From Amphirosellinia nigrospora (lineage: Eukaryota > Ascomycota > Sordariomycetes > Xylariales > Xylariaceae), in NCBI GenBank assembly GCA_004123355.1, contig SCHM01000001.1:5324001-5388000 (forward strand): a stretch of DNA of 64,000 bases. Direction: 5' to 3'. This document shows, one piece after another, positions 1 through 64,000 of the stretch (positions are counted from its first letter, which is position 1; each line of letters begins with the position of its first letter). A program made the position numbers and the translations under genes. Under the pieces are notes generated by a model. The model was given only the letters and a program-made list of their open reading frames with translations, did no database searches and had not been told where the DNA came from.

Positions 1-534
1 CAACTAAGGTTAGAGAAGCTAGAGAATGTTGTTTTCGTCAGTCTGTCGTCGGAAGAGCGTATAAAGGTGGCCTGGTCAGGTGTTCATGTTCCCTTCACTT
101 CTTAGGTCGAGGTGTTGACAATAGCGAACCCTATCAATTGCCATACCTTGTCATGTCTCACTTCTTACTCGAAGATATTACCAATTCGGCACTGTTTTTT
201 CAACATTTTGAGTTGTATGGACTCGAGCTCGAGTAGGAACATGAAGAGGAAATTTTTGAGTCATTCTGCTAATGCTATTTTATTTTCAGCTACGAAGTAT
301 CTAATGTCTCATCGTTAACGATAATCTATCCCCTTTAGCCTGGCTCCTCTTCTCGACAACTCCTTTGAGGTCAGCAGGTCACTGCAGGAGTTCTCGAGAC
401 AGTCCTATTCCGCCGTTTTCCACGTTATACTCACGACTATCCGAAAGCGCATACGGTATATCATATCCGAACGAAGCACACTCTACTCCCCTAGACGGCG
501 TTTCTTCCGACTACCCAATACTATATCATACTGA
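1..534 (+). CDS. 3' end of an unrecognised spliced gene (5' end outside window)
   Basis: Protein-like reading continues from base 1 (QLRLEKLENVVFVSLSSEER) through a probable 47-nt intron at 59-105 (GTATAA donor, TTAG acceptor), an exon 106-232, and a convincing intron 233-289 with GTAGGA donor, TGCTAAT branch and TTTTCAG acceptor. A last exon ends at the TGA at 532-534 with a basic tail (RKRIRYIISERSTLYSPRRR). The join between about 297 and 388 is unclear: either a third intron, 297-387, or a one-base indel near 336, because the frame from 340 onward also reads well (LAPLLDNSFEVSRSLQEFSR). I do not recognise the family and propose no function. Confidence 0.5.
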
Positions 535-859
535 AGTCGTTAAATTCGGTCTCAAAGACCTTGCCTACATGCTTCAGGACCAGTGGCGTTAACGCATGAT
601 AATACTTGATTCTATCTTCTCACTCTACGGTTTATCGACCAGGGGATATTCAGATTTGTCTGCTAGTCACCAACACGATTAATTGTACTGAACACGTGGT
701 ATTGTTCGTTGGCTGTCTACCTCAGTCTTTAATTCAGCGATTAGCATCATTATCAACAGCGTTGACTCGACCAACTCTTAAATAGAGAAACGAAAGAGCT
801 CGCCGCACTCATTCAACAAAACTACACTTCTCCTAGTCTGGAATTTTCTGCTATCCAAT

Positions 860-2803
860 ATGAACCGCAACAGCACGCCCGAAGCCACCACGGCATCATC
901 CCTTCGCCCGCCTTCGTCCCGGGCTGTTGGAACCGGCTCCAACTTGCGTGCTTCTGCTGACATGGCTGCCCTTACTGGATCCTCGGCCACGAGCCGTATC
1001 CGTCCATCATCGGACTTCTATGGCCAACAAGGCCAGGGCCAAGGGATTGCGGATGTCGACTCTCCGCAGGACAAGATGACCCAGCAATGGATTGCGGACA
1101 TCGACCAGTACGAGAGAACTTTGGAAGAAATGGCTACAGCGACCTTGGACCAGGATTTCAAGGATGAGCTCAGTGCTATCGAACAATGGTTCCGGGTCCT
1201 TGCCGAGGCAGAAAGAACAGCTGCTCTCTACGCGCTATTGAAACAGACCACACAAGTGCAGATTCGTTTCTTTATCCAAGTGCTCCAGCAGATGGGCAAG
1301 AATCATCCCATGTCAGGTGTTTTATCGCCCGCTAATTTCGACAAAGGTGAGACCCGTAATCTTGTCTACAGCGTGTCTCAAATCATCTAACTTGTTACAT
1401 CAGATCCTATGTCGAGTCGCTTGACTGATGCTATGAATAAGTTGAACGTCAACTCAGCACGCAATTCTCTCACACAGCCATTGACTTCCGCCAAGAGACA
1501 TTCGGGCCTTGACCCCTCCGCAATTAATTCCATGTTCCCTGATGCTGCAGCTGCCATTGCTACTGAAAAGGCTAGATTCACCCAGAAGACTGGCAATCAA
1601 CCTCCATCGAACCGGAACAGTGCTGCAGTTGATCCTCGTAGCTCTCTGGCCGCACCGACAATTTCTGGGCCATCGGAAGGAATTGATGCAGGTGGGCAAA
1701 ATCCAAACTCGCCATGGGGTAACAACAATGATCAAGGAGCTTCGCGTCCCAAATCCTCTTCCTCTGGACAGCCGCCTATGGGCCAGTTTGTACAGCCACC
1801 GCCTTCCGCAGGCCTGAGGTCACCTCGCCCCCAGCTCGGATCGAATTCCAACATTCAAAGCACGACACTTAATGCACCCGACAGGTCGGCTTCTGAATTG
1901 CCATTGCTTTCTCCTTACGGTGCTGGTAGTGGGAATTGGGCATCTATGGTCAATACACCCATGAACCCTACTTTTAGTCCAGGTAACGCACCTAATCAAG
2001 CGGACATGGTCGCGAACGCCACAGCGATGAAGTTAGCAGCATTGTCCACTGTCAACAACCGATTCGCCCTTGACGATGTTCGCAAATATCGCCGGGCTCG
2101 GTCTAATGATGGAAACGGGCAGGGCCAGAGTGGTGTATCTGCTGGTCCCCAGGTGCCCAACATTCATGGGACAAATATTGTAATGGTTAATGAACATGGA
2201 CAAGTGCTGAATCGGGATCAGATGTTGGCCATACAAAATCAGCAGGTAATGGGTGGTTTTGGCGCCCACCGATCTCGTCCCAACTCGCCCGGCATTGCAC
2301 TCCAACAAGCAAATTTTGCGCAACAGATGCCGTTTGCCTCACCTCAAAATAACGGATTCCTCAGCGCCTTCGATGGCCAGAATCCGCTCTTGACCGGTGG
2401 ATTTCCCGCCCTGAACATGGCACAGCTTGGTATGGGTGTCCCTGAGGGATACCTATCCGACCATTCTGAGCTAAATCGTGGGCGATCGCCTCGAGGACGT
2501 AGGGGTACCTCGAAGCCACCTGAGGATCCTACCGATCCAAGTCTCCTTCAAGATATTCCTGCCTGGCTGCGTAGTCTTCGTCTTCACAAGTACACTGATA
2601 ACCTCAAGGACATGAAGTGGACCGACCTGGTTGAGCTCGACGACGAGGCTTTGGAGAAGCGCGGGTGTCAACGCTTTAGGAGCACGTAGAAAGATGCTGA
2701 AGGTCTTTGAACAGGTGAAAGGTAAATAATACCCTGTACATCTACGAAGCCGAGAATTATTACTAACTATCATGCAGAAGCGAAGGCCGAAGGTAAACTG
2801 TAA
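860..2803 (+). CDS. VTS1: VTS1-like SAM-domain RNA-binding protein
   Basis: Post-transcriptional regulator of the Vts1/Smaug family; the SAM domain of this family binds stem-loop RNA and promotes mRNA deadenylation and decay in the cytoplasm. Seen here: an N-terminal conserved block ([18 protein letters not shown], residues about 76-93), a long Pro/Ser/Asn/Gln-rich middle, and a C-terminal SAM domain beginning [20 protein letters not shown]. Introns 1347-1403 and 2722-2777 (TACTAAC branch, CAG acceptor) give about 609 residues, ending EAKAEGKL at the TAA 2801-2803. One odd point: the GGG at 2663-2665 carries one base too many; in the other frame the SAM domain continues normally ([19 protein letters not shown]). 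Start chosen at the first ATG of the open frame, after a 5' stretch without other starts in frame. Confidence 0.9.
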
Positions 2804-3541
2804 ACAGTAACCCTTCGAATTATATGTAGCTTGCCGGTAGTGCCCCCCGGCTTCGAGATCTTTCTACATTATCTAGGTCGGTTGAACCATTTTACGGAAG
2901 CATGTTTTACATTAGCAAGGATAATGTTATACTTCTCCAGTATTTTTCTTCTTCTTGTGCAGTGTACTTCCCACATTGCAAAACACTGCTCTTGGAAACT
3001 GGATCTGTTTTTGCGTCATACCTATATACGATGAGAACGGAGCAAAAGGCACGGGGGTTGTTTTTTCGCCAAGGCATATGTGTACCGATAAGGACCAGCG
3101 ATAGCGAAATTGCATAATGTAACAGAAAGACACTTGTAACTGGTAGCGGAAATATATCTAAAGTATTAAAATGATCAACATGTGTTTCTTCTGCCTGAAA
3201 CTTAGGCTTTGTTGAGGTACCTACTCCGTACTTTAGGTATTGGTACCAATTTACACGAGCTATCCCGCTAACCTAGATAGGTTAGGTAGGTTGGTGGGAC
3301 TAGACCCGCCTTTTCATTAACTTTCAACTCACTAAGGTTCATGTCTGATCTTTAATGGCTGTAGCATAAGAATAAGACAGGTACAATACTATTGACCACA
3401 ATCATGAGCCTCCAACAGACGGACGTTGCTGCTATTGCGATCACGAGTCACTATATTCTTCCAAGCCTCCGGAATGTTTTCAACCTCAGTGGAGCAAGTG
3501 TTGGGTAATACTGGCTCAGCTGAACTCTTCTACACGTAAAC
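2804..3541. other. Intergenic VTS1-TFC4
   Basis: 3' region of VTS1 and 5' region of TFC4. It holds tracts built from the ACCTA/TAGGT words common between genes in this window (about 3214-3300). I see no gene in it. Confidence 0.7.
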
Positions 3542-6500
3542 ATGAGTGGTCCAACTTCGTCGACGTTTGATGCTCTGCAGGCACACTTTAAATCCGGGCT
3601 ACCGCAACCTCCACCAGACTCTAGCAAGAGTCAACCAGGCATGCCCTTAACCTTCCCCAGCGCGGCTACCCGGCCTTTTTCCGGACAGGCCCAGTTCACA
3701 TCTCATCCAGATACCGACCATCCACCTCAAGTCTCACGAACCTCTCCGCCATCTAGTTATCTAGATCCTCTCCTTCTTGCTGACGATGAGAATAATGCTC
3801 AGGGAAGTGTAACATCAGCGCGAAACAACCTTGTCTCAATCCTGCCAAAACCACCTGTTGGCGAGCCCTGGGCGGCCTTTCCGGGCGCCCTACAGGAAAA
3901 CCCCATGGGTTCTGCGCGGAAAAGGAAGGTCGACGACGACCTTATAGATCCTAGGTTATCTAAATTCCCGAGGCTTGATTTTCCTAGGTCTCCGGGACTG
4001 GGGCTATCGTGGAGCAGCCACGACGATATGAACCAGCTGCGAGCTTCGCAAATAGCTCAACTGTAAATCCGAGTTACCCTGACCCGGCGCCGGATGTGGA
4101 GACCGACAATTTTATAGGCTCTACCACAGATGCTCTCCTTGAGCGGCAGCTTGATTTGCAGCATGAGTCGGACGAAGAAAGCGACGGCGAACCGCAGCGG
4201 GGCCGCCGTGGTCGGGGACGTGGTAGAGGTGGCCGAGGACGTGGCCCCAGACGAGGTCCCAGAAAAGCCGCCGAACCTACTGGGATGTGAAATATCGCCT
4301 CACCATGGCGTCGAACGCATATGTGGAAGGTCGCCTTGATAAAGCCATTGAGTGGGTAGAAGATGCTATACGTATCAACGCTGAGATTTATCGAGCGTGG
4401 TCGCTACTCACCTCATGCCTCCTGGAGAAAGGAGATCTCAAGGGCAGCTTTACCGCCCGAGTGTTCTCTTGTCATCTTCAACCCAAGCATGTTGATGGTT
4501 GGCTTCTTTGTGCTCACATTGGTGTTGAGCTTCGAGATGAGCTTCCGGAGCATGCGGCTGAACTTACAGAGCAGGTTTCTGTTTGCTATTCAGCAGCGTT
4601 GAGGGCAGATATTAATAACAAGGAGGCTCGGCATGGCAGAGCTGCTATTGCCGTCGAAAGAGGTCTAATTCGTACCGCAGCCAAAGACTATCTCTATCTT
4701 CTCGAGCATAGCGATGGCGAATATGACGTGCATGCTCTCCGACCATACGCTGAAATGACTATCCTCCTAGCAAGCACAGGAAAATGTAGTCAATACACGC
4801 CAGAGAGCGCTCTTGATTGGTACAATCGTGCATTTTCTCATTTTCGAGACAATGGAAGCGACCAAAGTTATCCCCATCCCCTTGAATGGTACGATGTTAA
4901 TATATTCACGGGCTACTCGCCTACATCGAACACACGAAAGATGCCCTCTATGAACTCAAATTATCAGCAAGGTGGCTACTGGGCCGCTCTAATGAAGACT
5001 TCTGGGATGACTGGCAAGATGACGACCGCGAATGGGATGTGGACAATGTGCGCCGAATAGGATTCGAGGAGTTCCAAGATGGGAAATACCCAGAACTGGC
5101 CTATGGCAGTAGTCTTCCACTGGACCTGCGAACCAAATTAGCAGTCTATCGTCTCAAGCTAGGAGATCTCGATGAAGCACAAGTAAGTCAATGGTGTAAT
5201 GCTTCTAAATATCTTCAGCTGACCGACATCAGCGTCACATCAGTCATCTCGACCCCAGTAGCCCTAGTGGGATGCAGGTGCTATCGAACGAGCCACATCT
5301 CTTAGCAGAAATTGCTTCTGCTTTGTACGAGTCGGAGCTTAGAGATATGACACTGCGGTTCTTTGAGCCACTTTTAAGTGTTCCCGACGTTCTTGACGCT
5401 GCTGCTCTGCTTGCAGCTGGACGCTGTTACCTGGATGCCGGTGATCAGCGACAGGCCGAAGAGTGTTTCGGAGCAGCTATTGATGCAGACGAGTCGAATG
5501 ATGAGGCATCAATTGATGCACGTTACGAACTGGCGAAGATGTACGAGGCAGCAAGGGAGGAGCAAGAAGCTTACATTCTCGTGAATGAGGCCCTTAGATT
5601 ACAACGAGCCCACGACGAGGCCGAAGAAGAAAACGACGAGGAAGATTTTGACCAAGGCAGCGACGACGACGCTCAGAATCGACCTAGTGCAGGTGCTGGT
5701 CGCAGACGGCGGCCGAGAATCCAGCGTACTTCTCGCTCGCTGAAGCCGAGAACACATAGGACACATGCGTCGAGGTCTTCAGCCCTCGACGGTGATGGGC
5801 GGGAGATTCGTCGGTCGCGGCCGCGACCACGACGCAAGGTGTTCGGTAGGACTGAGGAGGTTACACTAGAAGAGAGACGTAGGGCCGAAGAATTGACCGT
5901 GGCTTGGAGAACAGTTCACAGCACTCGGGAAGCTTGACCATGTTCCCCAGACTGGTCCTTCAGATACTTTTATGCGAGCAGCAAAGGAACTCGTTGACGA
6001 CTTCAGATCCTGCAAAGGTTTTTATTCGTGGGAGAAATATCTCACTCATCTAGGATCGATGAGGACAAGCAAATATATGTCTCCCGCAATCAAAACCTGA
6101 TCAAGATGAAGGAGAGACTATCACTTAGTAAGGCTCAGGAAACTATCGATTCTAGGAAACTACTAATTCGCGGTAGATCTGAACCCACATGAGCCGAACG
6201 CAGAACGGCAACTTGGCGAGCGAACCGCTGTCAGCTACCGAGGCGTTTCTTTCAGCGAATGGCTGGACTTATTCCTCGAATACGCCATTAGTCTTGCTCA
6301 CTTGCAAAAGTTCAGGAATCTTACCAGGTTTGTGAATCTGCGCGAGATGCTGAGGTTTTCGCCAAAAATAGAGAGGATATGTTTCTCATTCACATAACAT
6401 GGGCTGGTAAGCTCTTCCTCGATGATATCGTTATATGGCCTACTAACACACTAGTAAGCCTGTGCGTTACGTGCCCGGGATGAAGAAACATGTGTAGCTG

Positions 6501-7280
6501 CTGCCCGGTTTCTTATGAGAGACCGACAATTTGACTCAGACCCTTTCCGAATGTTCGCTGCCTTGTGTAGACTCTGTCCATCTCCGGCGTCATGGTACGC
6601 CTCTGGACCAGTGCAGAAGTATATGCTACGACAGATCAAACTTATGGACCGTGCTTTGGTATCTGGAGACGGGGAGGTTAGTGAAGAGGAAGAGACAAGG
6701 GCCAATAGTGGCAGAACTTACTCATCCAAAGAGTTAGATGTTACTCTCCTCGTGCTTTATGGGCACATCTTATTTGTGTCTAACAGCTTCACATATGCCC
6801 TGAGTGAGTCTGCTTCCATCCTTGTCTAAAGCTAATATTCTTAGTTTATCGTATGCTAATCTGATCCTAGATTATTTCCTCCGAGCGTACAGCTTAGCTC
6901 CTGCGAACCAGATGATTCTTCTTAGCGTTGGCCAGTGTTACATCCACTATGCACTGAAGCGGCAGTCAGAGAACCGTCAGTATCTCTTGATTCAAGGGTT
7001 CGTGTTCCTTCACCGCTACTACGACCTCAAAGTTGCATCAGCCGATACGCCCAGGAGGCACACTATAACATGGCCCGAAGCTACCACGCCATCGGTATTC
7101 CTCACTTGGCCGCTGAATTTTATCAGCGCGTGCTGCGAGACATACCCGATAGCTCCGAATCTAGCGTCTTCGGGGACGATGATATCTCAAAGAAGCCGCG
7201 TACAACCTACAACAGATATGTTGGCAGGGGGCGACTTGGAGGCTGTCAAAACTCTGAGTAAGAGATACTTGACTTTATGA
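3542..7280 (+). CDS. TFC4: TFIIIC TPR subunit (TFC4/Sfc4, tau131 homologue), many frame breaks
   Basis: Subunit of RNA polymerase III initiation factor TFIIIC, which binds the tRNA A box and recruits TFIIIB in the nucleus. Recognised by the long tetratricopeptide array: the first repeats after an acidic and RGR-rich N-terminal region (YVEGRLDKAIEWVEDAIRIN, LLTSCLLEKGDL), the family block DFWDDWQDDDREWD near 5000, repeats around 5270-5570, REDMFLIH near 6370, and the terminal TPRs (EAHYNMARSYHAIGIPHLA). Introns 5183-5232, 6128-6176, 6407-6458 and 6804-6870 are clear. The frame breaks at least eight times, including GGG 4282-4284, GGG 4910-4912, about 5920, GG 6053-6054, 6304 and 7044, most repaired conceptually by one extra G. 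Since this is an expected single-copy essential gene with otherwise full conservation, sequence error is the likelier explanation than a pseudogene. Confidence 0.85.
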
Positions 7281-7628
7281 GACTCTGATCTGTAGATTGC
7301 TAAGAGAATGGGCGTATGTGATAGGAGCGGCGGGTTGAATATCATGATACCTTTTATAGCCACATAGTATACCTAGGTATTAGTACTCACAGTAGCGAAG
7401 CTTTGGAGTTACCAGGTTATAATAAATACAACGTGAGCTTAAACTTCGAAAATAGGGAGAAGAAAGTGACTTAATTAATTAATTGGGTAGTACATTGCCT
7501 TACCAGCAACTAATGCCGGAGCTAAAGAGCATTAAGCCTCTGATAGGTTTAGCTCGTGGCTTCCGTATTCTTGTTCTCGAAATGCCTTGAAACACTTGAA
7601 CCTTTTCGACGTCAGTCCGTAAAGCGTC
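7281..7628. other. Intergenic TFC4-DUF924 gene
   Basis: AT-rich spacer with a TTAATTAATTAATT run near 7471 and an exact TACCTAGGTA palindrome at 7370-7379. No gene seen. Confidence 0.6.
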
Positions 7629-7775
7629 ATGCGATTGTCTCTAACTCCCGCTCTCGCTCGGACTGCGCGCTCGGCTCTGCCCAGGGCCTGTCTTCCCGGA
7701 GTTCTTGGGCTTCACACTACATCTGCTGTGTGGCGGACAAAGGTTTTGAAAGGTAGTACTATACCAGTATCAACC

Positions 7776-7813
<38 letters not shown>

Positions 7814-8583
7814 ATCACCAATGTCTAACCCTCTCCCATCCTCTAAATCCCTTTCCACCTCCGCACAACTCCCGGCGTCACAACAGCAGCGACAGGCACG
7901 GCTAGACCCCCGCGTCGACGAGATCCTAGACTTCTGGTTCTCCCTCTCGCCGGGATCATGGTTCGCGCCCCGAGCGAGGCGTTCCCGACGGCCGCGTCGC
8001 TGGACGAGGCGATCAAGTCACGGTTCCAGGACGCCATCGACGCCGCGCGCGCGGGGCAGCTGGATGAGGCGTGGACGCGGACGCCGAGGGCACGCTCGCC
8101 CTCCTGATCCTGCTGGACCAGTTCCCGCGCAACGTGTACCGCGGGACGGGCGGCGCGTTCGCGAGTGACGCACACGCCGCGGGCATCGCCGTGCGCGGCA
8201 TCGCGGGGGTTCGACAAGGCGTTCGGCGCTACCACCACCACCACCGACGGAGAGGAGGAGGCTGCCGAGAAGAAGGAGACCATCGCCGGAGATTGCTCGC
8301 TCATCCACCGCGTCTTCTTCTACCTGCCCTCTGCCACGCCGAGGATCTCGTCGCGCAGGTCGCGGCGGTCGCGCTCTCCGAGGGTCTCGTGCGCGCGTGT
8401 CCCGCGACGGCGCCGGAGCGGCCGTTCCTCGAGAAGAGTTTCGGCTTCTTCACGCGGCATCGCGATGTCATCCTTCGCCTGGGACGCTTTCCGGCTAGGA
8501 ATGCCGCCCTGGGTCGCCAGAATACCGACGAGGAGGCCGCGTACCTGAAGGAGCACCCTGAGGGTGGTGATGTTGGGATTTAG
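7629..8583 (+). CDS. DUF924 family protein, probably mitochondrial
   Basis: Recognised by the DUF924 signature: RVDEILDFWF, then LALLILLDQFPRNVYRGT, a FFYLPLxHxEDL-like block and a terminal FFTRHRDVILRLGRFPARNA. The family is TPR-like and its biochemical role is not known to me. The N-terminus (MRLSLTPALARTARSALPRA) is Arg/Ala-rich and acid-free, as in a mitochondrial presequence, followed by a polyserine tract encoded by a TCGTCA repeat at about 7776-7815. Very high GC from about 7960 to 8560. The frame changes at least four times, near CCCC 7968-7971, 8085, GGGGG 8205-8209 and CCC 8327-8329; the neighbouring frames join into a full-length domain. About 318 residues. It converges with the ClC gene. 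Confidence 0.8.
7776..7818. repeat. TCGTCA/TCATCG microsatellite coding for polyserine
   Basis: About seven tandem TCATCG/TCGTCA units inside the 5' coding part of the DUF924 gene, giving a run of serines between the probable presequence and the domain. Confidence 0.9.
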
Positions 8584-9143
8584 CTGCATTAACATAGGTT
8601 TCGTCTGAAAATCGATCACAGAAACCTATCATCCTGATAATCTGGTTTTGCTAGCCCCATCGCTGTTCGCTACCCTTAACTTACAGGCCGTGTGTTTGTA
8701 TCGATACTTGTGTGTTCTGTAGAATCGTTTTTGGTGGCGCTCCAGCGCCGTTAAAGAGAGGAAGTCCTAGGTCACCCAGTAATATCAATCATGCTTTGTG
8801 AGTTCATAAGGTTCTCTGGCTATTCTTAATTAGCCCTGAGGTCAATCAATAATTTGCAAGCGTGACTGGTACTGGAAGAAAGTCACGTTGGCAGTTGTTG
8901 ATTAGAGACTCTCATAATTATGTCCTAGGTAGTATATAAAACCGATATATAATCTAGTAAGTTCGGTAATCCGTCGCGATGCTATGAAAATAGAAACGGT
9001 CCTCCGTGATCCAGGTCATGCGATCCCCAACACCGATATGCATAGATTAAGCCGCCCAACAGTAGACGTTGTCGTAAAACATCGATATAAATAAACAAAC
9101 AAACAAATCTGCGCGCAAGTCACGCCGGGTATACGCTGCCGTC
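8584..9143. other. Intergenic between convergent genes
   Basis: Shared 3' region of the DUF924 gene (plus) and the ClC gene (minus), containing AT-rich tracts including an AAACAAACAAACAAA run near 9092. No gene seen. Confidence 0.6.
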
Positions 9144-11988
9144 TTATGATCTATGTTCGTCCTCTTCAAGCTCACGCACGTACTTCACAAATCGCTTTTT
9201 GTGCGCCTAGGCAATTGTCAGATATCAGTATGAATTCGTTACAGAGTAGGATTACGCTTACCATGCCTGCATAGCGTCCGTTCTTAAGAACGCATATATA
9301 ACGAAGTCCAAGCTTGGCAAAGCATTCATGAACTAGTTCTAGCGGAGACCTTATATCTAACGCCACAGGAGCTGGGTCGATGTATTTTGTAAAATTCGTG
9401 GGGTCTCGACTGGCATCATCGTCTTCGTCATCTATGCTCGGAATATCTGCCATCAAACAAAGATTCGAGTTCTCGTCTTCCAGATTATCTAGACCATACT
9501 CAAGGTCTGGGGCTGGAATTAGGCCAACTAGGATGTCGTCTCTAAGGATAGGAAGTCCGCCATCCAGCTCTCCAGCCCTGTGTAGTAATTCTAGCTTGGC
9601 TCTCAAGCTTCTGGCTGGCACAAGGGGTGAATTGGTAATGTCGATGACTCGCTCGCGGCGAACTCGGGGCACAATATCTGCTAATTCGCCGGTAAACATG
9701 GGCTTATGCTTGTTGTCTAGATACGGGTAAGAGTTCATCATAGTCAGGAGATCGTAAATGCTTAATGGCTCTAAAGCGTCCGCCGTCCATTTGGCGACTA
9801 GAATTGCCAGAGAAAAGGGAGCACATAGTCAAGACTTCCGGTGAGCTCAAACAGAATGACAGCAAGAGTAACCGATAGTCGCGTTACACCACACATCGTC
9901 GACCCAGCAGCGATCAGGGCATAGACCCCGGCTGGACGCAAGTAGACTGCTGTACCAACGGACAAGTACCCATATCGTCCAATGCGGAAAGCGAAGGACG
10001 GTCCATTGGACGAGGTGACCGACGGTACGGCCCATCAGACCGCCAACCACCATGGAAGGGACATATATTCCGGCAGGCACTTTGATGCCGAACGTAATGG
10101 TAGTAAGAAATCCCTTGATGACGAATGCTGCGAGGAGCATACCAATGATGCCTGGTATGTCATCAATGCTCGATACGCAGAGTCCCAGCTCGTCGTCCCT
10201 TTCGTCATCGTCACAAGGAGCGGCAAGATTGAGTAGCAGCTTCGCTACAGGCAGCTTGGTTAGAGTGTTCCAATAACCAATAAGTCCCGTTACCAAGGCC
10301 ACCAGGACAACCTCGAAAAGGGGATATTTCTTGATGATCGAAATCTTGCGGAAGCTCAGTGCCCAACGACGGATGCCTTAATGAACAAAGCACCAGTAGC
10401 ACCACCCAAAATCCCGAGGAGAATGAAGCCGGCAAGTTCGAACCATTCCCAATCAATCTTATATCGAACTTCGAATAACACAATCTTATGGGTACCGTAA
10501 GGGTTGAGGAATTTGAGGATAAAGCCGCAACGATGCAGCAAAAGAAGGTTCGGAATAAGGTTTTGGCAGGGAAGAAGTAGGCAACCTCTTCGAGTCCAAA
10601 GAGCACCCCACCAATAGGAGCACCAAACGCGACCACAACACCAGCTGCTGCCGCTGCCGAAAGAACCTCTCGTCTCTTCGCGTCATTCTGATCGTATTTG
10701 CTAAACATGCGACAACAAATGTTGCCAATACACGTCGCAATGTGCACGTATGGACCTTCTTTGCCAAGACTTAGACCCGACGCAACACTGATAATGAGGC
10801 TGACGGATTTAATGACGAGGGTCTGAAGCCCAAGGAACCCGTGAAGAACGAAACCACTGAGAATGACCCGAACCTCGGCAACTCCGCTGCCTGCGGCTGA
10901 ATAGTACACCATGGGAGGAGGTAATGAATCGTCTTGGAGAGGCTGTGTGGGGCTCACCGAGCCACTGCCCCCGTCGTTATCGATGTCCTCAGGCATCTGT
11001 GAATGCTCGGCGGCCAGATTCTCGTCAAGGGTTGACATTCGGTAGGCTGAAGGAACGATGGTCTTGGTCGTCAAAGTCAAGAGACAAGCCGTGACAGAGA
11101 GAGAGGACGGCAAGCACGTAAATAATAAATTGCGTCCATTTCTCCCCCATGGGGCGGCCACCAAGTACTTCGGACCAAGATCGCCAGTCGGTACACAGGC
11201 CATGGGGACAGCACAACTACAAACATGCCTCTTTAGCGTCATTATGGTCGCAAGGGCGGCGAGACAAACTCACCTTCTCTCTTAGATACCACGCTCTCGT
11301 ACAGTACCCATCTTTGAAGTCAAATATTGTCGTCTCGGCTACGTTGATACAGTAAGCTAGCATGGCTACCAATATACCGACAACACCACTGAGTATCCAG
11401 CCCTGAGCGCCATCGAACAATACGGCCAGCCTGCCCCGCCAGTCCTTACGACTTCGAAGCTGCTTCGCTCGGTAGGCGTCGGCAATGCCATCGTGGACCC
11501 AGTCGGTACAGGTGAACTGATCGTACCAAATACGCTCATCCGGGCAATGGAGAACTTAGACTCGGCCATGGAGTCCTGGCGGTCTGTTAGGGCCTGTACT
11601 AAACGGTGGCTCCAAGATCCATGTCGACTATGATGTCTGCTCGAGCCGTGGTAAGAAGAATCTGTGAGGGGAGTTAGAAGGCAGAATACCGTGGAGCGAG
11701 CTGGGGGGTCGAGGGGGTGGTCAGAGAGCGAGGGAGTGTGGGAGCGTGTATGGCGACGGAGACGGAAACGGACCATGGTAGGTGTGGTTTCGCGAGAGAT
11801 TGCCGGGCGCATGGGTGTATCGACGGGGTTATGTATGCGTATGCGGGAGCGGGAGGGTCGCAGCAGCGAGGTGCTCTCGTCGGGGGTTCGGACAGGCTGT
11901 TGCGCCTCGTACGCCGCGGGTGCTTGCGGCGGGCATGGGGTGAGACGGAACCGTCCCCTTCTCTCTCTCTATCGTCGGCCTCGTCCAT
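9144..11988 (-). CDS. ClC family chloride channel/exchanger with C-terminal CBS domain
   Basis: Multi-pass ClC anion transporter. Seen in order: basic N-terminal cytoplasmic region, first helix block ([20 protein letters not shown] then [11 protein letters not shown]), [18 protein letters not shown] (the GSGIPE selectivity-motif position), GKEGPYVH carrying the gating glutamate, [30 protein letters not shown] (the GxFxP position), and CBS sequence ending in a [17 protein letters not shown] tail and stop at 9144-9146. The gating Glu suggests a Cl-/H+ exchanger of endomembranes, an inference. Several introns (for example near 9207-9261 and 11220-11290) and several one-base frame breaks (near 10365, 10540, 11520) interrupt it. 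Start uncertain: the ATG at 11986-11988 is the best in frame; the Arg/Ser/Pro-rich leader extends open further upstream without an ATG. Confidence 0.85.
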
Positions 11989-12917
11989 GTCGGGAGCCTC
12001 CTGGTAAACCCGGGGATCTGGGTTCTGATCTGGGGGGTGAGAGGGAGAGGGGGAGAGAATAGGAGAGAGATAGCGACGTGCAACGGCTTGGGATGACGCC
12101 CGAGAATCCAAGCAGCCGACGCCTGTCTATTATGTGGAGGACAAAGGATAAAAGATAGAGAATGTACTCTCCCTCACCACCTACCTGCCCACCACTCTAT
12201 TACAAGCGTTTTGGGTAGTGGTGCTGCAACATCACCCGTGACTGCCTTATACTATGTACATATACCTAGGTACATATGTAGGTCGGGACGCGACCCCTGT
12301 CTGCTGTAGAACCGCGTGCTTTAGAATATGTCACGGGTATGTCGGTACCTACCTGGTAGGCAGGCTGTATAGTGCCTAGCCGTAGTGCTATAGTGTCACA
12401 CGCGAAACGTAGGTGGCTACTTAGGTACCAGGTAGGTAGGTCTTGGGCGGAATTAGCACGTGGAACCGCCACAACGGTTTTCTCAGTCGTTCACCCATTC
12501 GCCAACATGATAAGGGATCCACCCCCATGTCGCGCGACTTGCAGCAAGATGAACCAAATTACTCACTCTAAGGGTGTTGCCATGAATCGGAGAGGTTCTA
12601 CCTGTCGCTTCTGTGTAAAGATCTGCTTTCGTATCAAGTTTTATAGTAGCACCACATCAAGTACCTTAGTAGGTAGGTACCTAACTATGAGGTACCTAAC
12701 TATAGTGACCTTAGCTAATTAGGTAATTCTACTCATATATCCAGCTAGCGAATAACCCCTGTAAGTACATGTCTGAGTTTACATAGCATCTATGTATCTA
12801 GCCAGGCGCTACCAGCCTCAACCTCATGAACTTTGAATCGTCAATCCAACAGCCGCGTCACTTGTCGAGGAGCAACCCATTTCTCGGCGCCTAGGAAAAT
12901 GGGTTTAGCGGCTCGCC
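11989..12917. other. Divergent intergenic region ClC-NRDE2
   Basis: Promoter side of two divergent genes. It contains an exact TACCTAGGTA palindrome at 12263-12272 and dense related words at 12340-12440 and 12660-12720 (GGTACCTACC, TAGGTAGGTACC). No gene seen. Confidence 0.6.
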
Positions 12918-15900
12918 ATGGAATTACCTCATGAGAAAGGGGGGAGACCAACAGTGCCCAAATTTGCATCCTTCAGCCCAAGCCCCTGCAAGTCATACCA
13001 CCTGCTGCAGAGACAGCTACCGATCAGCTAAAGCGTAGTGGTCATCATGTTCCCCCACGAGCGACTCACAGGCTCGCAATAACCTCGCAGTTGAAGAACA
13101 TGCAGCGCTTAAGCCCGTCTCTCGCCTCTCCCGGGGTCTGCAGGGACCGACCGATCGGGAATTAGATGGGAATATCCTGTATTGCTGGATAAGCGAGGCG
13201 ACGCCCTCATTGTACGATACGGGAGTAATGACCGTAGTCGCATTCCAGAATACAGACGCATCGGCAGTGGCCGCATCTTGGGGCTGACGGCTTCATGAAA
13301 ATCGAGAGGCTCGGCAACCGACAAGAGTTCTTCATTCGTAACTATCATGAAAGCGGCTCCTTGCTTAGCAGTGATAAGAAAAATCTGCTGGCGAGAGGCA
13401 TTCGCCCAGATTCACAACCTATTCGTATTCGGCGCGGGCTAACCGAGTCTGGTGGTGCCACAGACGACCACATATCATTTAAGACGTCAAGAAAACGAAA
13501 GCGACACGGTAGTGCCCCTGAAGACTCATCTGGCGATGACAGCCCATCTTATAGGGATATTCACGGAAAGAGTAGGAAACATGATCTTTCCGATAGCGAC
13601 GAGGAGTATGATGTCGATATATCCGAAGACGTATCAAATGGGACGACAAGTGATCCGATAGCCATGCGATCGATCGAGCTTTCGAGAAAGGTGCGTGAAC
13701 GTCCAGAAGATGTTGACTCCTGGCTAGCGCTGGTTGATCACCAGAACACTTTACTTGATGTACAGAGTGGCTCCCGTACTCCGACTGCGGCAGAGATCAA
13801 AAGTTTTGCGGATATAAAACTGTCACTGCTTGAGCAGGCCCTGTCACACAACGGTGACGACGGGCATCGCGAGAGACTTACTCTGAAAATAATCAAGGAA
13901 GGCCTTAAGGTATGGGAGTTCAAAACGGCGTTGAAGAAGCTGGAGGAGACAATGCAGAGATACCCGAATAGTTTTGAGCTTTGGAAGTTATACATTTCTT
14001 TCGTGCAGACCACGCTTCCAGCCTGTCGCTATGATTGGATTAAACAGCTTTACACCGAAAAATTGCAATCTTTTCAAAAGGAGCTTCTCAATTGCTGTAC
14101 TGTGGAAACCCAAATCAAATGTTCAGGCCAAATGATATACGTTTTTCTACGTTTAACACGCTTCCTAGCAGACGCTGGTTTTGCAGAACTAGCCTCAGCA
14201 GCATGGCAGGCTAGCCTGGAACTAAACCTTGCACGGCCTTCCACACTGCCACAAGCAGAATTGGAGATCCCTTCCAGCTTCCAGGAATATTGGGAAAGTG
14301 AGGTACCACGGTTAGGCGAACATAACTGGCGAGGATGGGCCGCATTTATGATAGATGCTGCTCAAGAACCTCCAGATCCTAGAGCACCTAATGCGCCGGC
14401 GCCGCCTACTACTCGCGATGGATACAAAGCGTGGCACACCATCGAGTTACATAGAGCTCGGGATGCTACAATACCTGCTCGAACGTTGGACGAGGGGCTG
14501 AAGACGACCCATTTCGTGTTGTCATGTTCACCGACTTTCAGGATATGCTACTCTATTTCCCTGCAGAGATCATTCCGCATCTTCGGCCGCAGCTACTGGA
14601 CGCATTTCTAATATTTAGTCATCTTCCACCAAGTCTACAATATGTTAGTATGATCGATATGGACGACCCTTTTATCCTTCGCAGTGCACAAACTGTTCCG
14701 TTCACGCATCTCTCGTCCAGAAACGATATAGACTCACCTGAAGATCAACTAAACAAACCACCTGAATTCACCCACGAAATCAAGCAGATAACTCTCACTT
14801 CCGAAGTCTTATTTCCTTCTACAAAGTGGTTCAGATATCTTGAGCACGTTCATGGCAAAGTACCATCTGAGAGCTATCGTTGGGTAGCGACCATGCTAAA
14901 GCAACTGACTCGGGTGGTGGGGATTGGGAACTTAGTCCCTATTCACTCGCATTTGAATCTATAAATGAACCTGGAAACGAGAAAAAAAGTGCCAAAGCAC
15001 TCCTCAAACAAGATCCGCTCAACGTGGATTTGTACTTAGGCTATTCTATTCTCGAACATCAGCGACAAAACAATGCAGCAGCTCGCAACGTTATATCGGC
15101 AGCACTCGGCTTGTCATCCATCCCAGCTTACGACCGAGTCCGCTTACATATAGGAGCAGCATGGCTAGAGCTTGATGACGGAGATCTGGCGAAGGCCGTC
15201 TTACAGTTGTGTCGGTCAGTAGAAGACGGGCCAAAACGGACAACGCACAAGTCTACGAGCCCACAGAGGCTACTTCATCCCAGATCATTAAGGCGAAACA
15301 GTTCCTAGTGACGAATCGCGACTACAAAATCTCCTCGGGAGATCTCCCCGAAGCGGTCATATACGCAGAGGGGTTGGTGCTGCTCGACTACTTGACCCAA
15401 CGGAGCGAACAGGAAACTAGTTCTCGGAAACAAGGTGATATCTGGTTCGCTATTGTAAGGATAACTCAATGCTCCGAGGATCTCGTCTCGCGCGGCCAGC
15501 AGCACAGCCCTTTCCACGAGAAATTCCTCCAGTCTTGCGCACGCCTACTATACTACCATGCCAGCCACGGGTAAGTCTCCCTTACCATCCCCCTTTCCCC
15601 CATTCCAACCACAATCAACAAGAGCACTAACGAAAATACATCACAGATCCTTCCGTCCGGGTCTCCTCCGCGAGCAATTAACACAGTATCTGTCGTATTT
15701 CCCCTCCAACACCATCTTCCTGTCCCTGTTCGCGTGGCGCGAGGAGCGACTGAGCGTCAACGACCGCGTGCGGTCCCTCCTGCAAGACCACGTGCTGACG
15801 CGCGCCAACGAGTCCCTCAGCAGCCACGTCTTCGCCATCTCGTACGAGCTGCGCACGGGCAACGCGCACTCGGCCCGCGCGGCCTTCGAGCGCGCCTTGT

Positions 15901-16223
15901 CCTCCGACGTCTGCGCGCACCACGTCGGGCTGTGGATCGCCTACGTCCGCCTCTGCCACGCCCGCAAGGAGCTGCGCGCCAAGTTCGCCAAGGCCGTCTT
16001 CTACCGCGCCGTCCAGGCCTGTCCCTGGTCCAAAGACGTCTTCATGGAGGCTTTTGGCACCCTCGTGAGAGAGATGGACTCCGCCGAGCTGAAGAGCGTC
16101 TACTCGACCATGTGCGAGAAGGGCCTGCGCGTACACGTCGAGATGGATGAGTTTGTTGAGAATTGGCGCAGGGAACAGAAAGGGGCTGAGAGGGAGAAGG
16201 GAAGTAAGCTTAAGAAGAGATGA
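12918..16223 (+). CDS. NRDE2: NRDE2 family protein (Nrl1-like)
   Basis: Nuclear NRDE2/Nrl1 family member; relatives bind the MTR4-type exosome helicase and act in nuclear RNA processing and small-RNA or heterochromatin pathways. Seen here: N-terminus starting at the ATG 12918 with VPKFASFSPSP, the core block FMKIERLGNRQEFFIRNYHE preceded by RYGSNDRSRIPEYRR, a basic/acidic linker, then HAT-like helical repeats (RPEDVDSWLALVDHQNTLLD; KLEETMQRYPNSFELWKLYI) to SAELKSVYSTMCEKGLRVHV and the basic C-terminus KGSKLKKR. A clear intron lies at 15571-15646 (GTAAGT, CACTAAC, CACAG). About 1,075 residues. One-base breaks include GG 13289-13290 (missing G) and others near 13000, 14510, 14925 and 15220. The last exon is markedly GC-rich. 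Confidence 0.85.
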
Positions 16224-16515
16224 TTTAGGGTATTTTCAAGCGCTATGTAAACTTCTGGGGCACCCTTCAAACACTAGTTAATAACATTTTACGTAGCGTT
16301 AACTATCACGTTCAAAGGTTTGCTTAATTCCACACCTTGACGTCAAACTTGTAAAGTGATTTGAAGTAGGGTATCCACTAACTATCGCGACGCACCAGCG
16401 CAGAAGTGCTCATCAATGTTTTTCACATTCACATGCACCATATATACACAAAACACTTAATTACCAATTCACAGTTCCCATATATGTATAACCCCTTAAA
16501 GACCAAGGGCCAAGT

Positions 16516-19500
16516 TTAAACACCCTTCCACTTTCCGAATTTGCGGTACTCCGCGAACAGGGCCCTGAAAACGGCACGTCGCCCGCGTCTAGACTCTCGT
16601 TGAGCACCTTTCTGCAGCCCTCACTCGTGATATCGAGGACGGAGAAGATGCCCACCTCGAGCGCCTTACGCATCTCCCGGGATACCTCAGCCTCGAGCTG
16701 CAGTTTGATATACACTTCAAGGACGAGATACATGTGCTGACCGGCAGCGCGCTTCGCGGCATCTGTAGCTGAGTCTAATTCAGAATGGGAGCGGACCGCG
16801 CGACGGAAGCGGCGCTCGGTTCGCACACCAGTGTTAGCAGTCGGGCGAACCGCTCAGCATGACGTGGCTGGAGGCGCGTGAGTAGCCAGGGCGGATGGCG
16901 GTGCCGGGCGGATTGACGGCGTGATATTGATGGGTTGGGGTCCGCGAGGAGAACAGTCAGGAGTGCGCGGAGTGTCTTGAGTAGAATATGAAAGTGCCCG
17001 CTAAGGCGCAGACGGTGCCGTTTGATGACGAGCGCTACGAGCTTGAACAGAGCCGCGAATATCTCGCCCGCCGCTTTGGGCCCTTGGATCTTGGGTCCAT
17101 GGGTAGAACATACCTCAACTACGCTGGTTAATGTCGCTTCAATGTTGTACTGCGACATTGTGTTGGCATGCTTATCGAGGAGTAACAACATTGTCTCTGA
17201 TATTTGATTAAAGTGAGGAGGGATTCGGTACGACTTAGATGTGAGGCGAAATGTTCGTGCACTTTAGCGAGGTCTAGAGCCTCTTGTTTGCTGAGTAACT
17301 TATCACCAACATTTTGCCCTATGGACTTATCAGATGTCATTCTGTGCGGCAATAGATTGGAATCGACATACCTTGGCGAATTTCAAGCAGTCTCCGGGCA
17401 GCTAGCAAAGATCCGATGGAACCCCCAACGAGTTTGTCACGGGCCATTAACTCGCCAAGCAATTGATCCCGGACAGACGAGCTTTTCCCTTGCGCAAAGG
17501 CATCTATGAAGCCGTATATCATTTCCTCTTCAATATCATCCACTCTTTCATCCAGAACTGCACTAAGGGACTCCGCTGTGTGGCGATCTGGACTTAATTT
17601 CATAAGAAATGACCTTAGCTTCCACACAGTAGCGGGATTTCTATCCATCATCGTATCACCAACCCTCTCTAACCGAGTAAGTGTGTCGCCCGACAGCTTG
17701 ATATTTATTTGAGATGTAGTGTCGTTACTAGTGACTTGTGCCGCATCTAAGACGGTCGATAGAAACCGGAGTCTCTCGTCAGTCAGCGAATCCGTTGAAG
17801 ATTCGTTACCCTTTGATGCGAAATTGCCTAATGTTTGTTCGACTAATTGAGCAAGCTTTTGCCCAATCGCATTGGGTCTACACCAAAACGTCGCAAAGAT
17901 TCGCAGGAAGATTTGTTATCACGAAGTGCTGTAGCGAAGCTCTTCAAGATAAGGATTTGAGTGCAAGCTACTGAGTCCTTCCGAGCTTAAGGCTCTTGAC
18001 GTACTGAGACGCGCTGAGCAAGTAGGACTGCGTCAATTCGTTCATGTTCGCAAGAACTTGTCTGGCCATAATTAGTATTTTAAAGAAGACATGCTAGAAT
18101 GAATAATTTACCGAATTGTACTGTCCACAAATCTCTCAGCCAAGGAAAGGAGAGTAGTATCACTAGTTGTCAGACCAGAGCAAATATCAGCTAAGTCAGT
18201 GAATTCCATACCCTATTAGAAGTGTTAGTAAGAGTACCATAATATTCAATATTCATGACAAAGCGTAAGCAAGTAGTATGTGTAAATAGCAACTGGGACA
18301 TACCTCATAGAAAGTTGGCTGCTGTATGATCTTTGCAAGTAATCGTAGAACGGCGAGGGCATATTCCGGGTCTTTAGTCGCATAAGAAGTGATGACAGTT
18401 TTATGTTTTTTCCATGAAGTCATCATGCGCTTCCGCCGGCCTCTCGTCCAGCTCTCAACTGGAAATTCTAGCAATATCAATAGCAAGTTAAGGCTATGCG
18501 GGTGTGTCCATCCGCATTGGTCTTCCAAATTATCAAGAGCATCCAAAAATGGCGCTATCAAGGCATCGACTATTGGCTCCTCATCCGCCACATCATAATT
18601 ATGAATTAACGGCCGCACATATTCGAGACGTTGGTCGTTTGATAGTGATGGTAACTTATAGCTAATGCGCCAAAACAATTTGACGATCTGGTCGGTTAAG
18701 GTGTTGACTTCTTGTTTCGGTTGCTCACTAAGTCTGGGGAGGTGGTTAAACACCAAATCCATGTAAGGTTTAAGTAATTGGAGATCAGCCTCGGTTTTGA
18801 TCGATGAAAACAATCTCTCCAGCATTGTGCAAATCAGCTTGGTGAGATCATCTTCGTATTTACCACCGATGTGGTTGGAAAGAGAGAGTTTGCAGCAACA
18901 AGAGAATGCTTCTATGGTCTCAATGGCACCGAAGGGTTCTTCTTGAGGATTGTCTTCATGTCAGATTTGACCTTTTTCCAAAGTTTTTTGCACTCATCCG
19001 ACGTTTCCCACGAGGCCAAGCAGCCAAGAACCCGCCATTTCAACGCAAGGATATCCGGAGAGACATCTCCCCATTGCCGATCCATAATGAGTATCATCTT
19101 TGAACTAATCTTCGCAATCATACTCTCGTCGGTAAGCCCGGCACAGATACCATCAAGAACAACTAGAAGCTCTCCCGCTGTGCTAGGCATCGACTCCAAA
19201 TCGTCTAACAGTCGTAAAAGCTGAGAGCTTGAGAGAGCTGTCTGGACAATAGTTGCCAAATGCTGTCGAATCCTCCGATCAAACCATATAGATTGCTCCA
19301 CAGGTTCAGCTGCGCACAAGCTTTGAAACCACCGCTGAACGAATCCTGCCAGATCTCGCGCATTGGAATATGCGTCTTGTAGGGGAAGAATCACATTCGA
19401 TACAACAACGTCCGTTATCGTGGTACTATTATTCGAGACGCCATTAATATTGTCGAAAATGATCACTGGGTCTTGAGCAACAAGAAATACATCCGCATCG

Positions 19501-20871
19501 CAGGCAAGAATTTTCGCCAACAGCGCCCAGTCCGTTTCAACTCCATCTATCGCATGTTGCTGATATAGCATGCAAAGTGTTTTGGTATCGGGAATTGATC
19601 GTGTCTGCAAAGCGATATCTAGTAGTCGAGAAAGCACCTCATTCTTCCTCTGCCGGGCCAAAGGCCGCAAAACTTCCACCACTGCTTGAAAGATGCTCTC
19701 GGCCCATGCATCGTGCTCAATCTTGGATTTTGGATTACTAGTGTCTCGGGTGTTCTGGCTGCTATACTCCACATAACTGTAGTTGATGCAATGACATCCT
19801 TTTGGGCGATTCGCAAGGCCAACTTCATCATGTCTATATTCCTGTCCTGAGTGAAACGTTGCCTTGCAGGTCGAATGAAGTATGCACTCAAAAACTTCCG
19901 AAGCTGAGGGGTCCATATCTCGCGGCAAGTATCATAAATGTGATTTGGGGGTCGTAGAGAATAGTCATCTTCAAATCTAGCCAGCGTCAGAGAGGCACAG
20001 TCGTAAATGTATCTAGCGAATTCGAGGCTGTCTTCTTTGCTGTGAAGCCGGGAGGTTCCAGATAGCAGTCAAGGTGTCAACCCAAGATTGTTGGCCTTTT
20101 ACGAACTCTAAATCAGTAAGAGAGAGCGAGTCGTAACATATCAATAACAGTCTTGCTGTTATATCTCTAGTCTCATCGTTGGACGATGAAAAAAGAGACT
20201 TGACATGCTCGACACCAACTCTCTTCTCAGGCGTAACCTCCCCGGACTGAGCAGCGCCTTGCTCAAGCAAAATGGCCAAGGCTTCAAAAATCTCCGAGGC
20301 CGTCCTCAGACAACCCAGAGAGGAACGGAGCCCTGTAAGTGTGGTAGGCCAATCCGCCCCTCTCTTCCTCTTCTTTGCAGCCGTAATGCCTTCCTCAGTT
20401 TCATGTATGTTGGCCGGCTTCTCCCGTGTGGTGATATCTCCCAGGGTCTTGTTGAGGATCGATACGAACCGGAGGTATGCCAGTGATCTGCCTAGCGCTT
20501 GGGCGGGGATCTTGAGGAAAACGTGGCCGAGAATGGTCCAGGTGAGAGGGTATCGGCGGATATGCTCGGCGCTGTCAGTGTTGCCGCCCATATGCTTGAG
20601 CAACCATCGTAGTATACTTTCTTCGACGCCATGTAATCGGGTATACTTAGCCGCTGTAAGCAGAGACCAGAGCTTATGCACCTTTTCCGGTAAAGCTAAG
20701 GAGCTATCCTCATCAAGGGTCCTAACAGCCCGTATAAGTGCTAATTGTTGGGACTGTAAGACGGAGCTACAGTTAGTATATATTCGATAACTCAAGGTCC
20801 GAAAAGCACGTGAGAGCAATTGAGCAGGAGCAGCTTACCGGACCGCCTTCATCCACATCCATAGCCTCCAT
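16516..20871 (-). CDS. URB2: URB2/Npa2-like ribosome biogenesis protein
   Basis: Large nucleolar protein of the Urb2/Npa2 family, needed for early 60S pre-ribosome assembly. Start ATG at 20869-20871 (MEAMDVDEGGP), intron 20754-20838 (TACTAAC branch), then SQQLALIRAVRTLDED and helical repeat sequence (VEESILRWLLKHMG) throughout. The C-terminal Urb2 domain is visible: MYLVLEVYIKLQLEAEV, EVGIFSVLDI, and ending AVFRALFAEYRKFGKWKGV at the stop 16516-16518. Further introns probably lie around 17100-17350 and 17980-18300. About 1,400 residues. Frame breaks occur near 16577, 16800, 17060, 20040 and elsewhere. It converges with NRDE2 (292 bp between stops) and diverges from MIC10. Confidence 0.83.
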
Positions 20872-21346
20872 TGCGAAGCCCGCAGCAAATTGGCATCGCA
20901 GGAGTACCGGTCTAAAGCTGGATTGTAGCTATATTACAATGTGCTGCGCTATGTGCTTAGGAGCTAGAACTTTTTTTTCGGGCGTCGCGAGCTCCAAGCT
21001 CCCCTCCAAAAATACTGCCGGATTACGCTAGCCTGCGATAAGATAGCGTCCGATATACAGAGGTACAGCCTCCCACCGCCTTTCGGATCAAGCCGAGCTA
21101 GAGCCAGGCTTGAGCTTGCAGGAGCTCCGTTTACATTTCGTTGGACTCCGGCCTCATCATCGATGCTCATGCCAACCGAAACGTCACCACCCACGAGCAG
21201 CTAGAAACCTTGCCACAACCGCCGCCACCAACATCTACCCATTCCAACCCACATCCTTCAGGTATGCGCAATTCGACCTAACGCTACTATAAACTCAATT
21301 GGCTCGGTCCTCTGACATCGGACTTCGCTTCCACAGTTCGCCCAAA
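20872..21346. other. Bidirectional promoter region URB2-MIC10
   Basis: 475 bp between the start codons of the divergent URB2 and MIC10 genes. A GT...CACAG pair around 21262-21336 could be an intron in the MIC10 5' leader (GTATGC donor, CCTAACG, CCACAG acceptor). No separate gene supported. Confidence 0.5.
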
Positions 21347-21806
21347 ATGCCCGAGACGACAACCCCCGCGCCCTCGAGCGCAATCTCCCGGCCCGTGAGT
21401 GAGGCACTTCTGAACGAAAAGGTAGGCCAAAATGTCACCAGTCATGGTTGGATCTAGATCATTCTACACTCGGCATTCACGATAATCACCAATGGAAGCA
21501 AACGAGGAGAGATTTTACATCACATCGCGAATGTCTAATTACCGCAGTAACCACCCAAAGCTTAACGAGCGATACCAGCGAACCGGAGGCTAATGACTGT
21601 TATCCTGTTAGTGGGACCGCTGTGTCTCGAACATGCTCATCAAGTCGACCCTCGGCCTTGGGTTTGGCGTCGTCTTCTCCGTACTCCTGTTCAGGCGGCG
21701 CGCGTGGCCGGCCTTTGTCGGTGTCGGCTTCGGCGCCGGTCGCGCATACGAAGAGTGCAACTGGAGTTTGAAGCAAGCGTCGCGGGACCTTAAGAAAAAA
21801 GCATAG
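21347..21806 (+). CDS. MIC10: MICOS complex subunit MIC10
   Basis: Small mitochondrial inner-membrane protein that bends the membrane at crista junctions as part of MICOS. Exons 21347-21421 and 21612-21806 with a 190-nt intron; 89 residues. The diagnostic sequence is complete: SEALLNEKWDRCVSNMLIKS, a first glycine-rich membrane segment (LGLGFGVVFSVLLF), a short basic turn (RRRAWP) and a second glycine-rich segment (GVGFGAGRAYEECN). These GxGxG repeats drive MIC10 oligomerisation in characterised fungi. The short basic tail ends DLKKKA. No frame break in this gene. Start ATG is preceded by CCCAAA, a good fungal context (A at -3). Confidence 0.95.
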
Positions 21807-22552
21807 ATCTCCTTCTTATTTGCAGTTTTCTCGAGCAACTGTCCGCGTATACATCGGTTATTGTCAAACCCCCACCAGCTGCGCCCAACGACCCCTCAAT
21901 CGCCCGAGTTAGCAGGCCCATCATAACGCATTCCCAGGGACAATGAGGGAATTGAAAGTATGTGAGGCTAGCTCTGGAAGATTCTGTGTCAGAACAAGGA
22001 AGTGACAGGATATAAAATTCGGTCTTAAACACCTTGGCGCACAATAGACTTGGGGCGTAACAAGCCGGCAAGCGTTGATGCAGAAGCAAACGACATCTAT
22101 TATGTACATTTGTACAACAACAGCATCCATAATCAATAGATCAGATAAACCTATATAGACCGGCACGGATGCGATGGGATCCATTCACGTATGGAATATG
22201 AATTAGATACGCCATATTCCCGAAGATTACGAACACATTGTGAGTACGAAACTAGTTTAAGTGTGGGTTTATGCCTTCATTGTGTCAAGAGGCATATAGC
22301 ACTCGAGATCGGGTTCTCAGCCATCTATTTCCTCTCTCCCCTACCTGGCAATTGGATTAACTGGGCGCGGCTACACCGTAACCTGAGCAGCCAATGAATG
22401 AAAGCCATTCCTGGTCTCCCTCGCGTAAGCAGCGCGGTTCAAGACCATTCCTGCCTATTATACTATGGTAACCAGCTGATGCTGGAGCGCCCCCGTGCTC
22501 CCGGTCGGGCCTCTTCCCCTTACTCAAAAATTCAGGCAACTCTGATGAACGT
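21807..22552. other. Intergenic between convergent genes
   Basis: 3' region of MIC10 and of the minus-strand hypothetical gene. Several short open frames on both strands show no coding character. Confidence 0.5.
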
Positions 22553-23415
22553 TCAAATAATTTCGCCTTCCAACGCCAGTTCACTATCATCTGACACGTC
22601 CTCTTTTCCATCCCACCGTCCCAGGTTGACAAATTTCGCATCTGCGTGTCACAGAGACGTGGTGCGGCTGTGTAAAAAAGGTCTGCTGCAATGCTCTCCG
22701 TTCTGTACCTTAGGCTCCCTATGTGTGGTCGTTCCAGAGGGGCCGATAGAGTCGTCGAGGCTACTGAGAACAGCAGTTGTAGCATCATAACCCATGTTTA
22801 AACCTTCTTCCATGTCCAATGTCGTATTTCCCCATCTGATAGAGCGTATTGTCGATTTCGGTGTTAACAATGACTTACGTGACATTGGCTTGCATACAGG
22901 TGAAATCTGAGTATAGTAGTATCGTTCTGGCATAATGTTGTTCCTCCTCGTTATCTTCATTCGAGTAATGTGGCCCGGCCTTGCGGAACATGGTGGTTGA
23001 GAAACATCGTGTTGCTCGTTGTAAATGGTCCGTGATCGACGAAGAGAAGAGACAGCCCATTCACAAAGCGATCGTTTCTATCGATCGTTCTCCTCATTTG
23101 GCTTGGGATATGGGGAGCACCGTCGGTATCTGGTGCTGTAAACGAGCCATACCACGACCGGCACAATATCCGCAGTCCTGCACAAAGTAGAACGCACAGA
23201 AAGAATGCAAGGAGGCAAGTCGCTGTAGCAATTCCCAGGATCTCGATGCCACTCGCAGGGCTCGGGTCGAAGTTTGTGATAGACATCTGTCGAGCCACGA
23301 CATCCATCGAGACGCCGATGCTCGTCAAGGCCGTCATTCTAGGATATCTAGTATTCAATTCGTGCCGCGTCATGGCAGATCGATACGGATATGATGCCCC
23401 AAGCGAAAATTTCAA
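22553..23415 (-). CDS. Hypothetical protein with one membrane span
   Basis: Unrecognised. The upstream part carries one strong hydrophobic segment (GIEILGIATATCLLAFFLCV) followed by LLCAGLRILCRSWYG, then a polar region. A GTAAGT donor near 22879 (minus strand) and an acceptor around 22840 suggest an intron, after which reading continues as TTLDMEEGLNMGYDATT. A plausible end is an acidic tail (VNLGRWDGKEDVSDDSELAL) stopping at 22553-22555, which needs one frame change near 22650. The start is uncertain; the codon at 23413-23415 and the later Met of MSITNFDPSPASG (near 23290) are both possible. Topology suggests a type I/III small membrane protein; no function proposed. Confidence 0.45.
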
Positions 23416-23975
23416 GAAACTGCTGTATCCGATCAGTCGTATGCATCCAGATGGGCATTCGATATCGCAGTGTCGTAGACGAAGTCAACGAAGGAAATAA
23501 CTTGAAACTTAATCATAGCATGTCCAAACACAACAGATACCAAGATCAAGTGATTCATCTTTGATAAAATAATAGTATTCACTCACCAGTGGTAGTAATA
23601 GTGATCTTGGACAATAGGTGAGGTCGGACTCGGGTTGCGAGAGGCTCGAGCATAAGTGTCGACACGATTTCATAGAAGTAGGTGATGTTTTAAAAAGCGG
23701 TTCCTATATGCATTTACGATCATTTATGGCTTTGCTACCATGATCCAAGGGCATGCTGTGAAGGCTGATAAAGATTTGCGCCTGAAGAATAAGAATTGCA
23801 TAGTTCGGTTGTACACGAGGGCGCCTTACATCATTTGACATGCATACCTTGATAATATATAGCTACCTCCATGGAGCTGAAATGAAGGAGGAGACACCTA
23901 GTTGTCAGGGGGCAATCGCCAAATGTCGGGCGGGAAGAACAACTGGCTAAGGAGTCCCAGGGTACATTTACGGGT
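23416..23975. other. Intergenic
   Basis: AT-rich spacer upstream of the hypothetical membrane protein and downstream of the photolyase gene; no gene seen. Confidence 0.5.
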
Positions 23976-25939
23976 TCAGCCTTTTAGTCTTTTCACGTGG
24001 CGGTCCATCGGCCCTTCCTTAACAGCAACCCCTTTTCTTCCTGAGTGCTTTCCTCCATCTCGACGCTTCGATATCTGGTGTGACGGATGATCAGCATCAT
24101 CTGCGTGGTCACCTTCATCATTGTTATCAGAGCCTTCCATCCCTTCCATCTCGATCTCCCCCGCATTTTCAAATAATTCTTTCCACGTCCCGTTCTTGAC
24201 TGCTTCATCATTTCCATGAAGGCCGATCGAAAAGGCCCTTTTCATGGCAGAAATACACACGCTTCTCCTCTCTTGAAAATCAAACATGGCCTCTGGGTAG
24301 ACGCCCCCTTCTGGCTGCTACCCAAGCCGTCCCCTTCGATTCTTACTCCGGCTTCATCCAGCGCTGCCTGGGTCGCCTTCCAGGGCTCGTAGATGTATTT
24401 TGCATCGAGGAGTTTCAGCTCGGGCACCCACTTTCGAATAAAGTCGCCGTTCTTATCCCACTTTTTCCCAAATGCTACGGGACTGTAGCAGCGGAAATAC
24501 TGCGAGAAGAAGGCAGTGCAACTCAACCATTGCCAATTACCTGCATTCGAAGCTGGTTCGTGGTCTATGAGAAGCTCTTCAAACACGTCGGCGCCCGCTC
24601 CCAATGCACGTAACAACCCCCTCTTGTCAAAAAACATGCCACCATATGACGGCCTAGGTGATGAATCCAGCCCTCAATACGAAGCTGGCGCATCAAGGCG
24701 TCAACAAAGGGAATCCCGTCACCCCAGCTTTCCACCTTTTAAACCATATATCTGCTCGCGGCGAGTCGATATGATACTCACCGCTAATAGCATTCATGCC
24801 TGTCTCTGTATCTTCATGCTTCGATGGCAAGTGCCAGGGAATGAATCGAACATACGCGTTATTCAATGTCTGTATATACGGTGGCCCTATAGCCGCTTGT
24901 GCCGCGAAATACATATCGCGAAATAAAAGCTGGCCCGTCAGGCTCTCAGGGGGCGCCGAAGCCCCTTTGCCGTATTTCTCGACCGCTTCACGAGCACGCC
25001 AATAAAATAATCGAGGGGAAAGAGTCCCAAAATGCAAGTGGGGTGAAAGAAGAGTAGTTGACTGCGGCTCGAAAGCTGCTGGGCTTGTTTTAGGTTTCCT
25101 GAAAGTGGCCGCATATTTCACATCAGCCATAATCTTGTCAAGCTGCTTAAGTGCAAGACTTTCACCGCCTCGGTGCGGTGTAGTAGCCGCCGGGAAGCCC
25201 AGCTCCTTCAGCGTCTCAATGGCGAAATCACCATTGGGTCCGGCAATGTTATTATAAGCCTGGTCAGTCTTGCTTCGGTGAGGAGCATTTACGTCGACTG
25301 TATTCGGGAATTTCTCTTGGTCAAAATCGACCGGCATCTGCCCGGGATCCGGCAAAAATTTCGGTGCCGGGATCGGCTTCGGGACCTCCCCAATCTTATA
25401 CCCAGCAGCTTGAAGTTGGGTGATAGACATGGTCGGCCTGCCCCCATTCTTTGCGACAACTTCGTCACTGTCCCAAAGTGTTCTGCCATAACGTGTCACA
25501 ACTTCGACACCAGCTTTTCTAGCTGCATTGACGACGACCTTGTCCCTTTCACGTGCATAGGCATCAGTGTCCCTCTCAAAGACAAGGTGAGTTACATTCC
25601 AAGCATCGAATAACTTCGGGAATAGAGTTTGCGGCGCCTCGCGAAGCACAAAGAGCTTTGATTTCGGGTTGAGTTTCCGTATTGAATTTGAAAGATCTTG
25701 TTGGCAGTCGAGTCTTTGGGTAAGGGTTAGTAATTATTCCCATGAGTAAGGCACGTCATGACACCTTACATATATTGCCATCTATTTGGTGCGGCCTTCA
25801 CGCTGTACACATAATGAGGGTCCCACGTGAAGATAGGCCAAAGGACTTCGGGGTTTAGGTCGAGAGCTGCTTTCAGGGCCGGAGAATCATGGAGACGGAG
25901 ATCGGTTCGAAACCAGTAGATCACCCTTGGCTCTGCCAT
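23976..25939 (-). CDS. (6-4) photolyase / animal-type cryptochrome family flavoprotein
   Basis: FAD-dependent blue-light enzyme of the cryptochrome/photolyase family. N-terminus [20 protein letters not shown] is the classic photolyase alpha/beta start; intron 25714-25769 follows NRWQY. The catalytic domain shows [62 protein letters not shown] and [25 protein letters not shown] with the WLSC block is typical of the (6-4)/animal CRY branch rather than CPD class I or cry-DASH. The tail after the FAD domain is about 100 residues, acidic then basic ([10 protein letters not shown]...HVKRLKG), a possible nuclear-targeting tail. About 636 residues. Two bases appear to be missing, at AAA 24706-24708 and CCC 24594-24596. 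Whether it repairs DNA, signals, or both cannot be read from sequence. Confidence 0.88.
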
Positions 25940-28212
25940 GGTTGGGAGTTTGATTTATTACCCTATCGTTCTGCGTGTTACATTTAAAATAATCAAGCAG
26001 TTCTTGATATTAGATACTGGTGTTGTGATTTGGTGATTGAGATCAGACGGTCTAGCCCGATATCGAAATCCATGATGTCAGTGTCTCAGCCACAATCTAG
26101 CCAATTTCAACTCTCTCTGAAATTATTTTTTTGACAATATTTATAGTAATATATCCTACCTAGCTTTCTTGTCGCTTATGATACCTCCGGTCTTCGCGCT
26201 CCGCAGATGGTATTGCATTCGCTGAAAACTTAGAATTTTCATCGTAAAATAAAGAATTAAAGAACTATTACGCATCAACGTCGTTACGAGATGCATTTTT
26301 CATCAAGAGGAGCGATATTAATTCAGCATGTTTGGCTAACCCAGCCCATAAATTGACAGGTCGTCCGCATGCTAGAGTCCGCAGCTGCGGCTTGGGTTCC
26401 AAGCCCGAGAGCGCAGACATCATTCGTAACTAAGCATTCTCTCATGTGGCGATGGTGCACCTGCTGGAAGTAGTTGGGGCGCCATAAGCATATTTGTATC
26501 GACCACTGTTGTTTGGCCAATTTGTGAGCACCGTAAGCTATGCATGTGTCTCACGCTTCGATTTAGCATGGGACTGGAATAAACCGGCATCATGGCAAAC
26601 TCAAGTGTCCCAAGACACAAGCACATAGACAAAGAGACTCCTGTATATAGTCAGATACCCTTCACGAGACTAGTTCTAGAGCCTCGCGCAACAAAAAATG
26701 TCTACTACCTACCGTATACTGGTCTATGACACTATCCACTATTATTATTGTCATTGAAGGCTCGCTGCCTCGATAGACTCAACCGATATAATACTCATAT
26801 TGACAATATGCTAAGACCATTATTAAGACGGAGTATGCGGTATATAGAGCGAGTATAGGGGTTGAGTGCCTTGGGACGTAGGATAGTAGATGAGGTATTT
26901 AGTCAACAGTACATATGGACAACGCGTGCCGCTTAACTCATTATTTCATATAATTTGAAGAATTACCCCAAATAATATTTATAGGGGCAGATCGTAAATG
27001 CCTGACTCCACGCAACGTGCTTTTGTTAATTCCACGTGAGCTTTTATGTAGCGTAGATGTATAATCGATGTCACGATGTGAGTAGTCACGGTGAAGCCTA
27101 TAGACAAAGGACGTACGTGTATATAGATGGAGACTAGTCATCAGGAGAGATAGATCCCTCGCGCAATAACAAGAGTCTTACCTACCCCCTACCAGAGGTC
27201 CTGACAGTCGAGGCTACTTTATATGAAAAATACATACTGATGAAATCCTCCAAGACAGGTTTAAACGCTATGTATAAGTAAAGTAGTTAACACCTTAATC
27301 GTCACAATAAGAGTACTCAATATAAAATCAAATAAACATTAGAGGTAGTGGTCATTAGAGTATTCATAGCGATTTTAAACCGTAAGTGTCACGAAGCCAC
27401 AAGTAATGGGATCGTCTATATATAGCCAAGTTGTCCACGAAGATGTTTTTAAAAACCTTCGCGCAACAAGTATAAATAACCTACCCTATATATAGCAAAA
27501 TCTTTGACAGCAGGCAAGTAAAAGCCAACCACAGCTTCAATATAAGGCGATGAAAAGCTTAAAGCGTAATAGAATCGTGTCGCCAAAGGCTCGATACTAC
27601 AGGATAAACCTTCATACTGTGCTATCATCTCCCTTTAGCCAGACCTATTACAGAAAATAGCTTCTGTTTAAGGCCATGAAAATGACCAAATTTGTCACAC
27701 AGATCCTAGTCAGTGCGCAATACAGTGCCACACAGGGTCTTATACGGAGCTCGCAAGATACTACCTTACGAGGCTGAGGCAGTCGTACGAAGTTATCGTG
27801 AGTCTCAGAAGCAGATACCGAGCTAAACTCGAACCCGAAACACTCGCCTCACCAGCTACAGAGGTCTTACCTTTCGGTCCCGTAAAGAAGGGGAAGGAAA
27901 GGAAAGGAAGGAGAATTCTGAGCATAAAAAGGGCTCGAATTCCCCTCGAAGGAAAAGGGAACCTAGATCTATATGGCCCCTTTGGCACCATAGTCGTTTA
28001 TTACTCAAATTGAACCTATTCCAAGCCCTCAACCAGAGCCCTTGTGACAAAATTACAATAGTTGTTCTATGGAGTCAAGGGGGCTATGAATATCTATTCC
28101 CTCATCTCTCAGAGGAAATATAGTCTACATAACCACAGGCTTCGTCTCTTATTTCCTATTTCTCTCTGTCTCGGAGTAAGGAGTACGGAACGCTGAATTG
28201 GCACCCGGACAC
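25940..28212. other. Gene-free AT-rich region
   Basis: 2.3 kb without a convincing coding frame on either strand. Apart from the repeat described separately (26641-27515), a purine-rich stretch (GGGGAAGGAAAGGAAAGG) near 27890 is the only noticeable feature. Confidence 0.6.
26641..27515. repeat. Three degenerate copies of one repeat unit
   Basis: Copies at about 26641-26740, 27117-27215 and 27416-27515 share, in order, TATATAG, about 45 nt, TCGCGCAA(C/T)AA, then ACCTACC. The first two also share CATAGACAAAG/TATAGACAAAG just upstream of TATATAG. Spacing of about 476 and 299 nt. The divergence and high TA content fit old repeat-induced mutation, an inference. Confidence 0.6.
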
Positions 28213-29478
28213 TCATATAGAGTCCGAGGCCTTTGCATGTATAGCTACAGGTAGTACTGCCTGTACAGATACGTGTGACATGCTATCATCCTCCATAGTG
28301 TCTACATCATCAGCGTTAGAGCCAATCTCGTCCTCCTTCACCACAGTCACCAGCGTGGGTGCCCCTGAGGAAATGGTGGCCTCTTCTAGGTTCTTGCCGG
28401 CAAACGTCTGGTATTCGCCGTCTTCCTTCAACATGTCAAAAATGGCCGCTTCTTCGATGCGATCTAGTTCTGCTCGTTGCACAGCTATCCTCTTCAGAGT
28501 CTCCCTAAGCTTCGAGTTCAAGACACGTTTGTTGCGGTCTAACTCTTCTATCGACTGCTGGACATTCCGTCGAAGCTCCGTCAACGACTTTAGACGCGCC
28601 GTGTCTCCTAGGAGCGTGGCGAGGCTCTCTGCGTTGAGCAGGAACTGCTCTAACCCTTTTGCACTGATGCAGATGCGGTGAACGGCAGTATGCCGGATGT
28701 CCGCCACGGACCGGAATAACCGGCAAGCGGCTTTCTAACATCATCCACTTTCTCGGAGAACTCGTTCTGGCGCTGGAGGAACTCTGTAGACCACAGGTTG
28801 AGCTCGGCGGCTTCAGAACAATCCCACTTATACTTTTTCAAAATGTCCGGCATCTCACGTTGTGCGAAATCAAAGCATGCGTCTTCCAATATGCTCTGCA
28901 CATTAGTGAGAATGCGATGCTGAGTCCTCAGTGGTAAATAGACCGGGAATAGTGAAGGAACAACACGTGTGCTTTTGGGGGTGGGCAGTTTGAGAGTTTG
29001 GTAGGTCTCAACTAAGCAAATGATTAATTACTGTATGAGCAAATTATCGGAGAAGCCTGGATTATGGCCTACCGCTTTCTGTCTCGACTATATCAGTACG
29101 AGGGATCAGAATGTCCACGCCCTCTGGGTAGCCGTGCACGGCTCCTTTGATGGCGTTCGCCTCATTTATGGCAGCCTCGGCCTCCGACGCCTCCCTCTCG
29201 GCGGTCTGGGCGGGCGAGACATCGAATACCTCTGGAAAACGGATCTTTGCTTTGAGCGTAGACTCGAATACCTCTTCGGTAAGGAGAGACCGTGCCATCT
29301 GACATATGATGTCTATGTTGTGCCCGTTGATGAGATCTGACACATCTGAGTCGGCCTGGTACTGTGTGATGAGCTTGCGGACCGCGGCCAACCGGCGCAC
29401 CTCGGCGTTCTTCCCCTTGAATACATTCTTCAGCGCCAAATAGACTACTCTCTCGTCGGGTGGATTCTTGTCCTTCAT
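28213..29478 (-). CDS. Hypothetical coiled-coil protein
   Basis: Unrecognised product of about 400 residues. Exon 1 runs from the ATG at 29478 (MKDKNPPDERVVYLALKNVF) to 29073; intron 29012-29072 (GTAGGC donor, GCTTAG acceptor); exon 2 continues VETYQTLKLPTPKSTRVVPS to the stop at 28213. The middle is helical (LWSTEFLQRQNEFSEKVDDV) and a long heptad-rich stretch follows (LRRNVQQSIEELDRNKRVLN), so a coiled coil is likely. One T seems to be missing near 28720, where PLAGY shifts to PLAGLFRSVADIRH. The C-terminus is acidic. I recall similar hypothetical proteins in Sordariomycetes but cannot name a family. It diverges from the DHCR24-like gene. Confidence 0.6.
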
Positions 29479-30337
29479 AGTCTGATGAGTTTTCTTCTGA
29501 GGGGGCGCAGGTGGATGAAACGACTATAAGGTACTTAGATATTAATTATTATAATTAAGCAAAAGCAGATGAGAAACGAGAACTCGTTGAGATGGATTTC
29601 CTCTTATAACTTATTATAGGGGAGCTGTAGTACTTCCACCTCCAATCTGACACTCATATGCAGTCAAACCGTCAACCCTCACGGGTGCTACGTAGCTGAC
29701 GCCCTGTGGCGCTTTGATGTACCATCAGGATTTCCCTGATCTGCTTGGGTAGGTACCGAATGATAATCTACCACTTGTCTCCATTAATATCAGCCCACGA
29801 CAGGCGCTGCTGTTCATAAGGTAGCCCGTAGCTAAGAATACTAAATGCAATGTAAATGAAAGTCATGATGACAATCTAATCCTTCGATTTTGGTTTGTTT
29901 CTCGCGTGGAGAGTCATAAGCCTCGATGTGTAGGCACTAATCCAACTATGTAACATATGAAAGCGCAATATATATCCACTACACAACTCAAGTGCACGGG
30001 TTCTGACATCGTGTCGCGGTTACACATATAATAGCTGTAGACAGGCCAAGCGCCCCAGATGATTTGAAAGAGGCTCAGTCTTCTCATTTTAGAATCTCAA
30101 GACTTCACCTGTGGATAGTATGAAATACCTACTACGGCAGGTATCGTCAATTCATTGAGGCTGTGCTGTGTCGTGCTGCACTGAAACAGTTTGGTCGGCA
30201 AGTCCTACAGGGATCATATAAAGTAATTACGTTGACCCACTGGCCGAATCCTCTGTAGCAAGTCTTACATCTGATCATGATGAAAATGGACAACAAAATA
30301 CAACATTGGCCGCCGCTAGAGTTATAGAGAGGGAACC
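29479..30337. other. Divergent intergenic region
   Basis: Promoter side of the coiled-coil gene (minus) and the FAD oxidoreductase gene (plus); AT-rich, no gene seen. Confidence 0.6.
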
Positions 30338-31846
30338 ATGGAGGCACACAACCAGGCCGTGTTGGCCGTGTCGAAGCGACTGCAGGAGTTCTATACGCGC
30401 CGGGAGGCCTTCCGCGTCTACCACGGCTCCACCAACAGTACGCGCGCCATTCATAAAGATGGCGACAAGATCATCGATACCAGTCGATTAGATCATGTGC
30501 TCGCGGTGGACAAGGTCACGAAGACGGCCCTGGTCGAGCCGAATGTGCCCATGGACAAGCTCGTCACGGCGGCCCTCGACAACGGCCTGGTGCCGCTCGT
30601 CGTCATGGAGTTCCCGGGTATCACCGTCGGCGGCGGTTTTCAGCGGTTCCGCCGGCGAGAGCAGCTCCGGCCGGCACGGGCCCTTTGACTCGACGGTCAA
30701 TTCGATAGAGATCGTCGTCCCCAACGGAGACATCCGCCGTGCCTCCAAGACGGAAGACCCCGATCTCTTCTGGGGCGCCGCCTCGGCCTTTGGCACCGTC
30801 GGCATTGTCACGCTCTTGGAAGTCCAGCTTCAAGACGCCACGCAGTTCGTAGAATTGACGCACTACCCGGTTCGCAGCTTCTCCGAGGCGTCGCGGAAGC
30901 TGCAGCAACTAGTGGCAGAGTCCGTCGAGTTCGTGGACGGAATCGTGTTCTCCCAGAGTAACATCGTCATCTGCGCCGGCAATTTAATCAACACTGTTCC
31001 GTCGGGAGCTAAACCTAGACATTATCTCGGCCGCAGCGATCCATGGTTCTACCTCGATGTCCAGAAAAGGGTTATGAAGTCATCTTCACCGGTCGTCGAC
31101 TACGTGCCCTTGGTAGACTACCTCTTTCGATGGGACCGTGGCGGGTTCTGGGTAGCTCGGTACGCCTACCGCTACTTTCTGACCCCCTTCAATCGCATTA
31201 CAAGATACGCTCTTGACACATTTATGCACGCGCGTGTGATGTACCACGCCTTGCACAAGTCCGGCCTCTCTGATACCTACATCATCCAAGACGTGGGAGT
31301 CCCTTTCAACGCCGTCGAGGCGTTTTACGAATGGCTGGATGAGGCATTACACATATATCCGCTTTGGCTTTGTCCGATTCGGGTTCGCCGTTATTCGCCC
31401 GACGCGGCTTATGGCTTACACGCCGATTTTGCTGATGCCAAAACCCCGAGGTCATGCTCAATTTCGGGGTTTGGGGTCCCGGCCCCGCTGACTACGACTC
31501 GCTGGTCCTCCTCAACCGCCGAATAGAGCACAAGGTACACGAGCTCGGCGGCAACAAGACGCTCTACGCACAGGCCTATTACACCGAAGATGAGTTTTGG
31601 AGGAGCTACAACAAGCCCGCGTATGACGCTGTTCGCACAAAGTACCATGCGGACCACCTGCCCAGTGTCTATGATAAGGTGAGGGTGGACGAGGCTGCGA
31701 AGAAGAAGGCAAAGGAACAAACGAGGATGCCATCTTTCCTGCGCGAAACACGACCCTTTCAAGGCCTCTATGGCGTATACAAGGCCTGGCGTGGGGGTGA
31801 TTACCTGCTCCAAAAAAAGGCATCGGGATCCAAGCAAGTCTCATAA
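30338..31846 (+). CDS. FAD-linked oxidoreductase, Delta(24)-sterol reductase (DHCR24/DIMINUTO) type
   Basis: Member of the PCMH-type FAD-binding oxidoreductases resembling animal DHCR24 and plant DWF1, which reduce sterol side chains on the ER. Seen: REAFRVYHGSTNSTR near the start, DTSRLDHVLAVDKVTKTALV and PLVVMEFPGITVGGGF (FAD-binding core), HGPFDSTVNSIEIVVPNGDI, LFWGAASAFGTVGIVTLLEV, and the C-terminal LNFGVWGPGP and NKTLYAQAYYTEDEFW blocks. About 502 residues, no intron seen. One extra T in TTTT 30637-30640 and one missing G near 31449 break the frame. The true substrate is unknown: fungal ergosterol synthesis uses ERG4 for side-chain reduction, so the role here may differ. Converges with the LVIVD gene, 213 bp apart. 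Confidence 0.82.
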
Positions 31847-32059
31847 TTCGCCGTCAATAACTAACATATCACAGCATGGTATTTTGTTTGCTTCATTTTT
31901 TAATGTCACTTGTACTATCAGTAGAGAAGAGATGTAGCTTTAATATGGCTTTCGCTTCTATCTATTAGCTACTTGACATATACCCGATTATCGTAAATAT
32001 TTTCGTAAGCGGCATAAATTCATCGTTCATTATGACCCGGTCTGAGTGATAGATGGCCT

Positions 32060-33548
32060 CTACGATCGCTTGACGACGTAGACACCACGCTCAATGGTAT
32101 TGATGATGATGTACCCGCTCTTAAAGTATGGGTAGTGGCTCCAGGTGCCGACGAATTCGATAATGCCACCGCCGGACTCTTCATCATCCTCGGGGTAGAT
32201 ATCGAAGTGGGCTACCTCCTTGACGCTCTTGCCCGTGGGTCCTGGGGGATCGAGGAGATGTCGAGAATGTGGAGACCGCCGCCGTAGTTGCTCTGGTAAG
32301 CGTAATCTCCGTTGATGAACTGGTTGTGGTCGATACCCTTGACCTTGGCGCTGTAGTAACCGGTCTGCTTGGGCTCCTCGAGCGAAGAAATATCCCAGAT
32401 ATATGTGATGGGGTACCCGGCGGCACCAGGTCCGACCTTGTCGTACTCGTCGTATTCGTCGTCGAGCACGAGGTACTGTTGCCATTCGGTATCGAGCACC
32501 CAACCCTGGTGAGTGTAGGCTGCACCCTCGTAGGAGATACGGGAGATGATGGTGGCGCTGGCCTTGTCCGTCACGTTGTAGATGGTCAAGGTGTCCTCGT
32601 TGTAGCCATAGCAGACGTCGGTGCCCACATACTTGGTATCGGGACCACGATATACCACACACTGCGCGTCGTGGACGTAGCCGTCAGCGGAAGCACAGCC
32701 GGGAGACTTCAGGTTCGTCATATCGGTCAGGTCAATGAAGATGAGACCCGACTTGCACTTGTCGGTTCGCGGCTGAGAGCCGGAAGCGACGGCGTAGTTC
32801 TTCTCCTCGTTCACCTGCACGGTGTGGGAGCGACCGGTGGGAAGGCCGGCGAAGTGATAGGCATCGGCATCCGTGAATGTGACGGGCTTGGCGGGGTCGA
32901 TCGTGAGCAGCTTCTGCATGTCGAAGAACTGCACACCGTGGTTGGTGGCCTCGCTGCCGATGACCATGTAACTCTTGTAACCCTTCATCTCACGCCACAG
33001 CGAAGGCGCCGCCTTGCTGTACTGTGGCAGACGGCCAAGGTAGAGGATCTTGCCTTCTCCGGTGATCTCGAGGAACGCGGCGCCATCGGACTGACCAATG
33101 GCCATGAACTCGCGTCCGTCGGGGCTGGTCCATCCCCATGAGCCAGCACCCTCGCCAGTCGGGCTACCCAGGTCGGCGTGCGATTGGAAGTCATAGAGGT
33201 CGACGCCACTGCAGTTGAATGTGTACAGAGGGTTGCCAGCCTCGAGTTCAGCAAGTCCATCGACGCAGGGAACAACGGGGACGTCGGCGGCCATGCTCGT
33301 GTACTGCGAGGAGTCGAAGATTCCTTGTTCTCTTCGGCTTGCCCAGAATGCCTATACGAAGTGTTAGCATTATGGCCCTCATCTAGCGAAGTTCAGTAGG
33401 TCCTTACCTCCTTGTGATCCATGATCTCCATGTGTCGGAGACCACTCTGGTAGACGGTCCTGCTCAGCTCTTCATCGACAGGCATCTCCTTGGCCAGCGC
33501 CAAGCTGGCGAAAGCCGCAATAGCGGCAGCATTGACAACGCTCTTCAT
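32060..33548 (-). CDS. Secreted LVIVD-repeat / choice-of-anchor-B family protein
   Basis: Starts at 33546-33548 with a signal peptide (MKSVVNAAAIAAFASLALAK). Intron 33352-33407 (GTAAGG donor, GCTAAC branch). The mature part repeats a beta-propeller-like unit: DLYDFQSHADLGS, DGAAFLEITGEGKILYLGRL, HTVQVNEEKNYAVASGS, FIDLTDMTNLKSPGC, LTIYNVTDKASATIISRISY, TYIWDISSLEEPKQTGYY, LHILDISSI, ending YPYFKSGYIIINTIERGVYV. This is the pattern of the LVIVD or choice-of-anchor-B proteins, often labelled regulatory P domain-containing in fungi. About 477 residues. One C appears missing (GGG 32237-32239 on the plus strand). Probably extracellular or wall-associated; substrate unknown. Confidence 0.82.
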
Positions 33549-34008
33549 CTTGCTGGGAGATCAACCAGTGCTGGACTTGCTGATTTTTCGCGGCTCCTGC
33601 AAACCCACGCCTTGGAATCTCCAGAGGAGGCGTATGAGCTTTTATATCCGCTTGTAGGCCCCATCTCCAAGACTCTCCAATTAGTTTTCCACCACACAAT
33701 CCTCCGTTCCTCACCCAGCATGAGACATAAAGAGGGTCCGCCGTACCTACACTCACATTCCAATATCGTAACGAGCGGTCTCTATGGGCAACCCTAGACT
33801 GCAATGCGTAGGTACTCGACTCTTGGCTTCAACACGATCCCGCCCTATAAACTGCAGTGTATTGGAATCTTGGCGTCCATGGTTGGGAACAACATCGCAA
33901 ACTAATATCGAGGTCCTATCTCTCTTACACCAAAGCGGTAGGTCAATATCGCGACAAGCTTTGTAAACTACGATATAATATGATAACCGGCAATTGATCT
34001 GCGTCGTG

Positions 34009-34052
34009 CTCTTGGCCTGCTCTTGGCCTGACCTTGGCTTGATCTTGGCGGC
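34009..34052. repeat. Short tandem repeat, CTTGGCCTG units
   Basis: Four imperfect units of about 11 bp (GCTCTTGGCCT, GCTCTTGGCCT, GACCTTGGCTT, GATCTTGGC) upstream of the LVIVD gene. Confidence 0.7.
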
Positions 34053-36120
34053 CACTGCGCCCCTTTATTCGCTGCGTCCCGATTCGTAGAATACGGTTGA
34101 GATACTCGCTATAGCTGTGTTTTCAATCCAGATTATAAACTAACCATCTGAGCGCATGACGAGCTGCCCAATTGGTCGCATATTCCGGGGCGATAGAGCA
34201 GGTGCACTCGTATCTCCACGAGCCACTGGTTCGAAAATTGCCGGCGCTACTCTAGGTGCCAGTGCCAAGATTGCCATAGTGTACGGCAAGCGGTTATCAA
34301 CACTGTCAGTGTGGACGTTTAAAGAAGGCGAGACAGGTAGTGGCCGTGTCTGGCCGTGAGAGGATCACACGATGTACACTAAATAGGCACAGCCAAGCGC
34401 TTACACAGTGTACTTTTCTAGGTGCCGTGGACAAACCTCATGCTATACGGCAGTAGAGCCTCCGTGATACAATGTGATAGGGCTGAAAATCATCGACGCC
34501 GCCAAACCGTAGCTGAACAAGCGAACATACAAGTGCCGAGAAAAGAGGCATAGGCATGCAGCGCACATCCCACTCATTTGCTGTGGGCAGATGGCTAGCG
34601 CAGCAGAAGATAACGGAGATGGACATGTCTTGCAGAAGCGCGCTCATGCGGTTCGAGTAGAGCGGTTCGGGAAGTTCGCCCATAACGGAAACTCGGTTGC
34701 CCATCGCTTGGCATTGTGTTGTCCTGAGATGGCGACATAATTGTTCAATATTACCCCAGCGTCTTCCAGAAGCGCCAGGACGCCAGGACGCCCGCCTCGT
34801 AGATACGGTCGATGCGACGTCTGGGAGTCACAATGCTACGTCGAAATGCCTACCTAGACTACCCAAGTGACCCTCTCCCCTCGGGCTAAGCCCTTGGCAG
34901 AGCGTGGGGCTTTGGGCGACATCAATAGTCGAAGCCGGTCTTCCGCCTAAGCGATCACTATAGACATAGATTAAAGCAACACGAGATCAAATTATGTGAT
35001 GTGCGTCACACAAATTATATGAGGGAAGGGGTTAGGTCGGAAAGGTCTTGGTGGTCAAGAGATATCGTGTATATATCAATAGCCGACGTCTCATTGTGCG
35101 GTGTGTCAGCTATCTTCATAGTTTAATATTGATTGTTTGCGGGAGTCAACAAACATTTGATAAGGGGGGGAATCAAGTTGCAGAATTCGGTGTATAATTA
35201 ATGCTCATCGAACAATTGCGCAAATCAAAACCAAGCTCAGTATGCATCTCAATATTATCGACAATTCCCGGTCTTCTCTTATCAGAGTTAGCAGGTAAAC
35301 TTGTACTGTTGCTATCTCAGCTAATTCATTCTTCGTGCTTGGATTGCAATCTGCTTAGCTGGGGTGGTTCGATTGCTGTTGCTTCAAAGACGTCTTTATA
35401 ATATCTTGACGGATTTGCTTTTAGATCATACGGATGTGCCTTTCCTGGAAACATACTATAAACATGCTCCATACTCCTCCCATCTTGGGAATTCAGGATA
35501 GAGGGAGAAATGTGATAATAGCATCGCGAGTAACAACCCCTGAGTGAAATGTGAGCGCCAAAGAGGTTGTTTTCTAACTCACAATTGTTATTGCACGAGA
35601 CTCTATAAATATCCTCGTGGAGGCTATCTGACTATATACAAGAGTGTCTTTGTCTAATTGCATGTGCCTTGTGACGTTGATTAAATCAACTGAATGACAC
35701 TGCTCGTGTTTGCTACTAGAGACTTATACGCTATGTACAACCAGAGGTTAGGTAGCTCTAAAGTAGGAAATAGTACCTAGTTCGTTATTACCGGCTTTTG
35801 AAAATAATATCATTGGTCGCCAATTGAACTGGTGTATACATCAAATCGATTTCCACATCGCGATTTATACCACTTTAGCAGAATAACCTACATCTCACTT
35901 GACGTTGCAGGTTCGTGTACACAGGGCAAATATAATCCACCAAGAACAAAATTTTCCCATAGCCAAGAGAGAAGAAAAAAGACCGTTTCCCCAAGGGCTC
36001 CAGACATGCAATGTTTTCCCTTTTAAAAAAAGCCAAATGACTAATCGTGCCCCCCTAAACACGAGGATGACAATAGCCATATAGCAAGGTTACCTCTAAA
36101 TTCGCTAACTCTGGAGATCC

Positions 36121-36280
36121 TACAGCCTCGTGGATTTCCGTATACCTGTGTAGCCGAAGTTTATGTGTCTCGGTGATATATCTCAGCTTTCAGTGAATGA
36201 CTAAGACTCACGATATTCGGACGACTCCCTCAGCCTCATGGGGTAGTATTTAGCGAGTTCCGTGCTAGGTTTGTGTGACG
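36121..36280 (+). repeat. Dispersed repeat, copy A
   Basis: Aligns by eye with 62771-62955 in the same orientation. Shared words in order: CCTACAGCCTCG, GTGTAGCC, TGTGTCTCGGT, GTGAAT-ACT, GGGTAGT-TTTAGCGAG, TCCGTGC. Differences are mostly transitions. No coding frame. Probably a relic of a small non-autonomous element. Confidence 0.65.
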
Positions 36281-37274
36281 TATATAGTCTATTGGTCCCC
36301 TCTAAGTCTATTGTTGTACAGTGTCTAAAATGCATTTCTCTATCCGTCCTCTTCTATATTCATTCCAACCATCTTCCCGTAGATATCTGCCAGTCTAGTT
36401 TCCTCCTTTCCTTCCATATATAAGTCCATCGACACAGCCTATAGTACATGGTGATTCGCTAGATTCCTCAGCACCGCTACAAAGATATCGTTAGTAACTA
36501 TAAAAGTCCAGAGAGGGTTTTATCACGCTCTGCCAAACTTACAAGGAGAATTCAGGGTATTTTCGAATCTGATTGATAAACAACCGGCCACCCATTGACG
36601 GCCTTCATGTTAACTAAAATAATATGATTAGAATTGCGGACAGCCTCAGTGACCAAGATGGGGAAACTTACGAAGAACTCGTTGTTGGTGGCGTGGTGCC
36701 GGAGCTGGGGAAGATTCGCTTTTGACAGTCGAGGACCCGGACGCGGAGCTTCCTTGACCTCCTTGACCTTGGCTTCCTTGGCCTTGGGTAGTGCCGCCGC
36801 CATTGAGAGTAACTGACACTGCTGCTAGGATCAAACCATTGTGAGAGAAAATGTATGATTTTGACTGAGTTTTGACTGAAGCTAGAAAGGAGGCTGGAGC
36901 ACCAGTGAATTTGAATCGTTATGAGTTAGACGCGATCGATGATGGTTTCTATGATACAGACATGAACCTTTTGGGTTCGCGGTATCCTTTATATAAATGT
37001 TGATAACCCAAACTTGGGCTTTAGTGACTCTATGGCTATGTAGCTCATGATGACAAAATTAGGTTGTCATGACCATGTGGCTAGGTCTGTGGCAACGATT
37101 CTGAAGCCTAATACTGCTAGGTGAGACGTTTCCTTAAGCGGTACTACGATGTTCTCACGTATAGATCTACACTGACACCACAATACGCCCTCGATAAGAG
37201 ATCCTGATGATGTAATTTCCCATCATTCCTATCAATCCTATACTAAGGCTAGGTGCCATTTAAGTGACTCGTTT

Positions 37275-37508
37275 ATGGAGGCGGGGGGCTCTTACTACTA
37301 CGGCGCAGTCTCCCCTACTCATACGCCACGGCCGGTGAGCTGGAAGGCTGGCGAATCAAGCCTATTTCCGACCTTCCGTACGGAGACGGGCCGATCAGGC
37401 ACGTTTTTCTCGACGTCCACCCCAAGGCTGATTCCGCCAACACCGAGCGAGGTCGACGATCCGGGCGTTGGGCCGATGGCTGAGCACGATGGTACTAAGC
37501 CAGTTTAG
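37275..37508 (+). pseudogene. Orphan coding-like island, possible 3' gene remnant
   Basis: A 234-bp open frame (77 codons) whose third positions are GC-rich, unlike the AT-rich surroundings. Product is Pro/Ser/Thr-rich (RPVSWKAGESSLFPTFRTET; LIPPTPSEVDDPGVG) and ends naturally at TAG 37506-37508. It resembles the cytoplasmic tail of a fungal membrane protein, but nothing upstream supplies the rest. It could be the last exon of a decayed gene or a very small real gene. Confidence 0.35.
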
Positions 37509-39088
37509 GTTACGCCAAGTTACGCCCTTACATAAATCACGATGGCTCATTGCTTCCATTTTGGGATTTATTTCCTATTTGAGCAAACTGATGTACTACT
37601 GTATCGCTTATTATTCCCTAGCTCGTCCAAACCGCCTCCTCCAAGGTAGGCTTCCTGAATCCTTGGCACCGAATGGCGGAGACCGGCTAGATGTTCATTA
37701 TAATAAATATATAGAACCAGAATTGAGTTTATTAAGAATCGTTGTTATACGGCGTATTTAACGCTTCTTCCACACCTATATATCAATATGTTATCACGAT
37801 ACCGGCTTGTACTAGGGCTGTATTGTTGCGTTGCATTCCTTCCGGTCCGGCACGCCGTAAACGGGCATCACGTCGAATATTATTGGACAATCAATTGCGA
37901 ACATGGAAACAGGGAAACTTTATCCAACGACCAGAGGTAGGCAGTGCTTGATATCAAACTTACAAATAGGCAGCATGTCTTCCTCAGAGGCGCAGTATTC
38001 GAAATTAATGTTTCACCATACCAAAGGTTGCATTTATTCATCCTGCGTATTTAGTCGGTGCCATCTATTCATCTTCTAGAATCGTTCGTAACACGGAATG
38101 GTCAACTGATGAGTCATGAAACCAGACCGCAGGCATAAAAGCCGAATGATACTGCGGATTGAGGCGGCTGACTTGATAGCGAAAGTCGTAAGTTCACAAG
38201 CTTGGTTCTTATCCCCGGACAGACCGGTGATGAATAATTATAGATTTCGGGTTCTGACTCCGACTGAGTCCTATGCAGGTTCGGTGTCACGATACATGGT
38301 TAAAGCACTCCTTGTCCTCCCATGGCTCTGGCCTGTATGTGATAGGCTATTCGCGAAGCAAGGAGTGCGTGCGACGGGAAAGTGTTCGCTGAGCTAATAC
38401 ACAGCAACCAACCTACGATAAACCTCATAGGTCCCCTATTTCAGTGAGTCTTACCACATCAATATCCTTGGAGACATTATTTAGGTACAGCCGTATATTG
38501 TAGTAATATTGTGCCTAGACTTGACACCATCGACATAAACATATTGTTTTGTAGGTCACCATGGTATCAGAAGGAAGCTTCTCCCCAAATGCAACGGGAG
38601 GTGAACCTGCAGAAATATCCTTCAACGTGAACCAAAGATCTCAGTGATGATTAAATCGACGAGGTCTGACGTGATTTAGAAGCGCAGTTTATGGCTGCCT
38701 AGTAGAAAACGGTCGAGAATGGTATAAGCAGATAGTTAGTATGATGCCTACAACGTCGTCTCATCTTAAACTGGTGTTGCTATATATTCCGCACCGTTTT
38801 TATTTTGTAGGTCTGTTAGATTCTAACCTCAGGTCACCCATGTGGATTTCGATTGTGGATTAGATAACCTGCGAGAGTCAAACGGCTGAAGTAATGCGCC
38901 TCTATTCCTATTCGTAACGAGACATTGTATTTTAGCAAGTACCTGAATATCGGTTGTACGGCAACGTTTAATTACTACTTCGCCATCCAATCCTCTGATG
39001 TAACACTCAAAACCCCGAATGCTTGAAACTAAAGAAGACCGGAAAATAAAATTATTAAAAAAAGAAGAGAAGTCAAATCAAAGGAACG

Positions 39089-39097
39089 AAAAAAAAA
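39089..39097 (-). terminator. Pol III T-run terminator for tRNA-Lys
   Basis: Nine T on the minus strand, 43 nt past the tRNA 3' end, the expected kind of RNA polymerase III stop signal. Confidence 0.7.
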
Positions 39098-39140
39098 GAC
39101 GGGTTGCTACTCTCAGTAATCTGAGAGGCACCAGGAATTG

Positions 39141-39267
39141 AGCCCGATGCGGGGTCGAACCTGCTAGGGTTAGTATATTTTCTTTTTGATCTCGAAAGTT
39201 TCCAATAATACTCACCCGCAACCTTGAGATTAAGAGTCTCACGCTCTACCGATTGAGCTAACCGGGC
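39141..39267 (-). tRNA. tRNA-Lys(CTT) split by a spliceosomal-type intron in the T stem
   Basis: Minus-strand exons 39216-39267 and 39141-39160 form a full cloverleaf: acceptor stem GCCCGGT/ATCGGGC (seven pairs, one G-T), D arm GCTC-GAGC, anticodon arm TGAGA-CTCTTAA-TCTCA with anticodon CTT (plus-strand AAG 39232-39234), and T stem GCGGG/CCCGC. There is no intron at the normal 37/38 position. Instead 55 nt sit between T-stem positions 52 and 53. The B box (GGTTCGA) is kept in the DNA because the intron ends in G. The T loop is one base short (TTCGAC), probably a lost C in CCCC at 39151-39154, matching indels elsewhere. The discriminator is T, as in yeast tRNA-Lys(CUU). It was identified from structure by eye. 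Confidence 0.88.
39161..39215 (-). other. Spliceosomal-type intron inside the tRNA gene
   Basis: 55 nt beginning GTGAGT and ending GCAG, with TACTAAC placed about 8 nt before the acceptor dinucleotide, the same architecture as the mRNA introns around it. Length also matches local mRNA introns (50-65 nt). Removal at GT/AG rejoins TGCGG and GTTCGA into a proper T arm. Confidence 0.85.
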
Positions 39268-39836
39268 AGGATCGAGCTAGTCACATAGCTATCCCTAGCT
39301 GCTGCGTCTGCTGCTGCGTCTGCTGCTGCTGATTGTTGCGAAGGCCACCTGAATTGCTACTTATAGCTGCTTGTGTAAGGCGGGTCAAGGCACGATAAGC
39401 GATGCTACGTCATGATAGTAGGTAACCTCTTCCAGGTTACCGCGACTAGTATCAATTAATCTTTTTCAAGTGCCCTGGCCATCAATAGGCATCGTCTGAT
39501 CTAGCCCTAGATAAATGTAGGGGAATTGCCGTGCCATGCGTTTGCCCTGTCAATATGAGTGTCAGGTATCGATAAGATGCGGGCCGCAACCTAGCGAGGG
39601 GCTGTAGTGGGGTTGGTCTAGTACATCCTTCATCCCATGTTTCCATGTTCCCTTGTCAAGCACCCCGCAGCTGTCATTCGTCTGATCTGGGTATCTGGAA
39701 CATGCCAGAATACCATTAATCTCTTTACATTTTCCTGGGACACCTTGATCACTCACCTCAGCCTGCGAAATCCTTCCGAAAACTGGTGCTGCTTCGTGGC
39801 CAATACCTTCGTCAAGACTGCCCGGTATAAGCCAAA
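39268..39836. other. Intergenic tRNA-CDC37
   Basis: Includes a short CTGCTGCGT tandem repeat at about 39297-39332 just upstream of the tRNA (minus strand sense). No gene seen. Confidence 0.6.
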
Positions 39837-41435
39837 ATGCCTGTAGACTACAGCAAGTGGTGAGTGCCTCATGCGTCTATCTACTAGGACTATCCACTAG
39901 GATTCGGAAGAGCTAAGGCAAGAGTGCTTACCATGATGACTTTTGGGGCAGGACAACCTGGAGCTCAGTGATGACTCCGACGTCGAGGTCCATCCGAACG
40001 TCGATAAGCGGTCCTTCATCCGCGCCAAGCAAAGCCAGATCCACGCTGAGCGCCAACAGCGCCGACTCCAGATCGAGACTCTTAAGTACGAGCGCCAGAT
40101 CAATGATGGTTTGATGAAGCGGATATCCGGGCTTTTGGCTTCTCTCGAAGCCAATGCCGCCGAGGCTGAATCCAATCTCGCCGAGATGGCTTTTCGAGCC
40201 GTCATCGAGTCTGCCGGTAGCCCCCAGGAGGACAAGCCACCTGCGCGACCCGAGGGTGTCCAGGCTCAAGTGGAGCAGCCTCCTACATACACTAAGATGA
40301 TGGCGGCATTGCTGGACCAGGTCAACGAAACGCTGAACAAAAATAAACCGGAGAACCGCTACACTGCTATGATCGAGGAGATAGGGAATCATCTGAAGAA
40401 TGTGCAAGATCTACAGAAGCAGCTCCTGGCGAAGCTTGCAGAGCTGGAAAAGGAAGAGGGCCGTAAAATCACAAGCGAAAGTTTCCATACGGGGTTCGAT
40501 AGCTCTTATGTTGCAAAGTCTACGCCGTCCACGTCAGGGGAGAAGAAAGATGACACTAAACTCGAACTTCTGAACCCTAACTTCTCCGCAAGCAAGTCTG
40601 AGGAATCGAAGGCGTCATCGGCGGCCGACGATGACGACGACGACGCTGAGATTGAGGCTTCTGCCGATGGTCGCAAGTTTGCGAACATCAAGGCCTCCGA
40701 GTATCGAGAAAGCCATGCGTTCATTACCTCACACCCTCATATTCTGTCTGAAAAGGAGACCGACGGTATCCTCGTCATGGCCTTCGACGAACAACTACAG
40801 AATCGGGACGATAAAGCCCGCAACTACATACATCAAGCCTTACTACTTCAGTACTGCCGCAGTTTAGGCAAGGATGGCGTTTCGCTCTTTTTCAAGCGCA
40901 TCACGACGAAGGGCCACCAAGCCCAAGAGGTTTTCTATAAAGATGTTCAAGACACTTTTTTCCGCATAAAAAACCGGACGACCGAAATCAACGCGCAACG
41001 GGCCACGGAAAGCGGTGACGTGGAGCAGATCCAACTTCATGCGGTTGAGCCAGGCACCGAGATTAAGATCCAGATACCTCCCGAAAATAGTGAAGAGGAA
41101 GCTGAGAAGCATGGTCGTGCAATCTTTGAGGGCTTTGCGCCGGATATGCGAAAGGCACTGGAAAGCGGTAGCCTGGACAAGGTCAACGAGGTGCTTGGTA
41201 ATATGAAAGTCCCTGAGGCTGAGGAACTTGTTGGTCTATTGAGTGAGGTAAGACTACATAGCATATTCGTGAAATCATCTATCCGCCTGCTTATTTGCTG
41301 ACTGCCCTATAGGCTGGTATACTTAGCTTGGAGGAGCAAATAATAGACGGCACAACTGAGGAAGGTAAACAAAAGATCAAGGAGATGGGAGAAAAGGCTG
41401 CGATGGAGTCATCGTCGGTAGGCGATCCCGAGTAA
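39837..41435 (+). CDS. CDC37: CDC37 Hsp90 co-chaperone
   Basis: Cytosolic co-chaperone that loads protein kinases onto Hsp90. The universal N-terminus MPVDYSKW is coded by a tiny first exon (39837-39859) followed after the intron by DNLELSDDSDVEVHPNVDKR; the family's phospho-serine lies in SDDSD. Then a long helical coiled region, KSFIRAK-type basic helix (KRSFIRAKQSQIHAERQQRR), the Hsp90-binding middle domain (YRESHAFITSHPHILSEKET; ALLLQYCRSLGKDGVSLFFK) and C-terminal domain. Second intron 41248-41312; end at TAA 41433-41435 (SSSVGDPE). About 480 residues. The first donor reads TGG followed by TGAGTG; one G seems missing, which would give TGG|GTGAGTG and the right frame. Confidence 0.93.
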
Positions 41436-42487
41436 AATAGCTCGCCCATAAGGTTGGGAGACGGCATCTTTGTACTAATAATTTGGTCATTTTATGTCTT
41501 GTAAACAGACAAGTGTCGAGCCTGGCCTAACTGGCTAGCATGATGTTCTGAGTAGCTCGGCTCACGTGAAGATACGTGACGGTTCTATGACTAAAAATAG
41601 GAGTGTCTCATAGTAACCAATAGATTAGCATAATGGGCATTCTGTGAAGGGGCTGTGTGCGGCTGCATTTTGTAAGTATAAAGGTCTTGGTCTCAATAGT
41701 GCCTTGGGTAGGCTGCTTTTAGTGGAGATGTCTCGTATTTCGTTCAACATGACCTTGGAATTCTCTTGGAAGATTCTATTGTGTGACCCTATAGGTAGTG
41801 TACATATTGCACGCTTACTAACGGCATGGAGGTTCCCTTTCTCTGCTGCACCTTGACGTATTTTGAAGCTTCTACAACTGCCACACCAGCGGCGAAGTCA
41901 TAGTCATGAGCTGTGAAATTCGGTATGGGTATAGTGTATGGGGGGGGGATATAGGATGATACTTGCTTGAAACAACCGGGCAACGGAACGCGCGTTTACA
42001 TGGTTTCATCTTCACTCTTGACCAAGCTGACGTGGAGGCGCAGTCGTCAGCTCTGGCGCGCCCCACAGGGCAGATAGTGTACTATGTATGCAGCAGCAGC
42101 CACCAGCCACGGCTAGCCAGAGCCAGAGAACCAGAGCCGTAGCATGTGCTGCACGGCACTGTGGACCCTGTCGATCACCATTCTCCATACTGTATTGTGT
42201 TTGTATGCCGGCCGGGGTCTGGCACCTCAGGAGTTTTGGCTGAACATCAACATTCATTACGTACCCTATCTGCAAGCCGTACAGCGGCTGGACGTGTCGC
42301 TGACTTTCTTTGATCTCTGCTTCAAACCGCTTTGGCATTCTCTTTAAGGACGCGTTGTCTGGTCTTTCTACTCCTCTCGTTTAGTCGTTTCATTGCTTCT
42401 TCCTATCATTCTTCACCAATAAGTACGTACATACAGGTAATTAATTTTTGTACGAATCTCCTGTTTCCAACTCTCTCCTCAGTCGAT
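41436..42487. other. Intergenic CDC37-PLC-like gene
   Basis: Contains a nine-G run near 41941 and pyrimidine-rich leader sequence before the next start. An open frame at 42332-42583 overlaps the next gene's start in another frame and is not supported. Confidence 0.5.
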
Positions 42488-43619
42488 ATGATTCCCTCGT
42501 TATGCGCGTATATAACCACGCTGGCCGCTCTGGCGAGCACGGCCTATTCATCACACAAGGCAGTAATGCCGTGTCCACCATGACGACGGCGGCGCCTCTC
42601 GCTACGGCCGCATCGAATTCAGCATCCGTTGTAGCTTGCAATAATTCGCCAGACCTTTGCAACCGATCGTATAGCAACATCACTCACATGGCGCCCATGA
42701 TTCGTCCTTTCTTCGAGACGCCAGCACCGATAACTCCATAGCCGGCAACCAGTATTTTAATGCCACCGTTGCACTGGACGCCGGCCTACGACTACTGCAG
42801 GTGCAAGTTCACGATCTCAACGGGACCATCGAGATGTGCCATACAACATGTGGCTTGCTCGATGCCGGTCCTCTGCAGAATTGGCTGGCAGACGTTAAAT
42901 TCTGGATGGATAATAATCCGAACGAAGTTGTGACGCTCCTAATTGTTAACTCAGACGGCAATGATGTGGTAGAATTTGGGTCTATATTTGAGTCATCGGG
43001 CCTCTCAAAATACGGATACACGCCATCGGGCAAGGGGTGGCCGACCTTGCAAACCATGATCACAGCCAACACACGCCTTGTGACATTCATCGCATCCATC
43101 ACCGCCAGCAGCACTTACCCTTATCTGCTGTCCGAGTTCGACTACGTCTTTGAGACTGCGTTTGAAGTCACGTCTCTTTCGGGCTTCAACTGTACCATAG
43201 ACCGGCCCAAGTCGCAATCATCGGCGGCTTCCGCACTCTCAGCCGGCCTTCTCCCGCTCATGAACCATTTTGCGGACAAAGATCTGGGCTCGTCCATCAC
43301 AATCCCAGACGTCGACGATGTCTTAACGACCAACAGCCCGTCCACGACGACTACTGGCGCCCTGGGTTTGCATGCTCAAACATGCCGTTCCCAGTGGGGT
43401 TTGGTACCCACCTTCATCCTGGTGGATTTCTTCAGCGAGGGTCCCTCCATCAAGACGGCAGATGTGATGAACGGCATCACCAACCCCGTTGGGCGCAAGA
43501 ACAGCAGCGTGACTAGTACCGAAACTACAGAGAACGAGGCGAAACGCGGGCGTGGCGCTGGTGGTATGGGTACAGGCGCGTTGGTTGCATTCTTCGCGGC
43601 AGCATTATTACTCGCATAG
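42488..43619 (+). CDS. Secreted PLC-like phosphodiesterase (PI-PLC X-like barrel), probably GPI-anchored
   Basis: Signal peptide [20 protein letters not shown], then a Cys/Ser-rich start ([19 protein letters not shown]) and the barrel: [10 protein letters not shown] (the catalytic-His HNSY position), [67 protein letters not shown], and a C-terminal [16 protein letters not shown] strand. The end ([21 protein letters not shown]) is a hydrophobic GPI-anchor-type signal. About 377 residues. The pattern fits the fungal family of PLC-like phosphodiesterases acting outside the cell; the lipid substrate is unknown and the second catalytic His is not obvious. One G missing at 42690-42691 (ATGGCGCC) and one base near 42560. 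Confidence 0.8.
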
Positions 43620-44262
43620 GCCAGCTTACAGCTCGCCGTTTGAGACGTGGGTTCTCTGATTTTGAAGCTCAGAGATGGAAAGTAAAAAGAAAAAAGACCA
43701 AGCATTTTCGCTAGGGTTGATTTAAGGTTGCATAGCGACGGCGTTTTTTTCCTCAAGTCGAATTATTGCGGCATGGATTTATCGGCAAAGCAACTACTCG
43801 ACTATGCTATGTCGCAACAGTGCACATTTCGATACTACCTGAGTAGCCGTGGAAGGCTGCGTTGGACATACCACAACATATCACCTACTAGATAGGTAAA
43901 CCTAGCTAATATACGTACCTAGACAAACTCCAGTTGGAGAATAATGAGCCGGGACTCAATGCAATGTGAATCTTGATCAATGTGGCATATCCAATTCCTT
44001 AAACTTAAGCTTATTTTGCTAGTTCCATCCCAGAGACATAGATATAACCTTACTCACGGATAAGTGTGGATCACCGACTCCGGTGGTGGGGTTTTGGAGC
44101 TCCGTGACTTGCCCTCAGTCATCCCATTACATGAGTATCTAATCTATTTCGTCACCTTACCTAAGTTACATCAATCCTCTTGAAAGATTCTATATACTAC
44201 CGGCTCTAGAGCATCGTATTCGGCAGAGAGTTATAACGTCATTCGACAGACGTCATTCAATC
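43620..44262. other. Intergenic
   Basis: 3' region of the PLC-like gene and promoter of the ECM15-like gene; AT-rich, nothing further seen. Confidence 0.6.
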
Positions 44263-45223
44263 ATGGAATACGCGCAGATCCCGACCCCTGAGTGGTGCTA
44301 CGCCGACTTCTGTCTGATTCCGGTGCGTTTCTTTTAGTATACATACATAGTACTAAATTCCATCATCATCATGTGTCCCCCGCCTGTTTCCCCCTGAGCC
44401 CATATCAGTAGTTTTACACGGGCTATTCTACGCGATCCCCCGTTCTATATCTATATATCCCCACAGTACCTAGGTAGTACTTCACCATTACCATCCGATG
44501 CCTCGGCGATGAGCGTGAAATAACTACGCGCCCGAGTATAACAAGAGCATAGAGTACCTACTGGCCGGGAAGAATTTGGTCCACAAAACTAACCCACCCT
44601 ATCTATATAGGTAGGCACCGGCTCCGTCTCCGTCGCGGCCGAAGTGGCCGAGGTACAAAAGCTGCTGAAGGCGAGCGGGCTCGTGTACACGATGCACTCT
44701 GCGGGGACGACGGTGGGTACGTGACAACAAACACACCCTCGCAGTCTCTATCGGCTGCGAGTAACTCGGGAAAACCAGCTAGCTCACAAACGCAACAGAA
44801 GGCTCCTGGGACGACGTCATGGAGGTCGTCGGGCAGGCACACAGCCTCGTCCACGCGCGAGGTGTCGGTGCGTAACTCCCAGGATCCGTCTCTTGTCCTA
44901 AGCAACGTCTAGCCAGAGACTGGAAGGTTTTCCTTTTTCAATAAGAGAGTCTCCAGGAGCAGCTTCTGGGTCCCTCACGGATCATGGCGATAACTGACCC
45001 CGAATGTTGCAGTGCGAGTGCAGAGTTCGATGCGTGTCGGCACGAGGTGGGTTTTCGACTTTCCTATCACTTCTACCCAGCCCATCTATCTATCTTTCTA
45101 TCTCGCTTTCTCCCGCCCATATAATCTACAGCTTCCTTACACTGTGACAGGACGGACAAGACGCAAACCGCCAAGGATAAGGTGAAGCGCGTCGAAGATA
45201 TACTCTCAGAATCAACTTCATGA
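44263..45223 (+). CDS. ECM15/MTH1187 (UPF0045) family small protein
   Basis: Five exons: 44263-44322, 44611-44716, 44799-44867, 45013-45046 and 45151-45223, coding 113 residues without any frame break. The protein (YADFCLIPVGTGSVSVAAEV; LVYTMHSAGTTVEGSWDDVM; VRVQSSMRVGTRTDKTQTAK) matches the MTH1187/YkoF-like ferredoxin-fold family that includes yeast ECM15; relatives bind thiamine and form tetramers. All splice sites are GT-AG; the large first intron holds an exact TACCTAGGTA at 44467-44476. Cytosolic, role in fungi unsettled. Start chosen because the next in-frame Met lies in the core fold. Confidence 0.88.
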
Positions 45224-45558
45224 AGGACTCAAGGAAACCAAGGATAAACAAGAATCACGTTACCCAGGAGAAATCGGCTTATTAAGTTAACTGGCGGGGG
45301 GCTTCGCGATTAAACATGTAGATTTTACATTAATAAATAAAACCTGGTATATGCCTGGCCCTGGTTCTAAAGTAGTTACATACAGAGTGCCCGATTATAG
45401 ACTTTTAATGCGCCCACCGTGCATTCACCATGAGGAACCCCTTTTCATGTTCTACTCGCCGTATAACCTGCCATGCCTCTCCTGAAACCTCCCCATGCAA
45501 ACCCTAAACTATTTGTAAAAAGCAGCTAGTGCAATGAACTCAATAATCGCTAGCCGCC
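45224..45558. other. Intergenic between convergent genes
   Basis: Shared 3' region of the ECM15-like and CCDC47-like genes; no gene seen. Confidence 0.6.
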
Positions 45559-47062
45559 TTAACCGCGCACAGTCTGCTTCTTGGCCGCCTTGCGCAACTC
45601 CTTTTCCTTCTCTTTCTCGAGGTACTTCTTCTGGGCCTTGGCATCGAGGGCGTTAAGCTCGGCGTCGCGCTTGGCCTTCCTGGACTTGTCGCGCTCTAAC
45701 GCCCGCTCCTCAGCCTTCTCTTCCTCGGCGAGCTTCTGGATCTGCTTGACGTTCTCTTCGCGTACGCTCTTGACCTTGCGTAGCACTTCGGTTCGGAAGT
45801 GGGCGACTGATGCTAATTGATCCGGCAGTCGGACGAAGTACGAAAAAGGGGAAGGAGGTCCTCATAGTTGTTTGAGGACGGGAGGCGGTATCGAAGAAAG
45901 ACGCGCTTGCGGGGAATAGTTTCATCCAATCTACCATCCAGTTAGTATATAAATTAGAATTACGCGACTGCGTCAAAAGTATGCTTCACTCACGTCTTAG
46001 GCTTCTCCACAGGCTGGTCAGTGATAATGAGATAGTCGAACAACTCTCCCGCCTTGTTAATAGCATCAACCAGCTCGTCTGTTAGGAGAGCCGAGGTGAT
46101 TTCGGCGCTCTCACTCATAACCGTCGTCCAGATGGGTAGCTTGGAATGGTCCTTCGTGAAAGTGATGGAGACATCGTATCGCTCATCTCGAAGCTGCTTC
46201 ATCTGGTTCTTGTTCACGACAGCCCAGACGAAACCGTCGAAGCTACTCTTCGAGTCCTTGCTGCGTTCAGTGGCACCAGGGACAGGAGGGACAATCTGAG
46301 CCTCCCTTCCGTCAAAGGGGTAGATGTTGCGCCCAAAGAGTCCTCCGGGATCGGGTAGTTATCGAAGAGGAAACCAATGACAAAGTCAGGGAAGAGCACC
46401 AAGGGGTTGAAGCGCTTCATCAGCGACAGCTTGACATCCATGAAAGCGACGTTCTGTCGACCCGTCGCATACGAGGCATACTCAAACAAGCTCTTCTCCT
46501 TCAACACCTTGTCAGAGGCATCCTCCGAGACACGCGATCCGCCGAAACCAACTTGAGCAAACTCGCTAGTCAGAAGGGGCGTATGAGCTTTGGCCCATGC
46601 CTTTGACTTGGCCCGATTCAGGCGCGAACCGATGAAGTGCAGAGTGCAGATGATGGCGATGACGGCGAGGATGATGCCCTCGGTGCGGAACTCGCTCAGG
46701 CTATGGCGCTCGTGTACATTATACCATTGCGTGTAAGGGCGTGCGGTAGGAACAGGTCCACCAGCAGTCAAGCCAGCAGCAGTAGTCTGGAAAGGAAGAG
46801 GGTTAGGCTGAGGCGCTTCCGCAAAGTCGGCGAAATCTGTGGTTAATCAGTTAGTGCAACTCGCTACTACGGCTTATTCCCCAATACTCCAGGTAGTAAG
46901 CCCATATAGGCAGACCAATGAGGAAGGGAAGTGGTCGTGGTTGGAGAAGAGTCCTCGACGCGAGACAGGTAGTTAGAGACACGTACCAGAATTAGCCTTG
47001 GCGGGAGCAGGAGTGTCTGCCTGCTTGTTGCCCCCGAGTATATTTTTCAAGAAATCGGCCAT
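45559..47062 (-). CDS. CCDC47-like ER membrane protein (DUF1682)
   Basis: Homologue of CCDC47, which in animals is part of the PAT complex helping multipass membrane protein insertion at the ER. Start MADFLKNILGGNKQADTP at 47060-47062; introns 46837-46986 and 45931-45993 (TACTAAC branch). One membrane span (GIILAVIAIICTLHFIGSRL), then the conserved cytosolic domain: VLKEKSLFEYASYATGRQNV, KRFNPLVLFPDFVIGFLFDN, AGELFDYLIITDQPVEKPKT, and a strongly charged coiled C-terminus (KYLEKEKEKELRKAAKKQTV) ending at the stop 45559-45561. About 430 residues. One base missing near 46330 and one A/T lost in AAAAA 45843-45847. Divergent from haspin. Confidence 0.88.
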
Positions 47063-47493
47063 CTTCACAGACGCCCGTTCGAGAAAGCAGTTGCTTACAC
47101 GACGAGGTAAAGGGCGAGAAAATGCGAAGAGAGACGTAGATGAATTCGTCTCCAACAATTCGCCCGCAACGCAAAAGAAGCACAAGGAATCGATTGAGTG
47201 CTGATTGACCGAGAGTTGGGGTCCAAGGTTGCGCTGCTCCACAGCACTAACCCATTATTCCTACAAGTGCTTAGGGGGTTAAGTGGGGCGACCATAGCGG
47301 GTGTGGCGTGCCTCGTGGCGCATGGGTATTCCTGTTGCTGGGGCATCGCTATGGCTATTTTATGCTTTGAAGTAAATAAACCTTCACTAACTACACTTGA
47401 TCAACTACACAAACACCAGACAATCTGTCTCTGCCAGCGAAACAAAACAATGAGGCCACTGTTAACAAACTACTACTATAAAGAAGTTTGATT
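47063..47493. other. Bidirectional promoter CCDC47-like / haspin
   Basis: 431 bp between divergent start codons; no gene seen. Confidence 0.6.
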
Positions 47494-49063
47494 ATGTCGA
47501 AACCAAGCACAGTCCGGAAGTATGGAAAGCAAAGCAAGAAACCAAGAGCTGCTGCTGGGCGCCTTTTTGCCGAGCTGCCCCAGACTCCTATGCGGCCGGC
47601 AAAGGTGGCCCTAGTAGATGACGATGAGGTGCTCGCGAAACTAGCGCAGGATTTATCCACAGTGAGGATCCAGGATGAGAATATAGAACCAACGAAATCA
47701 CCTCTGCCTTCACGAAGGAGAACAAGGCAATCCGTTTTGTTGGACCCACCTGAAGATGAGGCCATTCAACCTCGGACACCATCAAAATATGTGCCTGTAT
47801 TACTAGAACCAGAGCCCAGCCTAGAGAAGGAGGAGGACGAGCACGAGAGACCGAATCCGTACAATCTCTCCAAGAGGAGTCCAAGGAACTGCAGGTTCTC
47901 TCTTGGGCTGAAGTTTGCCCCCTGGTGACAGCATCATAAAGATTGCAGAGGCCTCTTACGCAGAGGTGTATCGGGTAACGAACGAGCGTGGCACGAGTAT
48001 CATTAAAGTGATACGGATGTCTTCACCCATAAAACCACAGACCAAGACACAGCAGAAGTCAGGACTTGTGGACGAAGAGCCACACAGCGAATCCGACCTA
48101 CTGGGGGAACTACAGATCTCCGAATGGCTGGCAGATATCCCCGGATTTGTGGTCTACAAAGAACGATATATAGTGCGGGGGAGGCATGTAGGGAGCTACT
48201 AGAAACGCATCAGACCTTCCATAAGAAACTGAAGAGGAAGGATCCCGATCGGTTGCAGTTCTATCCGTCGCCTAGTCGGTATCTTGACGATACGAAGTTT
48301 CTAGTCGTGGAATTAGGAGACGCAGGGACTGCACTAGAGGATTTTGAACTCGCGACGGCTGATCAGCTATGGGACATATTCTTTCATGTTGCCATTGCGC
48401 TCGCTCGGGCAGAGGTAGGGATAGAGTTTGAGGTATGTTTGCCAGGTCCTCAGACTGCAAAGACGTGCGCCATGCTAACAGATCTAGCACCGAGACCTTC
48501 ACGAGGGAAACCTCTGTATTCGAAAAGTAAGAGAACCTACCTCCAAAGAGGAGCGGGACCAGACAGGCTATTTCGGGTTTTCGGGCCTTGAAATCACCAT
48601 TTTAGACTACGGCCTTTCACGAGCGCAAGGCGACTACGAATTGGAGCCCGTGGCCTACGACTTGGAGCGTGATCTAAGCATCTTTACAAGCGAGCACGCC
48701 GCACAGTGCCGTGTGTATCGGCAAATGAGATCATTTTTGCTCAGAGGGGACCGCAACTGTCTGCCCCCCGAGGATCACAAGAAGCCTTATGCAGATGGTA
48801 TCGACGGGCCTATTACATGGGCCATTTACGAACCTTATACGAATGTCCTATGGCTTGCATACCTCTACGAATGGATGGTCGAGAATTTCCGCGGCCTTAA
48901 GAAGGAACTTAATTCGTTCAGGCGCGTGACGAAAGAGTTATGGTCTTATCTTGATCCGGAGGCCGGCGATGATGTGCCCGGATTCGAAAGCGCAAGTGAT
49001 ATCTTGCGTTATGCCGTCGAAATAGGTTGGGTAGACGAAGACCAGTTGATGGGGCAGAGATGA
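47494..49063 (+). CDS. Haspin-like histone H3 kinase
   Basis: Mitotic kinase of the haspin family, which phosphorylates histone H3 Thr3 to recruit the Aurora B complex. Seen: basic disordered N-terminus (MSKPSTVRKYGKQSKKPRAA), the Gly-rich/ATP region (IKIAEASYAEVYRV then IIKVIRM with the lysine), catalytic loop HRDLHEGN joined across intron 48433-48487, DYGLSRA in place of the DFG, and a C-terminal helical lobe (NVLWLAYLYEWMVENF; SDILRYAVEIGWVDE). About 505 residues. One base is lost near 47830, in the C run 47918-47922 and in GGGGG 48177-48181. DYG replaces the DYT of human haspin. Confidence 0.88.
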
Positions 49064-52000
49064 GGTTGAGAAGTCGATATTGTCGATTCTTACTCCTGAT
49101 GACATCGAAAGCAGTGTGGCGGATCACTCGGTTCGGCGATCTCCGCGCAGACATCGACCGACTCCTAAATAAGGGAAGAGACGTTGTACTGTAGGATACT
49201 GATTTTTTTCAATCGAGTGCATTGGGTCATAGCGAGCGGGATTGGGCATTTGTTGGTAGCATTCATGGGCACGGCTGTATACAGGAATTATCGAGAGTTA
49301 CGGGGAGAGGGTGATGGAAGCATGAGCAATTTATCCCCATTCCATGGTGTAAAGTAACAATATACATTGCGCTGCGAGTAAACGATTCGATAGTCATTGC
49401 AATTTCGCCTACGCCGCGCTCTTACGCCCGGCATCCTCTGTTCCTACCACAACTCGAACGGGGATACGACGGGCAGCAACCCAGCCCATCCGGAATAGTT
49501 CGGCATCCGAGCGTTCTGCGCGTCAGATCAGAGGTCAGATCAATAACACGGGTCTCTTATAGGAGCGCGTAGTCGTGATGACGGGGTCCACCAGTGGCAT
49601 TATACTATAGTCGATTACTTGAAGAGCGTGTCAGGCCAGCCTGAAAGAGCAGTAAGATTGGTGGAAGGATTCATGACGGTTTAAGGACACTTACATGTAA
49701 AGTTATCACATTCAAGTTACAGCAACCAGGTCGGATTCTCGGACGTCACGTTTGGATTTCCACAGGTCAAACTAGCTGCATGTAGAAATCCACCCCAACT
49801 TTAACGTCTAACCTAGTCTTTTGATTAGCTACCCAGGTAGGTGAACAAGGTAGCCCCAGTTTGCTCAAAAATAAATAATATTTAATCTTTGCTTGTATGG
49901 TTAACTTAGAGTTGTATGCTATGTATAGATAGTTATTTGTGGGCGAATGCTTCTATGTGCGGCTAGTTTGACATGTGGAAATTTAAATGTGATGTCCGAG
50001 AATCCGACTTGAAATTACAATAATAGTATAAACGCATGGGATGCTTGAACGACGTTGTCGCTGGCTCAACAAGAGTTGCGTGCGTGATGGCAAAAACTCT
50101 TCGGCCACTACTAATACAACGGTGGAACGATGCCCCGGATCTATAGGAGCAGTGCGGACGGCATCCGCACCGCTTCACGCAACTTGGCACGGGGTAACAT
50201 GCTGGCCGACGCTGATGTCGTAGCGGTATATTGTGATGATAATTCATTCGGGTCCTTGGTAGGCCCACTCACAATTTTAGTGCAGCAATTTCTCTATCAC
50301 GTGACGGGATATGGATTCAACTGACTTGAATCGCTTGGCTGGAATACGGATACAATGTTGTCAACAAAATTGCCACTTACATCTCGTCACCAAGCGGGTG
50401 TTGACCCGAGCCCATGCTACACTACCGCCTCGATCTACTATCCAGAGCTCATCATTATGACATAAAAGTTAATAAATCACAGACCCGCGAGATAGTATAT
50501 CATTGCCAAACCAAGGTGGTTTTCTCGGATGCAAGGGCAGATGCATGATCTATAATCAACTGCACGACCAGCTCCAGGGTACTCCAAGTGGCCCAACGGA
50601 ATTGAACTGTCAAGCGGCCTAATTGACCCACGGTAATTGGTCGATCTATCCCCAGCGTGGAGACATCAAACCGGCATAGCGGACAGGGTGTAGTGTAACT
50701 AAATTAAATTCCAGAAAACAAAGCTCACTAGCGTAGTACCACGACTACCTAACTCGGTAGGTAGGCTAGCACTAGTGTCCGATTGTGAGACATGCCCAAT
50801 AGACTTAACATGCTTCTACTATTTGCCATCCACAAACAAAATCTCGACGCCTTGTCTCATGCAGGCAGGTGGTGCATCTCACGCTGTTTACTTGCGCACG
50901 AATATCGAATACCTTGTCTACTAGGTAGGTATACCAAGCCAAGGTCTGAGTAATCCAACCAAGCTCAATCGGGCAGTATGGTCGACGTCCCGCTCGCCTC
51001 GAGATCCACGCCTAATAATAACTCGTCACTTTACCACCGTCACTGAAGATGAAACACATGGGTGGTAGCGTTACATACCTTTTAGCACTCTGTCTGCACT
51101 CTGGACAGCAGGTAGTATACCCTTGCCTTAGGCACTTACTTATACCTACTTGTACTTACCTGGGTAGGCTCTCTCCAAGCTCGTGGGGGCCTTCTTCCTC
51201 TAACTCCGATTCTTGATTCGCCCTCGTTTGCTCCTATAACACGTGTACCGCTACCCACTACCCGGTAGGAGCCGCGTCGTGCTTGATGCTATGTGATAGC
51301 CGTGCAGAAAGGCGCCGCCAAGGTGACCATGGCGAGACATCGAATCAACACACAAGGAAGTCAGCTTTTCTCACGGTCTGTGATCATCAATCACCATACC
51401 ACGCTAAGTACGGCCAATATTTCTTGGCGGCACCGGGACGAGATTAGGGCCGGTAGCATAAGGGAAATACCTAGTGCAGAACTAGGGGAGTGCCGTTGCT
51501 CCTTTTGTACGGGCCCAGTAATGACGCGATCTGCTATTATGTGTTTTTTGACCGCAAAAAGCACACAATATCGGCGCCATGGGCACCACTTCTGTTTTCT
51601 ATTTCCTGCCTCCTATCCGCCATCGCCTGTGAGTGCGGCCGCAAACGTCTCTCTCTTCTGATCCTCGTCCCATCTTACCATGATTGGAACAGGTCATACG
51701 AGTCTGGCCCTGGCAGGCGAAGCTGGTATTGCTTGTTCTTCTCAAGCTATCACTTGCAACCGCACTATTCGATAAGACCAGTTTGGTGGGCCTTATTAGT
51801 GTAGTATCTCGTCTAGTTACTGTCTTCTCATGGGGCCTGTCTAGTGTGACCCCCATGGCAGGGCATATAGTATCGAGTTCCCCGAATCGTATGGCCTGGG
51901 GTTGTTGTCATCTTCCATATGCTAGTCCAAATTCAAAGGGAAGCTTAGTGCGAGTATTTGGGAATAGCACAGGTCAAAATAGCCCGAATCAGCAACCGAA

Positions 52001-52313
52001 GAATGTCAAGTCTCTCCCTGACTCAGAATTGACGCCAATCAAGCTGCCTTTTCAGGTACAGCCATGCTAACCACAGTATCAATGTAGAGATAGCTATGTC
52101 AGTAATATGTACTGACTTCAGTTATCCTTGTCACCTTGATTCCACCCCAGAGATAGAGAGATATATAAACCCATCACTCATTCCTTTCTGTTGTCCAAAG
52201 TTTCTACCCTCACTTGGTCTCACTTGGTCTCAACTCCTGGGTCTCGTCACCCTCAGCTCATTCTTTAACTCTAGCCAATTGTTCCATTGGGTCACTCACT
52301 CACCGCAAGCACC
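49064..52313. other. 3.2-kb intergenic region, catalase promoter side
   Basis: No convincing gene. Open frames at 51490-52070 lack coding character and sit in what is probably the long catalase promoter. TAGGTAGGTA-type words recur at about 49840, 50755, 50925 and 51140. Confidence 0.55.
52162..52169 (+). promoter_or_regulatory. TATA box of the catalase gene
   Basis: TATATAAA lies 145 bp upstream of the catalase ATG, followed by a pyrimidine-rich leader with a direct repeat CACTTGGTCT. A strong TATA is typical of stress-inducible genes. Confidence 0.55.
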
Positions 52314-55300
52314 ATGGGGCGTATGGCCATTCCCATCGCCATCTTGGCGCTACAGCAACTTGTCTCTGCTACTGGTTGTCCTTTCGCTGATCCTGCTAAT
52401 CTTCACGCAAGAGCTGCGGGTTCACCACAGAATCCTATTGCAGATGCCACTGTTGACGACAGCACTGGCTATCTAACCGATGATTCTGGTGGCCAAATCA
52501 GCGACCAAGATAGCTTAAGAGCAGGAGACAGAGGCCCAACTCTCCTCGAGGATTTCATTTTTCGACAGAAGATCACCCATTTCGATCACGAGAGAGTAAG
52601 CTAACCAAATTATATTCACTCTTTCAAGTGTTTAGAAGCCCGGTCTAGAACCATCATGGGGGCATACTTAGAATCTATGAACTGCTTAGTTGGGTTAACG
52701 CGTTCGATAGGTCCCGGAACGTGCCGTCCACGCTCGAGGAGCCGGTGCGCATGGTACATTCACAAGCTATGGTGACTGGAGCAACATCACCGGTGCCTCT
52801 TTTCTGAAGAGTGCTGGAAAAGAGACTCCTGTCTTCGTCCGGTTCTCTACCGTGGCGGGTTCTCGAGGAAGTGCTGACACAGCACGTGATGTTCACGGTT
52901 TTGCAACGCGTTTGTAAGCTCAACCCAATGATCTAGACTTCTGCTTCCCCGGCTGACTTGAATCTAGCTACACCGATGAAGGCAACTTTGGTACGATGAT
53001 GAAATCCACTTATTCCCATTGCTGACGCAGAGGCTGACATTTCCTATTGAAGATATTGTCGGAAATAACATCCCAGTGGTAAGTCAAGCTTCAGCGGACC
53101 CTACCTGCATCGGAAGTTAGCTATTTTGGCTCTTCTCGTTTCTCGAGGTATAGTCTTGATAACAAATGCTAATTCACTTTATTGTAGTGTGAGTAAAATC
53201 TCAAATTACTATAAATCTTCAATTGCTTGTTTAGGACAATGAATCCTTGTAGCCCCATTTCGGATAGCATCCTTTTGTGGAGTTATACTAACGCCCACGA
53301 CCAACAGTCTTCATGTAAGTAGGATTTGACCTTGTTCCTTTGTTTAATAATGTGGATCGGGTATCCCACACCATCTAGTTGGCTCTGAACGTCGCGTTTA
53401 GTTGCCTTGACAAGCAATAGCTGACAGACATACAGCCAAGATGCTATCCGCTTTCCTGACCTAATCCATGCGGTAAGTTTTAGTAACTTTCACAGCATGA
53501 GTTTCCATTTTGGACCAAGAGGGTGTCCAGAAGTTTTCAACACCCTCAGAAATAATACTTCAAAGGGCGATAACTGATCTCGAGTTTTGCAGGTCAAACC
53601 CAGCCCAGAAAGTGAAATTCCGCAAGCAGCTACTGCTCACGACTCAGCATGGGACTTCTTCTCGCAGCAGACGAGCACTCTTCACACGCTGTTCTGGGCG
53701 ATGGCTGGTTATGGAATTCCCCGAAGTTATCGTCACATGGTAAGTTCCGTGATCCCACAAACATGTTCCGTATAACTAACCAATTGTTGAGGATGGATTT
53801 GGCATCCATACCTATCGTCTAGTCACGGACGAAGGTGATTCTAAGCTTGTCAAGTGGCATTGGAAGACAAAACAAGGCCGGGCTAGCCTTTACTGGAGGA
53901 GGCCCAGACCCTTGCTGGCAAAAATGCTGATGCTCACCGGTGGTGATTTGTTTGACGCCATCTCTACTGGCAACTATCCCGAATGGGAACTAGCGGTCCT
54001 TGCGTTCGGCTTCGATGTGCTTGACCCCACCAAGATCATTCCAAGAGGTTGCCCCATTGCAGAAGCTTGGCGTCATGAAACTGGACAAGAATCCCACGAA
54101 CTACTTCGCTGAGACTGAACAGGTCATGGTGAGTCTATTCCTGTTCCCTGTCCTCACTAATATGACTAGTCCTTGGCGTGTGCTACTTATCTGCGGATTA
54201 CTTCTGTGTGATCACACACTTAGTTAATTACTATTAACTCTGGTTGGACTCTACTGACACTAGGATTTAGTTCCAACCCGGACACATTGTGAGAGGAGTG
54301 GACTTTACCGAAGACCCTTTGTTACAAGGACGCATTTTCTCTTATCTGGACACCCAGATAAACCGACACGGTGGTCCCAACTTTGAGCAACTACCTATCA
54401 ACCGACCCGTGGTCCCCATCCACAATAACAACCGGGATGGTGCAGGTCAAAACCTCATCCACAAGAACACTGCAGCGTGTAAGTATTTGTTTACTCGTTC
54501 CAAGCTCAAATTCTCACACTGTCCCGTAATTCAACTCAGTCCAACTTTGACTAATGCATTATCCAAGACTCACCAAACACATTGAATGGTGGATTCCCGC
54601 AACAAGCTAACCAGACAACTGGACGCGGTTTCTTCACCGCGCCTTCTCGGAGAGTGGGAGACAAGCTCGTGCGTGGCTTGCCCTCCAGTTTCGACGACCA
54701 CTGGTCGCAGCCTCGATTGTTCTACAACTCTCTCGAACCTGTCGAGCAGCAATTCTTGATCAACGCCATTCGATTTGAGACAAGTCATCTGCAATCTACC
54801 GCTGTCAAGGAGAATGTCCTCCAACAGCTGAACAAGATCAGCAATGACATCGCCGTCCGGGTGGCCGCTGCCCTGGGCATGAAAGCCCCCTCGCCCGACC
54901 CAAAATACTACCACAACAAGACCACGGCGGGTATCTCCATCACTAACAGCACCCTGCCCACCATTGCTACGCTCAAGGTTGGCATTCTTGCCAGCGTCGC
55001 GACCAGCAACTCATCAAAGGCCATCGAGCAGGCGAAGCAGCTGAAAGAGCGTCTTAACGCGAGCGGTCTTATCACCACCATCGTGGCTGAGCGTCTCTCA
55101 AGCGACGTCGACAAGACATACTCAGCCGCTGATGCCACCGACTTCGACGCCGTCGTTGTCGTGGCTGGCGCCGATGCTGCTGGCGTGTTCGACCTCACTG
55201 GGTCGCTCTCACCCCTGTACCCGCCCATGCGGCCCCTCCAGATCGCCTCCAGCGCCTACCTGTTCGGCAAGCCCGTCGCCTACTTCGGTGGCGCGGCCCC

Positions 55301-55448
55301 GAGCCAGACACTGCAGGCTACAGGCTTCAAGACCAAGGATGCCCAAGCTGGTGTCTTTGTTAGCGCAGACCTTGACCAGATGGTGAAGTCTATCGAGGAC
55401 GGCTTGAAGACGTTCAAGTTCACGAGCCGTTTCCCGCTAGACTCGTAA
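52314..55448 (+). CDS. Large-subunit secreted catalase (CatB/Cat-3 type)
   Basis: Monofunctional haem catalase of the large clade-2 type that decomposes hydrogen peroxide outside the cell or in the wall. Signal peptide ([20 protein letters not shown]), catalytic His in [16 protein letters not shown], Asn in [21 protein letters not shown], haem-ligand Tyr in [20 protein letters not shown], and the extra C-terminal flavodoxin-like domain ([40 protein letters not shown]). About 717 residues. Introns: 52596-52710, 52914-52967, 52991-53052, 53079-53187, 53189-53307, 53315-53435, 53473-53592, 53740-53791, 54129-54270, 54479-54567. Exons of 26, 7, 37 and possibly 1 nt lie between 53053 and 53472. 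Frame breaks near 53892, 53941 and 54045. Confidence 0.9.
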
Positions 55449-57219
55449 AGAGCCTCAGTAATCGATAATTAAAATCTTTATAGAGTTAGGTTGGGTTGAG
55501 TAGATAATTTATTAGCTTATACTTCTTCACTGCATATATGGTTTTATATAGAGGCACGAATGTTTAGAGCTCGACACTTCAAATACACACTTGATCATTG
55601 CATAATCCCTCTTCGATTCCTGTGATTCAATGTTCCTCTGTTGTGTCATCCGTGGTCGGAAGTTCCACGATGCGCCAGTAGCTAAGGCCATGATTCGTTC
55701 ATATATGCATCTCCTAAATATTCATTCAAGGATGAAATCGCGCTTGAACTATAGCAAGAAAGATTAATCACTGAGAAAGCCACTTAGCCTCGTACCTGAG
55801 GCCAGTTACCTAGATCAGGTACTTGTACGTCAATGCGCTAAGATCTCTCCTTTCGGCGACGGGGCCTTGGCAGACCCTTAGTTGAGAAGCGCAGGGTTGT
55901 ATTCCGCGAGGGAGCTAAAAAAAGACAGCGCAGAGTCTCCATGCCTACATCCAGCAATTTTCTCGTCGGCCCTACTGCATACTACTGTAAGGGGTGTCTA
56001 GGTACATATTATAAGAAGCGGCTCTTTGTGAGCACATATTGAGCAGATATTATTGAGGAAGGTAGGTTTGCTAGTGTCTTTTCCTCGTATATTTGAGAAT
56101 CAGATATTCATCGTGTAGGAAGTTTATAATCGTATTGGTTCTAGGTGCGATTAGACCTCGAGAATTCTTAACCCATGATTGATTCAATTACTTAAGTATC
56201 TACCTGCCATTCCTGCCTGCTCTTTCGCCATCTGTTTATGCTTAGAGACGTATTATTCCTTAGTCTTCGAAACGAAGCAGAGGACTACAAGTACAATCAA
56301 ATAGATACTGTCATGAATAGCTCCCCCTTTTCTATAAACACTAAATCTAAGACCATATGCTAGATATATCCAAGGTCATTTACCTGCCTGTAAGAACCAA
56401 ACAAGTAACACCACCCAAAGAGACATACGTACCGAACATGAGTTGTTTGCTTCAGAATTTTATACCCTAGAATTTTGTGAGGAAGGAGACAGCTTACCTA
56501 GGTATTCTATGTATATCAAACGTAGGTGCTTAAAGTATCTACCTCGAGTACTTAATCATCTTAAGAATATCACAAAATACCGCGAGGTACTATGATAGAG
56601 ATGGTGGTGTACCTATATTCAATCGAAGTAAGCAAAGGGGTACATAGATGTTTACATATAGATAATCGACTGCAAAGATTAATACGAAGAGAGATATCCT
56701 CAACCTCCTACGACGGGAACGTCGTCCTGGATCACTTAAACTGGCCATTGGGCTCATCTAGACATCATAAGAAAATAAGGATACCACTCATAAAAGAGAA
56801 GCAAGACACATCACTTCGTGCCAACCACGATCCGTTCTAACATTTCAACTCCAACGATCCTTGTACATATTTCCCTAGGCGAATGAGCAAGAACTAAACT
56901 TGACGCGCTGCTAGCAACCTGTTTACTAGAGATGCAATAAAATACATTCCGGCCGGCACGAGCGAAAAACTCGACGTCATGTATGCAGATATAAACTTAA
57001 AGTGAACAGAACCATTGCATGAGCATTGAGGGAAAAGTTCTTTCTGACAAACCAACATAGCACAATTCCAATATATGGAAAACATACCGTGTAGGATAGA
57101 TGATGATTAATTGTGTACAGTGTATACATAGACATCTAAGGTACTATCTATGAGTCTTCAGGCTCAAGGGTCATACTAGAAAATTGAGTTTTCATAGTAA
57201 GGAGCGACGGAGCGAGATA
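55449..57219. other. Intergenic catalase-PAF1
   Basis: Convergent 3' regions; AT-rich. A frame at 56592-56840 has no coding character. No gene seen. Confidence 0.6.
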
Positions 57220-58719
57220 CTACTCATCCTCATCGCCCTCAGCATCCTGGTCCTCGTCTGAATCCTGTCCGGGAGCCTCGTCCTCCTCGCCTTGGCCATT
57301 GACAGCATCTTCGCGCTGCTCATGCACTTCACCACCATCCTCTCCGTCCGCCTCCTCATTAGGGAAGGGGTCTTTGTAGGGGTCCGTCTTCCACTTATCC
57401 ATAATGGCCTGCGTCTTCTCATCAAAGTCATGGACCGTGACGGCGAGCCGGTCAGGAATCTCTTCCGTATCTTCCGTGAACCCCGCGTTGCGATGGATCG
57501 TTTTGGAGCGCTGGGGTTTCACGACCACCCGATGTAACACGGGCGAATAGTAGACGGCCTTCTGGTCAAGCATTTCATCGCTATTGAACGCGATGAGAAG
57601 CTCTTCATCGTACTTGGTCGTGTTATCGAGCTCAACCTCATCCTTGGTTTCGTACGTCCGCACAAATCGGAATTGGAAGCAACCCTGGCCATCACTATTG
57701 TGGCTTGTGTATAGATCCTCTTCATCGCGATCAGGGTTCAGCACATCAAAGCGTTGATTGAAATTATCCGAAGTTTCCGGTGTGTCGCTAAGGAAGTAAT
57801 TATAAGTCTGGGGGTTGGTAGGCTTAGGGTTGTTGGCAGGGTCTCTCTCGTGCGCTTGCTTGGCAAGTTTGTACGCCGCCTCGACCTCGTCGGGAGTGCC
57901 CCTGGATTGATGAAAGCATTCAACAAACGCCTATCGTAGGTCCCAGAGGCAGGGACAGGGTTGTTGGTGAATTTGATGGTGAAATAGCCACCAAAGTCCG
58001 GGAACGCCTCGAGGTCGGGAATCATATAGAGCTTTGGCGTTTCGTGGGGTGCTTGACACGATTCTTATCCTTCAGGTGGGCAGCAGCCAAGGTGAAGCTC
58101 TGGTCAATCTTCTTCTTCACATGAGCTGGCGAGTCCGTATCGGGCTCGGGCGATGGGCGCTTCGTCGCGCGCTTCAGTGGTGTAGGATTGAGGGAACGTA
58201 GCGGCCCAGCCTCATGCTTGCCCTGGTTGTGACGGACGATATGTACTCTGTTCGGCGGAGGAAGAAACGGCGGAATCTGCCGCTTTGGGCTTGCCAAGAG
58301 TCTGCAAGGGTCGCAAAAGTGCGCGATCATGAGGATGAGAGATTGGATGGATGGTGTTTGGGAAGGTGCTTGTATAGCTAAATGGCATATTATGTTAGTT
58401 GGTGGGTTCCTTCATGGAGAGTAGGTAGAAGAGGGAAGCTTCATCGTACAACTCTCGTCGCCGTCGAATATGCCCGGCATCCCTATCAGGTCCAATGGCA
58501 TGCCCAGCTCGGCATCTGCTTCGACGTTCAGCGGCTGTTCCCTAGCGAGCCTTGACGCGAAGCCAGGTGCAGTATATTGGCCGCTGGCGAGGCCGGTGTT
58601 TGGGATGTCGAGGAGCTTCGGAGGTTTGGCGGGGGAGGAAGCCCATTGGAGTACCGAATCCTCGCAATATAATCCTGATGGACAGGGCGATGCTCGCCCC
58701 CGCGCGACGACGAGGCCAT
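57220..58719 (-). CDS. PAF1: PAF1 subunit of the RNA polymerase II Paf1 complex
   Basis: Transcription-elongation factor acting with Rtf1, Leo1, Ctr9 and Cdc73 on Pol II chromatin. Start ATG 58717-58719: MASSSRGGEHRPVHQDYIAR followed by the Paf1 signature IRYSNGLPPPP and LLDIPNTGLASGQYTAPGFA, VSFLRRTEYIS, MIPDLEAFPDFGGYFTIKF, GCFQFRFVRTYE, LDQKAVYYSPVLHRVVVKPQ, and an acidic tail (DEDQDAEGDEDE) ending at 57220. An intron lies at about 58360-58446. About 470 residues. At least four one-base breaks: near 58618, 58270, 58045 and 57900, mostly a lost C. Confidence 0.9.
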
Positions 58720-59622
58720 ATTGGACGGTTTAGCCGTAGGGAGGGAGACAAAGAGAGAGTTGGCGAAGTCGAGCGATTGGGCAAGAATGTGGATGCGAAC
58801 AATGCCTGTATAGAATTACAGCCCGGACACTATATACTATGCAAAGGTGATTGTAGCATATCACCGTAATTCGAGTAGAACTGCGCTGTCACACATATTG
58901 CGTCGTTTAGTTGTAGTGTGATGTTGCAAGTAAGTGATGTGAGGTGAGGTGCGATTGGTGTTGAATTGAAAAAATGCCGGGGGTAGGAGAGGTTGAAGCT
59001 TAACGCGTCGTTAGCAGTCACTACCTTAGGTAGCTGGCCTGGCCTGGGCCGGCCACCCGCCTACCACCTAGGTAGGTACCTAGGTACGTGGGCCGGGCTG
59101 GGATCAACCCTCATGCACCACCCTCTCAACAGGTACCAGTCCAGCATTCATGAAGTCCGACAACCCAATCTTTTCAGCACTCATTCTTCATGATTATTAT
59201 GTAATCTATAGGCATCTGAAAAGGACCAACCTCTTGTTTGCGCCAAATATTCCTTTTAGTACCGGAATCCCGTCCTTGGAGCCCTCCCGGCCGCCCTCAA
59301 TTTCAACAACATGCACAAGAACCTGTTGCGACCAAGCATTCCCGTACTCTCACAATTCAAAAAAAAAAACGTGCGCAGCCCACGCCATATACACAATGCA
59401 AACGATCTATCATTAATTTGTACAATTTTTAAAACCTTGCTTCCTCATAGAGACAATGACTTTCTATCTCGTACACCCGAGCTCCAGCCTAGAAATGAAA
59501 ATCAACTTGTCCATGTAGGCCGTCTGAATGCATGTTCACACGTCTCTGGCCGCTAAAGATTTCAGTAACATAAAATCCCCGGACGCAGCCCACCACATAT
59601 CAAATGCACCTCGACGGTGCTC
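58720..59622. other. Intergenic PAF1-RER1
   Basis: PAF1 promoter and RER1 3' region. Contains CCACCTAGGTAGG and an exact TACCTAGGTA at 59077-59086, and a ten-A run near 59359. No gene seen. Confidence 0.6.
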
Positions 59623-60383
59623 TCATGAAGTGCTGCTCTTGCCGTATTTGGTCTTGCCAAAAGAGAAGGGGACATATCTGTACTTGATCATGTGCTGAAT
59701 TTGCTTGCGCACTGTGAATCGATGTCAGTATAACTGCGCATATCGCAACCAATAGGATAGGGTGGCCTACTAGTCAAGATGAAGAGGATGAACCAGTACA
59801 TGACCAGAACAGGCCAGAAGACCGGGACGTCGAAGATATCGAACCAGCTGCATGCGAAAGAAATGACGACGGCGCGAGTGGCCTCGTACCAGAACTTGAA
59901 CTCGGGCAGCCGACGGATAAATGGCCGGAACTCCTCATCCTGCTTAGTTGGGAGACTGCCAGCGGTCCCATCCTCCATATCATTGTCGAGCATGTCATTC
60001 GAGGGGTCGAACTTGGGTTGCAGAAAGGCAAGGAACAAGTTAAGCAGGTAGATGCCAAGCGCATAAGCCACTATGCATTCCAGTGTTAGCTGTGTCGCGT
60101 CGTCGGTATGCATTAATGCCAGGGTGCAGCATACCAATATACCAGCCTTGCGCGACAAATACTCGAAGGAAGAAGACCGACAAGGCTATGCCCGTGCTAA
60201 TCCACCGGTAGAGAACATATGGCGTCGATCGATCGAGGAGGGTTTGGTATTGCTGCGACAGTATCAATATCCCGTACATTCTCTCTTGAATCGGATCATC
60301 TTGACTAAACTAACCCTCTGGATCTTCGATGTCTGTGCTGTGACGGACGCGAAGGGCGTCTGGTCGGCCTCGATACCCTCCAT
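59623..60383 (-). CDS. RER1: RER1, Golgi-to-ER retrieval receptor
   Basis: Four-span Golgi membrane protein that returns escaped ER membrane proteins by COPI vesicles. Four exons (60315-60383, 60135-60252, 59771-60070, 59623-59711) with introns of 59-64 nt code 191 residues without a break. Seen: QYQTLLDRSTPYVLYRWIST, first hairpin ALSVFFLRVFVAQGWYI, YALGIYLLNLFLAFLQPKFD, the conserved DEEFRPFIRRLPEFKFWYEA, second hairpin (VPVFWPVLVMYWFILFILT) and the tail MRKQIQHMIKYRYVPFSFGK-TKYGKSSTS. Length and every conserved block match the family. Divergent from the enoyl-CoA hydratase gene. Confidence 0.95.
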
Positions 60384-61130
60384 CGCAAATTAATTAAAAA
60401 GGAGGGGCGATAGGAAAGCGGCTTTGCTTGTAGAAGTCGGGAAGGATGTGGTTAGAGCAAAGGTGACTCGAATAATTAAAATGCAGGTAGTGTGAAGGTG
60501 GTGAAAGAGCGTGGTGGTCGGAATGTCGATATGCCGTCGGCGAAGGGATAGAGAATAGAGAATTAGTTGTTGGAAGGAAGATAGATAGCGTGCAGTGGCT
60601 TCCAAAGATTGCGATGCAAGCAGGTGCAGGTGCAGGCACTCCTTTTTGCAAGGACGTGAATGGACGCTGAATGGGCGATCTGGCCATGGTCAGCAAGGAT
60701 GAGATGCCTAACCCCGCTCGAGGTCCACTCTTTGTGATTAGCCACGTTCTTGGGAAGTTTCCTGCACACCTGCCACGCAATTCCCGTCCCAACTCATGCC
60801 TATGAATCAAAGCACATTAAGAAAATATGTTTTTTATCGTTTAATAGGGGCAGTCTTATCATCCGGGCCCCGCCAGCCGTGGGCCGTAATGCCAAGACCT
60901 GCAGACGGGAACGGGGAAGCACTGCCAACCTCGGCCAGCTTCGGCTCGCTCATCATTACATCAAAGGGCTTCATAGTCAGCAACCAAATATCCAAGTTGT
61001 TAAGTGGTTTGATGTGGTTTTCATACTCCGACCGTCCGATTAAGGGTTGAGCTGTACAGTAGTCTATATTTTTCACCACACTCCCGCCTGGTTTCTTGTA
61101 TTGAGATTTACACCACTACCTCTTTTCACC
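60384..61130. other. Divergent promoter region RER1 / enoyl-CoA hydratase
   Basis: 747 bp between start codons; short frames on both strands without coding character. Confidence 0.6.
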
Positions 61131-62065
61131 ATGAGTCCACTCAGAGCTGTGAAGATGATGCCACTGGGCTATCGTATCTTACCGGCATCGACACTCCCAA
61201 GAGTGGCACGACAGTTTTCCTCTACGCCAGCAAGATCATATGAATATCTTCTGACATCAAAACCCAAACCTGGCGTTGGTCAAGGTACGATCTCTAATAC
61301 GATGACACAATCTCATCTCACACATATCCACTAGTGCAATTAAACCGTCCCAAGGCGCTCAATGCGCTCTGCACGCCTCTTATCACCGAGCTGAATGAGG
61401 CTCTCCGCCAGTTCAACTCGGCCGACGACGTATCAGTCATTATCCTGACGGGGTCCCAGAAGGCGTTCGCCGCTGGCGCCGATATCAAGGAGATGGCGCC
61501 CCTGACCTTTTCTGAGGCGTACACGAAGAGCTTCATCGAGTCGTGGTCGGATTTGACAACTCAAGTCAAGAAGCCCATCCTGGCCGCCGTGTCGGGGCAC
61601 GCGCTCGGCGGCGGCTGCGAGCTCGCCATGATGTGCGACATCCTGTACTGCACCGAGTCGGCCAACTTCGGGCAGCCCGAGGTCAAGCTTGGCACCATCC
61701 CCGGCGCCGGCGGCAGCCAGCGCCTGACGCGCGCCATCGGCAAGTCTAAGGCCATGGAGCTCATCCTCACCGGCAAGTCGTTCTCGGGCACCGACGCCGA
61801 GAAGTGGGGGCTCGCCGCCAAAACCTTCCCGAGCTACGAGGCGCTCATGGAGGGCGTGACGCAGACGGCCGAGACCATTGCTAGTTACTCCAAGGTCGCT
61901 ATCATCGCGGCTAAGGAGGTTGTGAACAAGGGCCAGGACCTCGGCCTACGGGACGGCGTTGAGTATGAGAGGAGGGTGTTCCACAGTCTCTTCGGTAGCC
62001 AGGACCAGAAGATTGGCATGAAGGCTTTTGCGGAGAAGAAAAAGGCTGAGTGGACTCACCAGTAA
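61131..62065 (+). CDS. Mitochondrial enoyl-CoA hydratase (ECHS1 type)
   Basis: Crotonase-fold enzyme hydrating trans-2-enoyl-CoA in mitochondrial beta-oxidation. Exons 61131-61284 and 61335-62065, 294 residues, no break. N-terminal presequence (MSPLRAVKMMPLGYRILPAS...ARQFSSTPA) with a typical RQFSS cleavage region. Catalytic features: oxyanion-hole block AFAAGADIKEMA, first acid in SGHALGGGCELAMMCDI, second acid in FGQPEVKLGTIPGAGGSQRL, and C-terminal AEKKKAEWTHQ. The last exon is strikingly GC-rich. Convincing as the short-chain mitochondrial ECH; a peroxisomal role is unlikely given the presequence and absence of a C-terminal SKL. Confidence 0.95.
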
Positions 62066-62770
62066 TGATGAAATAGCGCAATATAAGTAGTTAGCTCCCA
62101 GACACTGGGTTGTAAGATCGAACCTTACACGAAATGCGATTAAGATGAATGAATCGAACAAGTACATGCTCTCCAATTCCGTCGAAAATGAAAATAGGGA
62201 GAGTGTTCCGGAGTTCGGGTTCCCAAAACAATTACCTCGGCGTCAGTAAGCATGGCACATATGAAAAGGGCCTACGAAGCGGACGGTCGCTTGTGTTAAG
62301 GTATATGTACATGATTGTATTTGAAAGTACGAACCGTGATATTCTCCATCTTTAACATGTCTCTTGAAGCCAAAACGATTGTATCTTCTCTTCTAGATCA
62401 TAAGACATACTGTACCAGCAGTGTAGCTCTACTACGCGCGCATCGTGCCCCCCCACCGGGCACATAACAAGTAATTCGAGTGCGAGATTCTTTGCGAGGT
62501 CTCAGGTTCTGTTTCCTGATTCGCCTAATGTCGTATAGCATACCGAGCCAGCTATTCGAGAGTGGAAGTAGAACAGGGACTGAGGTAGGTAGAGTGAAGT
62601 AACACTGTTCAGACGTATAATGTCACAAGGGCCCAGATAGAGGGCTTGGAAATAGTTCAAATCGAATAATAATAAACCAAGGAGCCAAAGTTGCCATGAA
62701 GACTTAAGTTTCCATTCTCCAGGCTGGAGGATTTCGTGTTCTCTTATGCTCGAATTTCCTCCTATCTTTC

Positions 62771-62955
62771 CTACAGCCTCGCGGACATCCGTAGACCTGG
62801 ATAGAGAACTGTGTAGCCAGAGTCTGTGTGTCTCGGTAATCAATCTCGGCTTTTGGTGAATAACTGAGATTCAAGAGATTTATATGAATCCGTACGACTT
62901 CATTAGCTTTGTAGGGTAGTGTTTAGCGAGCTCCGTGCGAGATCCGTATGACAGC
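62771..62955 (+). repeat. Dispersed repeat, copy B
   Basis: Partner of copy A at 36121-36280, same orientation, alignable over its whole length with small gaps and mostly transition differences. No terminal inverted repeats or target duplications recognised by eye. Confidence 0.65.
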
Positions 62956-63335
62956 TTTGGCAGAGGCCTGAGCCTTCATTTGTAATCTTTGATGACATAT
63001 ATAGAAATGTATATGCACTTCTGTATTTAGCCTTGACTAGTAATTAGTTAGTTCGAGCGAGCTATTTGGTGTTTAGGGCCAGGGGGATAGCAGAGTATGA
63101 AGATAGTCTGACCTGAGATACTGACTTCTAGAGAAGCGGTCTACGACGATATATCTACTATTGAGATAGTAGCTCTCTAGGAGGCCAGGCGTCCAGGGGC
63201 AGCGTCATTGAATAATTGTCATGGAAAAGTGGATACTGCCAGCCGACTGAAGCTATTCCCAAGGGTATATAGGCCCAAATGGGGATCTTCGGAGGTTAGG
63301 TCTCGTGATCGTACACGCAGGTCTATGTATATAGA

Positions 63336-63366
63336 GGGCACAGGTCACTCAGACTGCCCTGTGCCC
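63336..63366. repeat. Perfect 9-bp inverted repeat
   Basis: GGGCACAGG at 63336-63344 and CCTGTGCCC at 63358-63366, 13-nt loop; in intergenic sequence with no neighbouring gene. Confidence 0.7.
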
Positions 63367-64000
63367 ACACACCCAATATATGACTTTTTGACCCCTGTAG
63401 CGATCCGTGAGAATGATTAAGTAGAGAACAAATTCTAATAAGATTCAGACATTCTATATATGTGTAATAGTTCACGATAATAAAAGATGCATGATCTAAG
63501 CAGACAAATTCTACTATACTTTTTCAGGAAAGTTTTCTCTAGCAATGAAAATGCCCAAAGGCCAATCAAAATCAGCCATCCATTCTAAGATATCAGTTCC
63601 AAAATTGGATCATGTCGCTGCCTGGACAGTATCTTTCACCTTAGGCCGTGCGTCATAACTCAGCTCTGTTTAGGAAGCGTAGGTGTAATTATTACAGTAT
63701 TGCACACTCGATATAAAAAAGGTCTCGCTAAGTTATTGTGGCGGAACAGCAGCCAGCCATTTGTCTACATTCAGGGACTATTGAAGCCACAAGCGTATGT
63801 ATCTAGCGTATGATACCCTGCAGACACACCTGTCGGCGATAGCGTCGGTCAATTAACCCAAGACAACATATTTAGGAAGCCTCCCGAGCTACGGCCCGTG
63901 TCCCAAGCGTTAGAAAAGGACCAAGCTGACTGGCGCCCCAGCGACCGCAGATCTGGTTCGCGAATCGCGTCCACTCACATCGTTGGCTTCTGCGGAGGGC

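Follow-up and report, generated by a model that had tools for sequence, protein, structure and literature searches.

The window, a 64,000-nucleotide stretch of the Amphirosellinia nigrospora genome, carries on its minus strand a tRNA-Lys(CTT) gene whose two exons are separated by an insert with the signals of an mRNA intron (Table 1). The neighboring gene is the nuclear gene Cdc37, with 93% identity to that of Xylaria longipes and 90% to that of X. cubensis, which points to a Xylaria or a close relative among the Sordariomycetes. The original prediction had placed the split between bases 52 and 53 of the tRNA and described 55 nt with GTGAGT, TACTAAC, and GCAG; position, length, and motifs were all confirmed on the minus strand, and its remark that the last G of the intron completes the B box holds as well.

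Table 1. Features of the split tRNA-Lys(CTT) locus (positions in the window)
Feature	Positions	Strand	Description or basis
tRNA-Lys(CTT) exon 1, positions 1-52	39216..39267	-	acceptor 5′ strand, D arm, anticodon arm, 4 nt of T stem
Spliceosomal-type (GT-AG) intron, 55 nt, GTGAGT...TACTAACCCTAGCAG	39161..39215	-	sequence, excision and signal scans
5′ splice site GTGAGT	39210..39215	-	sequence
Branch-site sequence TACTAAC	39169..39175	-	sequence
3′ splice site AG; G also completes B box GGTTCGACCCC	39161..39162	-	sequence
tRNA-Lys(CTT) exon 2	39141..39160	-	T loop, T stem 3′ strand, acceptor 3′ strand, discriminator T; sequence
A box TAGCTCAATCGG, uninterrupted	39249..39260	-	sequence and consensus
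B box GGTTCGACCCC, uninterrupted, first G intronic	39151..39161	-	sequence and consensus
Trailer hairpin, compensatory changes over 8 Lys(CTT) loci	39110..39127	-	covariation count
T9 run, likely Pol III terminator, 43 nt past tRNA end	39089..39097	-	sequence

Exon 1 of the window copy is identical to that of three intact genes found elsewhere in the genome (52/52 nt). The claim that a full tRNA-Lys(CTT) is encoded nearly holds: the joined exons make 72 nt, one C fewer than intact genes. The T arm contains four C, as against five in each of the seven remaining Lys(CTT) loci, two-part or intact. Excision forms five T-stem pairs, as had been predicted, and leaves a T loop of 6 nt. Because of the missing C, a tRNA product of this copy is doubtful. 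The shortfall may reflect decay or an assembly error, the latter being possible since several other tRNA genes of this assembly likewise look one base short. By eye, single-base shortfalls in runs of like letters are apparent at L059, L060, L061, L067, L071, L073, L078, and L089, and at positions 39150-39154 of the window; such one-base-short genes in the assembly suggest homopolymer errors or decay. ARAGORN called no tRNA in the window, and Rfam matched only the 5′ part of the locus (31.4 bits).

The window copy belongs to a family of split genes. Searches of the 48.1-Mb genome (11 contigs), in which the queries were the split gene and an intact gene together with its trailer, returned nine Lys(CTT)-like places, namely three intact genes (L044, L045, and L046), five two-exon genes with an insert at the identical 52/53 point (the window copy, L039, L040, L041, and L042), and one relic. 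Several intact copies elsewhere had been named in the original prediction as one part of what would speak against it, and three do exist. The five inserts measure 55, 59, 59, 63, and 63 nt. All start with GTRAGY (four GTGAGT, one GTAAGC) and end with AG, and each has one YTRAY, whose branch A is followed by 9, 13, 13, 13, and 13 nt; the splice signals are lost in none of the five two-exon copies of this genome. The exons have a mean pairwise identity of 98.3% (96-100%). With the signals removed, the intron interiors average 61.3% versus 57.7% after shuffling, and the 60 nt upstream of the split genes average 54.6% versus 59.3%. The interior alignment scores were matched by 30 to 267 of 300 shuffles, so that all ten pairs are unremarkable, the lowest count (30/300) being that of L039 and the window copy. 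A functionless insert would scarcely retain precisely those letters that the spliceosome reads while its interior drifts. Gene conversion could explain the identity of the exons by itself; conversion tracts that end at both intron edges in several loci are hard to imagine.

The exons of L039 and L040 equal those of the intact copies over 73 nt, and those of L041 are one base off, with a G-U pair kept (G5-U68). L042 has two substitutions, and its tRNA is one base short. The relic, L043 (contig C1:12141474-12141532, plus strand), consists of exon 1 with eight substitutions followed by GTGAGT, and no exon 2 was seen there. Given the lesions in the window copy, L042, and L043, some split Lys copies are decaying.

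Six tRNA families were searched singly: Lys(CTT), Lys(TTT), Asn(GTT), Gly(GCC), Arg(ACG), and Gln(CTG). A genome-wide tRNA census scored 63 of 1644 candidates, and its counts are lower bounds. For tRNA-Asn(GTT), three unsplit genes (L015, L059, and L061) and two split ones (L086 and L087) were found. The latter are cut in the anticodon stem at 28/29 (our own numbering) by inserts of 53 nt (GTAAGT...TCTAAC...TATAG) and 60 nt (GTGAGT...TCTAAC...ACAG), with the branch site CTAAC and 11 and 12 nt between branch A and intron end. The two interiors are slightly similar, with a score matched by 11 of 300 shuffles, and on these sequences conservation of the Asn signals beyond background appears less clear for that reason. 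Relative to the intact L015, both split genes carry a two-sided change in the acceptor stem, C6-G67 to G6-C67, and form 21/21 pairs. Among the unsplit genes, L015 pairs fully, L059 lacks one base, and L061, read in the standard register, forms 6/7 acceptor pairs. All three Lys(TTT) places have short anticodon-loop insertions, as do three of the four Arg(ACG) places, the other being unsplit; in each of these two families ARAGORN gave one place another anticodon. The 11 Gly(GCC) places were each matched unbroken over positions 1-71, and no split pattern appeared in four Gln(CTG) matches.

All seven two-exon tRNA loci thus have a GTRAGY-like 5′ splice site and a YTRAY with 9-13 nt after its A, in introns of 53-63 nt, the short fungal type. 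After excision, five of the seven (L039, L040, L041, L086, and L087) give 21/21 stem pairs and a T loop of 7 nt, whereas L042 and the window copy, one base short each, remain incomplete. The existence of a spliceosomal-type intron in a tRNA gene, the core of the original prediction, is supported and strengthened by its recurrence in five Lys(CTT) and two Asn(GTT) loci, with the signals kept and the interiors drifted. ARAGORN failed to call tRNA-Lys at any split Lys(CTT) locus and called both split Asn genes tRNA-Val; the Rfam model spans the insert at three of the five split Lys loci and covers only the 5′ part of the other two.

The specificity of the pattern was assessed by virtual splicing, in which segments of 45-85 nt with GTRNG, YTRAY, and AG were excised and ARAGORN was run over the join. 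In the window, 265 candidates gave two tRNA matches, both at this locus and with AGs 3 nt apart. The 766 candidates in the examined loci (191,810 bases counted, including L074, which was left out of the scan) yielded only known split loci, some of them repeatedly because of overlapping loci or a second AG, and one alternative join at L087 was called tRNA-Ser. When 383,646 anchored segments with lengths of 55, 59, or 63 nt were scanned, 5 fitted the full signal set, the window intron included. A chance origin of the signals was rejected on the basis of the segment scan and virtual splicing. The pattern of exon 1 plus 5′ splice site had no match in a collection of non-fungal genome contigs. The tRNA-Lys anticodon-arm pattern had one match in viral contigs (L074), which is unsplit and has a bacterial- or phage-like tRNA as neighbor.

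The A and B boxes are intact in the split Lys and Asn loci, and transcription by Pol III is plausible because the introns interrupt neither; in the Lys loci, the final G of the intron serves as the first G of the B box. The first run of at least four T lies 42-44 nt past the tRNA in 5/5 split and 39-42 nt past it in 3/3 intact Lys loci. A T4 or longer run occurs within 80 nt downstream at all seven split loci, and a run of at least four T within 70 nt at 53 of 55 other tRNA loci. The intron of L040 holds a T5, a possible Pol III stop; avoidance of TTTT in the introns is not beyond chance (one seen in the five Lys introns, for a shuffled-rate sum of 0.95).

Downstream of the Lys(CTT) genes (window 39110-39144; L039-L042 and L044-L046), the trailer consists of GGCTCAATTCC, then a hairpin, then the T run. 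The B-box-like GGCTCAATTCC straddles the 3′ end of the tRNA in 8/8 Lys(CTT) loci. Over these eight loci the 7-bp hairpin has two-sided changes at six of its seven pairs and 89.1% standard pairs in 55 cells, a covariation count that is not blind, as the register was set after the result of sliding it had been seen. None of 500 shuffles matched the two-sided count, the percentage paired, or the covariation score, and the further-pair-types measure, one of five, was matched by 6/500; these counts are not probabilities, the sequences being related. Pair 14-32 fails in four of the eight loci. One column off this register, 38.2% of the cells are paired, with no two-sided change. The trailer had no Rfam match besides tRNA. 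Judged by their sequences, split and intact Lys(CTT) genes look as would one kind of Pol III unit. B-box-like sequences, GGTTCAATTCC or GGTTCAATCCC, also lie just 3′ of tRNA-Ala(AGC) in five of six flanked loci (L027, L028, L030, L060, and L072).

At least two U6 snRNA copies are present, L075 (68.9 bits) and L076 (67.4 bits), among 47 of 2335 candidates scored. L075 (contig C4:5776774-5776924, minus strand) has a 51-nt insert, GTAAGC...TACTAAC...ACAG, between GAAGAT and TAGCATGG, and this insert contains a B-box-like GTTCGAGTC. L076 has no insert and is off consensus around the ACAGAGA box (CCAGAGAGG). As L075 carries an mRNA-type intron, at least one Pol III transcript, U6, is probably spliced by the spliceosome in this fungus. 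No intron-sized insert was found in SRP RNA, 5S rRNA, or RNase P RNA among the 1, 33, and 1 matches listed. The second intron of Cdc37, an ordinary intron with boundaries set by protein alignment, shows signals of the same kind when read by eye (GTAAGA...GCTGAC...TATAG), with 11 nt after the branch A. A further Cdc37 intron (GTGAGT...GCAG) was considered as a comparator and dropped, its reading frame, inspected by eye, not closing.

We propose that at least L039, L040, and L041 (Lys) and L086 and L087 (Asn) are very likely working tRNA genes with U2-type introns that are removed by the spliceosome. Pol III would transcribe the split genes from their internal A and B boxes and stop at the downstream T run. 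The resulting pre-tRNA would contain an ordinary U2-type intron, in which the spliceosome would read GTRAGY, YTRAY, and AG and which it would excise. The T arm (Lys) or the anticodon stem (Asn) would close only after removal of the intron. In the Lys precursor, the T loop at the three loci aligned by Rfam would be 65-69 nt longer than the stem allows, or else the arm misfolds. Because these arms are disrupted in the precursor, RNase P, RNase Z, the enzymes that modify the T arm, and the tRNA exporter would be expected to act after splicing, so that end processing, modification, and export would all come after removal of the intron.

Might the loci instead be Pol II genes whose transcripts undergo mRNA splicing before RNase P and RNase Z trim them? 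Splicing is generally coupled to Pol II, which speaks for this route. We nonetheless hold it to be unlikely, as the split loci retain unbroken A and B boxes, the spacing of the T run is common to split and intact Lys(CTT) genes, and U6 shows the same combination in this genome. It is quite unlikely, too, that the split loci are pseudogenes with inert inserts while the intact copies supply all of the tRNA. Having three intact Lys(CTT) genes, the fungus might be able to dispense with the split ones, and the damage to the window copy, L042, and L043 fits such a view; according to PMC4090602, short insertions in the D or T arms of eukaryotic tRNA genes mostly affect one of many synonymous genes, and the affected genes are supposed to be pseudogenes. 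Against this, L039 and L040 have exons identical to those of intact genes and L041 a change that keeps its pair, while their introns and upstream regions resemble one another no more than shuffled sequences do. In addition, 7/7 two-exon loci retain the splice signals. Moreover, both split Asn copies pair fully, whereas two of the three unsplit ones (L059 and L061) do not in the standard register. Were all split loci silent, their conserved signals and exons would remain unexplained.

Removal of the introns by the tRNA splicing endonuclease (SEN) would have parallels in nucleomorphs and red algae, since PMC4090602 describes removal of T-arm insertions in a nucleomorph and non-canonical introns in Cyanidioschyzon merolae. 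Here, however, the pairing count over registers revealed no bulge-helix-bulge at the Lys or Asn intron junctions. Among the Lys registers that give the correct join, 4/4 intronic pairs formed once (L040, register -1), with 0/3 flanking pairs, and the others formed 0-3; the Asn junctions formed 2/4 and 1/4 pairs in the single register tested as correct. The conserved letters are those of mRNA splicing, the sites lie at 52/53 and 28/29 and not after base 37, and short anticodon-loop introns, as read by ARAGORN, exist in other tRNA genes of this genome. The action of SEN on these introns is therefore very improbable. That the loci are copies of a tRNA-derived SINE or of an introner is barely credible: there are several dispersed copies with a common tRNA head, but with the whole split gene as query only two of nine matches reach exon 2 (the query itself and L039, at 81%), the other seven stop within 9 nt of the end of exon 1, the interiors are unrelated, and Lys(CTT)-like places number nine altogether.

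In every case known to us, a nuclear tRNA intron is excised by a protein endonuclease, and a protein ligase then seals the exons. These canonical introns likewise lie inside a nuclear tRNA gene, between or beside the A and B boxes; they occur at 37/38, whereas the inserts described here occur at 52/53 and 28/29, carry mRNA signals, and form no bulge-helix-bulge. Yeast U3 snoRNA genes have spliceosomal introns, and yeast U3 is made by Pol II. They thus share with the split tRNA genes an mRNA-type intron in a non-coding RNA and differ in being transcribed by Pol II. Another parallel is fission yeast U6, the mRNA-type intron of which is removed by the spliceosome (PMC8917221, in the passage citing Tani and Ohshima 1989, 1991). 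That RNA, like the U6 copy L075 here, is a Pol III transcript with a short intron; its host is a part of the spliceosome, whereas the hosts here are tRNAs of two identities. In fungal rDNA, mRNA-type introns of the 18S gene (Rogers et al. 1993, as cited in a passage of PMC11782384) and nuclear rDNA spliceosomal introns of Mycoarachis inversa (listed in the same source) are similar in that a spliceosomal-type intron interrupts a structured non-coding RNA transcribed by a polymerase other than Pol II, but their host is a Pol I rRNA and not a tRNA. The introns of tRNA genes are termed archaeal-type in that part of PMC11782384.

The introns of nucleomorphs and C. merolae resemble those described here in lying outside the anticodon loop, the T arm included (PMC4090602, in the relevant section). 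According to the same section, the non-canonical introns of Guillardia theta measure 3-24 nt and those of C. merolae are tied to bulge-helix-bulge motifs; mRNA splice signals are not mentioned there. Non-canonical eukaryotic tRNA introns are treated in PMC4090602 as endonuclease substrates or pseudogenes, its main text lacks the string "spliceosom," and the string is likewise absent from the text of PMC4033280. PMC13149111 states that the spliceosome is not used in tRNA splicing, PMC12621601 assigns eukaryotic tRNA introns to the endonuclease-ligase machinery, and PMC10161547 deals with anticodon-loop introns only. Among the papers listed from open-licence PubMed Central, none announces a spliceosomal intron of a nuclear tRNA gene in its title or in the opening of its abstract. 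As mRNA-type introns are already known from transcripts of polymerases other than Pol II, we judge the tRNA to be a new class of host RNA for them.

It is likely that these inserts represent a new class of tRNA introns and that the spliceosome serves as a tRNA maturation enzyme in this fungal lineage. If so, it would supply much of the tRNA-Lys(CTT), given that five of the eight two-exon or intact loci found are split and that three of these five form a complete cloverleaf. Of the three tRNA-Asn(GTT) loci found to pair fully, two would depend on it. The cell's capacity for splicing would then bear on how AAG and AAC codons are translated, and with U6 itself spliced, the supplies of tRNA and of U6 would be linked to splicing and to each other. 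Spliceosome-dependent tRNA genes would overturn the textbook view that the two splicing systems are separate, would extend splicing without Pol II to Pol III transcripts other than U6, and would provide natural substrates in which splicing is uncoupled from capping and from the Pol II tail. Additional tRNA families may be split too, and standard tRNA searches misread such genes.

The occurrence of split and unsplit copies together makes intron gain and loss in small structured RNA genes directly testable. Sequence comparison hints that the intact copies may derive from a gene like that of the window through intron loss. Upstream, the window copy has CAACA and CAGCAGC stretches in common with the three intact genes, and its trailer is of the split type.
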